Shown one piece after another: positions 1 to 64,000 of a DNA stretch of 64,000 nucleotides. How positions within the stretch are numbered: the stretch's first letter is position 1; the number at the start of each line of letters is the position of its first letter. Below the pieces are notes generated by a model. That model saw nothing but the letters and a program-made list of their open reading frames with translations, was not told where the DNA came from and ran no database searches. A program made the translations under genes and the position numbers. The stretch lies in the NCBI GenBank assembly GCA_030263285.1, contig SZYB01000002.1, positions 310,001 through 374,000 on the forward strand, written 5' to 3'. Origin of the DNA: Bergeyella sp. (GTDB lineage: Bacteria > Bacteroidota > Bacteroidia > Flavobacteriales > Weeksellaceae).

Positions 1-590
1 CCATTTTCTAAAATACTTTTTGCGAGGGAAATATTTTTTGAAGGATAGAGCGTGCGAAATCCGTGAGCAAGTACCCCGATAGTGGGTATCTTTTTTTCTA
101 TAGATCCTCTATGCACAGCGGTATCTACCCCGTAGGCAAGCCCACTTACCGTTGTATAGGGAGATCTCGAAAGCTTCTCCAAGAGACGAGTGATGAATGC
201 TTTCCCATAAGGAGTTATGTTTCTCGTTCCCACAATACTCAAGGGATGAAGATTTTGGGGCAGAGTTCCCTTTATAAAAAGGACGCTGGGAGCATCTGCG
301 CAATCTTCAAGAAAATAAGGGGGTCCCTCAAGGTGATGCAGGTTAATTTTTATGTTGTTCCTGTGGCAGAACTCGAGTTCTTTTTCTGCTTCAGAAATAA
401 AATCTCCCCGACCTATCTCCGAAAGAGACTTCAGAGACATACCCGCTATTTTTTTTAGGTGTTTTTTATTCTCTTTCCAGACACTCTCTGCGCTTCCATA
501 AGCTGTAACAAGCTTCCTGAAGTTTACATCTCCGATAAGATGGCACCTTCTCAGCGCGATGGAGTAAAGATGTTCATCGGAAAACGCCAT
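1..590 (-). CDS. dprA: DNA-processing protein DprA (Smf), N-terminal part, cut by window edge
   Basis: Read on the minus strand from the ATG at 588-590, the frame stays open to the left edge (about 196 codons), so the C-terminal third is missing. The N-terminal ~100 residues are helical (start MAFSDEHLYSIALRRC). The DprA Rossmann core begins near residue 118 with SIVGTRNITPYGKAF and continues with SGLAYGVDTAVHRGSI near residue 149, matching the family signatures GxRxxTxYG and SGLAxGIDxxAH. DprA binds single-stranded DNA and loads RecA on incoming DNA during natural transformation. The gene lies 26 nt behind a small secreted-protein gene on the same strand. Identification is by motif; nothing suggests that the visible part is broken. 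Confidence 0.9.
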   Translation of the reverse strand, partial: MAFSDEHLYSIALRRCHLIGDVNFRKLVTAYGSAESVWKENKKHLKKIAGMSLKSLSEIGRGDFISEAEKELEFCHRNNIKINLHHLEGPPYFLEDCADAPSVLFIKGTLPQNLHPLSIVGTRNITPYGKAFITRLLEKLSRSPYTTVSGLAYGVDTAVHRGSIEKKIPTIGVLAHGFRTLYPSKNISLAKSILEN

Positions 591-616
591 CAGAAAACGA
601 TTGAGAACTAAAGGTA

Positions 617-847
617 TTAAAATTTTTTCAGTCTTTTTTCCGAATCTTTCCCGAAATGTTCCCACGGATTTTCTTTTGGTAAATAAGATACCTCCCCCCT
701 AGGGGTCGGCAAGGTATTTTTCCAAATTTTATCGTCTTTTTCACCTGTTTTCTTGCAACAGAGAAGTAGTGGATCTCTCGGACATTCCACTAGAAAACCC
801 TGAGATATGAGGAGGAATTGAAGAAGAAGAAATACGGCTTTTATCAT
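617..847 (-). CDS. Small secreted hypothetical protein (76 aa)
   Basis: This 76-residue frame has an N-terminal hydrophobic stretch (MIKAVFLLLQFLLISQG) that looks like a signal peptide, followed by a short hydrophilic tail with a CC pair (LLLCCKKTGEKDD). I prefer the ATG at 845-847 to the TTG nine codons upstream because it starts directly at the signal peptide. It lies upstream of dprA on the same strand. I do not recognise a family. The coherent signal peptide and charged tail make a real gene plausible, but its size leaves room for chance. Confidence 0.45.
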   Translation of the reverse strand: MIKAVFLLLQFLLISQGFLVECPRDPLLLCCKKTGEKDDKIWKNTLPTPRGEVSYLPKENPWEHFGKDSEKRLKKF

Positions 848-956
848 GCAATAGCGAATAATGGGGGATAACAAACAGAGAAGATTTGTCCCGTATTTAA
901 AGTAAAAACGCCGAAGAAATAAACTTCTCGCAAAACAGAGGCTACTTTATTTTTTT

Positions 957-964
957 TACTTTTG
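957..964 (+). promoter_or_regulatory. Putative Bacteroidota -7 box for the DUF3078 gene
   Basis: TACTTTTG fits the TAnnTTTG consensus used by the primary sigma factor of Bacteroidota and lies 20 nt upstream of the chosen ATG. No clear TTTG -33 element is visible at the right distance, so this rests on the -7 box alone. Confidence 0.4.
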
Positions 965-984
965 TGGGAACATTAAATAAAAAA

Positions 985-1959
985 ATGAGAAACACTTTCC
1001 TGATTTTCCTATCAAATGCAGCAATTGTTTTTTGCAGTGCACAAAAAACGGTGGGTGTATTGAAACCAAAACTAACCACCAAAGACTCTATCGCCCAGCT
1101 TGCAGATTCGTTGCCAAAAAAGGAGAGACATTGGTCTATTTCAGGGCAAAACTCCCTTACACTCAATCAAGCCACCTTTTCTAACTGGATAAATGGGGGG
1201 GCAAACAATATTGCATGGATCTCCAGAGTGAATTATAATTTTACTTACCAAAAAGACAAAAATCTGTGGGATAATAATATAATTTTGGCCTACGGACAGA
1301 ATTCTACACAAGATATCGGGAAAAGAAAATCTCAGGATATGATAAATATTACGACCAATTATGGGAAGCAAATATCTCGGCATTGGTTTATTTCCACGGG
1401 AGCCGGTCTAAGTACTCAGTTTGCTCCGGGTTATGAAGACGCTAACAACCCAAAGGCAAAAAAACTCTCAAATTTTATGGCACCCGGTTATCTTAATTTG
1501 GGGATAGGTTTTACTCACATGCGGAATAAGGACCTCGTCATAATTATGAATCCGGCCAACGCCAGGCTTACAATGGTTTTAGATAAAGAACTGCAGGTGG
1601 CCAATAGTTATGGTCTCCTAAATAACGGGGAGAGTCTGTTGCTACAATTTGGTTTTTACGGCTCCGTTGCATATAACCTCAAAATTATGGAGAGCATTAC
1701 TATGGTCAACAAGGGGACGGTTTTCTCAAATTACCTTAAAAATCCCGAAAGATTGGTTTTGAGTTACAGTGCGATAATTAACCTTAAAGTAAACAAATAT
1801 ATTTCTTCTGTAGTTACGTTGGATTTATTTTACGATCACAACCAAATACAAAAAACACAGTTAAAACAGACTTTGGGTGTAGGGCTTTCTTATAATTTTT
1901 CTAATGGGGTAGAGAGGAAGGTTAATGAATATCTGGGTTCTTGGCTAAAGAAACAATAG
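985..1959 (+). CDS. DUF3078 domain outer-membrane/secreted protein
   Basis: The ATG at 985 begins a signal peptide (MRNTFLIFLSNAAIVFCSA), which makes it a better start than the GTG seven codons upstream. The mature protein has the DUF3078 opening pattern (WSISGQNSLTLNQATFSNW, then GGANNIAW) and many alternating aromatic/polar strands. This suggests a beta-barrel or beta-rich envelope protein of about 324 residues. DUF3078 proteins are widespread in Bacteroidota and have no established biochemical role that I know of. The next gene starts 16 nt downstream, so the two are probably co-transcribed. Family assignment is from the sequence pattern; the location is inferred from the signal peptide and composition. 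Confidence 0.8.
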   Translation: MRNTFLIFLSNAAIVFCSAQKTVGVLKPKLTTKDSIAQLADSLPKKERHWSISGQNSLTLNQATFSNWINGGANNIAWISRVNYNFTYQKDKNLWDNNIILAYGQNSTQDIGKRKSQDMINITTNYGKQISRHWFISTGAGLSTQFAPGYEDANNPKAKKLSNFMAPGYLNLGIGFTHMRNKDLVIIMNPANARLTMVLDKELQVANSYGLLNNGESLLLQFGFYGSVAYNLKIMESITMVNKGTVFSNYLKNPERLVLSYSAIINLKVNKYISSVVTLDLFYDHNQIQKTQLKQTLGVGLSYNFSNGVERKVNEYLGSWLKKQ

Positions 1960-1975
1960 AAAATAAGAGTATAGG

Positions 1976-2773
1976 GTGGAATATCTGGGCTTTTCGTTTG
2001 CAGTCATTATAGGTCTTGTGATGGGGCTTATAGGAGGGGGGGGGAGCATTTTGAGCGTTCCTGTTTTTGTGTACTTATTCCATTATGATGCAATTACAGC
2101 CACTAGTTACTCTCTTTTTGTGGTAGGGGTGACGAGTGCTTTCGGTGTACTGGGGCATATAAAAGAAAGGAAAATAAGATTAAGATATAGCGTGGCGTTT
2201 TTGTTCGGATTGCCCTCCATTTTGGGTGTGGTTTTTTCGAGAAGAATTATTGTCCCCAATCTTCCTCACTATATTGTCAGCAGGTGGGGAGTTGTGGTTA
2301 CGAACGAAACTTTTGTTTTGCTTTTATTTTCTATGCTCATGTTGGTCTCTTCTTACCAAATGATAAAAAATACACCTCAGAGGGTGGGAGCAGCCTTTCG
2401 GCTCAATCATACTCTCTTGGTCTCGCAGGGGCTTCTGGTGGGGATCGTTACGGGTTTTGTAGGCGCTGGAGGAGGCTTTCTCATTGTCCCCGCTCTTGTG
2501 ATGTTAGTAAAGCTAAACATTAGGGAAGCCATTGCCACTTCTCTTTTTATAATTGCTATTAATGCGAATATTGGCTTCCTCTCCTCTCTGGATGGAGTGC
2601 TGGTGGACTGGGGGTTTTTGTTCACTTTTTCTTCACTCTCTATATTGGGGATAGTAATTGGACTTTCTCTTTCAAAAAAAATAGAAGGAAAAAGACTAAA
2701 GCCTATATTTGGCTGGTTTGTTTTGTGTATGGGAGTCTACGTAATTCTAAAAGAAACGATTTTTCAGGGTTGA
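1976..2773 (+). CDS. TauE/SafE (TSUP) family membrane exporter
   Basis: 265 residues with about seven to eight hydrophobic segments. The TSUP family's two glycine-rich internal-repeat motifs are present: GLVMGLIGGGGSILSVPV near residue 13 and GIVTGFVGAGGGFLIVPAL near residue 156. Family members move sulfite, sulfoacetate or other sulfur anions across the inner membrane. It starts with GTG; no ATG in frame precedes the first membrane segment. The neighbour 34 nt downstream is a metallo-beta-lactamase/rhodanese protein, so an inferred joint job is oxidation of persulfides and export of the sulfite formed. The substrate is not proven. Confidence 0.85.
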   Translation: MEYLGFSFAVIIGLVMGLIGGGGSILSVPVFVYLFHYDAITATSYSLFVVGVTSAFGVLGHIKERKIRLRYSVAFLFGLPSILGVVFSRRIIVPNLPHYIVSRWGVVVTNETFVLLLFSMLMLVSSYQMIKNTPQRVGAAFRLNHTLLVSQGLLVGIVTGFVGAGGGFLIVPALVMLVKLNIREAIATSLFIIAINANIGFLSSLDGVLVDWGFLFTFSSLSILGIVIGLSLSKKIEGKRLKPIFGWFVLCMGVYVILKETIFQG

Positions 2774-2791
2774 AAAACGAATTTATAATTT

Positions 2792-2799
2792 TTAATTTT
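2792..2799 (+). promoter_or_regulatory. AT-rich pre-start element TTAATTTT
   Basis: TTAATTTT lies 8 nt upstream of the ATG at 2808. The same octamer sits 3-7 nt before the starts of pgi, recQ and metX. It may be an unstructured ribosome-entry stretch in a lineage that rarely uses Shine-Dalgarno pairing, or simply AT-rich background. Confidence 0.25.
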
Positions 2800-2807
2800 T
2801 TCTAAAC

Positions 2808-4199
2808 ATGAAGATAGAACAAATCTATACAGGATGTCTGGCGCAGGGAGCCTATTATATCGTTTCTGAAGACCAGGCGGCTATAATTGATCCGCTGAGA
2901 GAAGTACAGCCCTATCTGGATAGGCTGGAGAGAGAAGGTGCCCGGCTCAAATACATATTTGAGACACATTTTCATGCAGATTTTGTTTCCGGGCATCTTG
3001 ATTTGAGTAAAAAAACAGGAGCTCCTATCGTGTATGGTCCCACTGCGCAACCTAGTTTTCCGGCAATTATAGCAAAGGATGAAGAGATATTTACCATTGG
3101 TAATGTCCAGGTAAAAGTACTACATACCCCGGGTCATACACTGGAGAGTGTCGTTTATCTCCTATATGATGAAACGAGAGTTCCCGCAGCGATATTTTCC
3201 GGAGACACTTTGTTTCTAGGGGATGTGGGTAGACCAGATTTGGCTCAAAAATCTTCATCCCTTACCAAGGAACACCTGGCAGGAATGTTGTACGACAGCC
3301 TGTACAAAAAAATCATGCCTCTTCCAGATGAGGTGATGGTGTATCCCGCTCATGGGGCAGGGTCTGCGTGCGGAAAAAAAATGCAAAAAGAAACTTTTGA
3401 TACTCTTGGGAACCAAAAAAAAATAAATTATGCGCTTAATCAGTCGGATAAAGAATCTTTTATAAAAAAGGTCTTGGAGGGACTTTGTCCACCGCCTTCT
3501 TACTTTGGTCAAAATGTGGAGATGAACAAAGGAGGCTACCCGGATTTTGAAGAAGTGAAGAGAAAAGCGCTGAAGGGACTTACACCAAGAGAGTTTAGAG
3601 AGTACGCACAGGATCTGGCACTGGTTCTACTGGATACGCGTAGGACGAATGCTTTTTGTAGAGGCTTTGTACCCAATTCTATCAACATTGGTCTTGAAGG
3701 AAATTTTGCGCCTTGGGTTGGGGCTTTGATAGCGGATGTAAAACAACCGATATTGCTTGTTACAGAGGAAGGGAAGGAAGAGGAAGCGGTTACGAGACTC
3801 TCCAGAGTAGGATTTGATAATGTGGTGGGATACCTTAAGGGGGGGATAGATTCCTGGGTGGCTGTTGGGTACGAAACAGATCGTATAAACAGGATATCGG
3901 CAGAAGAATTTTCTAACCTTTATGAGAAAAACACGATGGTTCTGGATTTAAGAACAGAGGAAGAGTACGCAGAGGAGCACCTTTTAGGAGCGGAAAACAG
4001 ACCTTTGATTGATATTGCCGGTTGGTCAGAAGAGTTGCAGGAGGAAAAGGAGGTATTTATACATTGTGCAGGAGGGTATAGAAGTATGATTGCGGCTAGT
4101 ATTTTATGTTCTAAAGGAATCAGAAAATTCAAGGAGATAGAAGGGGGGATCAGTGCCCTAAAAAAACAAGAGAGTAAAAATTTAATATTTGTACCTTGA
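2808..4199 (+). CDS. MBL-fold hydrolase with two rhodanese domains (persulfide dioxygenase-like)
   Basis: 463 residues in three parts. Residues 1-235 are a metallo-beta-lactamase domain of the ETHE1/persulfide-dioxygenase type, with metal ligands in THFHADFVSGH (near 54) and a second motif FSGDTLFLGDVGRPDL (near 130). A first rhodanese-like domain (about 265-355) has TEEGKEEEA where the active-site cysteine loop should be, so it appears catalytically dead. The second (about 365-460) keeps the cysteine in HCAGGYRSM (near 418). Such fusions oxidise glutathione or protein persulfides to sulfite and move sulfane sulfur. Being next to a TauE/SafE exporter supports a sulfide-detoxification role. 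The exact substrate is inferred. Confidence 0.85.
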   Translation: MKIEQIYTGCLAQGAYYIVSEDQAAIIDPLREVQPYLDRLEREGARLKYIFETHFHADFVSGHLDLSKKTGAPIVYGPTAQPSFPAIIAKDEEIFTIGNVQVKVLHTPGHTLESVVYLLYDETRVPAAIFSGDTLFLGDVGRPDLAQKSSSLTKEHLAGMLYDSLYKKIMPLPDEVMVYPAHGAGSACGKKMQKETFDTLGNQKKINYALNQSDKESFIKKVLEGLCPPPSYFGQNVEMNKGGYPDFEEVKRKALKGLTPREFREYAQDLALVLLDTRRTNAFCRGFVPNSINIGLEGNFAPWVGALIADVKQPILLVTEEGKEEEAVTRLSRVGFDNVVGYLKGGIDSWVAVGYETDRINRISAEEFSNLYEKNTMVLDLRTEEEYAEEHLLGAENRPLIDIAGWSEELQEEKEVFIHCAGGYRSMIAASILCSKGIRKFKEIEGGISALKKQESKNLIFVP

Positions 4200-4285
4200 A
4201 GGAGAGGGTTGGGACGTTTTTGACGTTTTTTTCAAAATTAAAATAGCGGTCAAAAGGCTTGAACATGTTGGGACGAGACGGAAAA

Positions 4286-4385
4286 TTTTTTAGACTTTCG
4301 TGATTACCTGCTGTGAGAGTAGGACGGGAAGTAATTCCAGAGTGTAACGCTGATGGAGTGTACGGTAGGGCAGTAGTCTAAAAAA
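4286..4385 (+). ncRNA. Possible structured RNA with three-way-junction fold
   Basis: An 11-bp perfect inverted repeat closes the element: TTTTTTAGACT (4286-4296) with AGTCTAAAAAA (4375-4385). Inside it are two hairpins. The first pairs CCTGCT (4307-4312) with AGTAGG (4318-4323), and ATTA (4303-4306) with TAAT (4332-4335) around an asymmetric bulge. The second pairs AGTG with CGCT around a TAA loop, within CCA/TGG (4337-4356). A T-run follows at 4391-4398. This reads like a folded RNA of about 100 nt, but I cannot match it to a known family. GAGAGTAGGAC resembles a 5S rRNA loop segment, but the rest of 5S is absent. Strand is uncertain. Confidence 0.35.
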
Positions 4386-4526
4386 ATAAGTTTTTTTTCG
4401 GTTTGCCCCATTTTTTCTGTTGGTTTTAGTAAAAACTTAGAGATTAGGGGGCCGAGAGTATCGTTAAAAAATAACAAAAACTGGAATTTTTTATTAAATA
4501 ATGTTAACTAAACTCTTTTTTTGTGT

Positions 4527-4599
4527 GAAATGGCATCTGTCTTTTTTGTGCTCTCCGTACCTTAGCACCCCGAAACTGAGTTCAAGCCATTTCGAGGTG
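4527..4599 (+). promoter_or_regulatory. Mutually exclusive hairpins upstream of the NlpC/P60 gene
   Basis: GAAATGGC (4527-4534) can pair perfectly with GCCATTTC (4586-4593). CACCCCGAAA (4566-4575) can pair with TTTCGAGGTG (4590-4599) with one mismatch. Because 4590-4593 is used by both, only one stem can form at a time. This resembles an attenuator or a structured leader, ending 47 nt before the NlpC/P60 start. It could also be a processed 5' UTR or chance. Confidence 0.3.
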
Positions 4600-4646
4600 T
4601 TTTCTGCCCGTGAGGTTTTGCTTCAGAAATTACTATAACTAGTAAA

Positions 4647-5300
4647 ATGAGAAGAGTTTATATTTTTCCTACCATTGTTCTGTTGTTGTTTTTTGTGTTT
4701 CAGTCTTGCTCCTCGGTCAATAAAGTTGCCCTTAATAAAAGGCAAATCTCCTATCAAATAGTAAAAGAAGGAAAAATAAAGATAAAAAACCCCAGGTTTG
4801 CCGTTGAAGATTCGTATAACGTTGAGCAGGTAATAAAAAATGTAGGGGAAACGTATGAAGAGTTGGAAAATGTGGAAAAATTGGAGGAAGAACTTAAAAT
4901 AAAATCCGTTCTGGAAGAAGCCAAGACCTATTTGGGCACCCCTTACAGATACGGAGGGATTACCAGGAAGGGCATAGATTGTTCGGGTTTTGTGCTGTCG
5001 GTATTTAGTCCGATACTGGGGTTACGGCTTCCCCGTGTTGCATCTGCACAGGCACAGGAGGGGGACAGGGTAGATTTGTCCGAAATAAGAGAGGGAGACT
5101 TAGTATTTTTCGCGAAACGAAGCAGAATATCTCACGTAGGGATTGTTTATAGTGTTTCCGAAGAGAGAGAAGTGAGTTTTATACACGCTTCAACTTCTCG
5201 TGGAGTGATGGTTTCCTCTCTCAACAGTAAGTATTGGGCACCAAAATTTAAATTTGCCAAAAGAGTGATCAAGACGGATGAATCCAATTGTCTTATGTAA
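4647..5300 (+). CDS. NlpC/P60 family cell-wall peptidase, lipoprotein
   Basis: 217 residues. The N-terminus is a lipoprotein signal with a lipobox cysteine (VFQSCSS, near residue 21), so it is probably anchored in the envelope. A polar linker and a short charged helix lead to a C-terminal NlpC/P60 domain (about 90-210). Its catalytic triad is visible: Cys in IDCSGFVLS, His in ISHVGIV, and the third polar residue, His, in FIHAS. Such enzymes cut gamma-D-glutamyl-diaminopimelate links in peptidoglycan stem peptides. The next frame overlaps its 3' end only if its longer start is used, which I do not favour. Confidence 0.88.
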   Translation: MRRVYIFPTIVLLLFFVFQSCSSVNKVALNKRQISYQIVKEGKIKIKNPRFAVEDSYNVEQVIKNVGETYEELENVEKLEEELKIKSVLEEAKTYLGTPYRYGGITRKGIDCSGFVLSVFSPILGLRLPRVASAQAQEGDRVDLSEIREGDLVFFAKRSRISHVGIVYSVSEEREVSFIHASTSRGVMVSSLNSKYWAPKFKFAKRVIKTDESNCLM

Positions 5301-5344
5301 TTTCAATAATAAAAGATCTTACACTTGTAGAGTTTGTACAGATT

Positions 5345-5749
5345 ATGAAAATTTTTGGAAGGGTAGTATTGTCTGTTTTTTTGTGCTGGGGAGTGCTTGT
5401 GCCCGGTAGGGTATCTGCTCACCTGTGGGGAGGGTCAAAGGCACAGTGTTGTCCGGTACAAGAAACACAAATCCTGAAAAAATATTGTAAAAAAAAGGGA
5501 CTTTCTGGCGTTCATATGGTGAACGCAGGAGGTAAGTCTCATTCGGAAAAAACGTCATGTAAAGACGATTCTTGTACTTCGTCTTTTCTTTGTGGATCAA
5601 ATTCATGCCTGTTGTTCTACGTTCTTCCCGGAAGACCAGAGATACAGAATCTTGTTTTTTTTGTAGAAAAAAAAATATCCTCTCACAGACAAAATCCGTT
5701 TTTGTCTTCTCTTTCTTTTTCCATTTGGCAGCCGCCTAAAATAGATTAG
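5345..5749 (+). CDS. Small Cys-rich secreted protein, HYC_CC_PP-like
   Basis: 134 residues from the ATG at 5345, which starts the signal peptide (MKIFGRVVLSVFLCWGVL). A start 19 codons earlier would put 19 residues in front of it. The mature part has nine cysteines, including AQCCPVQ, and ends in IWQPPKID. A CC pair in the middle and a PP near the C-terminus are typical of the Bacteroidota family named HYC_CC_PP, whose function is unknown and which often sits next to TonB receptors. The HYC motif is not clear here, so the assignment is tentative. The gene lies 95 nt before a TonB receptor with a metal-binding domain, so a linked metal-related role is a fair guess. Confidence 0.6.
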   Translation: MKIFGRVVLSVFLCWGVLVPGRVSAHLWGGSKAQCCPVQETQILKKYCKKKGLSGVHMVNAGGKSHSEKTSCKDDSCTSSFLCGSNSCLLFYVLPGRPEIQNLVFFVEKKISSHRQNPFLSSLSFSIWQPPKID

Positions 5750-5844
5750 TTAAAAAAAAATCACGATTTCTGCTTAGAACGTTCTGAGTGGAAGGGGTTT
5801 GTTTAACGGAATTTTTTACTGCAAGAATTAATCTATTACTACTT

Positions 5845-8199
5845 ATGAAAACCAATATCGTATCCAGGGTACTGCTTGGATCCCTATTCTTTATATCTCT
5901 GTTTCATTATGGTCAAACCTCCCAGAAAACCTATGAATATACTGTACTGGGTGTATGTGAAAAGTGTAAAAAACGTATAGAAGATGCAGCTAAAGTTTCT
6001 GGTGCGGATAGGGCAGAATGGAGCCCAGAGACGAAGAGAGTAAAACTCTGGTTGAATCCGGGAAAAACCTCAATAGATAAAATATTGAAACATGTTGCTG
6101 AGGTGGGACACGAAAATGAGCGATATCCTGCCAATCAGAAGGCCTATGATCATCTTCCCGAATGCTGTAAATACAAACAATCACAAAGTCTGGACAGCAA
6201 AGAGGATACAAAAAAAGAAGGAAAAGAACAAGGGTCCGCTTCGGATCCGGGAAAAGAAATTAGCGGAGTTACAATTACCAAAACAAAACCCACAGCCGTA
6301 TGGGACAAAAAAGAAGCAGGTCTCGTTCTGAATATAGATAAAAAAGAACTTCTGAAAGCTGCTTGTTGTAACCTATCGGAGAGTTTTGAAACCAATAGCA
6401 CTGTAGATGTTTCTTACAGCAATGCGGTAACAGGAGCTAAACAGATCAAAATTTTGGGGCTGGACCAAAAATACACGTACATCACACAAGAACTCATGCC
6501 GGAGATCGGAGGGTTATCTTCCGCCTATGGTTTGGGCTTTATTCCTGGAAAATGGATCAGCGGAATACAACTCACAAAGGGAGGCGGTTCGGTGGTCAAC
6601 GGATACAAAAGCATTACAGGGCAGATTAATACAGAACTCCTCAAATACAAGGATAAGAATGAAACGGGAATCAATTTTTATGTAGATAATAATGCCCGAC
6701 TGGAGACCAATGTTACGCATGTTTCTGCTCTTTCAAAAAGCTGGAGTCAAAGTATTTTGTTGCACGGAAACGGAACATTAAAAAAAATGGACTACAATAA
6801 AGATGGTTTTATGGACAGACCTGTGGGAAAGCAGGCAAATCTGGCCTACATCTTAAAGTACGATGACCTGGAAAAAAGTGGATGGGGGAGTTTTTTCGGA
6901 ATAAACATTATGAACGACAACAGAAATTCCGGGCAGATGGGCTTTGACGAAAGTCGGTTGCCACAAGATCAAAAATCGTATGGAGTAGGTATTGATATCC
7001 GTAAGTTTCAGGTATGGAATAAGACGGGATATATCTTCAAAAACAAACCTTACAAAAGTATAGGCTGGATGAATAAATATTCCTATTACAACCAGAACAG
7101 TTTTTACGGGCTTAGAAATTACAGGGGAGACCAGAGCGCCTTCTATTCAAATTTGGTCTATGAGGATATTATGGGTAACACCAATCACAAATACAAGTTG
7201 GGTGTGAGTTTTCTATACGACGGATACAATGAATATTACCAAGCCCAAAATTATAAGAGGGAAGAGAGGGTTCCGGGTATTTTTTACGAATATACTCTTT
7301 CCGGGGTAGAATATACTTTAGTCGCAGGAGCGAGAGCGGATTTTCATAATTTGGCGGGGACACAGCTGTCTCCAAGACTTAATTTTAAGTACACAATATT
7401 TCCAAAAACGACACTAAGGTTTTCTTTGGGGAGGGGTTTTCGTACAGCCAATATTTTTGCGGAAAACCAGCAGTTTTTTGTCTCAAACAGAGACTTGGTT
7501 ATCAATGATTCTCAAGGTAAAATTTATGGGCTAAAACCTGAAATTGCATGGAACTTTGGGGGAAGCCTTCAGAAAGAATTTAATTTTCTGGGGAGGAAAT
7601 CCAGCGTAATGTTTGATGCGTTCAGGACAAACTTCAAAGATCAGGTGCTGGTAGATCTGGATGATTCTCCACAAAAAATGGTTTTTTACAATCTGGAAGG
7701 GCGTTCTTTTGCCAATTCTATTCAGGTAGAGTGGGAGCTTATGCCCGCAAAAAATCTTGAGCTTCGTCTTGCCTACAAGTATTATGATGTGCGTGCAACA
7801 TACGAGGACGGAATAAGGGAAGTGCCATTCGTGGCTAAAAACAGAGGCTTTGCCCACCTTTCTTATATGACATCAAAAAACACAAAAGGCAAATTTTGGA
7901 GTTTTAATTCAACACTTAATTTGGTGGGAAGCCAAAGGGTCCCAAATACGTATAAAAACCCAACAGAATTTCAGATGATCTCGTATTCTGCACCGTATTA
8001 TACAGTTAATGTACAAGTGTCCAGAACATTTAGCTCGAGATTCAGAGGCTATTTGGGGATAGAAAACCTCACATCTACCACTCAAAAAAATCCGATAATA
8101 GACGCAAAAAATCCCTTTGGAAACTACTTTGACGGAGGGATGGTGTATGCTCCCATTATGCCGGCAAATTTCTATTTGGGTATAGACATAAATATGTAG
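5845..8199 (+). CDS. TonB-dependent receptor with N-terminal heavy-metal-associated domain
   Basis: 784 residues from the ATG at 5845, the codon that begins the signal peptide (MKTNIVSRVLLGSLFFISLF). Residues 30-95 form an HMA-like domain with the metal-binding CxxC in GVCEKCKKRIE, followed by a charged, low-complexity linker rich in Lys and Glu. A TonB plug follows (about 140-260), with AACCNLSESFETN and ITQELMPEIGG. The remainder is a 22-strand-type barrel ending in a hydrophobic, aromatic C-terminal strand (FYLGIDINM). TonB receptors import scarce ligands across the outer membrane. The HMA domain points to copper or another soft metal, or to sensing it. The carboxypeptidase-like domain usual in Bacteroidota receptors is not visible. 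Confidence 0.9.
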   Translation: MKTNIVSRVLLGSLFFISLFHYGQTSQKTYEYTVLGVCEKCKKRIEDAAKVSGADRAEWSPETKRVKLWLNPGKTSIDKILKHVAEVGHENERYPANQKAYDHLPECCKYKQSQSLDSKEDTKKEGKEQGSASDPGKEISGVTITKTKPTAVWDKKEAGLVLNIDKKELLKAACCNLSESFETNSTVDVSYSNAVTGAKQIKILGLDQKYTYITQELMPEIGGLSSAYGLGFIPGKWISGIQLTKGGGSVVNGYKSITGQINTELLKYKDKNETGINFYVDNNARLETNVTHVSALSKSWSQSILLHGNGTLKKMDYNKDGFMDRPVGKQANLAYILKYDDLEKSGWGSFFGINIMNDNRNSGQMGFDESRLPQDQKSYGVGIDIRKFQVWNKTGYIFKNKPYKSIGWMNKYSYYNQNSFYGLRNYRGDQSAFYSNLVYEDIMGNTNHKYKLGVSFLYDGYNEYYQAQNYKREERVPGIFYEYTLSGVEYTLVAGARADFHNLAGTQLSPRLNFKYTIFPKTTLRFSLGRGFRTANIFAENQQFFVSNRDLVINDSQGKIYGLKPEIAWNFGGSLQKEFNFLGRKSSVMFDAFRTNFKDQVLVDLDDSPQKMVFYNLEGRSFANSIQVEWELMPAKNLELRLAYKYYDVRATYEDGIREVPFVAKNRGFAHLSYMTSKNTKGKFWSFNSTLNLVGSQRVPNTYKNPTEFQMISYSAPYYTVNVQVSRTFSSRFRGYLGIENLTSTTQKNPIIDAKNPFGNYFDGGMVYAPIMPANFYLGIDINM

Positions 8200-8356
8200 A
8201 AATTACATCTCCCGCATAAATAGAAAGTTTATAAAAAAAAGGTAAAAACTATGTTTTACAAATCATGGTTTAAGTAAAATTGTAAGATTAGTATTAATTT
8301 TTTTTCATATCTGTTTTTAATGTTTTTTATATTCGTGGCTTATAAAAAACGTTAAT

Positions 8357-9685
8357 GTGAAAAAATATTTAGTGTTTACACTATTACAGTTCGGGGTGTC
8401 TGCCATGGCACAAACGGGAGAAAATATCGAAAAAACAATGAGCCCCCACCAACTTTCATGGCATGGATATGTAAGAACGGGTATTGGGGGTTCAAATTCG
8501 GGTCAGATGGTCAATTTCTTAACTCCCGGTAATGTACATAAATACAGACTGGGTAATGAGGCCAATAGCTATAGCGAACTCACCCTGAACTACAAATACA
8601 AAGAGCAAGATAAAAAAGAGTCTTTTCAAGTATATTACACCGTAGCAAAATTTAATCCCTATGGAGAAAGATTTGAGGAGCAGAAACCTTACACGGCACA
8701 ACTTTATGTAGAAATGAGCGATTTGTTTAAAGACCAAAGTAAGTTATGGGCGGGAAGGAAGTATTATGACCGTCAGTATGCGGATATGATTGATTATTTC
8801 TGGCTCAATACGGGGCAAACTGCAAATTATGGAGTGGGCATAAAGGATATTTTGTGGAAGAAAAATAAGCTGAATTTTGCATTTTTTCAGTTTAAATACC
8901 GAGATAAAACAAATCCCGGTGTAAAGGATTTGAACTCGTATACATTTGATGTCAGACTGAAAGAAATGTTTATTAGCCTAAATGTGAACCTCAATTTTGT
9001 AGGGTTATTTTCTTACAGAACGGAAGATGTACTCCATACCCTTGCAGCAAAAAAAGGCTTTGGAATGGGAGGTTGGCTCAATTATAAGAAAGGATTTATT
9101 ACCCATGTTACCTCCGTAATATATAGAAAAGGGCCACAGATGACTCAAAATGGCTATACCGGACAAGGACTCTATGAGTTTCAGGACAAGGGAGGTAAGG
9201 CGGTAAGAGAGTATGATCTGGATAAATCTTACAGTTTTATAATGGGAAATTTTTTTCAGTATGAACAAAAGAAGAATTATACTTTGCACGCAATTTTAAC
9301 CTACGTAAACAAGAGCTACGGAATAGGAAATGTAGACGAAAACAAGCAATCAACAGATAACAGAAAAACCCTCAATATCCTGAACTTGGGAGGAAGATAC
9401 ATTAAGTATATTTCCAAGCATTTTAACATCGCTGTCGAAGCAGGGAACGAATATGTAAAAGACTCCCGAAGAGGAGTAGAGGGAAGCATGCAGAAAATTT
9501 CTTTGGTACCACAAATCAGCTGGGACTACGGATATTATTCTCGTCCAGTTCTTAGGTTTTTTGTCACCTATGCACACTGGTCAGATTCTTTTAAGGGAAT
9601 GACAGGGATAGACAACAATAATTTGTACTTTAAAGACAAAACGAACGGGCTTACCTATGGCGTGCAAATAGAGTATTGGTGGTAA
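8357..9685 (+). CDS. LamB-type carbohydrate porin
   Basis: 442 residues starting with GTG at the signal peptide (MKKYLVFTLLQFGVSAMAQ). No usable ATG is near: the ATG overlapping the start runs straight into TGA. Diagnostic maltoporin patterns are visible: HGYVRTGIGGSNSG near the mature N-terminus, KYRLGNEANSYSEL, WAGRKYYDR, DMIDYFWLN, and a C-terminal strand ending in aromatic residues (GVQIEYWW). Members form 18-stranded trimeric barrels that let sugars or oligosaccharides through the outer membrane. No sugar-utilisation genes are adjacent, so the substrate cannot be inferred from context. Confidence 0.85.
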   Translation: MKKYLVFTLLQFGVSAMAQTGENIEKTMSPHQLSWHGYVRTGIGGSNSGQMVNFLTPGNVHKYRLGNEANSYSELTLNYKYKEQDKKESFQVYYTVAKFNPYGERFEEQKPYTAQLYVEMSDLFKDQSKLWAGRKYYDRQYADMIDYFWLNTGQTANYGVGIKDILWKKNKLNFAFFQFKYRDKTNPGVKDLNSYTFDVRLKEMFISLNVNLNFVGLFSYRTEDVLHTLAAKKGFGMGGWLNYKKGFITHVTSVIYRKGPQMTQNGYTGQGLYEFQDKGGKAVREYDLDKSYSFIMGNFFQYEQKKNYTLHAILTYVNKSYGIGNVDENKQSTDNRKTLNILNLGGRYIKYISKHFNIAVEAGNEYVKDSRRGVEGSMQKISLVPQISWDYGYYSRPVLRFFVTYAHWSDSFKGMTGIDNNNLYFKDKTNGLTYGVQIEYWW

Positions 9686-9700
9686 AAAGTCGCAATACTT

Positions 9701-10153
9701 TTACTCAAGATCCGCACTAGGCTCAAAATCCAAACTAACAGAGTTCATACAAAATCGGACACCTGTGGGTGGGGGACCGTCATGGAAAACATGCCCCAAA
9801 TGAGATTGACAACGTCCGCACAATACTTCTGTTCTTTCCCTTCCGTGTGATAAGTCTCTTTTATAGAGAACGCTTCCTTTTTCTTCCCTAAAAAAGCTGG
9901 GCCACCCGCAGGAAGAAAAAAACTTGGAATCACTCCTAAACAGTGCATTTCCACAAACAGCACAAAAGTACATTCCCAAAGAATCAAAGTCGTTATACTT
10001 TCCCGAAAACGGGCTTTCCGTAGCCGCCTCTCGCGCAACCGCGTACAGGGAAGGAGATAATATTTTTTTCCATTCTTCGTCGGGAACATTCAGTTTTTGT
10101 TTGTCCGTCTTGGAGTAATAGGGATTCGGGTTTATAAATTTGTTTTTTTCCAT
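9701..10153 (-). CDS. msrB: Peptide methionine-R-sulfoxide reductase MsrB
   Basis: 150 residues. It reduces the R epimer of methionine sulfoxide in damaged proteins. Two zinc-binding CxxC pairs are visible (CAVCGNALF and VLCGRCQSH), as are SCGWPSF, HLGHVFHDGPPPTG and the C-terminal catalytic cysteine in RFCMNSVSL. No MsrA domain or signal peptide is present, so it is a free-standing cytoplasmic enzyme. Its 3' end faces the LamB-type porin gene across 15 nt (convergent), and a small S4-domain gene lies upstream on the same strand. Confidence 0.93.
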   Translation of the reverse strand: MEKNKFINPNPYYSKTDKQKLNVPDEEWKKILSPSLYAVAREAATESPFSGKYNDFDSLGMYFCAVCGNALFRSDSKFFSSCGWPSFFREEKGSVLYKRDLSHGRERTEVLCGRCQSHLGHVFHDGPPPTGVRFCMNSVSLDFEPSADLE

Positions 10154-10184
10154 AAAAAAGTCTTTATCGCGCGTCTTGGGGGGA

Positions 10185-10553
10185 TCAGAATCTTCCCAGC
10201 AAAGAGTAGAGGTTTCTTCGGTCTTTTTTTGTGGGACGTCCTTCTCCTTTGTTTCTGTAATAGTCTTGTTGTATTTTCTTTAGTTCCAGCATCTCATATT
10301 GGCTTGGGTCTGTTTTGTCTTCGATATAGTCTGGAATAAGCTTTGCCCCTATCCTGCTTTTGGGAATTTGCAAAACTTTTATTTTAAGTTCGATATTCTT
10401 TTTGCGTATAGAGATCAGGTCGTCTTCCTTTACATCTTTAGCATTTTTTGCCACTTTATCATAAACGGAAACCCGGTTTTTTTTAATCTCTTCTGCGGCA
10501 ATAGACCGGGTTTTGTAGATTCTTACACTCCATAAAAATTTATCTATTCTCAT
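10185..10553 (-). CDS. S4-domain RNA-binding protein, Hsp15-like
   Basis: 122 residues. The N-terminal 60 form an S4 RNA-binding domain: MRIDKFLWSVRIYKTRSIAA, followed by KKNRVSV and the DLISIRKK turn. The tail is basic and ends in GRPTKKDRRNLYSLLGRF, typical of Hsp15-type proteins. Hsp15 recycles stalled 50S subunits carrying peptidyl-tRNA. It is divergently arranged with the FKBP-like lipoprotein gene. Confidence 0.85.
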   Translation of the reverse strand: MRIDKFLWSVRIYKTRSIAAEEIKKNRVSVYDKVAKNAKDVKEDDLISIRKKNIELKIKVLQIPKSRIGAKLIPDYIEDKTDPSQYEMLELKKIQQDYYRNKGEGRPTKKDRRNLYSLLGRF

Positions 10554-10562
10554 AATTTTTAA

Positions 10563-10570
10563 TAGATTTG
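10563..10570 (+). promoter_or_regulatory. Putative -7 box for the FKBP-like lipoprotein gene
   Basis: TAGATTTG matches TAnnTTTG and ends 24 nt before the ATG at 10595, in the divergent gap with the S4-domain gene. No convincing -33 element is seen. Confidence 0.4.
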
Positions 10571-10594
10571 CACCGATAAAAGTATTATTTCTTG

Positions 10595-11320
10595 ATGAAA
10601 AAATCGCTGTTTATCCTGCTTTTTGCATTTTTTTTCGTTTTCTCGTGCAGAAAAAGCGACTCATATGGTACTCTTACCGGTGCTAGGACGGTTGCCGAGC
10701 AAAATTCCAATGACGATGCGGCGATAAAAAAATACATGGAGGAACATTACTTCAACGGACAGGGGTTGGTAAAGTCGTATTCCGGCACAGGGGCTTTGCC
10801 AGCAGATTTTCCGCGACTGTCGGAGCACAAGTCTACAAAGCTGCCTAGCGGGGTTATCATTGTCATGAGGGAAGGTGCTCAACCAGCAGAAGGTAAAGGC
10901 AAAACAATAGGAGATACAGATATCATCAGACTTATGTCAAAAACAAGTGTTTTCACTTCTGGCAAAGGTAAAGAAGGAAAGATAACTTACAATATGAAAG
11001 CCGATTTTGAAAACACAATAGAAGGTAGCGGAGTTCCAAAGGTAGATCCTTATTACTATTATGTGAAGAAAGATATCCTAGAGAAGAACAAGAGGACACG
11101 GGCATATTATGAGATAAAGGGGTTTCAGGAGGGGGTAAGATACTTTAAAAGTTGCGAGATAGGAGATGAGGAAAATTATAATCTACAGGGGGTTATCATG
11201 GTGCCTTCCAGAGCTGCTTATGGGAGAAATGACCATTTTACACAACAATATACGGATGCTTCTTTTGTCTTCAATTTTCAGGTGTACAAGACCACGCCCA
11301 GACCGGAGGATCAGGAATGA
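10595..11320 (+). CDS. FKBP-like lipoprotein (putative peptidyl-prolyl isomerase)
   Basis: About 241 residues. The ATG at 10595 starts a lipoprotein signal with cysteine in VFSCRKS. A helix follows (DDAAIKKYMEEHYFNGQ), then a beta-rich half. The C-terminal region (LQGVIMVPSRAAYGRND and FVFNFQVYKT) resembles the hydrophobic strands that close an FKBP domain. The family is known in Flavobacteriia as FKBP-type lipoproteins, some associated with gliding. Key FKBP aromatic residues are hard to place, so catalysis is uncertain. Confidence 0.65.
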   Translation: MKKSLFILLFAFFFVFSCRKSDSYGTLTGARTVAEQNSNDDAAIKKYMEEHYFNGQGLVKSYSGTGALPADFPRLSEHKSTKLPSGVIIVMREGAQPAEGKGKTIGDTDIIRLMSKTSVFTSGKGKEGKITYNMKADFENTIEGSGVPKVDPYYYYVKKDILEKNKRTRAYYEIKGFQEGVRYFKSCEIGDEENYNLQGVIMVPSRAAYGRNDHFTQQYTDASFVFNFQVYKTTPRPEDQE

Positions 11321-11331
11321 GTCAAAAAAGT

Positions 11332-12678
11332 TCATACCTGAGCGAGAAATGCCTCAAAAGGTTTGTACACTAAGACGTTTCCATCGGAGTCCAGAGAATC
11401 CAGCCGTACCTTTTCTATTATATTTACGGAGTTCGGGTCATATATTTTTTTAACACGTACGTAGTTCTCTGTAAACCCATATATCATTCCATTTTTATTT
11501 TCTTCTTCCCACAGCACAGAAAGTGTTCTGCCCAATTGTTGCTCATAAAACACCCTTTTCTTTTTCTCGGATAGTATCCTCAGCATTTTATTTCTTTTTT
11601 TTCTCTCTTGGGGAGGGACTACGTCTGTCATTTTTGCCGCTTCGGTGTTGTCTCTTTCAGAATATGTAAATACATGCAAATAAGAAACGGGAAGATGGCT
11701 TAGGTAGTGATAGGTTTCCAGAAAAATTTCTTCAGTCTCCCCAGGAAATCCCACAATAACATCCACACCTATCGCACAATGAGGCATTTTTTCTTTGATC
11801 TGAGTAACTCTGTCGGTGTAGAGTGCAGAGAGATATCTTCTTTTCATTTTTTTTAGGATGAAGTCACTTCCACTCTGTAGGGGAATATGAAAATGGGGTA
11901 CAAAATGTCTGCTTTTTGCTACCAAATCTATGACTTGGTCGTTTAATAAATTGGGTTCTATGGAAGAGATTCTCACTCTTTCTATTCCCTCTACAGAATC
12001 CAGAGCGTAGATAAGGTCCAGAAAAGTATGCTCATGTTTTTTATTTCCCAATTCCCCTTTGCCATAATCCCCGATATTTACCCCCGTAAGCACAATTTCT
12101 TTTATTCCTTTTTTGGAAATGAGTTTGGCATTGCTGAGCACATTTTCTATCGTATCAGATCTGGAGAATCCCCTTGCCATAGGAATGGTACAGTAAGTGC
12201 ATCTATAGTCACAGCCGTCTTGAACTTTGAGAAAAGCACGGGTACGATCTCCAAAAGAGTAGCTTTCCATAAAGGTCTCTGTATCCTCTATTTCGCAGGC
12301 GTGCACAACATCCGCTTCGGATTTGGAAGCCTCCTCCAAGTAGCTTAAAACATTAAACTTTTCTTTTGCACCCAGAACCAAATCTACGCCCTCTATAGAA
12401 GCCACATCTTTGGGCTTTAGCTGTGCATAACAACCTAATACCACGATGAGTCCTTCAGGGTTGGCTTTTCGGGCTCTCTTTACGTGGATTTTGCATTCTC
12501 TGTCTGCATTTTCTGTTACAGAGCAGGTGTTGAGGATGTATACAGAAGCCTTTTTGTCAAACTCTACTTTACGATAGCCGTACTCTGTAAGCTGTCGGGC
12601 AATGGTGGAGGTTTCAGTAAAGTTGAGTTTACAACCGAGGGTGTGAAAAGCAGCCGTTTTAGTCGTGCACATAGCCAT
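11332..12678 (-). CDS. mtaB: tRNA t6A37 methylthiotransferase MtaB
   Basis: 448 residues. This radical-SAM enzyme adds a methylthio group to t6A at position 37 of ANN-decoding tRNAs. The N-terminal UPF0004 domain carries cluster cysteines in TLGCKLNF, NTCSVTENAD and VLGCYAQ. The radical-SAM motif is CDYRCTYCTIP (near residue 151), followed by ARGFSRS. A C-terminal TRAM-like domain is about 60 residues long. The TLGCKLN opening distinguishes MtaB from MiaB and RimO. The gene is convergent with the FKBP-like lipoprotein gene, 11 nt away. Confidence 0.93.
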   Translation of the reverse strand: MAMCTTKTAAFHTLGCKLNFTETSTIARQLTEYGYRKVEFDKKASVYILNTCSVTENADRECKIHVKRARKANPEGLIVVLGCYAQLKPKDVASIEGVDLVLGAKEKFNVLSYLEEASKSEADVVHACEIEDTETFMESYSFGDRTRAFLKVQDGCDYRCTYCTIPMARGFSRSDTIENVLSNAKLISKKGIKEIVLTGVNIGDYGKGELGNKKHEHTFLDLIYALDSVEGIERVRISSIEPNLLNDQVIDLVAKSRHFVPHFHIPLQSGSDFILKKMKRRYLSALYTDRVTQIKEKMPHCAIGVDVIVGFPGETEEIFLETYHYLSHLPVSYLHVFTYSERDNTEAAKMTDVVPPQERKKRNKMLRILSEKKKRVFYEQQLGRTLSVLWEEENKNGMIYGFTENYVRVKKIYDPNSVNIIEKVRLDSLDSDGNVLVYKPFEAFLAQV

Positions 12679-12743
12679 AATTTAAGATTTCTGTAAAGAG
12701 AAATGAGGGGCAAAATTATTGATTTTTTCTTGGGTCATTATTT

Positions 12744-13433
12744 TTAGGACAAAACCTCCATAATAATCTTCAATGAAACGGGGATCCTAAAATTGGGCAG
12801 ATGCAGATGTCCATACTGCATAATGCTTTGGAGTAGCGTTTTTTTTCTTTTGGTCTGAAGCCTTTGAGAATAGGCGTTCTCCGAGGAAAGAATTTCTTTC
12901 CATAGTGCAGAAATTTCTCTGTCAAAAATATCTGCAGTTTGGACACCGGTAAAAATCCCTTCTTTAGGATCCAAAAACTCTCCCTCAGAGAGTAGAGGAG
13001 CGTGTCCTTGAATCTTTAAAAATTTGATCAAAAAAATTAAATAAGCAGAATAATTTGTTTCATACAAAGCCATTTTTAACGTTAGTATTTCTCCATAGAT
13101 TTTTTCGTTCTTTCCCTCGTATCGTAATGAGCGGTGGAGAAATTCCGACAAGAAAAAAATAAGAGAAGAGAGCTTTACATCCTGGTGGCAATTCATCTCG
13201 TTTACAAGGTCTATTTGAGATATATTTCTAATGGAACTTTTGTTTTGATGGAAGGCAAGTCCAATTTCCAGTTCGTTAAAAGGAGAGAGATAAGCACTTT
13301 TTTTGTACCGCTTTCCGTACGCATTTTTTACAAAAAAAGATTCATATCCACTTTCATTTGTAAAAAGATGTAAGACAGCATCTCGATCTCTGTATTTTGT
13401 GGTAGAGAGCAAAAATCCTTTTTGGGTTTTCAT
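12744..13433 (-). CDS. recO: DNA repair protein RecO
   Basis: 229 residues, near the usual length. The N-terminal OB fold is recognisable (GFLLSTTKYRDRDAVLHLFT and FVKNAYGKRYKKSAYLSPF), and the C-terminal part is helical. RecO works with RecR to place RecA on SSB-coated single strands during gap repair. It has no catalytic residues to check, so recognition rests on the N-terminal pattern and length. The 217 bases upstream (13434-13650) hold only short opposing frames I do not accept as genes. Confidence 0.88.
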   Translation of the reverse strand: MKTQKGFLLSTTKYRDRDAVLHLFTNESGYESFFVKNAYGKRYKKSAYLSPFNELEIGLAFHQNKSSIRNISQIDLVNEMNCHQDVKLSSLIFFLSEFLHRSLRYEGKNEKIYGEILTLKMALYETNYSAYLIFLIKFLKIQGHAPLLSEGEFLDPKEGIFTGVQTADIFDREISALWKEILSSENAYSQRLQTKRKKTLLQSIMQYGHLHLPNFRIPVSLKIIMEVLS

Positions 13434-13650
13434 TGGTGGACAATTGTTGATAAAATGACTGGAATATTTACCTCAAGGGGGATTCTTCCTGTTCCTCTCC
13501 GGTGCAGATGTGGGCATCCTGTCATTCTTCTTTTTAGTTCGGGCATTACCACCATGAGAGAGAAAAATTCGACCTTTTTTCCAGATAAAGCTTTTTGGCA
13601 AAAAAAAATGAAAAAGGAATAGGAGTAGCCCTCGAACGAATAAAAACCCA

Positions 13651-14592
13651 TTATGCTATTATTTTATTGTCTATTTTTTTAGTGTCCCAAGCGATGTATT
13701 TTATTTTTTTTTCGGAATCAAAAAAAATATCAATCCTGCCCAAAAGCAACCCTGCCCAGCCTACCTGATTGATAATTACCTGTTTTCCCTTCCTGTTTTT
13801 GTGCTTTTGGGGCTCGGGAAGAAAGGTATGGGTGTGTCCTCCCAAAATAAAATCTATATTCTCGGTCTGTCTGGCCAGGTGAAGATCCGAGACTTTTTTT
13901 TTATCCATTTTGTAGTCATATCCCAAGTGAGAAAGGCAAATCACAAGGTCGCATTTTTTTTCTTTTTTTAGGAAAGAACCGAAATGTTGTGCTACGGAGA
14001 TAGGATCCTCATATACTGTTTCTTTGTAATTTGATTTGCTCACTAGTCCGTCGAGTTCTATTCCTAAACCAAATACACCGATTTTGATTCCGTCCCTTCT
14101 GAAGGTTTTGTAGGGCCTTGTCTTCCCCTCCAGAACAGTATTTCTAAAATCATAATTGGAGGTGATAAAAGGAAATTTTGCCTCGGGGAGTACTTTAAGA
14201 AATCCCTCTAGACCATTATCATACTCGTGGTTTCCCAAAGTAGAAGCATCATAATGCATCAGACTCATGAGTTTCAGTTCAAGAGCCCCTCCAAAGAGAT
14301 TAAAGTAGGGAGTACCCTGAAAAATATCTCCGGAATCCAGTAACAATACGTTAGGTTCTGTCTTTCTTATCTCTGAAATCAGTTTTGCTCTTCTGGCGAA
14401 GCCGCCTTGGTTAGGATTACGGATATAGCTTTTTTCGAAAGGCTCTATGCGACTATGTTGATCGTTGGTATGTAGCAGGGTAAGTTTTTTTTCTTTTCTC
14501 ACTACCCTTTTTTCTTGTGTTAAGAGAAACTGAGGAAAAAGGGCACATCCCAGACCTCCAAGGCTTGTTTGCAAAAAATGTCTTCTGTCCAT
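13651..14592 (-). CDS. Metallophosphatase, N-terminal half of a split 5'-nucleotidase, Tat-exported
   Basis: 313 residues. The twin-arginine start (MDRRHFLQTSLGGLGCALF) indicates folded export via Tat. Metallophosphatase metal ligands are visible in order: LLHTNDQHSRIEPF, LLLDSGDIFQGTPYF, STLGNHEYDNGLEG and ILGGHTHTF. This equals the catalytic half of UshA-type 5'-nucleotidases, which release phosphate from nucleotides outside the cytoplasm. The substrate-specificity half is encoded by the next gene upstream, 8 nt away on the same strand. Two-gene 5'-nucleotidases of this kind are common in Flavobacteriia. Confidence 0.9.
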   Translation of the reverse strand: MDRRHFLQTSLGGLGCALFPQFLLTQEKRVVRKEKKLTLLHTNDQHSRIEPFEKSYIRNPNQGGFARRAKLISEIRKTEPNVLLLDSGDIFQGTPYFNLFGGALELKLMSLMHYDASTLGNHEYDNGLEGFLKVLPEAKFPFITSNYDFRNTVLEGKTRPYKTFRRDGIKIGVFGLGIELDGLVSKSNYKETVYEDPISVAQHFGSFLKKEKKCDLVICLSHLGYDYKMDKKKVSDLHLARQTENIDFILGGHTHTFLPEPQKHKNRKGKQVIINQVGWAGLLLGRIDIFFDSEKKIKYIAWDTKKIDNKIIA

Positions 14593-14600
14593 AGAATATC

Positions 14601-15347
14601 TTAATCCTCAAAAATTATTCTATCGTTGTTTACAGGAGGCTTTACTACAGGATTTTTTTTGAACACATCTATAAATACGTCTCGTAACCTAACCCCTGTA
14701 TAAATAATGTTTCCTTTGAGGAAAAACTTCATATGGTCCCCTCCCAAAGCGAGATAGTCTGATGTAGCAACGTAATACTCCCGCAGAGGTTCTACCTCTG
14801 CATTGTTTACCAGTGCCTTTTCTAGTTGTCCCCCTACTATTTTGATATAGAGACGGGAGACCGGATCCTTTCGATGTTCTCTTGTGTAATACTCAAAAAG
14901 AGCCATAAGATCTTTTCCTATTATCTTTACAATAACCAGTTGGTTTTCAAAGGGTAAAATTTCATAAATATGCCGTAGAAGAATATCTCCTTTTCCGATG
15001 CTGCTGCGTATTCCTCCAGTGTTCAGCAGAACGGCGTCCAGGGGTAAGTTGTTTTTTTCTGCCCAGTCCTTTGTCCATTCGTATGTAAAATCCGCCAAAA
15101 GAATACCCAGTACGGCATCTTTACCGTCTTTTCTTAGTTCCTGATCCGTATAGGAAATTTTTAGGTTCATTTGTTTTTCCATAGTTCTTTTGTAGGGCAA
15201 AATAACCTTTTCTATGGCTTTATCTTCGGTAATATGGGAATCTACGGAAATATTTTTGTAGACTTTTATACCATGTATTCCATAAGAAATCTTGCAGGAA
15301 CTCAAGAAAAATAAAGTGACAAAAAAAAGAATAGACCTCTTATGCAT
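14601..15347 (-). CDS. 5'-nucleotidase C-terminal domain lipoprotein
   Basis: 248 residues from the ATG at 15345-15347, which begins a lipoprotein signal with cysteine in FLSSCKISYG. An ATG eight codons upstream would precede this signal. The body matches the 5'-nucleotidase C-terminal domain (LLNTGGIRSSIGKGDI and ILPFENQLV), which binds the nucleoside. It probably pairs with the Tat-exported metallophosphatase encoded 8 nt downstream to make a full enzyme at the cell surface. The gene is divergent from dapA. Confidence 0.85.
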   Translation of the reverse strand: MHKRSILFFVTLFFLSSCKISYGIHGIKVYKNISVDSHITEDKAIEKVILPYKRTMEKQMNLKISYTDQELRKDGKDAVLGILLADFTYEWTKDWAEKNNLPLDAVLLNTGGIRSSIGKGDILLRHIYEILPFENQLVIVKIIGKDLMALFEYYTREHRKDPVSRLYIKIVGGQLEKALVNNAEVEPLREYYVATSDYLALGGDHMKFFLKGNIIYTGVRLRDVFIDVFKKNPVVKPPVNNDRIIFED

Positions 15348-15431
15348 TGCTATTTGCCTATATTTTTGCAAATATACTTATCTCTCGGTAAGTACCTAAT
15401 TTAAGAGAATTTTTTATTTGGATAAATATCA

Positions 15432-15439
15432 TACATTTG
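15432..15439 (+). promoter_or_regulatory. Putative -7 box for dapA
   Basis: TACATTTG matches TAnnTTTG and lies 22 nt before the GTG start of dapA. A TTTG at 15417-15420 is too close to be the -33 element. Confidence 0.4.
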
Positions 15440-15461
15440 GGTTTCTAACAAATGACTTACA

Positions 15462-16340
15462 GTGGGAAATTTAAGAGGTTTGGGCGTGGCTTTGGTTACC
15501 CCGTTTCATGAAGACCTGTCAATTGATTGGGAGTCACTCTCAAGGTTGATAGAGCATAACATAGAGAATGGCGCACATTACTTAGTGGTTTTGGGCACTA
15601 CAGCTGAGGTGGCAACACTTTCTTTAGAGGAGAAAAAAAAAATAGTAGACTACATCGTCGGGGTAAACAATAATAGACTTCCTTTGGTATTGGGTATCGG
15701 AGGAAATCATACATTAGAGGTAAAAAAAAATATAGAGGAGGTTGATCTTTCACCTTTTGAGGCAGTACTTTCTGTGTCTCCTTATTACAATAGACCCAAT
15801 CAGGAGGGGATTTATCAGCACTTTAAATCGCTTGCAGAAACGGGAAAAAAAATCATATTATATAATGTGCCTTCGCGTACGGGGCAAAATATGGAAGCTT
15901 CCACCACAGTACGCTTGGCAAAAGAGTTTCCGAATCTCTTTATGGTAAAAGAAGCGTCTTCTCGGCTCAGCCAATATTTTGATATTCTAAGGACAAAACC
16001 CAAAAACTTCAGTCTTGTCTCCGGAGATGATGAAAATACCCTTCCGGTAATTCTTGCTGGAGGAAACGGCGTGATCTCGGTATTGGGTCAGGCGTATGTA
16101 AAAGAATTTTCTACCTTGGTCAAACTCGCCTTTGAGAGGAAGGTAGACGAGGCATACCTGCTCCATAATAAACTGGTAAATATTACCCGTCTGATATACA
16201 AAGAAGGGAATCCTGCTGGAATAAAAACCGTACTCGCAGAAATGGGAATTATAAAAAATCATTTGAGGCTACCCCTAGTGAGGGCTACTGAAGGTTTACA
16301 AGAGAAAATTCGGGAAGAGATGAGAGCCTTCAGTCGTTAA
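15462..16340 (+). CDS. dapA: 4-hydroxy-tetrahydrodipicolinate synthase DapA
   Basis: 292 residues, the usual length. DapA condenses pyruvate with aspartate semialdehyde, the first step of the lysine/diaminopimelate branch. Visible landmarks are GVALVTPFHEDLSIDW, LGTTAEVATL, VSPYYNRPNQEG, the catalytic tyrosine in ILYNVPSRTG and the Schiff-base lysine in MVKEASS. The start is GTG: the ATG 10 nt upstream is out of frame and no other in-frame start fits the family N-terminus. A decayed gene lies downstream. Confidence 0.95.
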   Translation: MGNLRGLGVALVTPFHEDLSIDWESLSRLIEHNIENGAHYLVVLGTTAEVATLSLEEKKKIVDYIVGVNNNRLPLVLGIGGNHTLEVKKNIEEVDLSPFEAVLSVSPYYNRPNQEGIYQHFKSLAETGKKIILYNVPSRTGQNMEASTTVRLAKEFPNLFMVKEASSRLSQYFDILRTKPKNFSLVSGDDENTLPVILAGGNGVISVLGQAYVKEFSTLVKLAFERKVDEAYLLHNKLVNITRLIYKEGNPAGIKTVLAEMGIIKNHLRLPLVRATEGLQEKIREEMRAFSR

Positions 16341-16380
16341 TTTCAAATTAAGTCATGAAAAAGGTTCTTTTCTGGATCAA

Positions 16381-17140
16381 TTAGGGATATAGAGCAGCCC
16401 GTATCTTTGGCTATCTGGTAGGAGCTACCACTCCAAAGTTGTCAGCTGAGGCTTTTGATGCGGGCGATCTTGGATCGTTGGGCGTGGGAGTCTGTTCTCC
16501 TGCTGATGTAGAAAGACGCGTACAGGGTATAAAGCATCTAACGGAAAAGCCGGTTTTTCTCAATTTTCATTCTGTTAGGGCCCTTAGAAAAAACCAAAAA
16601 AGAAGAAAATAGGACAAAAATTGTTAGGCAGTAATAGCTCAAGGAATAGAGACTGGCGGACATTTTAGTGAATCTATAGAACCCGCCAAGTTGGACCTGG
16701 CAAGATTTATTTATGGACGCTCTTCTTTGCTGATATGCTGCTGGAGGAATTATGAATGGAAAATAAATAAAAGAGGCTTTACAGGCGGATGCCTGTGCCG
16801 TTCGATTGGGGACAGTTTTTATTTCGTAAAGCAGCTCAAATGCTTCTGCTGTTTATAAAAGGGCACTTTTTGAAAAAAAACTATGCAAATCATTTTGGTT
16901 GTATTGAGAAGACCTTCCTGGAGTCTTTTTAACGATTGGCGTCAAGAGATAAGTGATTCCAGGACAAGACCTCACACCAACCCTTATGTTTATGATCTGT
17001 CAACAAAAAAATAAAGAGGGCATCAGAAGAAAAATCTTTTGAGATTTTAATGCTTTTTGGACTAGGACCAACATTTCTCAAATAAGAAATTTAGAGGCTG
17101 CAGAATTCATAAAATCGTTGGCTGGGGAAGAATTTCTAAA
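16381..17140 (+). pseudogene. Decayed nitronate monooxygenase (2-nitropropane dioxygenase-like) gene
   Basis: No long frame survives, but pieces in shifting frames follow the family in the right order. First comes GATTPKLSAEAFDAGDLGSL with CSPADVERRVQGIKHL (16422-16560), as in the GATTPELVAAVSNAGGLGSLG region. Next is AVIAQGIETGGH (16630-16665), as in VIAQGxEAGGH; then ADACAVRLGTVF (about 16786-16824), as in QMGTxF; and a C-terminal EFIKSLAGEEFLN (about 17105-17140). Several stops and frameshifts separate them. The functional enzyme is an FMN-dependent oxidase of alkyl nitronates. The remnant runs into the 3' end of gcvP on the other strand. I am confident of the family, less so of the ends. 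Confidence 0.8.
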
Positions 17141-19994
17141 CATAGGAGTCAATAGGGGCACAAGTACAGACCAAATTTCTGTCTCCATAGGCCTCTTCTA
17201 CTCGGGATACAGAAGCAAAAAATTTTTTCTTTCTCACCCAAGCAAGAGGATAGGCTGCCTTTTCTCTGGAATAGGGTTTGTCCCAGTTGTCCGATATAAG
17301 AACTTCTTCTGTATGCGGTGCGTTTTTCAGAACATTATTTTCGGGATCCGCAATGCCCTGGACAATTTCCTCTATTTCTTTTTTTATCTCGACAAGGGCT
17401 TGAGCAAATCGGTCTATTTCAGCTTTACTTTCAGATTCTGTAGGTTCTATCATAAGGGTGCCTGCCACAGGGAAACTCACGGTAGGCGCATGAAAACCAT
17501 AATCAATAAGTCTTTTAGCCACGTCGCCCACTTCTATTCCGAAGGCTTTAAACGGACGGAAATCTATAATGCATTCATGAGCCACACGTCCTTTCTCATT
17601 GGTGTAGAGAATAGAATAATGTTTGGACAAAACATTTTTTAGATAGTTTGCATTTAGGATGGCATGGGCACTTGCTTTTTTAAGTCCTTCTGCACCCAGC
17701 ATCTTTATATAGGCATAGGATACATTGAGTATAAGCCCGGATCCATAAGGAGCAGAAGAAACTGCTTCTACAGAAGAGGGGGTGCCAATTTTTATGTTGG
17801 GGTTGGAAGGCAGGAAGGGAGCAAGATGTTCTGCCACACATACGGGACCTACCCCCGGACCTCCTCCTCCGTGTGGAATGGCAAAAGTTTTATGTAAATT
17901 CAGGTGACATACATCTGCACCAATGGCTCCGGGGCTGGTATACCCTATCTGAGCATTCATATTGGCGCCATCCAGATAGACTTGTCCTCCGCGCCGATGG
18001 ATCAGTTCTGTGATTTCTTTTATGTTGGAATCAAAAAAACCATAGGTGGAGGGATAAGTAATCATCATTGCTGCCAGCCGATCTTTGTACTGCTCAGCTT
18101 TGGACTTCAGATCCTTCAGGTCTATTTCTCCGTTTTCAAGATTTTTCACTATCACCACTTTCATTCCCGCAAGCACCGCAGAAGCAGGATTGGTTCCGTG
18201 GGCAGACTGTGGAATGAGCACTACCTCCCTGTTAAGGTCTCCCCTGGATCTGTGGTAGGCTCTTATTACCATCAGTCCTGCATACTCTCCCTGTGCTCCA
18301 GAATTGGGTTGCAGAGAAGTCCTGTTGAGCCCCGTAATTTCGGCCAAATTTTTCTCCAAAGCTGCAATCATTTTCTGATATCCTTTGGCCTGATCCACGG
18401 GAACAAAAGGATGTATACTCCCCCACTCCGGCCATGAAAGCGGAAGCATTTGTGTAGCGGCATTGAGTTTCATGGTGCAGGATCCCAAAGAAATCATAGA
18501 ATGAGTCAGAGAAAGATCTTTCCTTTCCAGACTTTTAATATATCTCATCAACTCGGTCTCTGTATGGTAGAGGTGGAAAACTTGTTCCTCCAATATTTTG
18601 TCTGTACGGAGTAAAGATTTTGGAATCGAATACTTTTCTTTAATGACGGGTCGGAATGCTTGTTTTTTGCGAAAGCCCGCAAAAGAGTCAAGCAAAACTT
18701 GAATTTTATCAAGAGAAGAAGTCTCGTCTAAAGAAATACTTACAATATCCTCGGAATAATAGTTTAAATTTATTTTGTGCCCCTTCATGTACTGTTTAAG
18801 TGCCGTTTTTTCGGTTTCAGGCAATCTTATTTTTACGGTATCAAATACGGGATCTTCCACCGCGTCGTATCCTATTATTTTCAGGGCATCATGTAGGGCA
18901 TTGGTTTTATAATGGATTTCGTCGGCAATAGCCGTAAGGCCTTCAGGACCGTGATATACGGCATACATGCCAGCCATAACAGCCAGAAGTACTTGGGCTG
19001 TACAGATGTTAGAGGTGGCTTTTTCCCGTTTAATATGCTGTTCACGAGTCTGGAGAGCCATTCTGAGTGCCTGCTTTCCATAGGCATCTTTGGAAACCCC
19101 TATGATTCGTCCGGGGATGTTCCTCTTATAATTTTCTTTGCACGCAAAGTAAGCGGCATGAGGACCTCCGTATCCCATAGGGATGCCCAATCGCTGCGTG
19201 GTGCCGATAGCACAATCAGCCCCCATGGAGGCAGGTGATTTCAATTTTACCAGAGCGAGCGGGTCACAAGCCAAAACGACCTGAATGCTCTTTTTTTTGA
19301 GAAAGGCAATTACATCGCTGTAGTCTACTACCACGCCATTTTTTCCGGGGAACTGATACAACGCCCCAAAAAAGTCTTCACCTAGGAAATTATCTTTGTG
19401 GGAGCCCGCTACAATCTCTATGCCCAGCCCCCCTGCCTTGGTTTTGAGAACTGCAAGGGTCTGTGGAAAAACAAGATCAGAGACAAAAAATTTAGAAATG
19501 TTGTTTTTTTTCTGTTCCCGAGTTCTACTTTCAAAGAACATATGCATGGCTTCTGCCGCTGCCGTTCCTTCATCAAGGAGGGATGCGTTGGCTAGCGGAA
19601 ATCCTGTCAGGCTGGAGACAAGAGTCTGAAAATTGAGAAGGGCCTCCAGTCTTCCCTGTGCTATTTCTGCCTGATAGGGAGTGTAAGCGGTATACCAGCT
19701 CGGGTTTTCCAGAATATTTCTTTGTATGGGAGAGGGCAGGATGGTACCATAATACCCAAACCCAATGTAATTATCGAACAATGCATTTTCCCCAGCCAGT
19801 TCTCTAGAATGACCAAGCATCTCAAACTCTGAAAGAGGCGGGGAAAGCCTAAGGTCTTTTTTTAGTCGGATGCTCTTTGGGATGGTTTCAGAAATTAAAC
19901 TCTCCAAATCAGAAACCCCGATGCTCTTCAGCATTTCCCGGGTATCATTTTCGTTCAAAGGAATATGTCTTCTGAGAAAGGACGAGGCATCCAT
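17136..19994 (-). CDS. gcvP: Glycine dehydrogenase (decarboxylating), P protein of the glycine cleavage system
   Basis: 952 residues: a full-length single-chain P protein with N- and C-terminal halves fused. It decarboxylates glycine and passes the aminomethyl group to the lipoyl H protein. The PLP lysine is in HLNLHKTFAIPHGGGGPG near residue 700. Other landmarks are YTPYQAEIAQGRLEALLNFQ, SLGSCTMKLNAA, LQPNSGAQGEYAGL and SAHGTNPASA. gcvT and gcvH are not in the window, and I see no glycine riboswitch in the 138 bases upstream. Confidence 0.96.
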   Translation of the reverse strand: MDASSFLRRHIPLNENDTREMLKSIGVSDLESLISETIPKSIRLKKDLRLSPPLSEFEMLGHSRELAGENALFDNYIGFGYYGTILPSPIQRNILENPSWYTAYTPYQAEIAQGRLEALLNFQTLVSSLTGFPLANASLLDEGTAAAEAMHMFFESRTREQKKNNISKFFVSDLVFPQTLAVLKTKAGGLGIEIVAGSHKDNFLGEDFFGALYQFPGKNGVVVDYSDVIAFLKKKSIQVVLACDPLALVKLKSPASMGADCAIGTTQRLGIPMGYGGPHAAYFACKENYKRNIPGRIIGVSKDAYGKQALRMALQTREQHIKREKATSNICTAQVLLAVMAGMYAVYHGPEGLTAIADEIHYKTNALHDALKIIGYDAVEDPVFDTVKIRLPETEKTALKQYMKGHKINLNYYSEDIVSISLDETSSLDKIQVLLDSFAGFRKKQAFRPVIKEKYSIPKSLLRTDKILEEQVFHLYHTETELMRYIKSLERKDLSLTHSMISLGSCTMKLNAATQMLPLSWPEWGSIHPFVPVDQAKGYQKMIAALEKNLAEITGLNRTSLQPNSGAQGEYAGLMVIRAYHRSRGDLNREVVLIPQSAHGTNPASAVLAGMKVVIVKNLENGEIDLKDLKSKAEQYKDRLAAMMITYPSTYGFFDSNIKEITELIHRRGGQVYLDGANMNAQIGYTSPGAIGADVCHLNLHKTFAIPHGGGGPGVGPVCVAEHLAPFLPSNPNIKIGTPSSVEAVSSAPYGSGLILNVSYAYIKMLGAEGLKKASAHAILNANYLKNVLSKHYSILYTNEKGRVAHECIIDFRPFKAFGIEVGDVAKRLIDYGFHAPTVSFPVAGTLMIEPTESESKAEIDRFAQALVEIKKEIEEIVQGIADPENNVLKNAPHTEEVLISDNWDKPYSREKAAYPLAWVRKKKFFASVSRVEEAYGDRNLVCTCAPIDSYV

Positions 19995-20132
19995 AAAAAT
20001 TTCAGCTATTTATTATTATTTTAAGATTTGTATAAATGCAAGAGGTCACTCATAGCAGTCAATACGCAATTTATGCTTTTTATGCTAAATTTCCAAAAAA
20101 AGATACTATGCAAGGTTGAAAATCAGTAAAAC

Positions 20133-20753
20133 TTAGCCCAGTAATAAGATGAGAAATACAAGAGACAGGACTACAAAAACCAAGAGACAGGCGATCCATA
20201 TAGAGATAGGAGTCTTTTGAATTTTAGAAATTTGATGATTATCGGTAGGATAAACGTTTTTGGGGACGTCAGAAGCTGAACTTTCTGTGATGAACAACCT
20301 TTTAACTACAGTTTTTTGTACGAAAGTATTGGAGGCATGAAGAACAAATTGTGGGTCTTCCTTAGAAAAGTCAACAAGGGAAATTTTCCTTTCTCCATAA
20401 GATTTTACAAGCCCCAGAGGCAGTATTTTTATTACATCGGCATGAGCCGTCTCCCACTTGATAACATACTCGTGATCCGAGGTTTTTGTATAATAAAAAT
20501 GCTTTATAACAGGGGAGCTTAAGCTCTTTTTTTCTTTTATCTTTGGGTAAAAATAACGGTCATAATACCTTCTTTTTTCGGTATCATTGAGCGTTTCGTA
20601 GGCTTCTTTCATTTCTCGGAATCTCTCATGAAAAAAATCATCATTATCATTTTTGTCCGGATGATATTTTACGGAAAGCTTTCTATAAGCTCTCTTTATT
20701 TCCTCTGCACTAGAATCAGGAGAGATTCCCAAAAAGTAATAATAATCTTTCAC
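20133..20753 (-). CDS. DnaJ-domain membrane-anchored co-chaperone
   Basis: About 206 residues. The J domain occupies the first ~70 (KDYYYFLGISPDSSAEEIKR) with the essential HPD in VKYHPDKND. There is no Gly/Phe region and no zinc-finger domain, so this is not DnaJ itself. A beta-rich middle section leads to one C-terminal membrane span (SIWIACLLVFVVLSLVFLIL). It probably recruits DnaK to the membrane. The start could be GTG at 20751-20753 (chosen, giving the family-like MKDYYYFLG) or the ATG four codons upstream at 20765. Confidence 0.8.
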   Translation of the reverse strand: MKDYYYFLGISPDSSAEEIKRAYRKLSVKYHPDKNDNDDFFHERFREMKEAYETLNDTEKRRYYDRYFYPKIKEKKSLSSPVIKHFYYTKTSDHEYVIKWETAHADVIKILPLGLVKSYGERKISLVDFSKEDPQFVLHASNTFVQKTVVKRLFITESSASDVPKNVYPTDNHQISKIQKTPISIWIACLLVFVVLSLVFLILLLG

Positions 20754-20798
20754 GAAGAAAAACATAAAAAACGACAGTTCAAGTTGTCATTTTTTAAT

Positions 20799-22955
20799 TT
20801 ATTGTTGAGGTCTTACTTTATGCCAAATTTCTGCTCTGTAATCTTTTATTTCAGCGTTTTTCTGGAGGCTCATCATGAGTTTTTGCCCAAAGATTTGAGC
20901 CACTTGTTTACTGATAAGCTCGGCAGTCTGGGCAAGATTTTCTTTGGATTTTTGTTGAGATTCGGATTTCTTTACAATCAGGTAGACTCCGGATACTCCC
21001 TCTATAGGTTTGGAAATTTTTCCTTTGTCTATGCCAAAAGCAGCTCCGGAAACTTTAGGCTCGGCAGAGCCACCTATGCTAGGATCAAAGAAACTCACCT
21101 GTGTATTCTCCACAGAAGACCCCAAAGCAGCAGCTATTTTGTCCAGGCTTGTTGCCTTCCCAGACTGTAGCTTTGCAATTATTTTTTTAGCCGCTATTTG
21201 ATTTTTTACCAAGGGCTCTATTTGTTCCCTCACACTTTCGGGATTGGCCAGTTTCTCTTCGTATATACCATTGAGATACACCACTATCTTGTCTCCGGTG
21301 GACTCGGAGGTAAAGAGTTCTGTGTCTCCTTTCTTTCTCTTTTTGTCAAAAGCCCATGCTAAAATGTCGGTATCTTTGTCCGTACCCAGTCCTTGAATTC
21401 TTCCGTCAAACCGTTTTACAGATTTCGGGTTTGAAAAATTATAGGCATTCTTCTTTGCAAGATTAGAATACTCGTTAAATGTTTTGCCCTGTATTTGTTG
21501 TATGAATCTTATGGCTTGGGTGTCAATTTTTTCTTCGGTCTCTTCGGAAGGTTTGATTTCTTTAACAAGGCTGGCCACTTTGTAGACCATAGGTCCGTTT
21601 TTCTTGTCCAGAATATTAATGATATGAAATCCGAACTGGGTTTCTACCACTCCGGTGCTACCTTTGGCAGAGGTATCTACGAATTTTTGGAATTCTGGGA
21701 CAAATTGTGGGTGAGACGAAACGGTCCACCCCACGGCGCCTCTGTTCTGGGTAGAACCTTTATCGGCAGAGTATTTAAGAAATTCGGAGAATCGTCCTGG
21801 GTCTGTTTTTATTATATCGCCTATTGAATCAGCAAGTTTTTTAGCCTGTTCCTTGGTTCTCTTTTCCTCGCCTCCTACACTATTTTCTTTGTAAGAGATA
21901 AGGATATGTCTTGCCAGAGTGGAGTCCGAAGGTTTTTTATCCAAAAGTTTAGACACCACAAAATATTTTTGGTTTTTGTAAGGACCAAAAATCTGTCCTG
22001 CATGGGCAGAGGAGATTTGACTTTGGATTTCCTGTGGAAGTTGTTCTTTGGTAAAATAATTCGGAGCTACCGGAACATCAGAATTAAGCGATGCATACAG
22101 AGAGTCATGCTGGGTGTTTCTGAAATTTTCTCCCTCGGCACTCATGTCACTTCCCTCGTTGAGCAGTTTTTCTATTTCGGACTTTACTTTTTCTTCATCA
22201 CGGCTGCTAGGTAAAGCGGGAAAATAAACGATTCCGATACTTCTGGAAGGCTCGGACCTGAAGTTTAATGGACGGTTCCTTATGTAATCTGCCAAATCTT
22301 TTGTAGAGACAGTTATAGGATTTTTTTCCAGAAAGTTGTCGTAATCAATTTTGACATAATCTATGTTTGCTATGCGGTTTTTTAACTTGAGTAAAATTTC
22401 GGACTCTTTCTTACCTGTGGTAATTCCGTTTGATACATTAGACAAAAATAACCTCGCCATCATCCCGTATTCTATAGATTTCCGGAGAGATAACCAATAG
22501 TTGTAGCCTTCAGTATTGCCGCTTTTTTGCCAGTCACTTACCATTTGCTTGATACTTTGCACCTTGAAATTCCCTTTACTGTCAAAAAAGCTAGGGTTTT
22601 GAGAAAACATTGGCTCATACCGTAACTGACTCCAAAACAGATCGTCGGAAATCTTTAATCCCATTTTGCTGAATTGCTGCTCTATAATTTTATACTGCAC
22701 AAGGGTTTGCCAAGTTTGTTCTTCGAGTCCCGTGGTAGGTTGCCCCTGATGCTCTGCTTGTTGTCTGAGAAGTTGATACTGGCTATCAAAATCTTCACGG
22801 GTGATTTCTTCCCCATTTACCTTCCCTAGAATATCAGGATTTTTGGAAAATACTTTGTTCAGGGTATCTGGGTTTATCAAAAAAGCCAAAAGAGCCAGCG
22901 CAATAATTCCCATTAACAAAAAAGGTCGTCTTCTTATTTCACTTAAAATTGCCAT
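20799..22955 (-). CDS. ppiD: PpiD/SurA-type periplasmic peptidyl-prolyl isomerase, membrane-anchored
   Basis: 718 residues. A single N-terminal anchor (PFLLMGIIALALLAFLI) follows MAILSEIRRR, as in PpiD. A SurA_N/SurA_N_3-like helical domain covers about 40-230 (VNGEEITREDFDSQYQLLRQ). A rotamase (parvulin) domain runs about 340-450 (LARHILISYKE and RGAVGWTVSS, then FGFHIINILDKK), followed by a further helical part. It likely helps fold exported and outer-membrane proteins at the periplasmic face. No second rotamase domain is clear. Transcribed away from lon. Confidence 0.9.
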   Translation of the reverse strand: MAILSEIRRRPFLLMGIIALALLAFLINPDTLNKVFSKNPDILGKVNGEEITREDFDSQYQLLRQQAEHQGQPTTGLEEQTWQTLVQYKIIEQQFSKMGLKISDDLFWSQLRYEPMFSQNPSFFDSKGNFKVQSIKQMVSDWQKSGNTEGYNYWLSLRKSIEYGMMARLFLSNVSNGITTGKKESEILLKLKNRIANIDYVKIDYDNFLEKNPITVSTKDLADYIRNRPLNFRSEPSRSIGIVYFPALPSSRDEEKVKSEIEKLLNEGSDMSAEGENFRNTQHDSLYASLNSDVPVAPNYFTKEQLPQEIQSQISSAHAGQIFGPYKNQKYFVVSKLLDKKPSDSTLARHILISYKENSVGGEEKRTKEQAKKLADSIGDIIKTDPGRFSEFLKYSADKGSTQNRGAVGWTVSSHPQFVPEFQKFVDTSAKGSTGVVETQFGFHIINILDKKNGPMVYKVASLVKEIKPSEETEEKIDTQAIRFIQQIQGKTFNEYSNLAKKNAYNFSNPKSVKRFDGRIQGLGTDKDTDILAWAFDKKRKKGDTELFTSESTGDKIVVYLNGIYEEKLANPESVREQIEPLVKNQIAAKKIIAKLQSGKATSLDKIAAALGSSVENTQVSFFDPSIGGSAEPKVSGAAFGIDKGKISKPIEGVSGVYLIVKKSESQQKSKENLAQTAELISKQVAQIFGQKLMMSLQKNAEIKDYRAEIWHKVRPQQ

Positions 22956-23233
22956 CTTGATGTAGTTAGTTTTTTAGTCTAAAAGTTATTTTCCGCCGGT
23001 GCGCGAAGTTACGCATTTTTTTTCGTGATATAAATAATATCTCTATTCCTGTGGCTAAGTTATCATGGGTTTTTATCGGAGTTTTTTGTAAAAAAGAAAT
23101 TTTGGCTTTCCTGGTGGCTTGGCACAGGATTGGGGATAGACCTCCTCGTGTCTCTACACAAAGGAGCTATTGCCTTGGTTTAGAGAGAATGTAAGAGATA
23201 AACAACAAAAAAGCTGACAACTTGTCATATATT
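22956..23233. other. Divergent ppiD-lon gap with a possible membrane-protein remnant
   Basis: No intact gene is seen. On the plus strand a frame closing at a TAG near 23185 reads KKKFWLSWWLGTGLGIDLLV. It faintly recalls the C-terminal segment of small 2TM-domain proteins (FWF..PLLGWGIGL). It begins just after a stop and is too short to call. Confidence 0.25.
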
Positions 23234-25639
23234 ATGAAGGATTTTAAAGATTTTGGACTAGGAGATATGTTGGAAGAAAGTTTCAATATTGTTACAGAGG
23301 GGGTAGATTTTTCTGAAAAAGATACGCAAGAAAAACGCCAAAAGCAGACGGTATTTCCTATTTTGCCGGTAAGAAACATGGTAATGTTTCCCAAGATTGT
23401 CATTCCCATTACAGCGGGGAGAGAAAAAAGTAAAATGTTGCTGGAAGAAACTTATCAAACGGGAGATTTGGTAGGTATCCTCAGCCAGAAGCGTTCGGAC
23501 ATAGAAAATCCTTTGGAAAAGGATTTATATACGGTGGGAACTTTGGTAAAAGTTATTAGGATCATTAAGTTACCCGACGGAAACACTACGGCTATTGCCA
23601 GGGGAGTTTCCCGGTTTAGGGTAGAGAAGTTTCTTACAAAAAAACCGTACTTCAGAGCCGAGATCAAAAAGCTCGCTGACGTAAGTCCGCAAGATAAGGA
23701 TCAGCACGAAGCACTTCTAGAAAATATAAAAGATATAGCGCTTAAGATCATTCAGTTGGATCCTAATATTCCCAATGCGGCGAACTTTGCCCTAAACAAT
23801 ACGAACCAGGGAGAGGATTTGCTCAATTTCATATGTGGGAATGCAAATTTTCGTATAGAGGAGAAACAAAAACTATTAGAGGAAAAAAGTTTGCAAAAAA
23901 GAGCGAACAGGTGTTATGAACTCATTTTGGAAGACTATAAAAAGCTGGAACTTAGAAATCAAATCCACCAAAAGACAAACAAAGAGTTGGATAAAAACCA
24001 GAGGGAGTATTACCTCAATCAACAAATACGGACCATACAAGAGGAGTTGGGAGGGGGGACGGAGTCCGATATTGACGAACTGCAAGCCAAAGCAAATAAA
24101 ATTAATTGGTCTTCTGAGGTAGAGGACTATTTTCAGAAAGAAATAAAAAGACTGCAGAGACAAAACTCCAGCTCCATGGACTACAATGTCCAAAGAAATT
24201 ATCTCGATTTTTTCACCGATTTGCCATGGGAAAGTTACAGTAAGGACAATTTCGATATTCACAGAGCGCAGAGAATTTTGGACAAGGCTCATTTCGGATT
24301 GGAGGATATAAAGAAAAGAGTGCTAGAACATATTGCAGTTCTCAAGCTCAAGAAAGACATGAAATCTCCTATTTTGTGCTTGGTGGGTCCTCCCGGGGTG
24401 GGTAAAACCTCTTTGGGCAAGTCTATAGCAGATGCTTTGGGAAGAAAATATATCCGAGTTTCTTTGGGTGGGCTTCATGACGAAAGCGAAATAAGAGGGC
24501 ATCGTAAAACATACATAGGAGCCATGGCGGGAAGAATACTCCAAAGTATAAAAAAGGCGGGTACGTCAAATCCTGTCATTGTACTAGACGAAATAGACAA
24601 GATAGGACAGGGTGTACATGGGGATCCTTCTTCGGCACTTTTGGAGGTTTTGGATCCCGAGCAGAACAGCAGTTTCTATGATAATTATCTGGAGCTGGGT
24701 TATGATCTCTCAAAAGTCATGTTCGTCGCTACGGCAAATACGCTCTCTACCATACAGAGACCGCTGTTGGACAGGATGGAAATTATTTCTGTGTCTGGGT
24801 ATACGCTGGAGGAGAAAATAGAAATTGCCAAAAAATACCTGATAAAAAAACAACAACGGGAAAAAGGTTTGTCTACTTCTTCTTTTCGTTTGGGAGTAGC
24901 AGAACTCAGACATATCATAGAGGCTCACACTTCAGAGAGTGGGGTGAGAAATCTAGAAAAAAAAATTGCTGCGATTGCTCGTTGGACAGCGCTCCAAATA
25001 GCAATGGACAGAGAATATTCACCCAAGCTTTCGTTGGGAAAGATAGACGAAATATTAGGGGTTCCCAGACCCAAGAACGTTTCCGAAATCACTTCTGTGC
25101 CGGGTGTGGTGACAGGCCTTGCTTGGACCAGTGTGGGAGGAGAAATACTCTTTATAGAGAGTACGATAAGCATGGGAAAAGGAGGCTTGAGTCTTACGGG
25201 TAATTTGGGTACGGTCATGAAAGAGTCGGCGACTATTGCGTTAGAATACATAAAGTCCAAGCATAAAGAGTTGGGCATAGAGTCGGATATTTTTGAAAAA
25301 AGAAACGTACATGTTCACGTTCCGGAGGGAGCCACACCCAAAGATGGTCCCTCGGCGGGGATCGCCATGCTCACCTCCATGGTTTCTTCTTTTACCAATA
25401 AACAGGTAAAACCACATCTGGCCATGACGGGAGAGATTACCCTTCGAGGAAAAGTACTCCCCGTAGGAGGTATAAAGGAGAAGCTGTTGGCGGCCACCCG
25501 GGCAGGGATAAAAGAGGTTATTCTTTGTGAAGCAAACAGAAAGGATGTAGAAGAAATAAAGAAAGAATACCTTAGAGATCTAAAAATATCTTATGTAGAC
25601 AGAATGGGAGAAGTCATAAGCAAGGCACTTGTATCATGA
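23234..25639 (+). CDS. lon: ATP-dependent protease Lon
   Basis: 801 residues from the ATG at 23234; a TTG four codons upstream is also in frame. The LON substrate domain starts [19 protein letters not shown]. The AAA+ core has Walker [14 protein letters not shown] (near 384) and Walker B with sensor residues in [11 protein letters not shown]. The protease domain has the catalytic serine in [10 protein letters not shown] (near 707) and lysine in [10 protein letters not shown] (near 750), the spacing of the Ser-Lys dyad in the family. Lon degrades misfolded and regulatory proteins in the cytoplasm. Confidence 0.97.
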
Positions 25640-25668
25640 TCAGTTAGTGAATTTTTAATTTTAAACTT

Positions 25669-27309
25669 ATGCTCCCGAAAATAAATCCTACGCATACCGG
25701 AAGCTGGAAGCTTTTAGAAAAGCATTTTGAAGAAAACGATTTTAACCTTAGAGACTTGTTTCATGGGGATGGCGATCGTTTCGGCCACTTTTCTGTGAAG
25801 AGAAAAGGCTATATTTTTGATTACTCAAAAAATCTGATAACTCGGGAGACACTCCGCCTCTTGATTGCTTTGGCGGAGGAGACTCAACTGAAAAAAGCCA
25901 TTGAAGAAATGTTTTCTGGTGCTGCGATAAACGAGGCAGAGAACAGAGCTGTTTTGCACACCGCACTAAGGGATTTTTCTCCAGGAGAAATTAGGTTGAA
26001 CAACCAAGATATAAAGCCGGTGATCCAAAGGGTTTTTCGGAAGATGAGAAACTTTTCTCAAGCAGTCATTTCGGGGATTTATTTGGGTTTTACGGGTAAA
26101 AAAATTACCGATGTGGTAAATATTGGAATAGGGGGCTCAGATCTCGGACCCCTGATGGTGTGCTCCGCATTGAGAGCGTACAAAACCAGGCTGCAGGTAC
26201 ATTTTGTTTCAAATGTAGACGGAAATCACTTGGTGGAAACCCTTAAAATGCTTGATCCAGAGACAACCCTTTTTATTATCGCCTCCAAAACCTTCACCAC
26301 GCAGGAAACTATGACCAATGCAGCATCAGCAAGAGATTGGTTTCTAAAGAAAGGCAGTGAAGGAGGGGTGGCAAAACACTTTGTAGCAGTTTCCACAAAT
26401 ACCGAAGAGGTCAAACGATTTGGTATAGATTCTGAGAATATATTTGAATTTTGGGATTGGATAGGAGGGAGATATTCTCTGTGGAGCGCGATAGGTTTGA
26501 GCATCATGTTGGGTATAGGTCCCGAAAATTTTGAGGAGTTGCTCAAGGGGGGGCACGACTCAGATTTGCATTTTCGTGAGGCCCCGTTAGAAGAGAATAT
26601 TCCTGTTCTTATGGGTCTTTTGGGTATTTGGTACAGAAATTTTTTTGGAGCTGCTACTTACGCCATACTTCCCTATTCCCAGTATCTGGATCGTTTTACA
26701 GCCTATCTGCAGCAAGCGGATATGGAAAGCAACGGAAAATGTGTAGATAGAAACGGTGACTTTGTAGACTACGATACGGGACCTGTAGTTTGGGGAGAGC
26801 CGGGGACCAATGGTCAGCATGCTTTTTACCAGTTGATTCATCAGGGTACCGAGCTTATCCCGGCAGATTTCATTGCTTATGTGAACAGTCCCCACAAATT
26901 AGCGGATCACCAGGAAAAACTTTTAGCCAATTTTTTCGCACAGACCGAGGCTTTGGCTTTCGGAAAAACTGAAGAAGAGGTAAGGGAAGAACTTGAACGA
27001 ACGATTTCCGACAAGAAGCAGATAAAAAAACTCGTGAATTACAAAACATTTTTGGGTAATTCTCCTACGAATTCTTTGCTTTTTGATGAACTGAGTCCGT
27101 ACTCTTTGGGGCAACTTATTGCCCTGTACGAACATAAAATTTTTGTGCAAGGGGTGGTTTGGAATATTTTTAGCTTTGATCAGTTTGGCGTGGAGCTCGG
27201 TAAAGCATTGGCGGGGGATATTCTGCCTGAGTTGGAAAATGATCTAGAAATCAAATCCCACGATAGTTCCACCAACGGTCTTATAAACTACTATAAAAAA
27301 CAGCGTTAA
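25669..27309 (+). CDS. pgi: Glucose-6-phosphate isomerase
   Basis: 546 residues, typical of the long bacterial type. It interconverts glucose-6-phosphate and fructose-6-phosphate. Landmarks are [13 protein letters not shown], the SIS phosphate loop [28 protein letters not shown], and the active-site segment [18 protein letters not shown] (about 377-394). It lies 29 nt after lon on the same strand. The octamer TTAATTTT (25655-25662) precedes the ATG. Confidence 0.97.
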
Positions 27310-27334
27310 CTGCATAAAGTCCAGAAAAAATCTT

Positions 27335-28219
27335 ATGGCCCAGATACTTGATGGTTTAGCCTTGTCCAGACAAATCAAAAAGGAAATAAAAGAGGAAGTA
27401 AGAAAGATCTTGGCAAAAAAAAGACGGGCACCTCATTTGGCAGCGATTCTGGTGGGGAATAACGGAGCGAGCCAAACCTATGTAAACAGTAAGGTAAAGG
27501 ACTGTGAAGAGGTGGGATTTCGGTCTTCATTATTCAAGTTTCCCAGTACGGTTTCGGAATCAGAGTTATTAGAAAAAATAAGAGAGCTCAATGCATCCAA
27601 GTCTGTGGACGGTTTTATTGTTCAGTTGCCTTTACCTCCACAGATAGATCAAGAGAAGATCATCCTTGCCATAGATCCCAGAAAAGACGTAGACGGGTTT
27701 CACCCCGAAAATTTTGGTAAAATGGCTTTGGAGATGGATACTTTCTTGCCTGCAACTCCTTTCGGGATTCTCACGTTACTGGAGCGGTATTCCATTGAAA
27801 CAAAAGGAAAGCACTGTGTGATAATAGGAAGAAGCAGAATAGTAGGTAGGCCAATGAGCATCCTTATGGGGAGGAAAGACTTTCCGGGTAATGCAACAGT
27901 AAGCCTTACTCATTCCTACACAGAACATGTGGAGAGGTTTACAAAAAATGCAGATATAGTTATTACGGCGCTTGGGGATCCTGGTTTTCTGAAAGGGGAT
28001 ATGATAAAAGGGGGCGCCATAATTATAGATGTAGGAATTACCCGTGTAGAAGATTCATCGGAGAAGGGGCATCGCCTTTCGGGGGATGTGGATTTTGAGA
28101 GTTGCTTTCCAAAGGCGAGCTGGATTACTCCAGTGCCGGGAGGTGTGGGGCCCATGACCCGAACGATGCTAATGAAAAACACTCTTTTGGCTTACAAAAC
28201 ATCGGTCTATGATGACTAA
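27335..28219 (+). CDS. folD: Methylene-THF dehydrogenase / methenyl-THF cyclohydrolase FolD
   Basis: 294 residues. FolD converts 5,10-methylene-THF to 10-formyl-THF in two steps, linking glyA output to purine and fMet-tRNA synthesis. Landmarks are QTYVNSKVKDCEEVGF with the catalytic Tyr-x-x-x-Lys, GFIVQLPLPPQID, GRSRIVGRPMSILMG for NADP binding, and VPGGVGPMTRTMLM. Its 3' end overlaps the start of queE by 11 nt, so translation of the two may be coupled. Confidence 0.96.
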   Translation: MAQILDGLALSRQIKKEIKEEVRKILAKKRRAPHLAAILVGNNGASQTYVNSKVKDCEEVGFRSSLFKFPSTVSESELLEKIRELNASKSVDGFIVQLPLPPQIDQEKIILAIDPRKDVDGFHPENFGKMALEMDTFLPATPFGILTLLERYSIETKGKHCVIIGRSRIVGRPMSILMGRKDFPGNATVSLTHSYTEHVERFTKNADIVITALGDPGFLKGDMIKGGAIIIDVGITRVEDSSEKGHRLSGDVDFESCFPKASWITPVPGGVGPMTRTMLMKNTLLAYKTSVYDD

Positions 28220-28841
28220 AGAAAAAGATATTTTCATGAAAACGGGAGAAAAACTCCCCGTGATGGAGCATTTTTATACGATACAGGGCGAGGGTTTTCA
28301 TAGTGGCAAAGCGGCTTATTTTATTCGTATCGCGGGGTGTGATGTGGGTTGTCATTGGTGTGACGTAAAGGAAAGTTGGGAGATTTCTCAGTATCCTTTG
28401 ATAGAAGCCGACACACTCGCTAGACAGGCGGCAGAGTTTTGCAAAACGGTCATCATTACTGGAGGAGAACCCTTAATGTGGAATTTGGATATTCTGACAG
28501 GATATCTTAAGGCGTTGGGATGCATGATACATGTAGAAACCTCTGGGGCCTACCCGCTTAGTGGGATCATAGACTGGATAACTTTATCCCCCAAGAAAAC
28601 GGGATTACCCCGTGAAGAAATCTATCTTAAGGCGCACGAACTGAAGGTGATCATATTTAATACGCACGATTTTGTTTTTGCCCATCAGCAGGCAGAGAAA
28701 GTGAGTGAAGACTGTCTGCTTTATGTGCAGTCGGAGTGGGGAAAAAGAGAAAAAAATTATCCAAAAATTGCTCAATATATACTGGAAAATCCGCAATGGA
28801 GGGCTTCTATACAGACACATAAATACCTAAATATTCCCTGA
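28209..28841 (+). CDS. queE: 7-carboxy-7-deazaguanine synthase QueE
   Basis: 210 residues. This radical-SAM enzyme makes the deazaguanine core of queuosine from 6-carboxy-tetrahydropterin. The cluster cysteines lie in GCDVGCHWCDVKESW (CxxxCxxC); GEGFHSGKAAYFIR and VIITGGEPLMW are also typical. I use the ATG at 28209, overlapping folD; a second ATG follows directly. The other queuosine genes (queC, queD, queF) are not in the window. Confidence 0.93.
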   Translation: MMTKEKDIFMKTGEKLPVMEHFYTIQGEGFHSGKAAYFIRIAGCDVGCHWCDVKESWEISQYPLIEADTLARQAAEFCKTVIITGGEPLMWNLDILTGYLKALGCMIHVETSGAYPLSGIIDWITLSPKKTGLPREEIYLKAHELKVIIFNTHDFVFAHQQAEKVSEDCLLYVQSEWGKREKNYPKIAQYILENPQWRASIQTHKYLNIP

Positions 28842-28942
28842 GTTTTTTCAATAAAGTCGTTTTAGAAGTATGAATTTACAGTCTGTGGAGAGGGTTCAAG
28901 GGGATGGAAAATTACAAAAGATACGTCTGACAAAAATAAATA

Positions 28943-28974
28943 TTTGTGGGAATAGAAAATTCTTTGTTACTTTG
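28943..28974 (+). promoter_or_regulatory. Bacteroidota-type promoter for rpmB-rpmG-DUF4295
   Basis: A -33 TTTG (28943-28946) is separated by 20 nt from TTACTTTG (28967-28974), close to the TTTG-N19/20-TAnnTTTG consensus. This is the most complete promoter in the window and precedes the ribosomal-protein genes. Confidence 0.6.
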
Positions 28975-29033
28975 CGGACTTGGGTTGAGTAAAACAAGTT
29001 CTCATAGGTAGAAGAAACAAAGCACGCCGAGAT

Positions 29034-29270
29034 ATGTCGAAAATTTGTCAAATAACGGGAAAGCAGGCCATGGTCGGGAATCATGTGTCGCACGCGAACA
29101 ACAAAACGAAGAGACGTTTTGAGATTAATTTGCTGGAAAAAAAATTTTTCCTGCCAGAGCAGGGTAAGCATATTACATTGAAAGTTTCTGCTCATGGGCT
29201 GAGAGTGATCAATAAGCTGGGGATAGAGGAAGCCGTGGAGAGGGCAGCTAGGAAAGGGTTTATAAAATAA
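29034..29270 (+). CDS. rpmB: 50S ribosomal protein L28
   Basis: 78 residues. The N-terminus MSKICQITGKQAMVGNHVSH and the core ANNKTKRRFEINL are diagnostic of bacterial L28, which sits on the large subunit near the E site. First gene of rpmB-rpmG-DUF4295, a conserved Flavobacteriia order that continues to ftsY. Confidence 0.96.
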   Translation: MSKICQITGKQAMVGNHVSHANNKTKRRFEINLLEKKFFLPEQGKHITLKVSAHGLRVINKLGIEEAVERAARKGFIK

Positions 29271-29282
29271 AGTTGAGCAAAA

Positions 29283-29465
29283 ATGGCGAAAAAAGGAAAC
29301 AGAGTTCAGGTGATACTGGAATGCACGGAGCACAAAGAAAGTGGTGAGGCGGGAATGAGCAGATATATCACCACAAAGAATAAAAAGAATACGACGGAGA
29401 GACTTGAATTAAGGAAGTATAATCCGGTACTCAAAAAGTATACTCTGCATAAAGAAATCAAGTAA
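29283..29465 (+). CDS. rpmG: 50S ribosomal protein L33
   Basis: 60 residues: [20 protein letters not shown] and [20 protein letters not shown] match L33. This version lacks the two zinc CxxC pairs (only one Cys, in ECTEH), so it is the zinc-independent form. It lies 12 nt after rpmB. Confidence 0.95.
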
Positions 29466-29486
29466 TTTAGTAAATATAATTTTACG

Positions 29487-29639
29487 ATGGCAAAAAAGGT
29501 TGTTGCATCTTTGCAAACAGGTCAGTCAAAAAAAATGACCAAAGTGGTAAAAATGGTAAAGTCTCCGAAGTCTGAAGCTTATGTTTTTGAGGAAAAGGTA
29601 ATGAATGCCGATGAGGTAGACGCTTATCTGAAAGGATAA
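29487..29639 (+). CDS. DUF4295 small protein
   Basis: 50 residues starting MAKKVVASLQTGQSKKMTKV and ending ADEVDAYLKG. DUF4295 is a tiny basic protein found almost only in Bacteroidota right behind rpmB and rpmG. Its position makes a ribosome-related role likely, but none is established to my knowledge. Recognition rests on sequence and gene order together. Confidence 0.88.
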   Translation: MAKKVVASLQTGQSKKMTKVVKMVKSPKSEAYVFEEKVMNADEVDAYLKG

Positions 29640-29650
29640 GGATACTTCCT

Positions 29651-29666
29651 TTACTTAATTACTTAA
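29651..29666 (+). repeat. Short tandem repeat TTACTTAA x2
   Basis: Two abutting copies of TTACTTAA lie just after DUF4295. The leader of the second OmpA gene has a near-identical pair of TTATTTAA (57303-57318). Confidence 0.5.
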
Positions 29667-29674
29667 TCGTAACG

Positions 29675-29712
29675 ATGAAACTGTCCTAAGTGTTATGGGA
29701 TAGTTTTTTATT
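29675..29712 (+). terminator. Probable intrinsic terminator after DUF4295
   Basis: AAACTGTCC and GGATAGTTT pair with one mismatch around an AT-rich loop, followed by a run of T. It would end the rpmB operon before ftsY. The stem is imperfect, so it may only partly terminate. Confidence 0.5.
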
Positions 29713-29761
29713 TTTGGAATATGATACCTTCTTAAGAATTTTTTTATTACCAAATTTTGAG

Positions 29762-30721
29762 ATGAGCTGGATAAAGAAAATATTTAGTACTGAGGACAAA
29801 AAAAAACTACAAAAAGGTCTGGAGAAATCAAGAACAGGTTTTTTTGAGAAAATGACCAAAGTGCTTGTAGGAAAAGGAAAAGTAGATGAAGAAACTCTCG
29901 ACGGTCTGGAGGAGGTTCTGATATCTTCTGATGTGGGAGTTTCCACGACTCTTAAGATCATAAAAAGGATTGAGCAACGTGTTGCCAGAGACAGATATAT
30001 AGGGATTGAAGCACTGGATGCAATTTTAAGGGAAGAAATATCGGGTCTATTATCAGAAAACATAAAAGGGAAAAATCATGAAGAAAAGAAGCCCTATGTA
30101 ATTATGGTAGTGGGGGTAAATGGGGCGGGAAAAACCACTACCATCGGAAAGCTAGCCTATCGATTCAAAAATCAAGGAAAAAAAGTCGTATTGGGTGCGG
30201 CGGATACTTTTAGGGCGGCGGCAGTGGAGCAATTGACCATCTGGAGCAACCGCACAGATGTACCCATTGTGAAGCAAAAAACGGGAAGTGATCCTGCTTC
30301 TGTTGCCTATGATACATTGCAAAGTGCAATTTCTCGGGAGGCAGATATAGTGCTTATTGATACGGCAGGTAGATTACACAACAAAGTACACCTGATGAAT
30401 GAGCTTGCCAAAATCAAACGAGTCATGCAAAAGCTTATGCCTGACGCTCCTCACGAGGTGTTATTGGTACTGGATGGTTCTACAGGACAAAACGCCTTTG
30501 AACAGGCAAAACAATTTACCGCTACCACAGAAGTAAGTGCGCTTGCCATTACCAAGCTTGACGGGACTGCGAGGGGGGGAGTGGTTATTGGGATTTCAGA
30601 TCAATTTCAGATTCCTGTAAAGTACATAGGTGTAGGAGAAAAAATGGAAGACTTACAAACGTTTGACAGCGAGACTTTTGTAAATTCCTTTTTTAGCAAA
30701 GAAAAGAAGGGAATTGAATAA
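29762..30721 (+). CDS. ftsY: Signal recognition particle receptor FtsY
   Basis: 319 residues from the ATG at 29762; the upstream in-frame codons extend through the terminator and are unlikely to be used. An N domain (about 1-100) is followed by the G domain with GVNGAGKTTTIGKLA (P-loop), DTAGRLHNK, and TKLDGTARGG. FtsY docks SRP-ribosome complexes at the membrane. The long acidic N-terminal extension of E. coli FtsY is absent, as in most Bacteroidota. Confidence 0.96.
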   Translation: MSWIKKIFSTEDKKKLQKGLEKSRTGFFEKMTKVLVGKGKVDEETLDGLEEVLISSDVGVSTTLKIIKRIEQRVARDRYIGIEALDAILREEISGLLSENIKGKNHEEKKPYVIMVVGVNGAGKTTTIGKLAYRFKNQGKKVVLGAADTFRAAAVEQLTIWSNRTDVPIVKQKTGSDPASVAYDTLQSAISREADIVLIDTAGRLHNKVHLMNELAKIKRVMQKLMPDAPHEVLLVLDGSTGQNAFEQAKQFTATTEVSALAITKLDGTARGGVVIGISDQFQIPVKYIGVGEKMEDLQTFDSETFVNSFFSKEKKGIE

Positions 30722-30730
30722 AGATTTGTT

Positions 30731-30738
30731 TACTTTTG
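30731..30738 (+). promoter_or_regulatory. Putative -7 box for the GlsB/YeaQ gene
   Basis: TACTTTTG matches TAnnTTTG and lies 34 nt before the ATG at 30773. The -33 element is unclear. Confidence 0.45.
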
Positions 30739-30772
30739 CCAAGAGTGAATTTATTAATAAAAAGAACATATT

Positions 30773-31030
30773 ATGGGCGTTGTATCTTGGATTGTTTTCG
30801 GTCTTATAGCAGGGGCTGTTGCGAGGGCTATTATGCCAGCGCCTAGGGGTACGGGTGTTTTGATGACCATTATTTTAGGAATCATAGGGGCCTTTGTAGG
30901 TGGTGCTATTGGTAGTGCTTTGTTAGGATGGGATTCCGTCGCGGGCTTTGATATCAGAAGTTTTATTATGGCAATAGGAGGCTCGGTATTGGTGCTTTGG
31001 CTTCACGGAAAACTGGGAACAAGAAAGTAA
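30773..31030 (+). CDS. GlsB/YeaQ/YmgE family small membrane protein
   Basis: 85 residues with three glycine-rich membrane segments: WIVFGLIAGAVARAIMP, MTIILGIIGAFVGGAIGSAL and the C-terminal FIMAIGGSVLVLWLHG. The family is also called transglycosylase-associated protein. Members are linked to stress responses in several bacteria but have no firm mechanism. Convergent with sppA. Confidence 0.85.
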   Translation: MGVVSWIVFGLIAGAVARAIMPAPRGTGVLMTIILGIIGAFVGGAIGSALLGWDSVAGFDIRSFIMAIGGSVLVLWLHGKLGTRK

Positions 31031-31093
31031 CTTTCCCTGTTTCTGTGAGACTAAAAATCCTTTATATACTATAATATAGCGGATTTCGGGGGG

Positions 31094-32842
31094 TTATCTG
31101 GTGTTAAGGGAAAAAGGAAGTTCCATTTTGAGATCGTTGGGTACGTTTTTTCGGGATTTTATAAGCATGTCTATTGTTCTATATTCCTTTCCCATTTTCA
31201 GCTTCAGTATTTGGGTTGTGAGATGTTCCTGGTTGATATTACCAAACAGTTGCTCTACGGCAGAGCGCTTTTTAGGGAAGGTTGCGATCTCATAGTTTGC
31301 TACTTTTCCCTTTTTTGCTGCATGGACTACAGCATCCTGTAAAGATCCCAAGCTATCTACGAGTCCTACTTTTAGGGCTCTAGAGCCGGACCAGACCTTT
31401 CCCCGGGCTAATTTATCTATCTCTTCAAAAGTTTTGCCTCTGTTTTTTGATACAAAGTAGACAAATCTTTTATAGGTCCGTTCTACGCTTTTCTTTATTC
31501 TTTCTTCGGCGCCTACAGAAAGCCCTTCCATAGGAGAGTATATTTGGGAATTAGCATGAGTCGAAATAATTTCACTACTAATGCCGTTTTTATTAGCGAG
31601 CGCTTTAAAATTGGGGAAAACAGAAAATACCCCTATGGATCCTGTAATGGTGTTGGGTTCAGAATAGATTTTGTCTGCAGCCGTAGCTATATAATAGCCC
31701 CCAGAGGCAGCATAGTCTCCAAAAGAAACAACTAGGGGCTTTTCTTGTCGGAGTTGAGATAACTCAAAGAGGATTTCGTCTGCCGCATTGGCACTTCCCC
31801 CAGGAGAGTTTATGCGAAGTACTACAGCTTTTATGGTTTTGTCTTCTTTTATTTTTTTTATTTCTTTGACCATGTCATAAGAGAAAATGCCCTCATATCC
31901 TTCCCCACTCATAATGTTTCCAGAAGCGTACAGAATAGCGACTTTATCTTTTGCCGCATTAGGCAAAAAAGACTGCATATACCGACCGAATGAGATTTTA
32001 TTGAGTTTTTCAGAAGTTTCTAACCCCAGTTTTTCTTTTAGGAGCAGGTCATACTGAGATTTTTGTAATAATTGATCAGCCAGGCGGTGTTCAAGGGTAT
32101 GCTCCGGAATTATGCCATAAAGGCTGTCTACAATAGTTTTAAGGGTTGAAGAGTCAATAGATCTGGAAGAAGAGATATCTTTTGCCATAGGAACCCACAA
32201 GTCTTGTATCAGTGTTGATATTTGCGCTTTATTTTCTTCGGAAAGCGCGTTTCGTAGAAACGGTTCTACAGCAGCCTTGTAGCGTCCTTGTCGGATGACG
32301 TTGATTCCTATCCCATACTTTGTAAAAAAATTTTTGTAAAAATTGACTTCAGCAGAATTTCCTTTAAGTTCAATTCCCCCGGCAGGATTAAGAATGTATT
32401 TCTCTGCGACTGATCCCAAATAGTAGGTGGGTTGAGAAACTACATTTCCGTAGGCATAAACTAGTTTTCCAGAACTTTTAAAATCTTTTAGTGCAGCTCT
32501 GATGTCTGTGATATGAGTGAGATCCGCAACAAGATCATCGGTTTCTATACTAATCCCCGAAATGTTTTCATCAAATTTTGCCCGACGTATTGCCTGCAGA
32601 ATGTCCCACAGAAGGATTTGTTTTTTGGTAGGGATTATAGAGCTTATTCCCTCGGCAGGGCTTTCGATGATCTCTGTTTTGGGGTCCAGAGTAAGTATCG
32701 TTTTCTTTGTTATTTCGGGACGCGTGTCGGCGCCATTTTTTAAACCGAATGTCAACAGGCCAATGAACAAAAAGAAAGCGAGAGTGAAGACGAGAAGTAT
32801 GGCTACAATATTCGCTAAAACGGATCTTAAAAAAATTTTCAT
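31094..32842 (-). CDS. sppA: Signal peptide peptidase SppA, 67K type
   Basis: 582 residues, the long two-domain type. An N-terminal anchor (ANIVAILLVFTLAFFLFIGL) places it in the inner membrane. The N-terminal repeat keeps the candidate catalytic lysine in VIRQGRYKAAVEPF, and the C-terminal repeat has the catalytic serine in GDYAASGGYYIATAADKI, preceded by LRINSPGGSANAADEI. SppA digests signal peptides left in the membrane after cleavage. It is divergent from folK, 15 nt away. Confidence 0.95.
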   Translation of the reverse strand: MKIFLRSVLANIVAILLVFTLAFFLFIGLLTFGLKNGADTRPEITKKTILTLDPKTEIIESPAEGISSIIPTKKQILLWDILQAIRRAKFDENISGISIETDDLVADLTHITDIRAALKDFKSSGKLVYAYGNVVSQPTYYLGSVAEKYILNPAGGIELKGNSAEVNFYKNFFTKYGIGINVIRQGRYKAAVEPFLRNALSEENKAQISTLIQDLWVPMAKDISSSRSIDSSTLKTIVDSLYGIIPEHTLEHRLADQLLQKSQYDLLLKEKLGLETSEKLNKISFGRYMQSFLPNAAKDKVAILYASGNIMSGEGYEGIFSYDMVKEIKKIKEDKTIKAVVLRINSPGGSANAADEILFELSQLRQEKPLVVSFGDYAASGGYYIATAADKIYSEPNTITGSIGVFSVFPNFKALANKNGISSEIISTHANSQIYSPMEGLSVGAEERIKKSVERTYKRFVYFVSKNRGKTFEEIDKLARGKVWSGSRALKVGLVDSLGSLQDAVVHAAKKGKVANYEIATFPKKRSAVEQLFGNINQEHLTTQILKLKMGKEYRTIDMLIKSRKNVPNDLKMELPFSLNTR

Positions 32843-32857
32843 TTAACTTGCGGGGTT

Positions 32858-33286
32858 ATGAACAAAGGACAAGATCATCTTGCAGTTCTGTTATTGGGCA
32901 GCAATTTAGGAAAATCTGAGGAAAATCTATTAAAAGCTATTTCCATTCTTGAGAAAAAAGTGGGCAGAATAGAGAGAAAATCTGGTGTTTTATTCTCTGA
33001 ACCTGTAGATTTTGCAAGTGATTATATTTTCTGTAACATTGCTGTTAATATTCGTACAGAGTCTTCGCCTATTGCGCTTTTGAATAGAATTAAAGAAATT
33101 GAGAGGAGTATGGGCAGGTTAAGGGATAGTGCGTTTTACAATGAACACAGGGATAGGATAATAGATATTGATATCGTTTTCTTTGATGGCATTATTTTTG
33201 AGAGTAAAAAACTTAATTTACCGCACAGCAAGCATCTGGAGAGAGGATTTTCCAGGAGACTTTTGATGAATATCGGGGTGTTGTGA
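32858..33286 (+). CDS. folK: 2-amino-4-hydroxy-6-hydroxymethyldihydropteridine pyrophosphokinase FolK
   Basis: 142 residues. HPPK activates the pterin for folate synthesis. Visible motifs are LLGSNLGKSEENL at the N-terminus and HRDRIIDIDIVFFDG, the family signature around the two aspartates that bind magnesium, followed by LPHSKHLERGF. The gene shares a narrow divergent gap with sppA. Confidence 0.93.
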   Translation: MNKGQDHLAVLLLGSNLGKSEENLLKAISILEKKVGRIERKSGVLFSEPVDFASDYIFCNIAVNIRTESSPIALLNRIKEIERSMGRLRDSAFYNEHRDRIIDIDIVFFDGIIFESKKLNLPHSKHLERGFSRRLLMNIGVL

Positions 33287-33342
33287 TTTTCTAATTTTTT
33301 ATTTTTTTATAACATAAATCGAATATTTTAAAATATTTACGA

Positions 33343-33361
33343 TATATTTGCGGTACATTTG
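33343..33361 (+). promoter_or_regulatory. Tandem -7 boxes upstream of the first ompA gene
   Basis: TATATTTG (33343-33350) and TACATTTG (33354-33361) both fit TAnnTTTG, 11 nt apart, and end 18 nt before the ATG. Two start sites or a strong composite promoter are possible. Confidence 0.45.
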
Positions 33362-33379
33362 TGTAAAATTTGTGTGCAT

Positions 33380-34876
33380 ATGAAAATAAATTTGACTCGT
33401 GCAGTAGTGTTAGTTTTTCTATTGCCTGCGGTAGCTTTCGCTCAAACTTCGCTTAATGTATCCAACAGACAATCCAGGGGTGATACGTTGGTGGTTGCCG
33501 AGGTTAGACAAACAACAGGAGATAAAAAAGCGGCTAAGACAAGGAAGTTTAATCAGAAATCTAAAAAGTTCAACGATTGGTCTTTTTCTGTGGGGGCGGG
33601 TACCCCGCTCGTGCAAAATTCCGACTACACTTCCATAAGAAATGGAAATGGGAAGTGGCTTTTTGGCTATTCCACTTATTTGAGTATTGATAAGGCGGTT
33701 AGCCATGTTTTTGGGTTTAAGTTTCAGTACGATAGAGGAGAGACAAGACAAGGGTGGTTCAATATCAAGGATCCTATGCCCGGAAGGGCGGAAGCAGGAA
33801 GAACGCAATACGATGCGCTTTCTTTGTTAGGAGATGTTAATATCTCCAATATTTTCAGAAGAATAGACAATAAATCTCCTTTCAGATGGGCTTTACACGG
33901 GTATCTGGGCGTAGGGACGATCGCTTATAGAGCTTACCAGAAAAGTCCACGTACAGAGGGTGTGCAGAAGTTGATAACGGAGGAGAAACCGTTTCGGTTG
34001 GGCTCTGTTTTTTCTCAATTGGGAACGGGGCTGAAGTATAGGGTTGCGAGATCATTGGACATAGAGGGAAGGATGATGTACATGATAACGGGTGATGATA
34101 CTTTTGATGGGAGAAGAGAGCCGGGGAACAGAGACACAGACAACAGAAGAAAAAGTAATAATGTGGTAAATACGACTTTAGGCATTACCTATAACATAGG
34201 CGAGCATAAAGACCATTTGTTTTGGTATGATCCGTTGCAAGGAATATATGACAAGTTGGATGAATTAGGAGAATTCCGGGTTTGCAAGTCGGGAGATAAG
34301 GACAATGATGGGGTTTGTGACGACTGGGACAGACAACTTGATACTCCTTCTGGAGCGAGAGTTGACGGAGCGGGAGTCGCTTTGGATACAGATATGGATG
34401 GCGTGATTGATTTGTATGACAAGTGTGTCACGGTGCCTGGTCCGGTAGAAAATGAAGGATGTCCTGTTACGGAAGTACCTGTGCCGGCGCCTGATATTTT
34501 GTCAGAGGACGTAGTGGTAAAAGAAGAAGAAAGAACCCTTGAGGGTATAGAGTTTGATTTTGATTCAGACAGGATACTTCCTTCCAATACACCGATACTG
34601 AATAACGCTGCAGAATATATCATCTCTTCCAGAGGAAGTTTTAATATAATAGGGGCTACGGATGCCAAAGGTACCGATGAGTACAACCAGAAACTTTCCG
34701 AGAGGAGGGCGAACAGCGTAAAAGACTATTTGGTTCAGAATGGGGTGCCGGGCTACAAACTCAATGCAATAGGCAGAGGAAAAAGAGACCTCAAATACCC
34801 ACAATGTGACCCGGCGGATAATTGTCCGGAATGGAAAAACAGAGCCAACAGAAGGGTGTATTTTGAAGCGAGATAA
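33380..34876 (+). CDS. OmpA-family outer-membrane protein with TSP3 repeats
   Basis: 498 residues from the ATG at 33380, which begins the signal peptide (MKINLTRAVVLVFLLPAVAFAQ). An eight-stranded-type barrel section (about 50-280) is followed by calcium-binding thrombospondin type 3 repeats (DKDNDGVCDDWD and DTDMDGVIDLYDKC). The C-terminal OmpA domain (about 390-498) has FDFDSDRILPSN and KLSERRANSVKDYL, which bind peptidoglycan. It tethers the outer membrane to the wall. A second OmpA/TSP3 protein with related architecture lies at 57.3 kb. Confidence 0.92.
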   Translation: MKINLTRAVVLVFLLPAVAFAQTSLNVSNRQSRGDTLVVAEVRQTTGDKKAAKTRKFNQKSKKFNDWSFSVGAGTPLVQNSDYTSIRNGNGKWLFGYSTYLSIDKAVSHVFGFKFQYDRGETRQGWFNIKDPMPGRAEAGRTQYDALSLLGDVNISNIFRRIDNKSPFRWALHGYLGVGTIAYRAYQKSPRTEGVQKLITEEKPFRLGSVFSQLGTGLKYRVARSLDIEGRMMYMITGDDTFDGRREPGNRDTDNRRKSNNVVNTTLGITYNIGEHKDHLFWYDPLQGIYDKLDELGEFRVCKSGDKDNDGVCDDWDRQLDTPSGARVDGAGVALDTDMDGVIDLYDKCVTVPGPVENEGCPVTEVPVPAPDILSEDVVVKEEERTLEGIEFDFDSDRILPSNTPILNNAAEYIISSRGSFNIIGATDAKGTDEYNQKLSERRANSVKDYLVQNGVPGYKLNAIGRGKRDLKYPQCDPADNCPEWKNRANRRVYFEAR

Positions 34877-34897
34877 GATACTTCCGATACTTTGATT

Positions 34898-34936
34898 AAA
34901 AAGAAAAACCGCGACGTCCTCGCGGTTTTTCTTTTT
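34898..34936 (+). terminator. Intrinsic terminator, ompA/recQ
   Basis: A perfect 16-bp stem: AAAAAGAAAAACCGCG (34898-34913) pairs with CGCGGTTTTTCTTTTT (34921-34936). The lower stem is A/T and supplies the U-run. It can work in both directions, but only the plus-strand gene ends here. Confidence 0.85.
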
Positions 34937-34958
34937 AGAATTATTAATTTTAGGATCT

Positions 34959-36854
34959 ATGCAGGATTATGGAAGACTTAAATTTCAGGTTCTGAGGGAA
35001 TTTTGGGGTCACTCGGGATTTAGGGAGTTTCAGGAGGAAATAATAGACAGTGTCATAGGGGGGAAAGATACTTTAGCCCTGCTTCCCACCGGCGGAGGTA
35101 AGTCTTTGTGCTACCAGCTTCCCGCTCTTTTATTAGAGGGGGTTTGTTTAGTAATATCGCCTCTTTTGGCTCTTATGAAGCAACAGGTCAAATCGTTAAG
35201 ATCAAAGGGGATAGAGGCGGCTTACCTCTCGTCAGAGCTCAGTGATCTGGAGGAGGATATGGTGTATTCGCAGGTCAAAGAAGGGCTATTAAAGCTTCTT
35301 TATATTTCCCCCGAGAGATTGGCCAACTCCAAGTTTATACTGAATACACCCGAATTGAAATTTTCTTTTTTGGCAGTTGATGAGGCGCATTGTATTTCGG
35401 AGTGGGGGCAGGATTTTCGTCCAAGCTACAGAAATATAAAAGTCTTTAGGGAGCAATTTTTTGCCTTACCCATTCTGGCCGTTACGGGTACGGCCACAGC
35501 AAAGGTTGTTCATGACATTACCGAAAAACTGGGGCTTAGATCCGCCCATACTTTTAGAAAAAGCTTTGCTAGAGAAAATATACAGATACAGGTCCTCAAT
35601 ATATCCGATAAATACGAAAGAATTTTACATTTCCTCAGACTCAATATTTCTTCCGGATTGGTATATACTCAAACGAGAAAAGAAGCAGAAGGCCTTTCTT
35701 ATTTTTTAAAATCCAAAGGGCTACATCAGGTAGACTGTTTCCATGCGGGGCTCTCCCTGCAGGAGAAGAATAGCAGACAAGCATCCTGGACAGAAAGCAA
35801 AAGCAAAACACTCATCACCACCAATGCATTTGGGATGGGAATCGATAAAGCAGAAGTTGATTTTGTAATCCATCTCTCGCCTCCCTTTTCTTTGGAAAAT
35901 TATTATCAGGAGATAGGAAGGGGGGGAAGAGGAGGAGGTAAAAGTCTGGCGGTTTTGCTTTGGGATGAACAGGATCTTTACCGGAGAGATGAGGTGCTGA
36001 AGAATCAAAGCCTTACGAAGAAGGTTTATGAAAAGATCTACACCAGCCTTTATTCTATGTTTCAGATAGCCGATGGAGAAATAATCCATCAGGATTTTTC
36101 TTTCGATATACTGAAACTGCAAAAAAGAACAGGAGTAACTCGGGCAAAACTTATGATACTGCTCAATTTTTTTCATGCCCAAGAGCTTATATTTCTTAAT
36201 AAAAATTCACGAAAATCTTCTCTTCAACTTCTTTTTTCCTACGATGTTATAGAAGAACTCCCTAAAAAAGAATCGTACTTTCTGGAGCTTCTTCAGAGAA
36301 ATATTGTGGGTTTTGCCTCTCAGAGTCCGGTATACATTAATGAGGCATACCTTTCGGAAAAACTACAAATTTCTCCGGGTTTACTTAAACAGCAACTTAT
36401 AGAGATTCATGAAAAAAAATATGTCAGATATGTGGACGGATCCTTTTCAAGCATAAAGTTTCTCAAGCCTAGAAATGATAAAATACTTAGCCGTAAGTAT
36501 TGGAAATTACTTGCCCTGATTCAGGGTAATATTCTCAGAAAGTGGGAAGAGTTTAAATTCTATATAAGGGATACAGAGTATTGCAAGATGAAACTCATTC
36601 TGCATTATTTTGGTGAGAAAAATGTAAAAGACTGTAAAAAATGTTCCGTTTGTATGAGAAAAATTTACACCGGTCTTTCGTCTGACATTCATTTGGACAT
36701 TCTTTCTGTCCTCAAAAAGCGTCCCTGCTCTCTGGAAGAAATTTGTATTTTTATGCAAAATCCTCATAAGGAGATTGTCCTGGAAAATCTCACAGAGCTT
36801 CTGAATTCGGAAAAAATACGAATGCTCGATTACAAGACTTACACGATAGTATAA
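34959..36854 (+). CDS. recQ: ATP-dependent DNA helicase RecQ, short form
   Basis: 631 residues. Superfamily 2 helicase motifs are in order: Walker A LLPTGGGKSLCYQLPA, DEAH in AVDEAHCISEWGQDFRPSY, VTGTATAKV, and motif VI QEIGRGGRGGGKS. Zinc-binding cysteines lie in YCKMKL and DCKKCSVC (about 543-567). No HRDC domain is visible after the winged-helix part. Motif VI usually reads QEIGRAGRDG; here it is GRGGRGG, so the Ala and Asp are replaced while the arginines remain. RecQ unwinds recombination and replication intermediates. Confidence 0.9.
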   Translation: MQDYGRLKFQVLREFWGHSGFREFQEEIIDSVIGGKDTLALLPTGGGKSLCYQLPALLLEGVCLVISPLLALMKQQVKSLRSKGIEAAYLSSELSDLEEDMVYSQVKEGLLKLLYISPERLANSKFILNTPELKFSFLAVDEAHCISEWGQDFRPSYRNIKVFREQFFALPILAVTGTATAKVVHDITEKLGLRSAHTFRKSFARENIQIQVLNISDKYERILHFLRLNISSGLVYTQTRKEAEGLSYFLKSKGLHQVDCFHAGLSLQEKNSRQASWTESKSKTLITTNAFGMGIDKAEVDFVIHLSPPFSLENYYQEIGRGGRGGGKSLAVLLWDEQDLYRRDEVLKNQSLTKKVYEKIYTSLYSMFQIADGEIIHQDFSFDILKLQKRTGVTRAKLMILLNFFHAQELIFLNKNSRKSSLQLLFSYDVIEELPKKESYFLELLQRNIVGFASQSPVYINEAYLSEKLQISPGLLKQQLIEIHEKKYVRYVDGSFSSIKFLKPRNDKILSRKYWKLLALIQGNILRKWEEFKFYIRDTEYCKMKLILHYFGEKNVKDCKKCSVCMRKIYTGLSSDIHLDILSVLKKRPCSLEEICIFMQNPHKEIVLENLTELLNSEKIRMLDYKTYTIV

Positions 36855-36874
36855 TATTTACAGTACAGTATTTT

Positions 36875-37825
36875 ATGAAAGGCCCTTTACGTATCGTTTT
36901 TTTTGGCACTCCAGATTTTGCGACGACCTCCCTGGAGGCGATTTACCATTCTTCTCACGAAATCGTAGGGGTTGTTACCGCTACAGATAAGGCCGGTGGT
37001 CGAGGTCAAAGGCTAAAGGAATCTTCGGTGAAAATATTTGCAAAAAATCATGGATTGCCTGTTTTTCAGCCGGAGAACTTAAAAGAGGAGCACTTTATCC
37101 ATCAGATAACAGCGCTTAAAGCAGATGTTTTTGTGGTGGTAGCCTTTAGGATGATGCCCAAAATTTTGTTTGAAATTCCTCCTTTGGGAACCTTTAATCT
37201 TCATGGTTCTTTGCTTCCAGATTACAGAGGAGCAGCTCCCATCAACTTTGCCATTATTAATGGAGAAAAAGAAACAGGCGTAACGACATTCTTTATCAAT
37301 GAAAAAATGGATGAGGGGAATATACTTTTGCAAGAAAAATTGGAGATCTTTTCGGACGAAGATGCGGGAAGTCTTCATGACAGGATGATGGTTTTGGGTG
37401 CCCAGACAATCCTAAAAACCTTGGAGGGGCTGAGAAATAACAGCTTGAAAGAAAAACCGCAACCCAAAGTTTCTAACGTAAAAAAAGCATTTAAGATATA
37501 CAGGGAAGATACGAGAATAAACTGGGACCGACCTTCCGATGCGGTTTACAATTTTGTAAGAGGGCTGAGTCCTTTTCCGGTGTCTTTTACTACGCTCTCA
37601 ATAGAGGGCGAAGAGAAAGATCTAAAAATTTATAGTGGAAAACCGGAAAAAGTTTTTCATAAAGTAAAACCCGGAACTCTCGAATTCACAAAAAAAATGT
37701 GCAAAATATATACGCAGGACGGAGTTTTTTATCCGGAAGAACTCCAGCTGGAAGGAAAGAAAAGGGTTGGAGTCCGGGATTTTATAAATGGTTTACAAAG
37801 TTTTGAGAATATTTTTATTGTTTAG
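36875..37825 (+). CDS. fmt: Methionyl-tRNA formyltransferase
   Basis: 316 residues. Fmt formylates initiator Met-tRNA with 10-formyl-THF. Landmarks are FFGTPDFATTSLEAI, the catalytic Asn/His/Asp region NLHGSLLPDYRGAAPIN, and the tRNA-binding C-terminal domain (about 205-316), including REDTRINWDRP. It starts 20 nt after recQ on the same strand and converges with ribB. Confidence 0.96.
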   Translation: MKGPLRIVFFGTPDFATTSLEAIYHSSHEIVGVVTATDKAGGRGQRLKESSVKIFAKNHGLPVFQPENLKEEHFIHQITALKADVFVVVAFRMMPKILFEIPPLGTFNLHGSLLPDYRGAAPINFAIINGEKETGVTTFFINEKMDEGNILLQEKLEIFSDEDAGSLHDRMMVLGAQTILKTLEGLRNNSLKEKPQPKVSNVKKAFKIYREDTRINWDRPSDAVYNFVRGLSPFPVSFTTLSIEGEEKDLKIYSGKPEKVFHKVKPGTLEFTKKMCKIYTQDGVFYPEELQLEGKKRVGVRDFINGLQSFENIFIV

Positions 37826-37840
37826 CTTTTTTGGGGGGTA

Positions 37841-38965
37841 TCACTCTAATTTTACCAGTTCCACTACTTCTACATCATAGCCGGAGATCAGAGGTTTTGT
37901 TTTAGGATTCTGACTGATAATTCTAAATCGATTAGCTCCCAGTTTTTTCAAAATTTGGGTACCGATTCCGTACTCCATATAATTGACTGTAGAGCTGGGT
38001 TTTGTAATCTTTCCGTCCTGATATTCATTAAATATATGGAGCTTCCTGAGGGTATTTTCTGCATTGGAGACATTGTTGATGAAAATCACGATTCCCCTGC
38101 CTTCCCTGTTTATCATATCAAAAACCTTTTTTAGTAAGGGTTTTTCACCGTTGATGAGCCGGGATAAAACGTCAAAATAAGTGTTTGAACTTTGTACCCT
38201 TACTAGAATGGGCTCTTCTGCTCCCCAGCTCCCTTTGGTTATGGCAAAATGAATCTGGTCTGTGTGTTCTTCCTGAAAGGCATGAAAATCAAATTCTCCA
38301 TAAAAAGTATTCACTTTTCGTTCTTTTACCTTATGTACGAGATCTCCCTGTTTGAGACGGTAGTGGATGAGGTCTTCTATAGAAATTATTTTTAGGTTGT
38401 ATTTTTTTGCCATTCTTTGCAGATCGGGTAACCTGGCCATAGAACCATCCTCATTCATTATCTCACAGATAACCCCCCCCTCTTTCAGGCCTGCGAGCTT
38501 TGTGAGATCAATGGCGGCTTCGGTATGTCCGGCTCTTTTGAGCACACCGCCCGATTTTGCCCTTAGCGGAAATATATGCCCAGGTTTCATAAAATCTGTG
38601 GCTTTTGTGTTCTCATTCATGAGAGCCAAAATCGTTTTGGCTCTGTCAGAAGCCGATATTCCTGTGGAAACCCCGTTCCCCAAAAGATCTACGGAGACAG
38701 TGAAGGCGGTTTCTTTAGGGTCCGTGCTTCTTGATACCATTACTTCCAAACCCAATTCATCACACCTTTTTTCTGGAAGCGGGGTACAGATAAGCCCCCT
38801 GCCATGCGTGGACATAAAGTTGATGACCTCCGGGGTAACCAATTCTGCCGCAGACAAAAGATCTCCCTCATTTTCTCGATTTTCATCATCTACTACGATG
38901 ATAATTTTACCCTTTTTAAGCTCCTCTATGGCTTCGGGTATGGTATTGAGTTGTATTTCGGACAT
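37841..38965 (-). CDS. ribB: 3,4-dihydroxy-2-butanone-4-phosphate synthase with degenerate GTP cyclohydrolase II-like half
   Basis: 374 residues from the ATG at 38963-38965; an upstream start eleven codons earlier adds residues not typical of the family. Residues 1-205 are RibB: DDENRENEGDLLSAAELVTP, MSTHGRGLIC, and KRAGHTEAAIDLTKLAG. They make the four-carbon precursor of riboflavin. The C-terminal half aligns with RibA by position but lacks the three zinc cysteines and the active-site DC(x)CGxQL and EGRGIGL patterns; NREGRGIVIFINN is a relic. It is therefore unlikely to be a GTP cyclohydrolase II. A separate ribA would be needed elsewhere. This form is common in Flavobacteriia. Confidence 0.88.
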   Translation of the reverse strand: MSEIQLNTIPEAIEELKKGKIIIVVDDENRENEGDLLSAAELVTPEVINFMSTHGRGLICTPLPEKRCDELGLEVMVSRSTDPKETAFTVSVDLLGNGVSTGISASDRAKTILALMNENTKATDFMKPGHIFPLRAKSGGVLKRAGHTEAAIDLTKLAGLKEGGVICEIMNEDGSMARLPDLQRMAKKYNLKIISIEDLIHYRLKQGDLVHKVKERKVNTFYGEFDFHAFQEEHTDQIHFAITKGSWGAEEPILVRVQSSNTYFDVLSRLINGEKPLLKKVFDMINREGRGIVIFINNVSNAENTLRKLHIFNEYQDGKITKPSSTVNYMEYGIGTQILKKLGANRFRIISQNPKTKPLISGYDVEVVELVKLE

Positions 38966-39056
38966 TTTTTTACTCTTTATAGCAAACAAAGATAGCAATA
39001 AACCTCCTAGAGTTTCAGGAGTTATTATTTTTCACTAAATTTGTGCCCAGCATTTT

Positions 39057-39127
39057 GGTACTTTGGCCGAGTGGTTAGGCAGTGGTCTGCAACACCATCT
39101 ACAGCGGTTCGAATCCGCTAGGTACCT
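39057..39127 (+). tRNA. tRNA-Cys (anticodon GCA)
   Basis: 71 nt. The acceptor arm pairs GGTACTT with AGGTACC. The D arm (GCCGAGTGGTTAGGC), an anticodon loop CTGCAAC with GCA, and a TΨC arm GCGGTTCGAATCCGC are visible. The discriminator base is T, as expected for cysteine tRNA. CCA is not encoded. Confidence 0.95.
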
Positions 39128-39283
39128 CACTCAAGGGGGCGTTGCGCGGTGATAACGGTCTCTGTTTTGGGCATTGCCTTCGATCTTTTGTTTTTGTTGG
39201 GGATCCTTGTGTAAGATTTTTTTTGGTTATGTCTGGGGAGAGGCTAACCTAATTACTAAGTCGTTACTAAATCAGAAATCATA

Positions 39284-39781
39284 ATGTCACAAATTACATT
39301 CAAAGGAAATAAAATAAATACGATAGGAACACTTCCTCCCCTGGGGAGTATGGTCAAAGACTTTACCCTTGTGGATGCCGACCTTAACGAAAAAACACTC
39401 TCTGACTTTATGGGAAGAAAAAAGATTTTTAACGTCTTTCCCAGTATAGATACGGGGGTGTGTGCTGCTTCTGCCCGAAAATTTAATGAGGAGGCGGTAA
39501 AACTCAGCAATGTAGTCGTCATCAACGTGTCTAAAGATTTGCCTTTTGCCTTAGGGCGGTTTTGCGCAGCAGAGGGATTAGATAACGTAGAGATGCTTTC
39601 GGATTTTAGGGGAAATTTTGGACATGACAACGGACTCACGCTAACAGATTCTCCCCTCAAGGGGCTATTGAGTCGGGCAATAATCATAACCGACGAATCG
39701 GGTAAAATATTATACACAGAGCAAGTCTCTGAAATCACTTCGGAACCTAATTATAATGCAGCACTGGAGGCCATTTGTTAG
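39284..39781 (+). CDS. tpx: Thiol peroxidase Tpx
   Basis: 165 residues, the usual length. An atypical 2-Cys peroxiredoxin that reduces hydroperoxides with thioredoxin. The peroxidatic cysteine is in SIDTGVCAASARKFN and the resolving one in GRFCAAEG. The family usually has TPVC at the first site; Gly replaces Pro here. The start MSQITFKGNKI and VVINVSKDLPFALGRFC fit Tpx well. A tRNA-Cys lies upstream and a long decayed stretch downstream. Confidence 0.92.
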   Translation: MSQITFKGNKINTIGTLPPLGSMVKDFTLVDADLNEKTLSDFMGRKKIFNVFPSIDTGVCAASARKFNEEAVKLSNVVVINVSKDLPFALGRFCAAEGLDNVEMLSDFRGNFGHDNGLTLTDSPLKGLLSRAIIITDESGKILYTEQVSEITSEPNYNAALEAIC

Positions 39782-41215
39782 ATAAATGGATTTCGGAAGA
39801 ATTGCAAAGGGGCGAATTTTTATTACATTTATTACATCAGATATTATTATATAAGACGGTAATGATTATACCTGTTATGGTTGATTTATATTCTCTTCTC
39901 TTGCATCGTTGTCCTGCCGGATCTTTCGGGTATTGGCTATGCCTCGCAAAATAGTTTCTGTCCGGAATATGAGAGGGGGGCTCTCCTGTGGGGTTTAACT
40001 GTGTTTTGTTCTTATTTCAGAGGGATGAGTTCGTTACTTTATTCATAGGTTGGGTATTTATTTGTTATGAGAGATTTCATAAATCAACCTTTCTTATATT
40101 CTTTATGAGGAGTTTTTCTCTCTATGTTATTGACCACTTTGGGTATTATATCTCCACTATCCAGTGAATAAAGCAACAGGGTTGGGTAAAGGAAATTTCA
40201 AACCTTGATCTTCTTTTGGGACAGAAGTCTCTCTGGCACGCTTTTCAGGCGGTTTTTTCACCTCTCAGATATTCTATTTCAGAATGAATGTAGTGCTGAG
40301 AGCGTATCTTAATTTATGTAATAGAGAAAAATATTTGGCAACATTTTATTATTTTTTCTGTTTTATTTCTATTTCATCAATCTCCCGGTAGTCCATAACT
40401 TTGTCTTCGCTGTTTGTGTTGTCCGTTTGAGTTTTTCCCATAAAATCTATCTTTATTATTTGGTTTTCGTTTCCGATGTTTTTTTACAGTATTTTTTTCT
40501 TTAAAAAATTTATGGACTTTCGTTATTCGGTATTCTCTGGTGCTTTTGTAGACCATGACCTTCCTTGGAAATCCTGAAAAACGGATTTTTCTCAAGAGGG
40601 ATGAAATCTGTTTTATCTATCGCGTTTTTATTTTCCACGGTATTTTTGATTGTTTTCAGTGCAATCAAAAAGGACAACTTCTTTACTTACCAGTCCTATC
40701 TCTTGTTACCAAAGAGCTTTATGGTTCTTTTTTTTCTGCGCAGTATTGTTTCTTTATTGATGTTATATTGATCAAGGTATTTATTTGGGTCAATATTTTT
40801 TTCTCTGGGGTGGGAGTGTCTTTGGGTTTTCTTCAGTTGGCATAAAAAAATATCTCTAGCTTTTTTCCCGGAAGTATATGCAGGGTGGAGAATATCACAA
40901 ATAATGTTTCCGTCTTCTTTTGCTCTGGAGGGACATCCTTCTCACCGAAGGATCTTATCTTTTTTAACGTAGTACTCAGAGATTATCTCTTTATTTTTGA
41001 TATGCCTCTGCCCACTATTTCTCCCCTTTTTATTTAAAAACAGTATTTATATTAAAAGAAGGAATCTTTCCCCAGAAGAATTCGGAGAACATGAAAGAAG
41101 GAAGGTTTTCACTGGAAAAAAAATGACAGAAAAATAAAAACAAGAGGTGAATAAAATACTTTTTACCCCAGAGCAAAAACGGAAAGTAGGCTCTGTTTCT
41201 TTTTTTCAGAATGAT
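39782..41215. other. Decayed, non-coding stretch between tpx and aroC
   Basis: About 1.4 kb with no credible intact gene. Frames are short and interrupted. Some pieces look like eroded membrane protein: MKSVLSIAFLFSTVFLIVFS within a 68-codon frame at 40565-40771, and a piece reading LDLLLGQKSLWHAFQ near 40210. I cannot assign a family. Composition is low-complexity and T-rich on the plus strand. The simplest reading is a dead membrane-protein locus. Confidence 0.45.
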
Positions 41216-41223
41216 TACATTTG
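41216..41223 (+). promoter_or_regulatory. -7 box only 4 nt upstream of the aroC ATG
   Basis: TACATTTG fits TAnnTTTG. With the usual spacing, transcription would begin at or next to the A of the ATG at 41228, giving a leaderless mRNA. Confidence 0.45.
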
Positions 41224-41227
41224 CGGG

Positions 41228-42289
41228 ATGATAAATGTTTTAGGAAATTTTCTCACCCTTACTACTTTTGGGGAAAGCCATGGGGAGGCTTATGGAGGAA
41301 TAATCCACAACTTCCCTGCAGGTCTTGAGGTAAATTCAAAAAAAATACAGCGGGAGCTGGACAGAAGAAGACCGGGACAGTCTGCTATAGTAACCCAGAG
41401 GAAAGAAAAGGACAAGATACGGTTTCTTTCGGGTATTTTTGAGGGAAAAACAACCGGCACTCCCATTGGTTTTTTGGTAGAAAACGAAAACCAAAGGAGC
41501 AAAGATTATGATCATATTGCAGATGTCTATAGGCCGGGCCATGCAGATTACACTTACGATCAAAAATTTGGGATCAGAGACCATAGAGGGGGAGGGAAAT
41601 CTTCGGCTAGAGAAACGCTAAATTGGGTGGTTGCGGGAAGTATGGCAAAACAGTTGATTTCTGAAATTTCTGTTCAGGCTTATGTTTCTTCAGTGGGGGA
41701 TATCGTATGTGAAAAACCCTATCGGCAATTAGATCTAAACATGACAGAATCTAACATCGTAAGATGTCCGGACAAGGAGGTCTCTGAGCAAATGATTGAA
41801 AAAATCAAGGAAATAAAGAAAGAGGGAAATACCATAGGAGGCACCATTACGTGTGTAATAAAAAATGTACCTGCAGGTTTTGGAGAGCCCGTTTTTTCAA
41901 AACTTCAGGCAGAACTTGCCAAAGCGATGCTCAACATTAATGCGGCTAAAGGTTTTGAATATGGTAGTGGTTTTCAGGGATCAAAAATGACAGGAAGAGA
42001 GCATAATGATCTTTTTGCAGAAGACTTTTCTACACGTTCAAATTTTTCTGGAGGGATACAGGGGGGGATTTCGAACGGAATGGATATTTATTTTCGGGTA
42101 GCTTTTAAACCTGTCGCTACTCTTTTGCGTCCTCAGGAGAGTTTTAATAAAAAGGGAGAAAAGGTGGTACTGGAGGGGAAAGGGAGACATGATCCCTGTG
42201 TGCTGCCCAGAGCAGTTCCTGTAGTAGAGGCTCTGGCGGCTTTTGTCTTGGCAGATATGTATCTTATACAGAAAATGCGAAGGATATAA
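41228..42289 (+). CDS. aroC: Chorismate synthase
   Basis: 353 residues from the ATG at 41228. An earlier in-frame ATG at 41147 would add 27 non-family residues; the family starts close to [18 protein letters not shown]. Other signatures are [39 protein letters not shown] and the C-terminal [16 protein letters not shown]. The enzyme turns EPSP into chorismate, using reduced FMN, for aromatic amino acid synthesis. Confidence 0.96.
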
Positions 42290-42340
42290 AAAGTTTCGTT
42301 GAGAGCAGAGCAGAATTAAAAAACACAAAAGAGAAGGTTA

Positions 42341-42895
42341 ATGAGAGGTTTTTTTAGGAAAAAAGCACTTTTTTTCATAATTCTTGTTGGTATTATTGGG
42401 GTTTTAGTCTTTTCCTCAAAGGCTGGAGTAGTTTTAAAAAAATACTTCAGTCCTTCGGCTATGGTTTTGCAAAGAAAACATCTTACAAAAGAAGATTATG
42501 AACTGGAGCTAAAAGGGATAAATACTGCAGACATAAACCTAAAAAGCATCTATGGTAAAGCTGTTTTCCTGAACTTTTGGGCTACTTGGTGTCCGCCATG
42601 CACAGAAGAATGGCCTTCCATACAAGCGCTTTATAATTCGCAGAATGAAAATATTGTGTTTGTTCTTATTGCGATGAAGGATGAGGAGGATGCAGTAAAA
42701 AAATTCTTAGAGAGGAACAAATATACTGTTCCGGTATACATCGCTCAAAGTCCTATTCCTGAGACACTTTTGCCCAGGGTTTTTCCTACGACTTATCTTC
42801 TAGATAATAAGGGATTTATAAAAATAAAAGAAACGGGTCTAAAAAATTGGAATACTCTGGAAATACAAAATATGATAAAGAATCTTTCGGAATAA
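42341..42895 (+). CDS. TlpA-like membrane-anchored thioredoxin
   Basis: 184 residues. One N-terminal anchor (ALFFIILVGIIGVLVFSS) is followed by a thioredoxin-fold domain facing the periplasm. The redox pair is in NFWATWCPPCTEEWP, and the cis-proline region is RVFPTTYLLDN. TlpA/ResA-type proteins reduce disulfides during cytochrome c or copper-site assembly or other periplasmic folding. No such genes are adjacent, so the target is unknown. It lies 51 nt after aroC on the same strand. Confidence 0.88.
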   Translation: MRGFFRKKALFFIILVGIIGVLVFSSKAGVVLKKYFSPSAMVLQRKHLTKEDYELELKGINTADINLKSIYGKAVFLNFWATWCPPCTEEWPSIQALYNSQNENIVFVLIAMKDEEDAVKKFLERNKYTVPVYIAQSPIPETLLPRVFPTTYLLDNKGFIKIKETGLKNWNTLEIQNMIKNLSE

Positions 42896-43050
42896 TTTGG
42901 TGCAGACGATGTACTTTCGGTGTGTGGTATAGGGAATATGAAAATAGGCAAAACTTGAGATTGTGTGGTTACCCAGGACAGACGGTAATTTTTATTTTGT
43001 ATGTAGTTCTTTATTCACTCCCTTGTACATATATATTATGGCTTGCTATA

Positions 43051-44007
43051 TTAAAATATCTCCTTGCCTATTTTGAGCAAATTATCACTCTTTCCCATAG
43101 AATAAAAATGGAGGACAGGGACACCGAATTTTAGAAGTTCTTTGCTCTGATCTATGCTCCACCGAGTTCCTATTTCTCTTGCCTCCGCATTACTCTTACT
43201 CTTCAGCACTTCGTTTACCAAGGTCTCAGGAAGGTCTATCTTGAAAATTTGCGGTAATATTTTCAAGTGATTTTTTGTGGCTATGGGTTTGAGACCAGGG
43301 AGGATAGGAATGGCTATTCCTGCCTTTCTGGCTTCGTCTACAAATTCAAAAAATTTTTGGTTGTCAAAAAACATCTGGGTGACAATATAGTCTGCCCCTG
43401 CCTTCACTTTTTTCTTGAGCATTTCTATATCATACTTTATAGACGGCGCTTCTATGTGTTTTTCTGGATAACCCGCTACTCCTATACAAAAACTGTTTTT
43501 CTCTCCACTCAAAATCTCTCCGTGCAGGTATTTTCCTGTCCCCAGATCATAAATTTGTTTTACCAAGTCCGATGCATAATGATGGCCTCCCGCTTTGGGC
43601 TCAAAATATTTTTCTCCTTTCATGGCATCTCCCCGAAGTGCCATAATGTTATGGATTCCCAAATACATACAATCTACCAGCAGATATTCTGTCTCTTCTC
43701 GGGTAAATCCTCCGCAAAGTACGTGGGGGACGGTATCTACATTATATTTGTGCTGAATGGCAGCACAGATACCCAGTGTTCCGGGTCTCATTTTAGTAAT
43801 TTTTCTTTCCATAAGCCCTCCCCCTCTTTCTATGAAAACATATTCTTCTCTGGAAGAAGTTACGTCTATGAATGAGGGCTTGAGTTCCATTAGAGGATCT
43901 ATACTTTTGTATAAATCGGATATTCCTACTCCTTTTTGTGGAGGGATAATCTCAAAAGAAAAAAGTGTTTTCCCTTTTGATTTTTTTATATGATCTGTTA
44001 TTTTCAT
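43051..44007 (-). CDS. metF: 5,10-methylenetetrahydrofolate reductase MetF
   Basis: 318 residues. MetF makes 5-methyl-THF, the methyl donor for methionine. Landmarks are FSFEIIPPQKG, DVTSSREEY, the HVLCGGFTREE region, NIMALRGDAMKGEK and GVAGYPEKH, followed by IVTQMFFDN, all typical of the FAD-binding TIM barrel. Last gene of the minus-strand metX-hom-metZ-metF operon; the methionine synthase itself is not in the window. Confidence 0.95.
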   Translation of the reverse strand: MKITDHIKKSKGKTLFSFEIIPPQKGVGISDLYKSIDPLMELKPSFIDVTSSREEYVFIERGGGLMERKITKMRPGTLGICAAIQHKYNVDTVPHVLCGGFTREETEYLLVDCMYLGIHNIMALRGDAMKGEKYFEPKAGGHHYASDLVKQIYDLGTGKYLHGEILSGEKNSFCIGVAGYPEKHIEAPSIKYDIEMLKKKVKAGADYIVTQMFFDNQKFFEFVDEARKAGIAIPILPGLKPIATKNHLKILPQIFKIDLPETLVNEVLKSKSNAEAREIGTRWSIDQSKELLKFGVPVLHFYSMGKSDNLLKIGKEIF

Positions 44008-44062
44008 ACCATGATTGCATAATTAATAATTTTAATGAAAAAAACATTCCTTTACTTTTTGT

Positions 44063-45220
44063 TCAGAGCGCCTGATGGAGATCCGAAATAATATCCTCCA
44101 CATTTTCCAACCCTACCGAGCAGCGTACAAGCCCCGGAGTGATACCTACTTCCAGCCGGTCTTCTTCCGAAAGTTTCGAATGCGTGGTGGAGGCGGGATG
44201 CGTGAGAATGGTACGGGTGTCTCCCAGGTTTGCGCACAGACTGCATAGTTTTATTTTATCCAGAAATTCTCTTCCTGTTTTTAGTCCCCCCTTAAGCTCA
44301 AAGGCAACAATATTACCGCCTAACTTCATCTGTTTCTTTGCTATCGAATGTTGAGGATGAGAGAGCAAAAACGGATATTTCACACTTTTTATACATGGAT
44401 GTGATTCTAAAAATAGGGCTACTTTCAGGGCGTTTTCAGCATGTTTCTCTACTCGAACAGCCAGCGTTTCAAGGCTTTTACTCAATATCCACGCATTAAA
44501 AGGGGACAGTGACGGTCCCGTATTTCTTGCAAATAAATAGATTTCTTGTATGAGGTCTTTTCTTCCTACAGCGATTCCTCCCAAAACTCTGCCCTGCCCA
44601 TCCATCAGCTTTGTAGCGGAATGGACGACTATATCTGCCCCGTATTTTATGGGGTTCTGGAGATAAGGTGTAGCAAAACAGTTGTCTACCACAAAAATAA
44701 GCCCATGTTTTTTTGCTATTCTACCAAAATACTCCAGATCCAGAACGTCCACTGCAGGATTAGTGGGGGTCTCTAAGTACAAAATCTTGGTATTGGGTTT
44801 AATATACTTTTCTACAGAAAGAGTTTCTTTCGGCTTAAAATAGTCGGTTTCTATCTTCCACTTGGGAAAATACTTTGTAAATAGAGTGTGTGTAGAGCCA
44901 AAAACCGAGCGACAACTCACCACATGATCGCCCGACTCCAGCAGGGCGGAAAAAGTGGAAAAAATAGCGGCCATTCCTGTGGCAAAAGCATATCCGGATT
45001 CCGCACCCTCCATTTGTGATACTTTATCTATCAACTCGGTGAGATTGGGGTTTGAAAACCTGCTGTACAGATTTTTGGGCTTTTCCTCCGCAAAACTTGC
45101 GCGCATGTCCTCTGCATCTTCGAAGACAAAACTGGAGGTAAGATACAAGGGCGAGGAATGCTCATCAAAACCCGACCTTTCTATTTGGGATCTGATAGCT
45201 GCCGTCTCAAAGTTTTTCAT
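44063..45220 (-). CDS. metZ: O-acyl-homoserine sulfhydrylase / cystathionine gamma-synthase family PLP enzyme
   Basis: 385 residues. The family signature is clear: NLYSRFSNPNLTEL, SGYAFATGMAAIFS, LETPTNPAVDV, and the PLP lysine in VVHSATKLMDGQGRVLGG. The MDGQGR segment fits the sulfhydrylase (MetZ-like) side better than cystathionine synthases. Adjacent metX makes O-acyl-homoserine, which this enzyme would sulfhydrylate to homocysteine. Whether it uses the acetyl or the succinyl ester cannot be told from sequence, and a cystathionine gamma-synthase role is not excluded. Confidence 0.85.
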   Translation of the reverse strand: MKNFETAAIRSQIERSGFDEHSSPLYLTSSFVFEDAEDMRASFAEEKPKNLYSRFSNPNLTELIDKVSQMEGAESGYAFATGMAAIFSTFSALLESGDHVVSCRSVFGSTHTLFTKYFPKWKIETDYFKPKETLSVEKYIKPNTKILYLETPTNPAVDVLDLEYFGRIAKKHGLIFVVDNCFATPYLQNPIKYGADIVVHSATKLMDGQGRVLGGIAVGRKDLIQEIYLFARNTGPSLSPFNAWILSKSLETLAVRVEKHAENALKVALFLESHPCIKSVKYPFLLSHPQHSIAKKQMKLGGNIVAFELKGGLKTGREFLDKIKLCSLCANLGDTRTILTHPASTTHSKLSEEDRLEVGITPGLVRCSVGLENVEDIISDLHQAL

Positions 45221-45238
45221 GTTTTTTCTTTTTTTAGT

Positions 45239-46780
45239 TTATGCTGTTTTGGCCCTACTTATCCTTAATATATCCCCCAATACTCCTCTTGCTGTTACTT
45301 TTGCCCCTGCCCCCGCACCGATAATCACGATAGGTCTGTCGCCATAACTCTCCGTAAAGATCTCAAAAATAGAATCGGATTCGGAAAGTTGTCCCATGGC
45401 AGAGCTTTCTTCCACAGAAAGAAGTTTTACCTTCAGGATCCCCTTTTCTTTTTGGAGATCTCCATACAAATGCCCCACGTATCTTAATACATGGTGTGGC
45501 TTTTGCTTTTCTTTTATCTCTTGGAAATGAGCGTTTAACTCTTCCAGGCGGGAAATGAACGACTCTTTATCTGTGTTTTGCAGTTCTTTGGGGATGAGAT
45601 TCTCTATTTTTATGTCTGTAAACTCATTGATAAGATCTAATTCCCGCGCTAAAATGAGCAGTTTTCTTCCTACATCATTTCCCGAAAGATCCTCTCTGGG
45701 GTCAGATTCTGTAAAACCTTTTTCCATCGCTTCTTTCACAACGACAGAAAAGGGGGCTTGCCTCATTGAAAACCGATTGAATATATAGCTGAGTGACCCC
45801 GAAAAAACACCTTTTATCTCAGTAATATTCTCTCCCGAAAGATGCAGGAGTTTTATTGTATCAATGAGCGGAAGACCTGCCCCTACATTCGTCTCATAGA
45901 GGTAATTTTTTTTGTTTTTCCGAAGAAGCCGCCTAAAGCTCTTGTAGGAAGAGATCGACAGGGTATTGAAAATTTTGTTGGAAGACACCACATCGAATCC
46001 ATTTTTTACAAACAGGGAGTAATTTTTTGTAATCGATTCACTTGCCGTATTGTCCACCACAATAAGGTTTTCCAGATGATTTTCCTTTGCATACAGAATT
46101 AAGTGGTCTATTCTTGTCTCCGTCTCCGAATTTTTTATTTTCTCTCTCCAGTTTTCTTTTATTCCTGATTTGTCCAGAAGCGTTTTTTTTGAATTTGCAA
46201 TCGCTACGATCCTTAGGTCTATATTTTTTCTTCTAAGAATTTCTGCATGCGACTTTATGATCTGATCTATCAGCGTTCCTCCCACATTTCCGTGACCCAA
46301 GAGAACCAAATGAACACCTCTTGCTTTATCTAAAATTTCGGTCTCTACAATAGATTTTGTAATCTCGGATTGATTTTCCGTAATGATCAGGTTGATTCTT
46401 CCTGAAGAGGATACTTGATTGAGAAACAACGGAAAAATTTTGTTTTTATGAAGTTCACTCAAAATTTTATTGAACTCTCCAGAAATAAAACCTACCACCG
46501 CCAAATTTTTAATGCTGTAAATTGCACCAACCGTTCCGTTATTTTTTTCTTCAAGAAATTCTTCCTCCAGTATAAGAACGGCTTTATCAGACTTATTTTC
46601 TTCTACAAGGACGGAAACACCGTTTTCTATAGTCTGCTGAGAGATAACCCCCACACTTATCCCTCCTTTTTTAAGAGCGCCGAATATGCGGGGGGCTATG
46701 TCGATCTGCCCTTGAAAATTCTTTCCCTCAAATTTGATCAGGGCTTTTTGGGGGTAAATGTTGATATTGGCATTTTTCAT
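45239..46780 (-). CDS. hom: Homoserine dehydrogenase with N-terminal ACT-type region, no aspartokinase domain
   Basis: 513 residues from the ATG at 46778-46780. Residues ~1-150 look like two ACT regulatory domains of an aspartokinase (DIAPRIFGALKKGGISVGVISQ and AVVGFISGEFNKILSELHKN). The kinase catalytic domain is absent. Homoserine dehydrogenase follows: the Rossmann motif LLGHGNVGGTLIDQI (near 160), VVSSNKIF, ETNVGAGLPLIDTIK and GVFSGSLSYIFNRF, with the catalytic Asp/Lys region in ESDPREDLSGNDVGRK. It reduces aspartate semialdehyde to homoserine. Its start overlaps the end of metX by 53 nt. Confidence 0.88.
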   Translation of the reverse strand: MKNANINIYPQKALIKFEGKNFQGQIDIAPRIFGALKKGGISVGVISQQTIENGVSVLVEENKSDKAVLILEEEFLEEKNNGTVGAIYSIKNLAVVGFISGEFNKILSELHKNKIFPLFLNQVSSSGRINLIITENQSEITKSIVETEILDKARGVHLVLLGHGNVGGTLIDQIIKSHAEILRRKNIDLRIVAIANSKKTLLDKSGIKENWREKIKNSETETRIDHLILYAKENHLENLIVVDNTASESITKNYSLFVKNGFDVVSSNKIFNTLSISSYKSFRRLLRKNKKNYLYETNVGAGLPLIDTIKLLHLSGENITEIKGVFSGSLSYIFNRFSMRQAPFSVVVKEAMEKGFTESDPREDLSGNDVGRKLLILARELDLINEFTDIKIENLIPKELQNTDKESFISRLEELNAHFQEIKEKQKPHHVLRYVGHLYGDLQKEKGILKVKLLSVEESSAMGQLSESDSIFEIFTESYGDRPIVIIGAGAGAKVTARGVLGDILRISRAKTA

Positions 46781-47723
46781 GAGCAATTTTTTGTATTGTG
46801 TTGAATATTTTTTTTAATTGGCCGTATTCTATTAAGAAAGCATCATGTCCGTGAGGAGAATAAACTTCATGATAATAGGTATGTTTTTTTGTTTCTTTTA
46901 AAAATTCGTACGTTTTTTTTATTTCAAAAGCGGGATAAAAGAGATCGGTATCTATCCCTACGAGATGGATATCCGCACTAATATCCCTGAGCTTTTCCTT
47001 ATCTCCCGTAATATTCATAAGCAAATGATTTACGTATTGGTAGGCGTTAAGCGAAAATCTTTCGCTTAACGCCCTTCCGTGATAATCCAGCCAAGAATGG
47101 CTTCGAAGAATTCCAGATTCCGTATCCACCCCTCTGTTAAACCTCTCATTGATGGATTTCGGAGTCCTATAAAAAAGCATGGCGTGTTTTCTCGCTTTTT
47201 CCAGCGGTTCATCTGTGCTTTCCAGCAAATATTTCTGGATGAGACACTGAGCATAGATCCAATCGGTGGTTTTATAGTCAGTGGCTATCGGAACAAAAAC
47301 ACGGGCCAAGTTATTTTTTTGTTGCAGCATTTCCCAACCTATAGATCCCCCTATAGATCCCCCTGTAAGCAGGTATATTTCCTCTATATTTAGTTTTTTG
47401 AGACCTAGAAGAAAAAGGGACGCAATATCTCTTAGCCTAAAATGGCAGAAGTCTTCCAGAAAGAAGCCATCAAACCCGTTACCCGGGATATTAAAAGAAA
47501 GGATGGTATACCTTTCTGTATCTATTGCCTTACCTTTTCCTACCATGGGACTCCACCACCCCGATTTTCCCGCTACATGAGAATTCCCGGTGAGTGCATG
47601 ATTGACCATAACAACAGGGGCAGAGTGAAGTGTCCTTCCAAAAAACTCATAGCTTATTGGAAGGATATCATAATGCTTTCCGCTGCTGGTAGTAAAATCG
47701 AAAAGTTCAAGAATCGTCAGCAT
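46728..47723 (-). CDS. metX: Homoserine O-acetyltransferase MetX
   Basis: 331 residues from the ATG at 47721-47723 (MLTILELFDFTTSSGKH); upstream in-frame codons lie in the leader. An alpha/beta hydrolase: the nucleophile elbow reads LTGGSIGGSIGWE (Ser), with HALTGNSHVAG earlier and the C-terminal Asp/His in VGIDTDLFYP and SPHGHDAFL. It acylates homoserine with acetyl-CoA (succinyl in some members). First gene of the operon behind a SAM-I riboswitch. Its last 53 nt overlap hom. Confidence 0.93.
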   Translation of the reverse strand: MLTILELFDFTTSSGKHYDILPISYEFFGRTLHSAPVVMVNHALTGNSHVAGKSGWWSPMVGKGKAIDTERYTILSFNIPGNGFDGFFLEDFCHFRLRDIASLFLLGLKKLNIEEIYLLTGGSIGGSIGWEMLQQKNNLARVFVPIATDYKTTDWIYAQCLIQKYLLESTDEPLEKARKHAMLFYRTPKSINERFNRGVDTESGILRSHSWLDYHGRALSERFSLNAYQYVNHLLMNITGDKEKLRDISADIHLVGIDTDLFYPAFEIKKTYEFLKETKKHTYYHEVYSPHGHDAFLIEYGQLKKIFNTIQKIAHEKCQYQHLPPKSPDQI

Positions 47724-48033
47724 CCTAAAATTAAAATACAAGTTTATTTTATGTAAAACCTTGTCTGAAAATGCCAACTAAAAAAGGGGAGGGGGAGGAA
47801 TTATTATATAATGGGTTATTTTTCTTGTCTATATTTAGAATAAAAAACAAGTAGAACGTAGCACCTTCTCTGCTTTTGTAGCGAGGGTTGCCAAGGCTTC
47901 ACAGAGTCCAATCTCTCCACCTTTCTTAATAACATTTTCGTCAAGTAAATGATCGTTGAACGGAATGCCAAATATAGAAGATATTTTTTTGGAAAACAAA
48001 ATTGCTACGAGTAAATTATCAATAAAATAATAA
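47724..48033. other. Leader and riboswitch region of the met operon
   Basis: The 310-base gap between metX and the redoxin gene holds the SAM-I riboswitch (listed separately) and an AT-rich stretch up to metX. The minus-strand octamer TTAATTTT (47727-47734) lies 3 nt before the metX ATG. No gene is seen. Confidence 0.6.
47843..47938 (-). promoter_or_regulatory. SAM-I riboswitch upstream of metX-hom-metZ-metF
   Basis: Read on the minus strand, the conserved SAM-I core is present in order: AAGAAAGGTGGAGAGATTGG, CTGTGAAGCCTTGGCAACC, a P3 stem pairing CTCGCT with AGCAGAG, then GAAGGTGCTACGTTCTA. These match the S-box consensus (GAGGGACTGG, ATGAAACCCGGCAACC, AAGGTGCTAATTCC) at nearly every fixed position. 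It ends about 120 nt upstream of metX on the same strand. High SAM would therefore switch the methionine operon off. P1 is AT-rich, so its ends are approximate. Confidence 0.93.
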
Positions 48034-48591
48034 TTACTTCCACTTTATATTGCATCCTAAACTGGGAAACTGCTCACTTTCTTGAGGTTCCCCTGCCAAA
48101 AGGTTTTCAAAAGCGACCACAAGGTCATCCCCCGTAACCTCTTTATCATTGCCGGGTCTGGAACTGTCCATCTGTCCCCTGTAGATGAGATCCAGTTTGC
48201 TGTCAAAAAAATAAAAGTCCGGTGTACATGCTGCATCATAAGCCTTTGCTAATGACTGACTTTCGTCAAAAAGATAAGGAAACGTAAATCCTTTTTCTTT
48301 TTGAAACTCTACCATTTTTTTAGGGGAATCTTCGGGATATTGGCTTATATCGTTTGAGTTAATGGCAATAAACTCTATCCCCTTTTGGGAATAATCTTCA
48401 TAGAGTTCCGTGAGTTTGTCTATGACGTGTAATACGAAGGGACAGTGATTACACATGAAAATGATAAGCGTACCTTCTTTCCCTTTAAGAGCCTCCAGAG
48501 ATTGGACACCCCCCGATGATAAAGGGTTGGGCAATTCAAAAAAAGGAGCCTTTGTCCCTAGTGCGAGCATATTTGATGGAGTGCGTGCCAT
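48034..48591 (-). CDS. AhpC/TSA-Redoxin-family thioredoxin-like protein
   Basis: 185 residues. A thioredoxin fold with the redox pair in FMCNHCPFVLHVIDKL (CxxC), VQSLEALKGKEGT before it, and a cis-proline segment TPDFYFFDSK. The MCNHCPFV form marks a small redoxin subfamily often called thioredoxin family protein; its partner is unknown. No signal peptide, so cytoplasmic. It lies between the met operon leader and miaA on the same strand. Confidence 0.88.
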   Translation of the reverse strand: MARTPSNMLALGTKAPFFELPNPLSSGGVQSLEALKGKEGTLIIFMCNHCPFVLHVIDKLTELYEDYSQKGIEFIAINSNDISQYPEDSPKKMVEFQKEKGFTFPYLFDESQSLAKAYDAACTPDFYFFDSKLDLIYRGQMDSSRPGNDKEVTGDDLVVAFENLLAGEPQESEQFPSLGCNIKWK

Positions 48592-48608
48592 ATTATTCTT
48601 TTATGTTT

Positions 48609-49508
48609 TTATAGCAGCGAATGTAATAAAAATAAACTTTCTCCGAAAGCCTCATCATAAGAAACCCAATGGATATCCGTCTCTTTTCTGTACCATGTGA
48701 GTTGTCTTTTTGCAAACCTTCGGGTATTTTTTTTTATTTCCGAAATGGCAAAATCCAAAGAATACCTCCCGTTAAAATATCCAAAAATTTCCGAATAACC
48801 CACAGTTTTTAGCGGCACTTCGTTTTCGTAATGCTTAAGATTTTTTACTTCCTCTACTAAACCCATTTCCAGCATCTTGTTTACTCTTTTATCTATTCTA
48901 CTATAAATAATTTCTCTGGGGGCCTCTATGCCGATGCGTATTGTCCTAAAGTTTCTGGGTTTTTGGAGCTTAGAAATGAGCACAGAATATTTTTGGTTGG
49001 TTTGCCAAATCACATCAATTGCCCTCAATAATCTTCTAGGATTATTGAGATCTACTACCTGTGCATACTCCGGATCCAGCTTTTGTAATAACTTTTGTAA
49101 TCCTATAATCCCCTCTTTCCTCCAGATTTTATGAAGTGTTTCTTGGTTTTCTGCCATGGCTTCGGGAAGATCGTTCAGTCCGGTTATCAGCGCCTTTTCA
49201 TACATCATGCTTCCGCCCACAAGGATCAGTACTTCGTGTTTCTGAAAAAGTTTTTCCGTCTTTTTCATCGCATCGGTTTCGTATTGTCCGATAGAATACC
49301 TGTCCGCAACCGTAAGATTTCCTATGAAATGATGGGGGACCACCAGAAGTTCTGAACGGGTAGGAGCAGAGGTACCTATAGGCATTTCTTGAAAAAACTG
49401 ACGGGAATCACAGGATATGATTTCCGTAGCAAGATATTGGGCGAGTTTTATAGCCAAATCGGTTTTCCCAGTACTTGTGGCGCCTACTATGGAAATGACG
49501 GTCTTCAC
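48609..49508 (-). CDS. miaA: tRNA dimethylallyltransferase MiaA
   Basis: About 300 residues from the GTG at 49506-49508, which gives the family N-terminus MKTVISIVGATSTGKTDLA; upstream codons are not family-like. The P-loop is GATSTGKT, followed by ISCDSRQFFQEM, VGGSMMYEKAL and DLNNPRRLLRAIDV. MiaA adds dimethylallyl to A37 of UNN-reading tRNAs. The usual GTAKPT motif reads GTSAPT here. The upstream 229 bases (49509-49737) hold no gene I can support. Confidence 0.93.
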   Translation of the reverse strand: MKTVISIVGATSTGKTDLAIKLAQYLATEIISCDSRQFFQEMPIGTSAPTRSELLVVPHHFIGNLTVADRYSIGQYETDAMKKTEKLFQKHEVLILVGGSMMYEKALITGLNDLPEAMAENQETLHKIWRKEGIIGLQKLLQKLDPEYAQVVDLNNPRRLLRAIDVIWQTNQKYSVLISKLQKPRNFRTIRIGIEAPREIIYSRIDKRVNKMLEMGLVEEVKNLKHYENEVPLKTVGYSEIFGYFNGRYSLDFAISEIKKNTRRFAKRQLTWYRKETDIHWVSYDEAFGESLFLLHSLL

Positions 49509-49737
49509 TCTCCAAAGATAAAAACTCCGGGAAAATAAACGTGTAATGAAGACCATATCGTTTCAGTGTCCATGATGTTGTGTCCCCATTTTTTTCCTAA
49601 TATGGCAAAACAAAGTCCACTATACCTTTTTTCAAAGTTTTTTCGACGAAAGTATTGGTAGAGGGTCGAGCACCCGTAACATGCTGCTCTATTCCGTCTC
49701 ACCTACAGGAGGGGGGGGAGAAAGAAAAAGAAAGAAA

Positions 49738-50202
49738 TTATCCGCCGGGGCAGTCTTCTACCTTGATGTCCCGCAGGGTTACTTCGTTGTCTTTATACGT
49801 GATTTTTACCTCGGGAAAGCTCCCCTCCGTGCAACCCCAAACGGAATCCTGAAAAGTTCCGTCTTCTGCAAGAACAGAAAGACCCTGCCCGGAAAGTTCG
49901 TAGGTATTTTCGGTAAACAGCATTCGATCAAGAACGAACTCTTTTCCGTCTATTTTTATTTTTCCGGTATTGGAAGCGTGGTCAAAACTAATAATAGTTT
50001 CTCCCTTTTTAGAAAAGATTGTCTTTTCTTGGGTGGGAGATGTATCAATCACACCGACACTAAAAGACTGAGGATGTTCTAAAGCACTTATAGAAAGCGA
50101 GTCCTGTCCTTTTTTGTTTGCTAAACCGGCATCCTTAGGGTCTTTTTTACAGGAACTAAAGACAAGAAAAAAAACGAATAAAAAATAAAATATCTTTTTC
50201 AT
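49738..50202 (-). CDS. Hypothetical lipoprotein (about 154 aa)
   Basis: The ATG at 50200-50202 starts a lipoprotein signal (MKKIFYFLFVFFLVFSSCKK) with cysteine near residue 19. The mature protein is short, polar and beta-rich and has two further cysteines near its C-terminus (VWGCTEG and KVEDCPGG). I recognise no family. It sits alone between miaA and the yicC region, on the same strand as miaA. Confidence 0.7.
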   Translation of the reverse strand: MKKIFYFLFVFFLVFSSCKKDPKDAGLANKKGQDSLSISALEHPQSFSVGVIDTSPTQEKTIFSKKGETIISFDHASNTGKIKIDGKEFVLDRMLFTENTYELSGQGLSVLAEDGTFQDSVWGCTEGSFPEVKITYKDNEVTLRDIKVEDCPGG

Positions 50203-50674
50203 AAACACAGGTTTAACTGTCCGAAACTACTGCTCTTTTTCCTAACTTATCAAAATTCCTGGTTAATCTGGTTATGACATCTATGCCTCATCTTGGTATG
50301 CTTTATTGGGTGGAGGTATAGTTCCTCCCTAAAGGCAGGTAAATATAGTATATATTTATTTGTGATTCACATTCTAACACTGTGTTGGTGAGACCACTAT
50401 TCCCTTTTGCTTCGTATTTAGCCTTCCAGAGTTAGAAAAAAGGACAGAATAAGATTATTTTTTAAAGCCCCCGAGGGTTGATTCTGAAGGGATTCTGGAT
50501 GTGTTTTGTTTCAGCGTCCAGTTTCCCGAGTTGCCCCCTCTTTTTATGTACATTATGTACAGTTTTTTAAAGTCTAAAGAGGGGAGGGCAGAGCTCGATT
50601 TTGTATAATTTTTGCGGCCCATACTTTCTGGGGATTATTTTTTACTTTTGAGGGAGATTCAGAGAGAATAAATT
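50203..50674. other. Intergenic region upstream of yicC with an inverted repeat
   Basis: 472 bases with no gene I can support. CCCCTCTTT (50535-50543) pairs with AAAGAGGGG (50576-50584) around a loop containing the palindrome ATGTACAT and a second TGTACA. This could be an operator or part of a structured transcript; its role is unknown. TACTTTTG (50643-50650), 24 nt before the yicC ATG, is a plausible -7 box. Confidence 0.4.
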
Positions 50675-51541
50675 ATGACCTTATCTATGACGGGCTTCGG
50701 GAGAAGCGAAGGAGTACTGGAGGAAAAAAAAATAAGTGTTGAGGTAAAATCGCTTAACAGTAAATCTTTGGACATGAGTATTCGCGTACCTCCGCACTTT
50801 AGGGAAAAAGAGATGGAAATCAGGAAGTTCTTAAATGACAGGCTCATCAGAGGAAAGATAGACTGTTATATAAGTTGTGAGATGCTAGGGGGACAAAGGG
50901 GGGTAAAAATTGACAAGGATATTGTTCGTTCCTATATTGAGGATCTTAGAGATTGTGCGGGGGATGGACCTGATATAGAGTACCTGAAGATGGCGGTGCG
51001 TTTACCGGAAGCTCTTTCTTCTAAGCCCGGAGAACTCGAACGAATAGATGAGGAATCCTGGGATTTTCTAAAAGATCTCATGGATGAGGCGTGCCGGAAG
51101 CTGGAAGACTTTAGAAAAAAAGAAGGAGAAGTGCTTAGAAATGATGTATTGGGAGCAGTAGAGAAAATATCAACTTATTTGGGAGAGGTTTTGCCATATG
51201 AAGAGCAGAGAATCGCGGGAATCAGAGAGCGGTATGAGAAATACCTCAAGGAATTCGAAAATATAGACGAAGGTAGATACTATCAGGAGTTAATGTACTA
51301 CACAGAAAAACTGGATATTTCGGAAGAGAAAGTGCGTCTGGAGCAGCATTTGTTCTATTTTCGGGAGGTGCTTGATCGGGAGGAATGCAATGGGAAAAAA
51401 CTGGGATTCATAGCGCAGGAAATAGGGAGAGAAATTAACACCCTTGGATCTAAGGCAAATCATGTGGAAATACAAAAACTGGTGGTGAAAATGAAGGACG
51501 AACTGGAGAAAATAAAAGAACAATCTCTAAATATTTTGTAA
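50675..51541 (+). CDS. yicC: YicC family RNA-processing protein
   Basis: 288 residues, the usual size. The N-terminus MTLSMTGFGRSEG and the C-terminal block LGFIAQEIGREINTLGSKAN are diagnostic. YicC proteins are endoribonuclease-like and act on small RNAs in some bacteria. It is 5' to gmk, a very common pairing; a 17-bp tandem repeat separates them. Confidence 0.92.
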   Translation: MTLSMTGFGRSEGVLEEKKISVEVKSLNSKSLDMSIRVPPHFREKEMEIRKFLNDRLIRGKIDCYISCEMLGGQRGVKIDKDIVRSYIEDLRDCAGDGPDIEYLKMAVRLPEALSSKPGELERIDEESWDFLKDLMDEACRKLEDFRKKEGEVLRNDVLGAVEKISTYLGEVLPYEEQRIAGIRERYEKYLKEFENIDEGRYYQELMYYTEKLDISEEKVRLEQHLFYFREVLDREECNGKKLGFIAQEIGREINTLGSKANHVEIQKLVVKMKDELEKIKEQSLNIL

Positions 51542-51543
51542 TC

Positions 51544-51589
51544 TCAAAAAACTTAAACAATCAAAAAACTTAAACAATCAAAAAACAAG
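51544..51589. repeat. 17-bp tandem repeat (2.7 copies) directly before gmk
   Basis: TCAAAAAACTTAAACAA occurs at 51544-51560 and 51561-51577, then a partial copy TCAAAAAACAAG at 51578-51589. It fills the space between the yicC stop and the first family-like codons of gmk, and contains a stop in the gmk frame (51571-51573). Likely a recent slippage duplication. Confidence 0.9.
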
Positions 51590-52161
51590 ATTTCTTAAAG
51601 GGTAAAGTAATAATTTTTGCGGCGCCCTCGGGAAGTGGAAAAACTACACTCGTAAGGCATGTTCTTGAGGTGATCCCCGAGCTATGTTTTTCTGTTTCTT
51701 GTACTACAAGAGCACCCAGGAGAGAGGAAAAACACGGGCGGGACTACTATTTTCTCTCGCCGGAAGTCTTTAGAGAAAAAATATCTGCGGATGCTTTTGT
51801 AGAGTATGAAGAGGTATATCCGGATCAGTTTTATGGAACGCTTTGGTCTGAGGTAGAAAACATATGGGAACAGGATAAAATAGTCATCTTTGATGTGGAT
51901 GTGAAAGGCGCCATTTCGCTCAAAAATATTTTTGGTAGCAGAGCGCTTTCACTTTTTATATCTCCTCCCTCGGTAGAGGAGCTGAAACGAAGGCTGATCA
52001 ATAGAAATACGGATAGTGCAAAGAGTATAGAGATCCGGGCAAGAAAGGCAGCAAAAGAGATGAAGTACAAAAATTCTTTTGATGCGGTAATTATCAATGA
52101 AAACTTAGACAGAGCAAAGGCAGAGGCAGAAAAAAAAATCCGAGAATTTTTAGACCGATAA
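51577..52161 (+). CDS. gmk: Guanylate kinase lacking a canonical start codon
   Basis: The reading frame opens after the stop at 51571 and encodes about 195 residues. The P-loop IFAAPSGSGKTTLVRH is followed by SVSCTTRAPRREEKHGRDYYF with the GMP-binding residues. Gmk makes GDP from GMP and is essential. No ATG, GTG or TTG lies in frame before the P-loop. The first usable GTG (51670) would cut it off. The only near-cognate start before the P-loop strand is ATC at 51577, used here as a provisional start. Either initiation is non-canonical, or the start region has been rearranged. Confidence 0.85.
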   Translation: MKKQDFLKGKVIIFAAPSGSGKTTLVRHVLEVIPELCFSVSCTTRAPRREEKHGRDYYFLSPEVFREKISADAFVEYEEVYPDQFYGTLWSEVENIWEQDKIVIFDVDVKGAISLKNIFGSRALSLFISPPSVEELKRRLINRNTDSAKSIEIRARKAAKEMKYKNSFDAVIINENLDRAKAEAEKKIREFLDR

Positions 52162-52176
52162 AAAGATTTTTTATTT

Positions 52177-52512
52177 TCATTTTTCCTTGGCAAGTTTTTT
52201 CTCTACCCAGAGCGTGGCAAAAGGAAAAAAGGCAGCAAGAATGGCAAATACAAAATCTTCATCGTCCCAGGAAAAAAAAATTCTGCACGGGATACACAGT
52301 AACAGGTATAAGACAAACAACAAACCGTGAATATAGCCTACCATGACAATAAAAAGTGTAGAGGCAATACCCTCGGGGTCATATCGTTTCCAGATCATGG
52401 CCACTCCATACAACAAAAAACAGGAGACCGCTTCGGCTTTGCAAGTAATCCTGAAATATCGAATGATTTTTTCTCTGGGATACCGATTAAAAAAAAAGTC
52501 TATTTTTTTCAC
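52177..52512 (-). CDS. DUF3817 integral membrane protein
   Basis: 111 residues with three hydrophobic segments (VSCFLLYGVAMI, STLFIVMVGYIHGLLFVLYLL, and FAILAAFFPFATLWV). The pattern HGLLFVLYL followed by FPFATLWVEKKL is typical of DUF3817 (YdzA-like), whose role is unknown. Ten bases from nadD on the same strand, and convergent with gmk. Confidence 0.85.
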   Translation of the reverse strand: MKKIDFFFNRYPREKIIRYFRITCKAEAVSCFLLYGVAMIWKRYDPEGIASTLFIVMVGYIHGLLFVLYLLLCIPCRIFFSWDDEDFVFAILAAFFPFATLWVEKKLAKEK

Positions 52513-52521
52513 TTGGGTTTT

Positions 52522-53118
52522 TTACTGGCTTTTGTATAAAGGCGACCCTTCCAGATAAGCATACACTTCAGGGGGAAGCAGGGGTCTTATGTTTTTCCCC
52601 AGTTTGATCATTTCCCGTATGTGGGTGGAAGAAATTTCTATTTTCGGAGCTTGTATTTTGGTCACATTTTCGTGTTCCAAAAAATAAATATTCATTTCTC
52701 TGTCCTCATGAGTGTATTTTCTTGGGTAGACCAGTATACGGTACTTCTCTATGAGTTTTTCTGCGTTTTTCCATCTGTGTATTCCACAGAGGTTGTCCTC
52801 CCCTACAATTATAGAAAAAAGATATCCCGGGTATTTTTCTTCCAGATAGGCGAGGGTATTTATCGTATAGTTGGGCTTGGGGAGGGAAAACTCAATATCA
52901 GATGCTCGCATTTTTGGGTAATGGGTAAGGGCCCGTGCCACCATGTCCAGGCGATGACGCTCACCGAGTAGATTTTCTTTTTTCTTAAACGGGTTTTGCG
53001 GACTTACAACAAACCATAGTTCTGCCAAATCAGAATTTTCCACAATGGCGTTGGCCAGAATGAGATGACCAATGTGTACGGGATTGAAAGAACCAAAAAA
53101 AAGCCCTATACTCTTCAT
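52522..53118 (-). CDS. nadD: Nicotinate-nucleotide adenylyltransferase NadD
   Basis: 198 residues. NadD adenylylates nicotinate mononucleotide to deamido-NAD. The nucleotidyltransferase motif is IGLFFGSFNPVHIGHL near the start, and ISSTHIREMIKLG near the end. Start ATG fits the family. It is nested between recJ and the DUF3817 gene. Confidence 0.95.
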   Translation of the reverse strand: MKSIGLFFGSFNPVHIGHLILANAIVENSDLAELWFVVSPQNPFKKKENLLGERHRLDMVARALTHYPKMRASDIEFSLPKPNYTINTLAYLEEKYPGYLFSIIVGEDNLCGIHRWKNAEKLIEKYRILVYPRKYTHEDREMNIYFLEHENVTKIQAPKIEISSTHIREMIKLGKNIRPLLPPEVYAYLEGSPLYKSQ

Positions 53119-53137
53119 AACGGCTGATTTAGAAACA

Positions 53138-54850
53138 TTATGGAAGAAATTTCACGTCTTTGAGGTTTAAAAAGTAAGTGACATTTCCCTTCCAGTGGTT
53201 TTCTTCGACAGTAAAGGCCATATCAAAATTTTTATTTTTGAAGTCTTCCAAAAATTTTCCGAGCTTAAAACCCAGGCACTCGATATTTTTTCCCGTGTTT
53301 TCTTGTCGTATGTAAAATTTCAGGTGATTGTTCTCTTTGCCCATTGTTTTGACAGTTCCGGATACTTTTTGGTTTTTAAGAACCAAAATAGGTTTCATGT
53401 TTTCGGGTCCGAAAGGGGCAAGCTTCCTGTGAAAGTTAAAAAAATCACGGGTGAGATTTTCCAAGTGCATTTCAGAGTCGATATATAGGGAGGGAGTTTT
53501 TTGATGTTCATTAATTTTTTGTGAAACCACCTCTTCAAATTTTTTCTTGAAGAGTTCAAATTTTTCTTTTCTCATGGAAAGCCCCGCAGCGGCTCTGTGT
53601 CCGCCAAATTTTATGAAAAAATCAGAACACATTTCCAGAGCATCATGTACATCAAAATCAGAAACAGAACGGGCCGAAGCCACTATTTCTCCGTTATTTC
53701 CATCAGTAAAAACCAAAGTGGGTTTATAATACATTTCGGTCAGCCTAGAGGCTACTATCCCTATTACCCCCTTGTTCCAATGAGCATTATACACCACGGT
53801 AGAGTAATTATTTTCTTGTCCTGTGGCAGCGATTTGTTTGATGGCTTCTTGCGTTGAGCTGAGGTCAAGCGCTCTCCGTTCATGATTAAGACTCATAATC
53901 TCTCCCACGATCTGCTCGGCGTGTTTCAGATTGTCAGATATCATGAGTTCCACGGCAGATTTTCCGTGTGATATTCTGCCTGCAGCATTTATTTTGGGTG
54001 CAATTTCAAAGACGATATTGGAGACCTCAAAAGTGGAGAGTTTATCAGAAGACACCAAAAGCCTCAGTCCTAATTTTCTGGTCCTTCTAAGTGTCTTGAG
54101 TCCCATTTTAGCAAACACCCTGTTTTCGCCGGTCATTGTGACAATATCTGCAGCAATAGAAATGGCCAGGAGATCGGTGAGTTCATAGAGTTCGGATTCG
54201 GGTATTTTGTATAAGGTGTTCAGCCCCTGGCAGAGTTTGAATCCTACTCCGCAACCCGAAAGTTCTTTGTAGGGGTATCTACAGTCGGATCTTTTTGGGT
54301 CAAGTACGGCGTAGGCTTTTGGGAGGCTTTCTCCGGGTAAATGATGATCACAAATGATAAAGTCTACGTTTAGAGAGTTGGCATAGTCTATCTTGTCCAG
54401 TGCCTTTATCCCGCAATCTAGGCAAATAATTAGAGAGAAGCCATTCTCTTTGGCAAAATCAATTCCTTCTTTAGAGATACCATACCCCTCTACATTTCTG
54501 TCCGGAATATAAAAATCTAGGAACTTTTTGTCTACTATTTTACTCAGATAGAGGTACATAAGTGCCACAGCAGTGGTTCCGTCTACATCATAATCCCCAT
54601 ACACCAATATTTTTTCTCCATTTTCTATGGCAGTTGCAATGCGTTCTACTGCCTTTTGCATGTCGGCCATGAGAAAAGGATGATGAATATCTTCCAGTTT
54701 GGGTTTAAAAAATTCTCTTGCTTTTTGATAATTATCTATACCCCTGAGCACCAAGATTTTAGATTCAAATGTTCCGAATCCCAGAGAGGTGCTCAATCCC
54801 TCTACTATTTTCTCTTCTGGTTCCGGTTTGTAAACCCACTTAAGACTCAT
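53138..54850 (-). CDS. recJ: Single-stranded-DNA-specific exonuclease RecJ
   Basis: 570 residues from the ATG at 54848-54850 (MSLKWVYKPEPEEK); an ATG three codons upstream is possible. DHH-family motifs: VYGDYDVDGTTAV, FIICDHHLPGESLP, GCGVGFKLCQGL and, in the DHHA1 domain, FGGHRAAAGLSMR. RecJ degrades 5' single strands in recombination and mismatch repair. Confidence 0.95.
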   Translation of the reverse strand: MSLKWVYKPEPEEKIVEGLSTSLGFGTFESKILVLRGIDNYQKAREFFKPKLEDIHHPFLMADMQKAVERIATAIENGEKILVYGDYDVDGTTAVALMYLYLSKIVDKKFLDFYIPDRNVEGYGISKEGIDFAKENGFSLIICLDCGIKALDKIDYANSLNVDFIICDHHLPGESLPKAYAVLDPKRSDCRYPYKELSGCGVGFKLCQGLNTLYKIPESELYELTDLLAISIAADIVTMTGENRVFAKMGLKTLRRTRKLGLRLLVSSDKLSTFEVSNIVFEIAPKINAAGRISHGKSAVELMISDNLKHAEQIVGEIMSLNHERRALDLSSTQEAIKQIAATGQENNYSTVVYNAHWNKGVIGIVASRLTEMYYKPTLVFTDGNNGEIVASARSVSDFDVHDALEMCSDFFIKFGGHRAAAGLSMRKEKFELFKKKFEEVVSQKINEHQKTPSLYIDSEMHLENLTRDFFNFHRKLAPFGPENMKPILVLKNQKVSGTVKTMGKENNHLKFYIRQENTGKNIECLGFKLGKFLEDFKNKNFDMAFTVEENHWKGNVTYFLNLKDVKFLP

Positions 54851-54927
54851 GGCAAGCAAAAGTAACGATTTTTAACTAGATACAGATAGCACTATACCAA
54901 AGGAATTTTTATGAAAAACAAGTAATT

Positions 54928-56553
54928 TCAAGAATACATTTTTTGTCTGAGTTCTTTTATTTTAGGGTCTTCCAGGTATTCATCATAGGACATTTCTCTG
55001 TCTATGATCCCTTTTGGGGTGAGTTCTACCACCCGGTTGCAAACCGTTTGTAACAGCTCGTGGTCATGAGAACTGACAAGCACGTTTCCCTTAAAGTTCA
55101 TAAGGGAATTATTCAGAGCAGTGATGCTTTCCAGATCTAGATGATTGGTTGGTTCATCCAGCAAGAGCACATTGGCTTTTTTCAGCATCATCCTACTGAA
55201 CATACAACGCATTTTTTCCCCTCCGGACAGAACAGCAGAAGACTTCAGCGCTTCGTCCCCGGAAAAAAGCATTCTTCCCAAAAAGCCCCGTATAAATTCT
55301 TCATGACGCTCCTCGTCATTTTTCGTGTACTGTCTTAGCCAGTCTACCAGATTTAGAGTTTTATCCCGAAAAAATGCTGTGTTATCCAGTGGCATATAGC
55401 TCTGGTGAGTGGTAATGCCCCATTTGTATTCCCCTTTATCTGCGGTTTCTGCTCCGGTGATGACCTGAAAGAACTCGGTGACGGCCAGAGAATTTCCGGA
55501 TAAAACGGCTACTTTGTCTCCTTTTTTTAGATTGAGGTCTATTTTTGAAAAAAGAAATTCCCCTTCTTTAGATTTTTCCAGGTTTTTAATTTCAAGAATC
55601 TGGTCTCCCACTTCTCTCTCCATATCAAAGATAATAGCAGGATACCTCCTGGAGGAGGGCTTTATTTCTTCGATACTGAGTTTGTCTATCATTTTTTTTC
55701 TGGCAGTAGCCTGTTTGGCTTTGGCTACATTAGAGCTAAAACGAGCAATAAAATCCTGAAGTTCTTTCTTTTTTTCTTCTGCTTTTTTATTGGCTTGTGC
55801 TCTCTGTTTTGCTGCAAGCTGAGAGGCCTGATACCAGTAAGAATAATTTCCGGTGTACAAGTTAAGTTTAGAAAAGTCCAGGTCTCCTATATGGGTGCAT
55901 ACGGCATCCAGAAAGTGTCTGTCATGCGATACCACGATCACTGTATTTTCATAATCTGCTAAAAAATTTTCCAGCCATGTGATGGTATCTATATCAAGGT
56001 CATTGGTGGGCTCGTCCAAGATAAGAACATCGGGATTACCAAATAGTGCCTGAGCAAGGAGTACTCGTACCTTGTCTTTGTTCTCCAGCTCACTCATAAG
56101 CTGCCCGTGTTTGTCTTCTTTTATTCCCACGTTAGACAACATGGCTTGGGCATCTGTTTCTGCATTCCAGCCTCCCATTTCATCGTAAATCACCCCCAAC
56201 TCTCCCGCTTTTATGCCATCTTCATCAGAAAAATCAGGCTTGGCATAAAGTGAATCCATCTCTTCTTTTACCTCAAACATCTTTTTGTCTCCTCTCAGCA
56301 CCGTTTCCAATACGGTGTATTTGTCATAGGCAAAGTGATCTTGCTCTAGGACGGACATTCTCTTACCGCTTTCCAGGGAAACACTTCCGGAAGTAGGATC
56401 TTGCTTGCCACTTAAAATCTTTAGAAAAGTAGATTTTCCGGCGCCATTTGCCCCGATAATCCCGTAACAATTCCCTTTAGTAAATTTTATATTTACCTCA
56501 TCAAAAAGCACCCTCTTCCCAAATTGTAAGGACAGATTAGATATAGTCAGCAT
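54928..56553 (-). CDS. ybiT: ABC-F ATPase of the YbiT type
   Basis: 541 residues from the ATG at 56551-56553 (MLTISNLSLQFGKRVLF); the upstream in-frame ATG is not family-like. Two ATP-binding domains separated by a charged linker. Domain 1 has Walker A GANGAGKSTFLK but a decayed signature (MSELENKDKVRVLLAQ), as YbiT has. Domain 2 lacks a normal P-loop (VAVLSGNSLAVTEFF) while keeping LSGGEKMRCMFSRM and LLLDEPTNHLDLES. ABC-F proteins act on ribosomes in translation; this is not a transporter. The decayed second P-loop appears typical of this lineage. Confidence 0.92.
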   Translation of the reverse strand: MLTISNLSLQFGKRVLFDEVNIKFTKGNCYGIIGANGAGKSTFLKILSGKQDPTSGSVSLESGKRMSVLEQDHFAYDKYTVLETVLRGDKKMFEVKEEMDSLYAKPDFSDEDGIKAGELGVIYDEMGGWNAETDAQAMLSNVGIKEDKHGQLMSELENKDKVRVLLAQALFGNPDVLILDEPTNDLDIDTITWLENFLADYENTVIVVSHDRHFLDAVCTHIGDLDFSKLNLYTGNYSYWYQASQLAAKQRAQANKKAEEKKKELQDFIARFSSNVAKAKQATARKKMIDKLSIEEIKPSSRRYPAIIFDMEREVGDQILEIKNLEKSKEGEFLFSKIDLNLKKGDKVAVLSGNSLAVTEFFQVITGAETADKGEYKWGITTHQSYMPLDNTAFFRDKTLNLVDWLRQYTKNDEERHEEFIRGFLGRMLFSGDEALKSSAVLSGGEKMRCMFSRMMLKKANVLLLDEPTNHLDLESITALNNSLMNFKGNVLVSSHDHELLQTVCNRVVELTPKGIIDREMSYDEYLEDPKIKELRQKMYS

Positions 56554-56769
56554 GATTATTATGGTGTGTAGATTTTTGCGAAAGTACGGCAAAATTATGG
56601 GTTTGCAAAGGAATTAGCCCCCATCAAAGTTCTTGTGATAAACAAACTAGGATGAATATGGGCACACTATCTATTTTTTCGCTTATATCTGGATTGTATG
56701 TCGTAGAGCGTTTTCATATTTTTTTCAAAATTAACTATCTCCAAAGAGGGGAGGATTGTTTTTTTGTAT

Positions 56770-56777
56770 TACCTTTG
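56770..56777 (+). promoter_or_regulatory. -7 box 9 nt upstream of the smpB start
   Basis: TACCTTTG matches TAnnTTTG. With normal spacing transcription would start about 3-5 nt before the ATG at 56787, leaving almost no leader. Confidence 0.45.
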
Positions 56778-56786
56778 TCCTAAGGT

Positions 56787-57245
56787 ATGAGGGTTGAGAG
56801 AAGTGTGACAGTGCTAAACAGGAAGGCGAGGTACGAGTACGAGATTCTGGAGGAGTTGGAGGTTGGGATGGTGCTTACGGGTACAGAGATAAAGGCTGTA
56901 AGAACTTCAAAGGTCTCGTTGGCGGAGTCTTTTTGTCAGTTTGTAGGCGGGGAGTTGTTTGCTGTCAATATTGATATAGCAGAATACAGGCTGGGATCCC
57001 ACTTCAACCATAAGTCGAAAAGAGATAGGAAGTTGTTGCTACATAGGAGAGAGTTGAGCAGGTGGGAGAAGAAAACGAAAGATGTGGGGATAACAATAGT
57101 GCCCTTGAAATTGTACATAAATGAGAGAGGGATAGCAAAAATGGTAATTGCTCTGGCGAGGGGGAAGAGGTTGTATGACAAAAGACAGTCTATCAGGGAA
57201 AAGGAAAATAGAAGAACCTTGGACAGGGTCATAAAAAAACGTTAA
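56787..57245 (+). CDS. smpB: SsrA-binding protein SmpB
   Basis: 152 residues. SmpB carries tmRNA to stalled ribosomes. Landmarks are VLNRKARYEYEILEELEVG, VLTGTEIKAVRTSKVSLAESF, GSHFNHKSKRDRKLLLHRRE and the basic C-terminal tail (RQSIREKENRRTLDRVIKKR). tmRNA itself is not in the window. Very short leader, see the -7 box. Confidence 0.97.
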   Translation: MRVERSVTVLNRKARYEYEILEELEVGMVLTGTEIKAVRTSKVSLAESFCQFVGGELFAVNIDIAEYRLGSHFNHKSKRDRKLLLHRRELSRWEKKTKDVGITIVPLKLYINERGIAKMVIALARGKRLYDKRQSIREKENRRTLDRVIKKR

Positions 57246-57302
57246 AAAAAAGGCTGTAAGCCTTGTGTGTGAAGAATTTTTATTTTTATTTTGCAAAATC
57301 AA

Positions 57303-57318
57303 TTATTTAATTATTTAA
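57303..57318 (+). repeat. Short tandem repeat TTATTTAA x2 in the ompA leader
   Basis: Two abutting TTATTTAA units end 4 nt before the ATG of the OmpA/TSP3 gene. They resemble the TTACTTAA pair at 29651-29666. Confidence 0.5.
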
Positions 57319-57322
57319 TTCT

Positions 57323-58813
57323 ATGAAAAATCTAAAATTAGGAATTACGGCTTTGGGTCTCGCGATCTCATCAGCTGTTTTTGCCCAAACTACTACCAAT
57401 CCATGGTTGATTGGGGTAGGAGCTCAGGCGGCAAATTATCCAGCTGCTACGGGAGTGAAAGATCTTTCCAAGGAGACAGTAAAAAGGTTATACAGAGTTA
57501 GAAACTGGTCGGTAGCTCCTCCCTTGTCAAAGCTTACTGTGGCCAGAAATTTGGGAAAACTTTTTGTTGTAGACTGGCAGACCTCTGTGGGGAACATTAG
57601 TAACAAGAGGATACAGACTCCACAGAACTTCTTTTTGATGACAGGATTAGGTCTGCAGTTTAAGTTTAACGGTTTGTGGAATGAAAACCACTGGTTTGAT
57701 CCGTATGTTAGAGTGGGAGGGAACTATTTAAGAAGTTCTTATCCGGAAAACATAGGTTTTCCTCTGGTGGATAAAAATGGACATACCGTAACAGCTTTTA
57801 ACAAAGACGGAGATGTAGCCGCCAAGAAAAACTTTTTCACTGTAAATGCAGGAGCGGGCCTTAATGTTTGGTTTACAGAAAAATTTGGTTTAGGAGCCCA
57901 GTTAGACTATGTAAACACTTTTGCAAAGACTTCTGTTGTTAATGATTTTTTTCAGGGTTCAGCCTCTTTGCTTTTCAGATTGGGTAACAATGACAGGGAT
58001 AAGGACGGTGTACCGGATAAGGAAGATAGATGTCCGGATACTCCAGGTTTAGCTGAGTTTAAAGGATGTCCAGACACCGATGGTGATGGGGTTCCTGATA
58101 TTGACGATGCGTGCCCTGATGTTGCTGGACCGGTAGAAAATAAAGGTTGTCCTTGGCCGGATACAGATGGTGATGGAGTATTAGATAAGGATGATGCATG
58201 CGTTGATGTTCCTGGACCTGTCGAGAATAATGGTTGTCCTTGGCCGGATACAGACGGTGATGGTATACTAGATAAGGATGATGAGTGTCCTACAGTTCCT
58301 GGTAAGCCAGAGTACAAAGGATGTCCAGGTCCAAACGGACTTACCGTTTCTACGGGAGAGGCTTCTACTACTACCCTTAAAGATATTCTGTTCGATTTTG
58401 ATAAAGCCACCATCAACCCTAGGTCTAATGAAAAATTAGATAAAGCGGCTGAGCTTATCAAAGCAACGGTGAATGAGAACTTTATTGTAGTGGGTATGAC
58501 GGATAAAAAAGGAAATCCAGCCTATAACCTTAATCTTTCTAAGAGAAGAGCTGCAGCTGTAGTGAAAGCTCTTGAAGCAAGAGGGGTTCCGGAAGACAAA
58601 CTTAAGTCTATAGGAATAGGATCTCAAGAGGCTACAGTCCCTGCTAGTGCTTCTAATGAAGAAAGACAAGTGGACAGAAAAGTGGTAGTGAGAGCGATTT
58701 CCGGTGATGAATGGCTGACATACAAAAAGTCTGACCTTCCTCCAACTCCTGTTCATAAAAAAGCGACTCACAGAAAAGGAGCAGGCAAAAAGAGAGTAGT
58801 TAAAAAGAAATAA
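57323..58813 (+). CDS. OmpA-family outer-membrane protein with four TSP3 repeats and basic tail
   Basis: 496 residues with a signal peptide (MKNLKLGITALGLAISSAVFAQ). A barrel part (about 25-215) is followed by thrombospondin type 3 calcium-binding repeats (DRDKDGVPDKEDRCPDTPG, then PDTDGDGVPDIDDACPD and DTDGDGVLDKDDACVDVPG, DTDGDGILDKDDECPTVPG; about 226-335). The OmpA peptidoglycan-binding domain follows (ILFDFDKATINPRSNEKLD and LSKRRAAAVVKALEARG). It ends in a lysine- and arginine-rich tail of about 20 residues. It anchors the outer membrane and is probably a major surface protein. Clean terminator downstream. Confidence 0.93.
   Translation: MKNLKLGITALGLAISSAVFAQTTTNPWLIGVGAQAANYPAATGVKDLSKETVKRLYRVRNWSVAPPLSKLTVARNLGKLFVVDWQTSVGNISNKRIQTPQNFFLMTGLGLQFKFNGLWNENHWFDPYVRVGGNYLRSSYPENIGFPLVDKNGHTVTAFNKDGDVAAKKNFFTVNAGAGLNVWFTEKFGLGAQLDYVNTFAKTSVVNDFFQGSASLLFRLGNNDRDKDGVPDKEDRCPDTPGLAEFKGCPDTDGDGVPDIDDACPDVAGPVENKGCPWPDTDGDGVLDKDDACVDVPGPVENNGCPWPDTDGDGILDKDDECPTVPGKPEYKGCPGPNGLTVSTGEASTTTLKDILFDFDKATINPRSNEKLDKAAELIKATVNENFIVVGMTDKKGNPAYNLNLSKRRAAAVVKALEARGVPEDKLKSIGIGSQEATVPASASNEERQVDRKVVVRAISGDEWLTYKKSDLPPTPVHKKATHRKGAGKKRVVKKK
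57994..58330 (+). repeat. TSP3 repeat DNA within the second ompA gene
   Basis: A coding repeat region of four to five Asp-rich units. Two adjacent units share long near-identical DNA 87 nt (29 codons) apart, e.g. TTGTCCTTGGCCGGATACAG at 58147 and again at 58234. Identity at DNA level suggests recent duplication or selection on codons. Confidence 0.85.
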
Positions 58814-58834
58814 TAAGTATTTTAGTGCTCTAGT

Positions 58835-58873
58835 AATAATGTCCCCCAGTTTAACTGGGGGACATTATTTTTA
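58835..58873 (+). terminator. Intrinsic terminator after the second ompA gene
   Basis: AATAATGTCCCCCAGT pairs perfectly with ACTGGGGGACATTATT around a short loop, then TTTA. The strongest hairpin in the window; probably bidirectional in shape, but only the plus-strand gene ends here. Confidence 0.88.
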
Positions 58874-58890
58874 TTTGAAAATTTTATTTT

Positions 58891-58898
58891 TACCTTTG
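58891..58898 (+). promoter_or_regulatory. Putative -7 box for yebC
   Basis: TACCTTTG matches TAnnTTTG and lies 22 nt before the ATG at 58921, just after the ompA terminator. No -33 TTTG at normal spacing. Confidence 0.4.
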
Positions 58899-58920
58899 TT
58901 CTCCAAGAAGGCATCATTTT

Positions 58921-59670
58921 ATGGGTAGAGCTTTTGAATACAGGAAAGCGTCCAAAATGGCCAGATGGGATAAAATGGCCAAAACTTTTTCCAGAATCGG
59001 CAAGGATATCGCTATAGCCGTTAAATTTGGAGGATCAGATCCAGAAACTAATCCTGCGCTAAGAAGATGTATACAAAACGCAAAGGGGGCTAACATGCCA
59101 AAAGAAAATGTAGAAAGAGCCATAAAGAAAGCTTCTGGTAATGGGGCTCAGCAATACGACGAAATTACTTATGAAGGATATGGGCAGGGGGGGGTCTCGT
59201 TTTTTATAGAGTGTACGACAGATAATCCTACAAGAACGGTAGCCAATATAAGGGCTATTTTCAATAAATTTGGGGGAAATTTAGGCAAAAACGGGGAGTT
59301 AGATTTTATTTTTGATCGAAAAGGAATATTTACTTTAGATAAAGTCTCGATTTCTTTAGATTGGGAGGAGTTTGAGATGAACATGATAGAGGGAGGAGCG
59401 GAGGAGATTGATTTTGACGATACAGAGGTAGTGATTACTACAGCTTTTGAGGATTTTGGGTTGTTGTCCCAGAGGTTGGACAAGCTAAAAATTGAAGCCA
59501 AGAATGCAGGGTTACAAAGAATTCCCAATTCTGTAATAAAAACGTTGACACTGGATCATCTGAGACAAAACGTAAAAATGCTTGAGAAGTTTGAGGAAGA
59601 TAATGATGTACAAAATGTTTATCATAACATGGAGATCAGGGAGGAGATGCTCGCAAAAATGAGATCCTAG
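58921..59670 (+). CDS. yebC: YebC/PmpR family transcription/translation factor
   Basis: 249 residues, near the family length. The N-terminal MGRAFEYRKASKMARWDKMAK, then GGSDPETNPALRRCIQNAKGANMPKENVERAIKKASG, is diagnostic, with YEGYGQGGVSFFIECTTDN in the middle domain. YebC proteins were named as regulators and at least some members act on ribosomes stalled at prolines. No local targets are evident. Confidence 0.94.
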   Translation: MGRAFEYRKASKMARWDKMAKTFSRIGKDIAIAVKFGGSDPETNPALRRCIQNAKGANMPKENVERAIKKASGNGAQQYDEITYEGYGQGGVSFFIECTTDNPTRTVANIRAIFNKFGGNLGKNGELDFIFDRKGIFTLDKVSISLDWEEFEMNMIEGGAEEIDFDDTEVVITTAFEDFGLLSQRLDKLKIEAKNAGLQRIPNSVIKTLTLDHLRQNVKMLEKFEEDNDVQNVYHNMEIREEMLAKMRS

Positions 59671-59763
59671 TTTTTTGTTTTTTTACGGGTTTGTGAGGAT
59701 TGTTGATGTCGGGAAGACGGTTAATGTCTTGTTTTATCCGTACTTTCGTGGGAAACATGTTGT

Positions 59764-60648
59764 ATGAAATTCGGGCAAGTGGAAGATCTCTCAAAAGCTG
59801 ATTTTAGTTTCCCAGAGGATTCTTTGTATACCGCCGAGGTTCTGAAAAAAAATAAGAAAGGTTTGCAGGGGGTCTACGTGGGTTGTGCAAAATGGAATAA
59901 AACCGACCTTAAGGGCTTTTATCCGAGAGGTACTAGAGACGAGCTTTCTTATTATGCTTCCCAGTTTAATAGTATAGAACTGAATGCTACTTTTTATAGA
60001 ATACCCTCTTCTGCCCAGGTAGAAGCCTGGAAGAACAAAACCCCGGATAAGTTTAAATTTTTTCCCAAAATCTCTAATTCTATCTCTCACTATAGAAGGC
60101 TTATCAACATAACGGATCTTGTTACGGAATATATTGCTTCCATCGTTCATTTTGAAGAAAAATTGGGGAGGTGTTTTTTACAACTCCACGATAATTTCAG
60201 ACCAAAAGACATGCAGAGGCTGGAGGGTTTTATTCAGATGTGGCCGAAGGAAATTCCCCTGGGAGTAGAGCTGAGGAATGAAGAATGGTACAGCAATGAA
60301 GAGATATGGAATAATGTTTGTACCCTTTTTGAGCACTATTCTGTATGTAAAATTATAGTAGATACGGCGGGTAGAAGGGATATTTTAGATATGAGGCTAA
60401 CTTCTCCGGATGTTTTTGTCCGTTTCGTGGGAGCAAATGTGGTTGGTGATTATAAAAGGCTTGACGATTGGATAGAGAGGGTATCCGCATGGAAGGATAT
60501 GGGACTTAGAAACCTCTATTTTTTTGTCCACCAAAATGTTGAAACAAATTGTCCTTTGCTTTCTTCTTATTTTATTAAAAAAATTAACGAACAATGGAAT
60601 ACCCAATTAAGAATTCCTAAAACAGGGAATTTAAAAGATAAACTTTAA
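59764..60648 (+). CDS. DUF72 domain protein (YecE-like)
   Basis: 294 residues. DUF72 TIM-barrel patterns: GVYVGCAKWN, LSYYASQFNSIELNATFYRIP, FKFFPKISNSISHYRRL, LGRCFLQLHDNF and VGVELRNEEW-like segments (here PLGVELRNEEWYS). The family is widespread, with no settled function. Start ATG at 59764; free-standing between yebC and glyA. Confidence 0.88.
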   Translation: MKFGQVEDLSKADFSFPEDSLYTAEVLKKNKKGLQGVYVGCAKWNKTDLKGFYPRGTRDELSYYASQFNSIELNATFYRIPSSAQVEAWKNKTPDKFKFFPKISNSISHYRRLINITDLVTEYIASIVHFEEKLGRCFLQLHDNFRPKDMQRLEGFIQMWPKEIPLGVELRNEEWYSNEEIWNNVCTLFEHYSVCKIIVDTAGRRDILDMRLTSPDVFVRFVGANVVGDYKRLDDWIERVSAWKDMGLRNLYFFVHQNVETNCPLLSSYFIKKINEQWNTQLRIPKTGNLKDKL

Positions 60649-60670
60649 GAGAAAACAAGCAGAAAATGCA

Positions 60671-60678
60671 TAAATTTG
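60671..60678 (+). promoter_or_regulatory. Putative -7 box for glyA
   Basis: TAAATTTG fits TAnnTTTG and lies 40 nt before the glyA ATG. Confidence 0.4.
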
Positions 60679-60718
60679 TACGATTGCAAAGGATATAGCT
60701 GAAGAAATAAAATATAAA

Positions 60719-61999
60719 ATGAAAATGGCATTGGATATTGTTTTTGATTTGATAGAAAAGGAGAGAAAAAGACAGGCTCGGGGAATTGAGCTTATAGCTT
60801 CTGAGAATTTTGTTTCCAATGAGGTAATGAGGGCAATGGGGAGTGTTCTTACCAACAAGTATGCGGAAGGTTATCCTGGGCATCGGTATTACGGAGGTTG
60901 TGAGGTGGTGGATGAGATAGAGTCGTTGGCTATAGAGAGAGCAAAAAAGCTTTTTGGGGTGGCGTACGTAAACGTACAACCTCATTCGGGATCACAAGCA
61001 AACGCTGCGGTATATTTGGCTTGTTTGAAGCCCGGAGATACCGTATTAGGTTTGGATCTTTCTATGGGGGGACATCTCACGCATGGTGCCTCTGTAAATT
61101 TTTCCGGAATTCAGTATAGCGCTCATTTTTATGGGTTGGAAAGAAATACAGGAAGAATAGACTATGAGGGATTGAGACAAAAAGCGTTGGAGACAAAACC
61201 AAAGATGATTATCGCGGGTTTTTCCGCCTATTCCAGAGATTTAGACTACGAAAAATTTCGCAAAGTGGCGGATGAGGTGGGCGCTACGCTTTGGGCAGAT
61301 ATAGCGCATCCGGCAGGACTCATCGCAAAGGGGCTTCTCAACTCTCCGTTCAAATATTGCCATATAGTGACCACCACCACCCACAAAACCTTAAGGGGAC
61401 CGAGAGGAGGGATGTTAATGTTGGGAAAAGATTATGAAAACCCTTACGGACATAAAACGCCAAGAGGGGATACAAAAATGATGAGTCAGGTAATAGATGG
61501 TATGGTCTTTCCTGGGATACAGGGAGGACCGTTAGAACATATAATTGGTGCAAAGGCGATCGCTTTTCAGGAGGCTCTGAGTGACCATTTTGGGGCATAT
61601 GCTCAGCAGGTGATAAAAAATGCACAAGCTCTTTCTGATGCGTTAAGTAAAAGAGGCTATGAAATTGTAAGTGGAGGAACCGACAACCACCTCATGCTTA
61701 TAGACCTTAGAAATAAAGGGCTAAACGGGAAACAATCTGAAAAAGCACTGGTAAAAGCAGACATTACCTGTAATAAAAATATGGTGCCTTTTGATGACAA
61801 ATCGGCATTTGTTACCTCGGGAATACGCTTGGGCACGGCGGCAGTTACTACAAGAGGTCTTAAGGAAAAAGAGATGGAGATCATAGCAGGATATATTTCT
61901 GAGGTGTTAGAGAATGCAGAGAATGATAAGAAAATAAACGAAATAAAGAAGGAAGTTAATCAACTCATGGAGGGGAGAGCCTTGTTTGTAAATTCTTGA
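60719..61999 (+). CDS. glyA: Serine hydroxymethyltransferase GlyA
   Basis: 426 residues. GlyA converts serine and THF to glycine and methylene-THF, feeding FolD and MetF and the glycine cleavage system. Landmarks: [56 protein letters not shown], the PLP lysine in [15 protein letters not shown], and [16 protein letters not shown]. Two ATGs begin the frame two codons apart; I take the first. Confidence 0.97.
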
Positions 62000-62020
62000 T
62001 ACGATTCCAAACCAGAATAA

Positions 62021-62509
62021 ATGTCGTTGGGAAGATCTCGGAGGTCGTTCGCTTTTGATGATATTAAGAAGAAACTGGAAAGATTTTGTATCTATCAAGA
62101 GAGGTGTCATGTGGAGGTAGAAAACAAGATGAAGGAGTTTCTGCTGATTCCGGAAGCAAGAGACAGGCTTTATCTCCATCTTATACAGGAAGGTTATCTG
62201 AATGAAGAGAGGTTTACGCGGAATTATGTGAGGGGTAAATTTCGTCAGAAGAAATGGGGAAGAATAAAAATAATTCAGTCGCTTAAGCAAAAAAAAATTG
62301 CAGAAAACCTTATAAGAAAAGGATTGGAAGAAATAGATGAAGAAGACTACAGAGAGACTCTTTTTAATCTATATGAGTCTTGTGAAGAAAAGATAAAGGA
62401 ACCCGATAAGGGGAAAAAAATAAATAAAATCACAAGATATCTTTTGTCTAAGGGGTATGAGTACGAGGTAATATGTAAGGTGGGAGAAACTCTGAGAAAG
62501 AAGGTTTGA
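62021..62509 (+). CDS. recX: Regulatory protein RecX
   Basis: 162 residues. RecX limits RecA filament growth. It has the three-helix repeats of the family: LIQEGYLNEERFTRNYVRGKF, KWGRIKIIQSLKQKKI, and YRETLFNLYESCEEKIKE, followed by RYLLSKGYEYEVICKV. It begins 21 nt after glyA, so co-transcription is likely. Confidence 0.9.
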   Translation: MSLGRSRRSFAFDDIKKKLERFCIYQERCHVEVENKMKEFLLIPEARDRLYLHLIQEGYLNEERFTRNYVRGKFRQKKWGRIKIIQSLKQKKIAENLIRKGLEEIDEEDYRETLFNLYESCEEKIKEPDKGKKINKITRYLLSKGYEYEVICKVGETLRKKV

Positions 62510-62588
62510 AAACAAAAAATATAAAATAGGGGTTCTTTAGGGGGATATTTTAATCTCAAAAATTAAGAGAGAACGATTGGTAATCCAT

Positions 62589-64000
62589 ATGAGTTTTTTA
62601 CGAGACGCCAAGAATAAAATATACAGCGGGGATAATATTGTAAGCCTTTCGGACATTCGATATTTACCGAGGTGGGTTATTCTGATTATTGATTTGGTTA
62701 TTGTTTTTTTTGCTGCTGTTTTTTCTAACCTCATTACGAAAAGAATAGGACATCAGACGGTTTTTTATGATAATTTTCTGGTATTCACCTTGATTCTCTC
62801 TGTGAGTCTTTTTTTCATGTTTGTTTTTAAGACTTATTCGGGGATTATTCGCCATTCTACTTTTATTGACTTATTTAAACTGATCATTTCTACCTTTTGT
62901 TCTGTCATTGCTCTTGGGGTTTTTCAAGGGATTTTTTACAGTATACTAGACGTAGAAATTATTTTCACTCCTTTTGCATTTTTGTCTATTTATGGGGCAC
63001 TTGCTATCATTTTTTTGTTTCTCTTTCGTCTCACGGTCAAAGAGTTTTTTTATTTTGCCAGAGAGTTCAGGAGAAGCGGACTGAAGAAAAGAGTTTTGGT
63101 ACTGGGGATCGGAGAGCAGTCTATTGCCATTGCAAGAGCGATTATAGATAACCCCGCCATGCCCTATTCTGTAGAAGGGTTTATCACGCAGCGTAAAGAT
63201 TATAATAGAGCGAAAATACTGGGCAGGAAGATTTATTTTAAAAAGAATATAGAAAAAAAATCGAAAGAAAATTTAGGGGTAGAGGGAGTAATTATTATTA
63301 AAGAAACGGTATCTCGGGATGAAATGATTCACTGGGTCAATTTATTTCTTGAGAAAGGCATCCAGGTTTTCAAGGCGCCTTCTGTACAAAAATTAAGAGA
63401 TCATGAGGTTGCTAACTCAATCAGGAATTTACAAATAGAAGATTTACTCAACAGAAAACCCATAATAATAAACAATACAGAGGTAAGCAAAACTCATTTT
63501 AACAAGAACATTTTGGTAACTGGAGGAGCGGGATCTATCGGATCGGAAATCGTGAGGCAAGTCGCCAAATTTAAGCCTGCTCTTATTGTGGTACTGGATC
63601 AGGCGGAGACGCCTTTGCACGACATAGAGAGGGAGCTTAAGAGCACGCTCCCTCATGTCAGGATGCGGTTTGTATTAGCTGATATTACGAATGCGAAACG
63701 AATGGAAAGTCTTTTTAAGAAAATGCATTTTTCCATGGTATATCACGCCGCTGCATATAAACACGTACCTACGGTGGAAGACAATCCTCATGAAGGGGTT
63801 TTTGTAAATGTTTGTGGGACCAAAAACCTAGCCACACTCGCCAGCAGGTATAAGGTAGACCGGTTTGTTATGATTTCTACGGATAAGGCTGTAAATCCTT
63901 CTAATGTAATGGGCGCCTCTAAGAGGGTGGCAGAACTTTTTGTTCAGGCTCTGCAGAAAGAGGAGGGAAATCACACGAAATTTATCACTACCCGATTTGG
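62589..64000 (+). CDS. FlaA1/CapD-type nucleotide-sugar 4,6-dehydratase, membrane form, cut by window edge
   Basis: Frame open from the ATG at 62589 to the right edge (about 470 codons seen). Four N-terminal membrane segments (WVILIIDLVIVFFAAVF and three more, about 35-150) precede a Rossmann-like CoA_binding_3 region with RVLVLGIGEQSIAIARAII. The CapD epimerase domain then opens with ILVTGGAGSIGSEIVRQ and continues AAYKHVPTVEDNPHEG and STDKAVNPSNVMGASKRVAE. The SMK-type catalytic set (Met in place of Tyr) is that of the WbpM/FlaA1 family, which makes 4-keto-6-deoxy-UDP-sugars for surface polysaccharide. It may mark the start of a capsule or LPS gene region. Confidence 0.92.
   Translation, partial: MSFLRDAKNKIYSGDNIVSLSDIRYLPRWVILIIDLVIVFFAAVFSNLITKRIGHQTVFYDNFLVFTLILSVSLFFMFVFKTYSGIIRHSTFIDLFKLIISTFCSVIALGVFQGIFYSILDVEIIFTPFAFLSIYGALAIIFLFLFRLTVKEFFYFAREFRRSGLKKRVLVLGIGEQSIAIARAIIDNPAMPYSVEGFITQRKDYNRAKILGRKIYFKKNIEKKSKENLGVEGVIIIKETVSRDEMIHWVNLFLEKGIQVFKAPSVQKLRDHEVANSIRNLQIEDLLNRKPIIINNTEVSKTHFNKNILVTGGAGSIGSEIVRQVAKFKPALIVVLDQAETPLHDIERELKSTLPHVRMRFVLADITNAKRMESLFKKMHFSMVYHAAAYKHVPTVEDNPHEGVFVNVCGTKNLATLASRYKVDRFVMISTDKAVNPSNVMGASKRVAELFVQALQKEEGNHTKFITTRF

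Follow-up and report, generated by a model that had tools for sequence, protein, structure and literature searches.

The gmk locus

The window, by which we mean the whole stretch of 64,000 nucleotides of Bergeyella sp. DNA analysed here, belongs to a genome of 1.68 Mb that is assembled in 30 contigs and 99.99% complete. It carries yicC and, downstream of it on the same strand, gmk, whose nearest likeness is found in Chryseobacterium, Bergeyella and their relatives. The yicC gene ends with the TAA at 51539-51541, and the gmk frame is open from 51574 to 52161. The features of the locus are the following:

50675-51541, + strand: yicC (endoribonuclease YicC-like), located upstream of gmk in the same orientation (PF03755 and PF08340, ORF)
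51544-51586, + strand: 17-bp tandem repeat TCAAAAAACTTAAACAA x 2.5, A-rich leader of gmk (TRF score 86, 100% matches)
51560-51598, + strand: frame of 12 codons opened by the 5' copy of the duplicated ATC, with the stop TAA at 51596-51598
51571-51573, + strand: TAA, final in-frame stop upstream of gmk, within repeat unit 2 (frame reading)
51577-51579, + strand: ATC, presumably the gmk start and the most likely candidate (context at the 96th percentile of homology-supported starts)
51577-52161, + strand: gmk coding sequence if read from the ATC, 194 codons and stop (TIGR03263; PF00625, 1.3e-42)
51595-51597, + strand: TTA, rival start, aligned with the TTG start of the G008 gmk (context at the 62nd percentile)
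51598-51600, + strand: AAG where most relatives carry ATG (M-x-KVIIF; alignment)
51622-51645, + strand: P-loop A-P-S-G-S-G-K-T (frame reading, homologues)

Integrity and copy number of gmk

The predicted gmk product matches TIGR03263 as a full-length Gmk with 202.4 bits (cut-off 160.45) over the model positions 1-177 of 180, and its identity to relatives reaches 64%. At near-invariant columns it shows three deviations, compared to up to five in other gmk genes. The P-loop is intact; the original prediction was right about its presence but had placed its beginning at 51616, where the preceding beta strand ends. The gene is real and not decaying, since gene decay is contradicted by the full-length match above the cut-off, the intact P-loop and deviations that stay inside the range of the family.

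An intact second gmk elsewhere in the genome, which had been named in advance as one of the observations that would speak against a non-canonical start, was not detected in the assembly by a search with the TIGR03263 profile. As this search returned a single full match, the only other one being partial with 21 bits, a second copy was rejected as an explanation.

Absence of a canonical start codon

Following the TAA at 51571-51573 the gmk frame reads ACA ATC AAA AAA CAA GAT TTC TTA AAG GGT AAA GTA ATA ATT TTT and continues into the P-loop with GCG GCG CCC TCG GGA AGT GGA AAA ACT. Between this stop and the P-loop it contains none of the codons ATG, GTG, TTG and CTG. The reading of the codons thus confirmed the original claim that the frame is free of ATG, GTG and TTG up to the P-loop, and none of the three is available for a full-length gmk product. 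The first canonical in-frame codon is GTG 51670, located 3' of the P-loop, and a start at this codon would lose the motif. Across all frames, a single canonical triplet occurs from the yicC stop to the P-loop, a TTG that lies out of frame at the P-loop edge. A fusion of yicC and gmk by frameshift was considered as well and rejected, since a shift into the gmk frame runs into the TAA at 51571.

This layout had been called unusual for an essential gene, and the comparison with relatives agrees: a canonical codon precedes the P-loop in 109 of the 109 other gmk loci read, and the non-canonical start is accordingly not conserved among them. Our search for publications on gmk start codons found nothing relevant.

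Candidate start codons

The best-supported candidate by context score is the near-cognate ATC at 51577, as had been proposed for this gene. According to a position matrix derived from 260 homology-supported starts of the same genome, its context ranks at the 96th percentile of these starts and above 99.93% of 2,803 internal ATC codons; since the matrix measures mainly A-richness and reaches an AUC value of 0.77 in telling starts apart from internal ATC codons, this score is taken as support and not as proof. The codon has an A at position -3 and is directly followed by AAA AAA, the predicted fold leaves the leader unpaired between 51550 and 51589, and the gap of 35 nt to the yicC stop is compatible with coupling. 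However, with a start at the ATC the K of KVIIF would be preceded by nine residues, giving an N-terminus approximately six residues longer than is usual in the family. Most relatives begin their gmk one to four codons before this K; the relative L015 also has nine residues there. Furthermore, none of the 109 other gmk begins in this way.

A start at the homologous position, UUA 51595 (a former UUG with its third base changed), or at an adjacent codon would give M-KGKVIIF and hence a product of the family's usual length. The TTG AAA GAA AAA of the G008 gmk aligns with TTA AAG GGT AAA in our sequence, and TTG is used at this position by several relatives and accounts for about 10% of the homology-supported starts in the genome. 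However, UUA has two mismatches to the initiator anticodon and its context is average, and to our knowledge UUA is not an established start codon. We regard a start at this position as unlikely.

Possibility of a sequence error

The true start may also be canonical and located at or near the homologous position, with a one-base error in the consensus sequence concealing it: a single-base change would convert any of ATC, TTA and AAG to ATG or TTG, and TTA and AAG occupy the start positions of relatives. However, in the sampled part of the genome none of 349 conserved reference genes was found to be broken by a frameshift or premature stop, the orthologue set comprising 114,676 aligned codons. 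Assuming that one in 20 substitutions makes a stop, this result bounds the substitution errors at an estimated rate of roughly 2 per 10,000 bases, from which the odds of an error on one given start codon would be less than 1 in 1,000. A similar error would moreover be required for the methyltransferase-like gene with a CTG start described below. Judged from the assembly alone, gmk is a single intact gene in a sequence without signs of error, and an erroneous consensus at its start appears rather improbable. Set against this, true switches are very rare and count against the AUC start as well, since in closely related genomes only 3 of 61,358 ancestral AUG starts were found to have become CUG or AUU (PMC5622118).

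Codons next to the P-loop and the tandem repeat

The codons AUA 51610 and AUU 51613 immediately 5' of the P-loop are both known as rare starts (PMC5472188, PMC13009471). Their use in gmk seems very unlikely, however, as the product would lack the conserved K-V in the first beta strand, the contexts, at the 50th and 9th percentile respectively, are average or poor, and no relative begins there without an upstream start.

The tandem units cover the normal start region (51544-51586) and unit 2 contains the gmk-frame TAA, both as originally described. Among perfect non-coding arrays with a period of 8-30 and a score above 75, only two were found in 744 kb of the genome, and the gmk leader, being one of them, is thus unusual but not unique. 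Another perfect short non-coding tandem repeat of this genome has 2.1 copies of 19 bp (G000:C12:136530-136568; L121:16530-16568). A dispersed repeat element was rejected, since no additional copy of the 17-bp unit with 0 or 1 mismatch occurs in the genome; the repeat sequence was also not detected in viral contigs. Repeats of other kinds were observed at window positions 58106-58326, where an 87-bp tandem repeat in a coding region encodes aspartate-rich units of the D-x-D-x-D type, and at G000:C12:114493-115220 (L120:14493-15220), where an array with a period of 77 bp and about 9.5 copies has a CRISPR-like look with long repeats.

Computed variants with 0, 1, 2 or 3 repeat units all lack a canonical codon in the gmk frame, and the last ATC sits in the gene-proximal partial copy, the gmk-frame codons being identical with at least one unit. 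Slippage has therefore neither created nor removed a canonical start, and a small indel would restore none, because no frame of this region offers a canonical triplet other than the TTG at the P-loop edge. The suggestion that slippage or an indel moved the real start and left gmk broken or phase-variable is hardly probable for an otherwise intact single-copy gene, even though a fresh perfect repeat sits over the start region.

The duplication doubled the A-rich leader together with the ATC. The TAA at 51596-51598, which closes the 12-codon frame, coincides with the position of the homologous gmk start.

Other non-canonical starts in the same genome

The survey of start codons compared 1.144 of the 1.68 Mb of the genome with 1.2 Mb of genome G024 and comprised 320 reciprocal orthologues, among them four short loci of the family that carry gmk and served as added references. 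According to our reading of the candidate list, three of the 320 have no canonical codon where the homologues start, namely infC, a methyltransferase-like gene and gmk. In infC (G000:C12:95886-96458, minus strand; L114) the conserved start reads ATA GCA CAG, as in Bergeyella, and there is no canonical N-terminal start. Most readable infC genes of the Flavobacteriales likewise have ATA, or more rarely ATC, in front of an alanine codon and no canonical codon upstream. The methyltransferase-like gene (G000:C12:347203-348000, plus strand; L132:7203-8000) has CTG AAA AAG at the conserved start, the corresponding codons being ATG AAA AAA in relatives and TTG AAA AAA in Bergeyella. The reverse survey of 224 pairs gave one clear case in G024, again infC, plus one Cas1-like candidate.

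The genome encodes three CAU tRNAs, one of which is a normal-looking initiator with C1-A72 and a GGG/CCC anticodon stem, arguing against an altered or recoded initiator tRNA. The absence of IF3 was rejected as an explanation because infC is present.

Proposed initiation of gmk translation

On balance, we think it probable that gmk is a working single-copy gene started at a non-canonical codon, most likely AUC 51577, which would be decoded by the ordinary CAU initiator tRNA. This proposal draws on the missing in-frame canonical codon in an intact single gene, the context of the ATC, the leader predicted to be mostly unpaired, the unbroken reference genes and a lineage that begins infC at AUA or AUC and has a CTG at the conserved start of the methyltransferase-like gene. 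Ribosomes of flavobacteria initiate independently of Shine-Dalgarno pairing. Initiation at AUC 51577 may be aided by the unstructured A-rich leader which the 17-bp repeat forms, with its A at -3 and the AAA AAA behind the start codon. Perhaps ribosomes that terminate on yicC, 35 nt further upstream, contribute as well, by translational coupling. The outcome would presumably be a lower, IF3-sensitive synthesis of Gmk, similar to infC.

One could further speculate that the AUC start places gmk under the control of initiation fidelity by IF3 in a lineage whose initiation works without Shine-Dalgarno pairing, that the duplicated A-rich leader acts as a compensating enhancer and that the GTP supply thereby tracks the levels of initiation factors, a scenario to which we assign little probability.

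Gene finders limited to ATG, GTG and TTG would truncate the essential gmk to the part 3' of the P-loop. If the AUC start is true, gmk represents a natural test of near-cognate starts on ribosomes that ignore Shine-Dalgarno sequences and have only an A-rich leader to rely on, and also of whether IF3 tunes nucleotide synthesis.

Comparison with known systems

A non-canonical gmk start is an uncommon but precedented way to begin a gene. The infC gene encoding IF3 is known to start with AUU, AUA or AUC (PMC5472188, PMC13009471), the codon being ATC in Streptomyces (PMC5472188). It resembles gmk as an essential gene with a near-cognate AUH start, which is ATA in this same genome. However, infC is autoregulated through IF3 and its start is conserved, whereas the gmk case is limited to this genome among those read.

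In Staphylococcus aureus the metabolic or regulatory genes citZ and ccpN start with AUA and cvfC1 with AUU, these AUH starts giving about 10% of the output of AUG (PMC13009471). The infC, cvfC1 and ccpN genes of S. aureus possess extended Shine-Dalgarno motifs, whereas the leader of gmk is merely A-rich, which is what one expects in Bacteroidota. The Streptomyces sigR gene, which starts with GTC, is likewise a real gene with a start outside ATG, GTG and TTG, but it encodes a regulatory sigma factor, its ribosome-binding site is strong and its control by IF3 is proven (PMC5472188).

For Flavobacterium johnsoniae, a published study describes Kozak-like initiation for ordinary starts, and what it reports as favourable, an A at -3 and an unstructured leader, is also present at the putative AUC start of gmk (PMC6847099).
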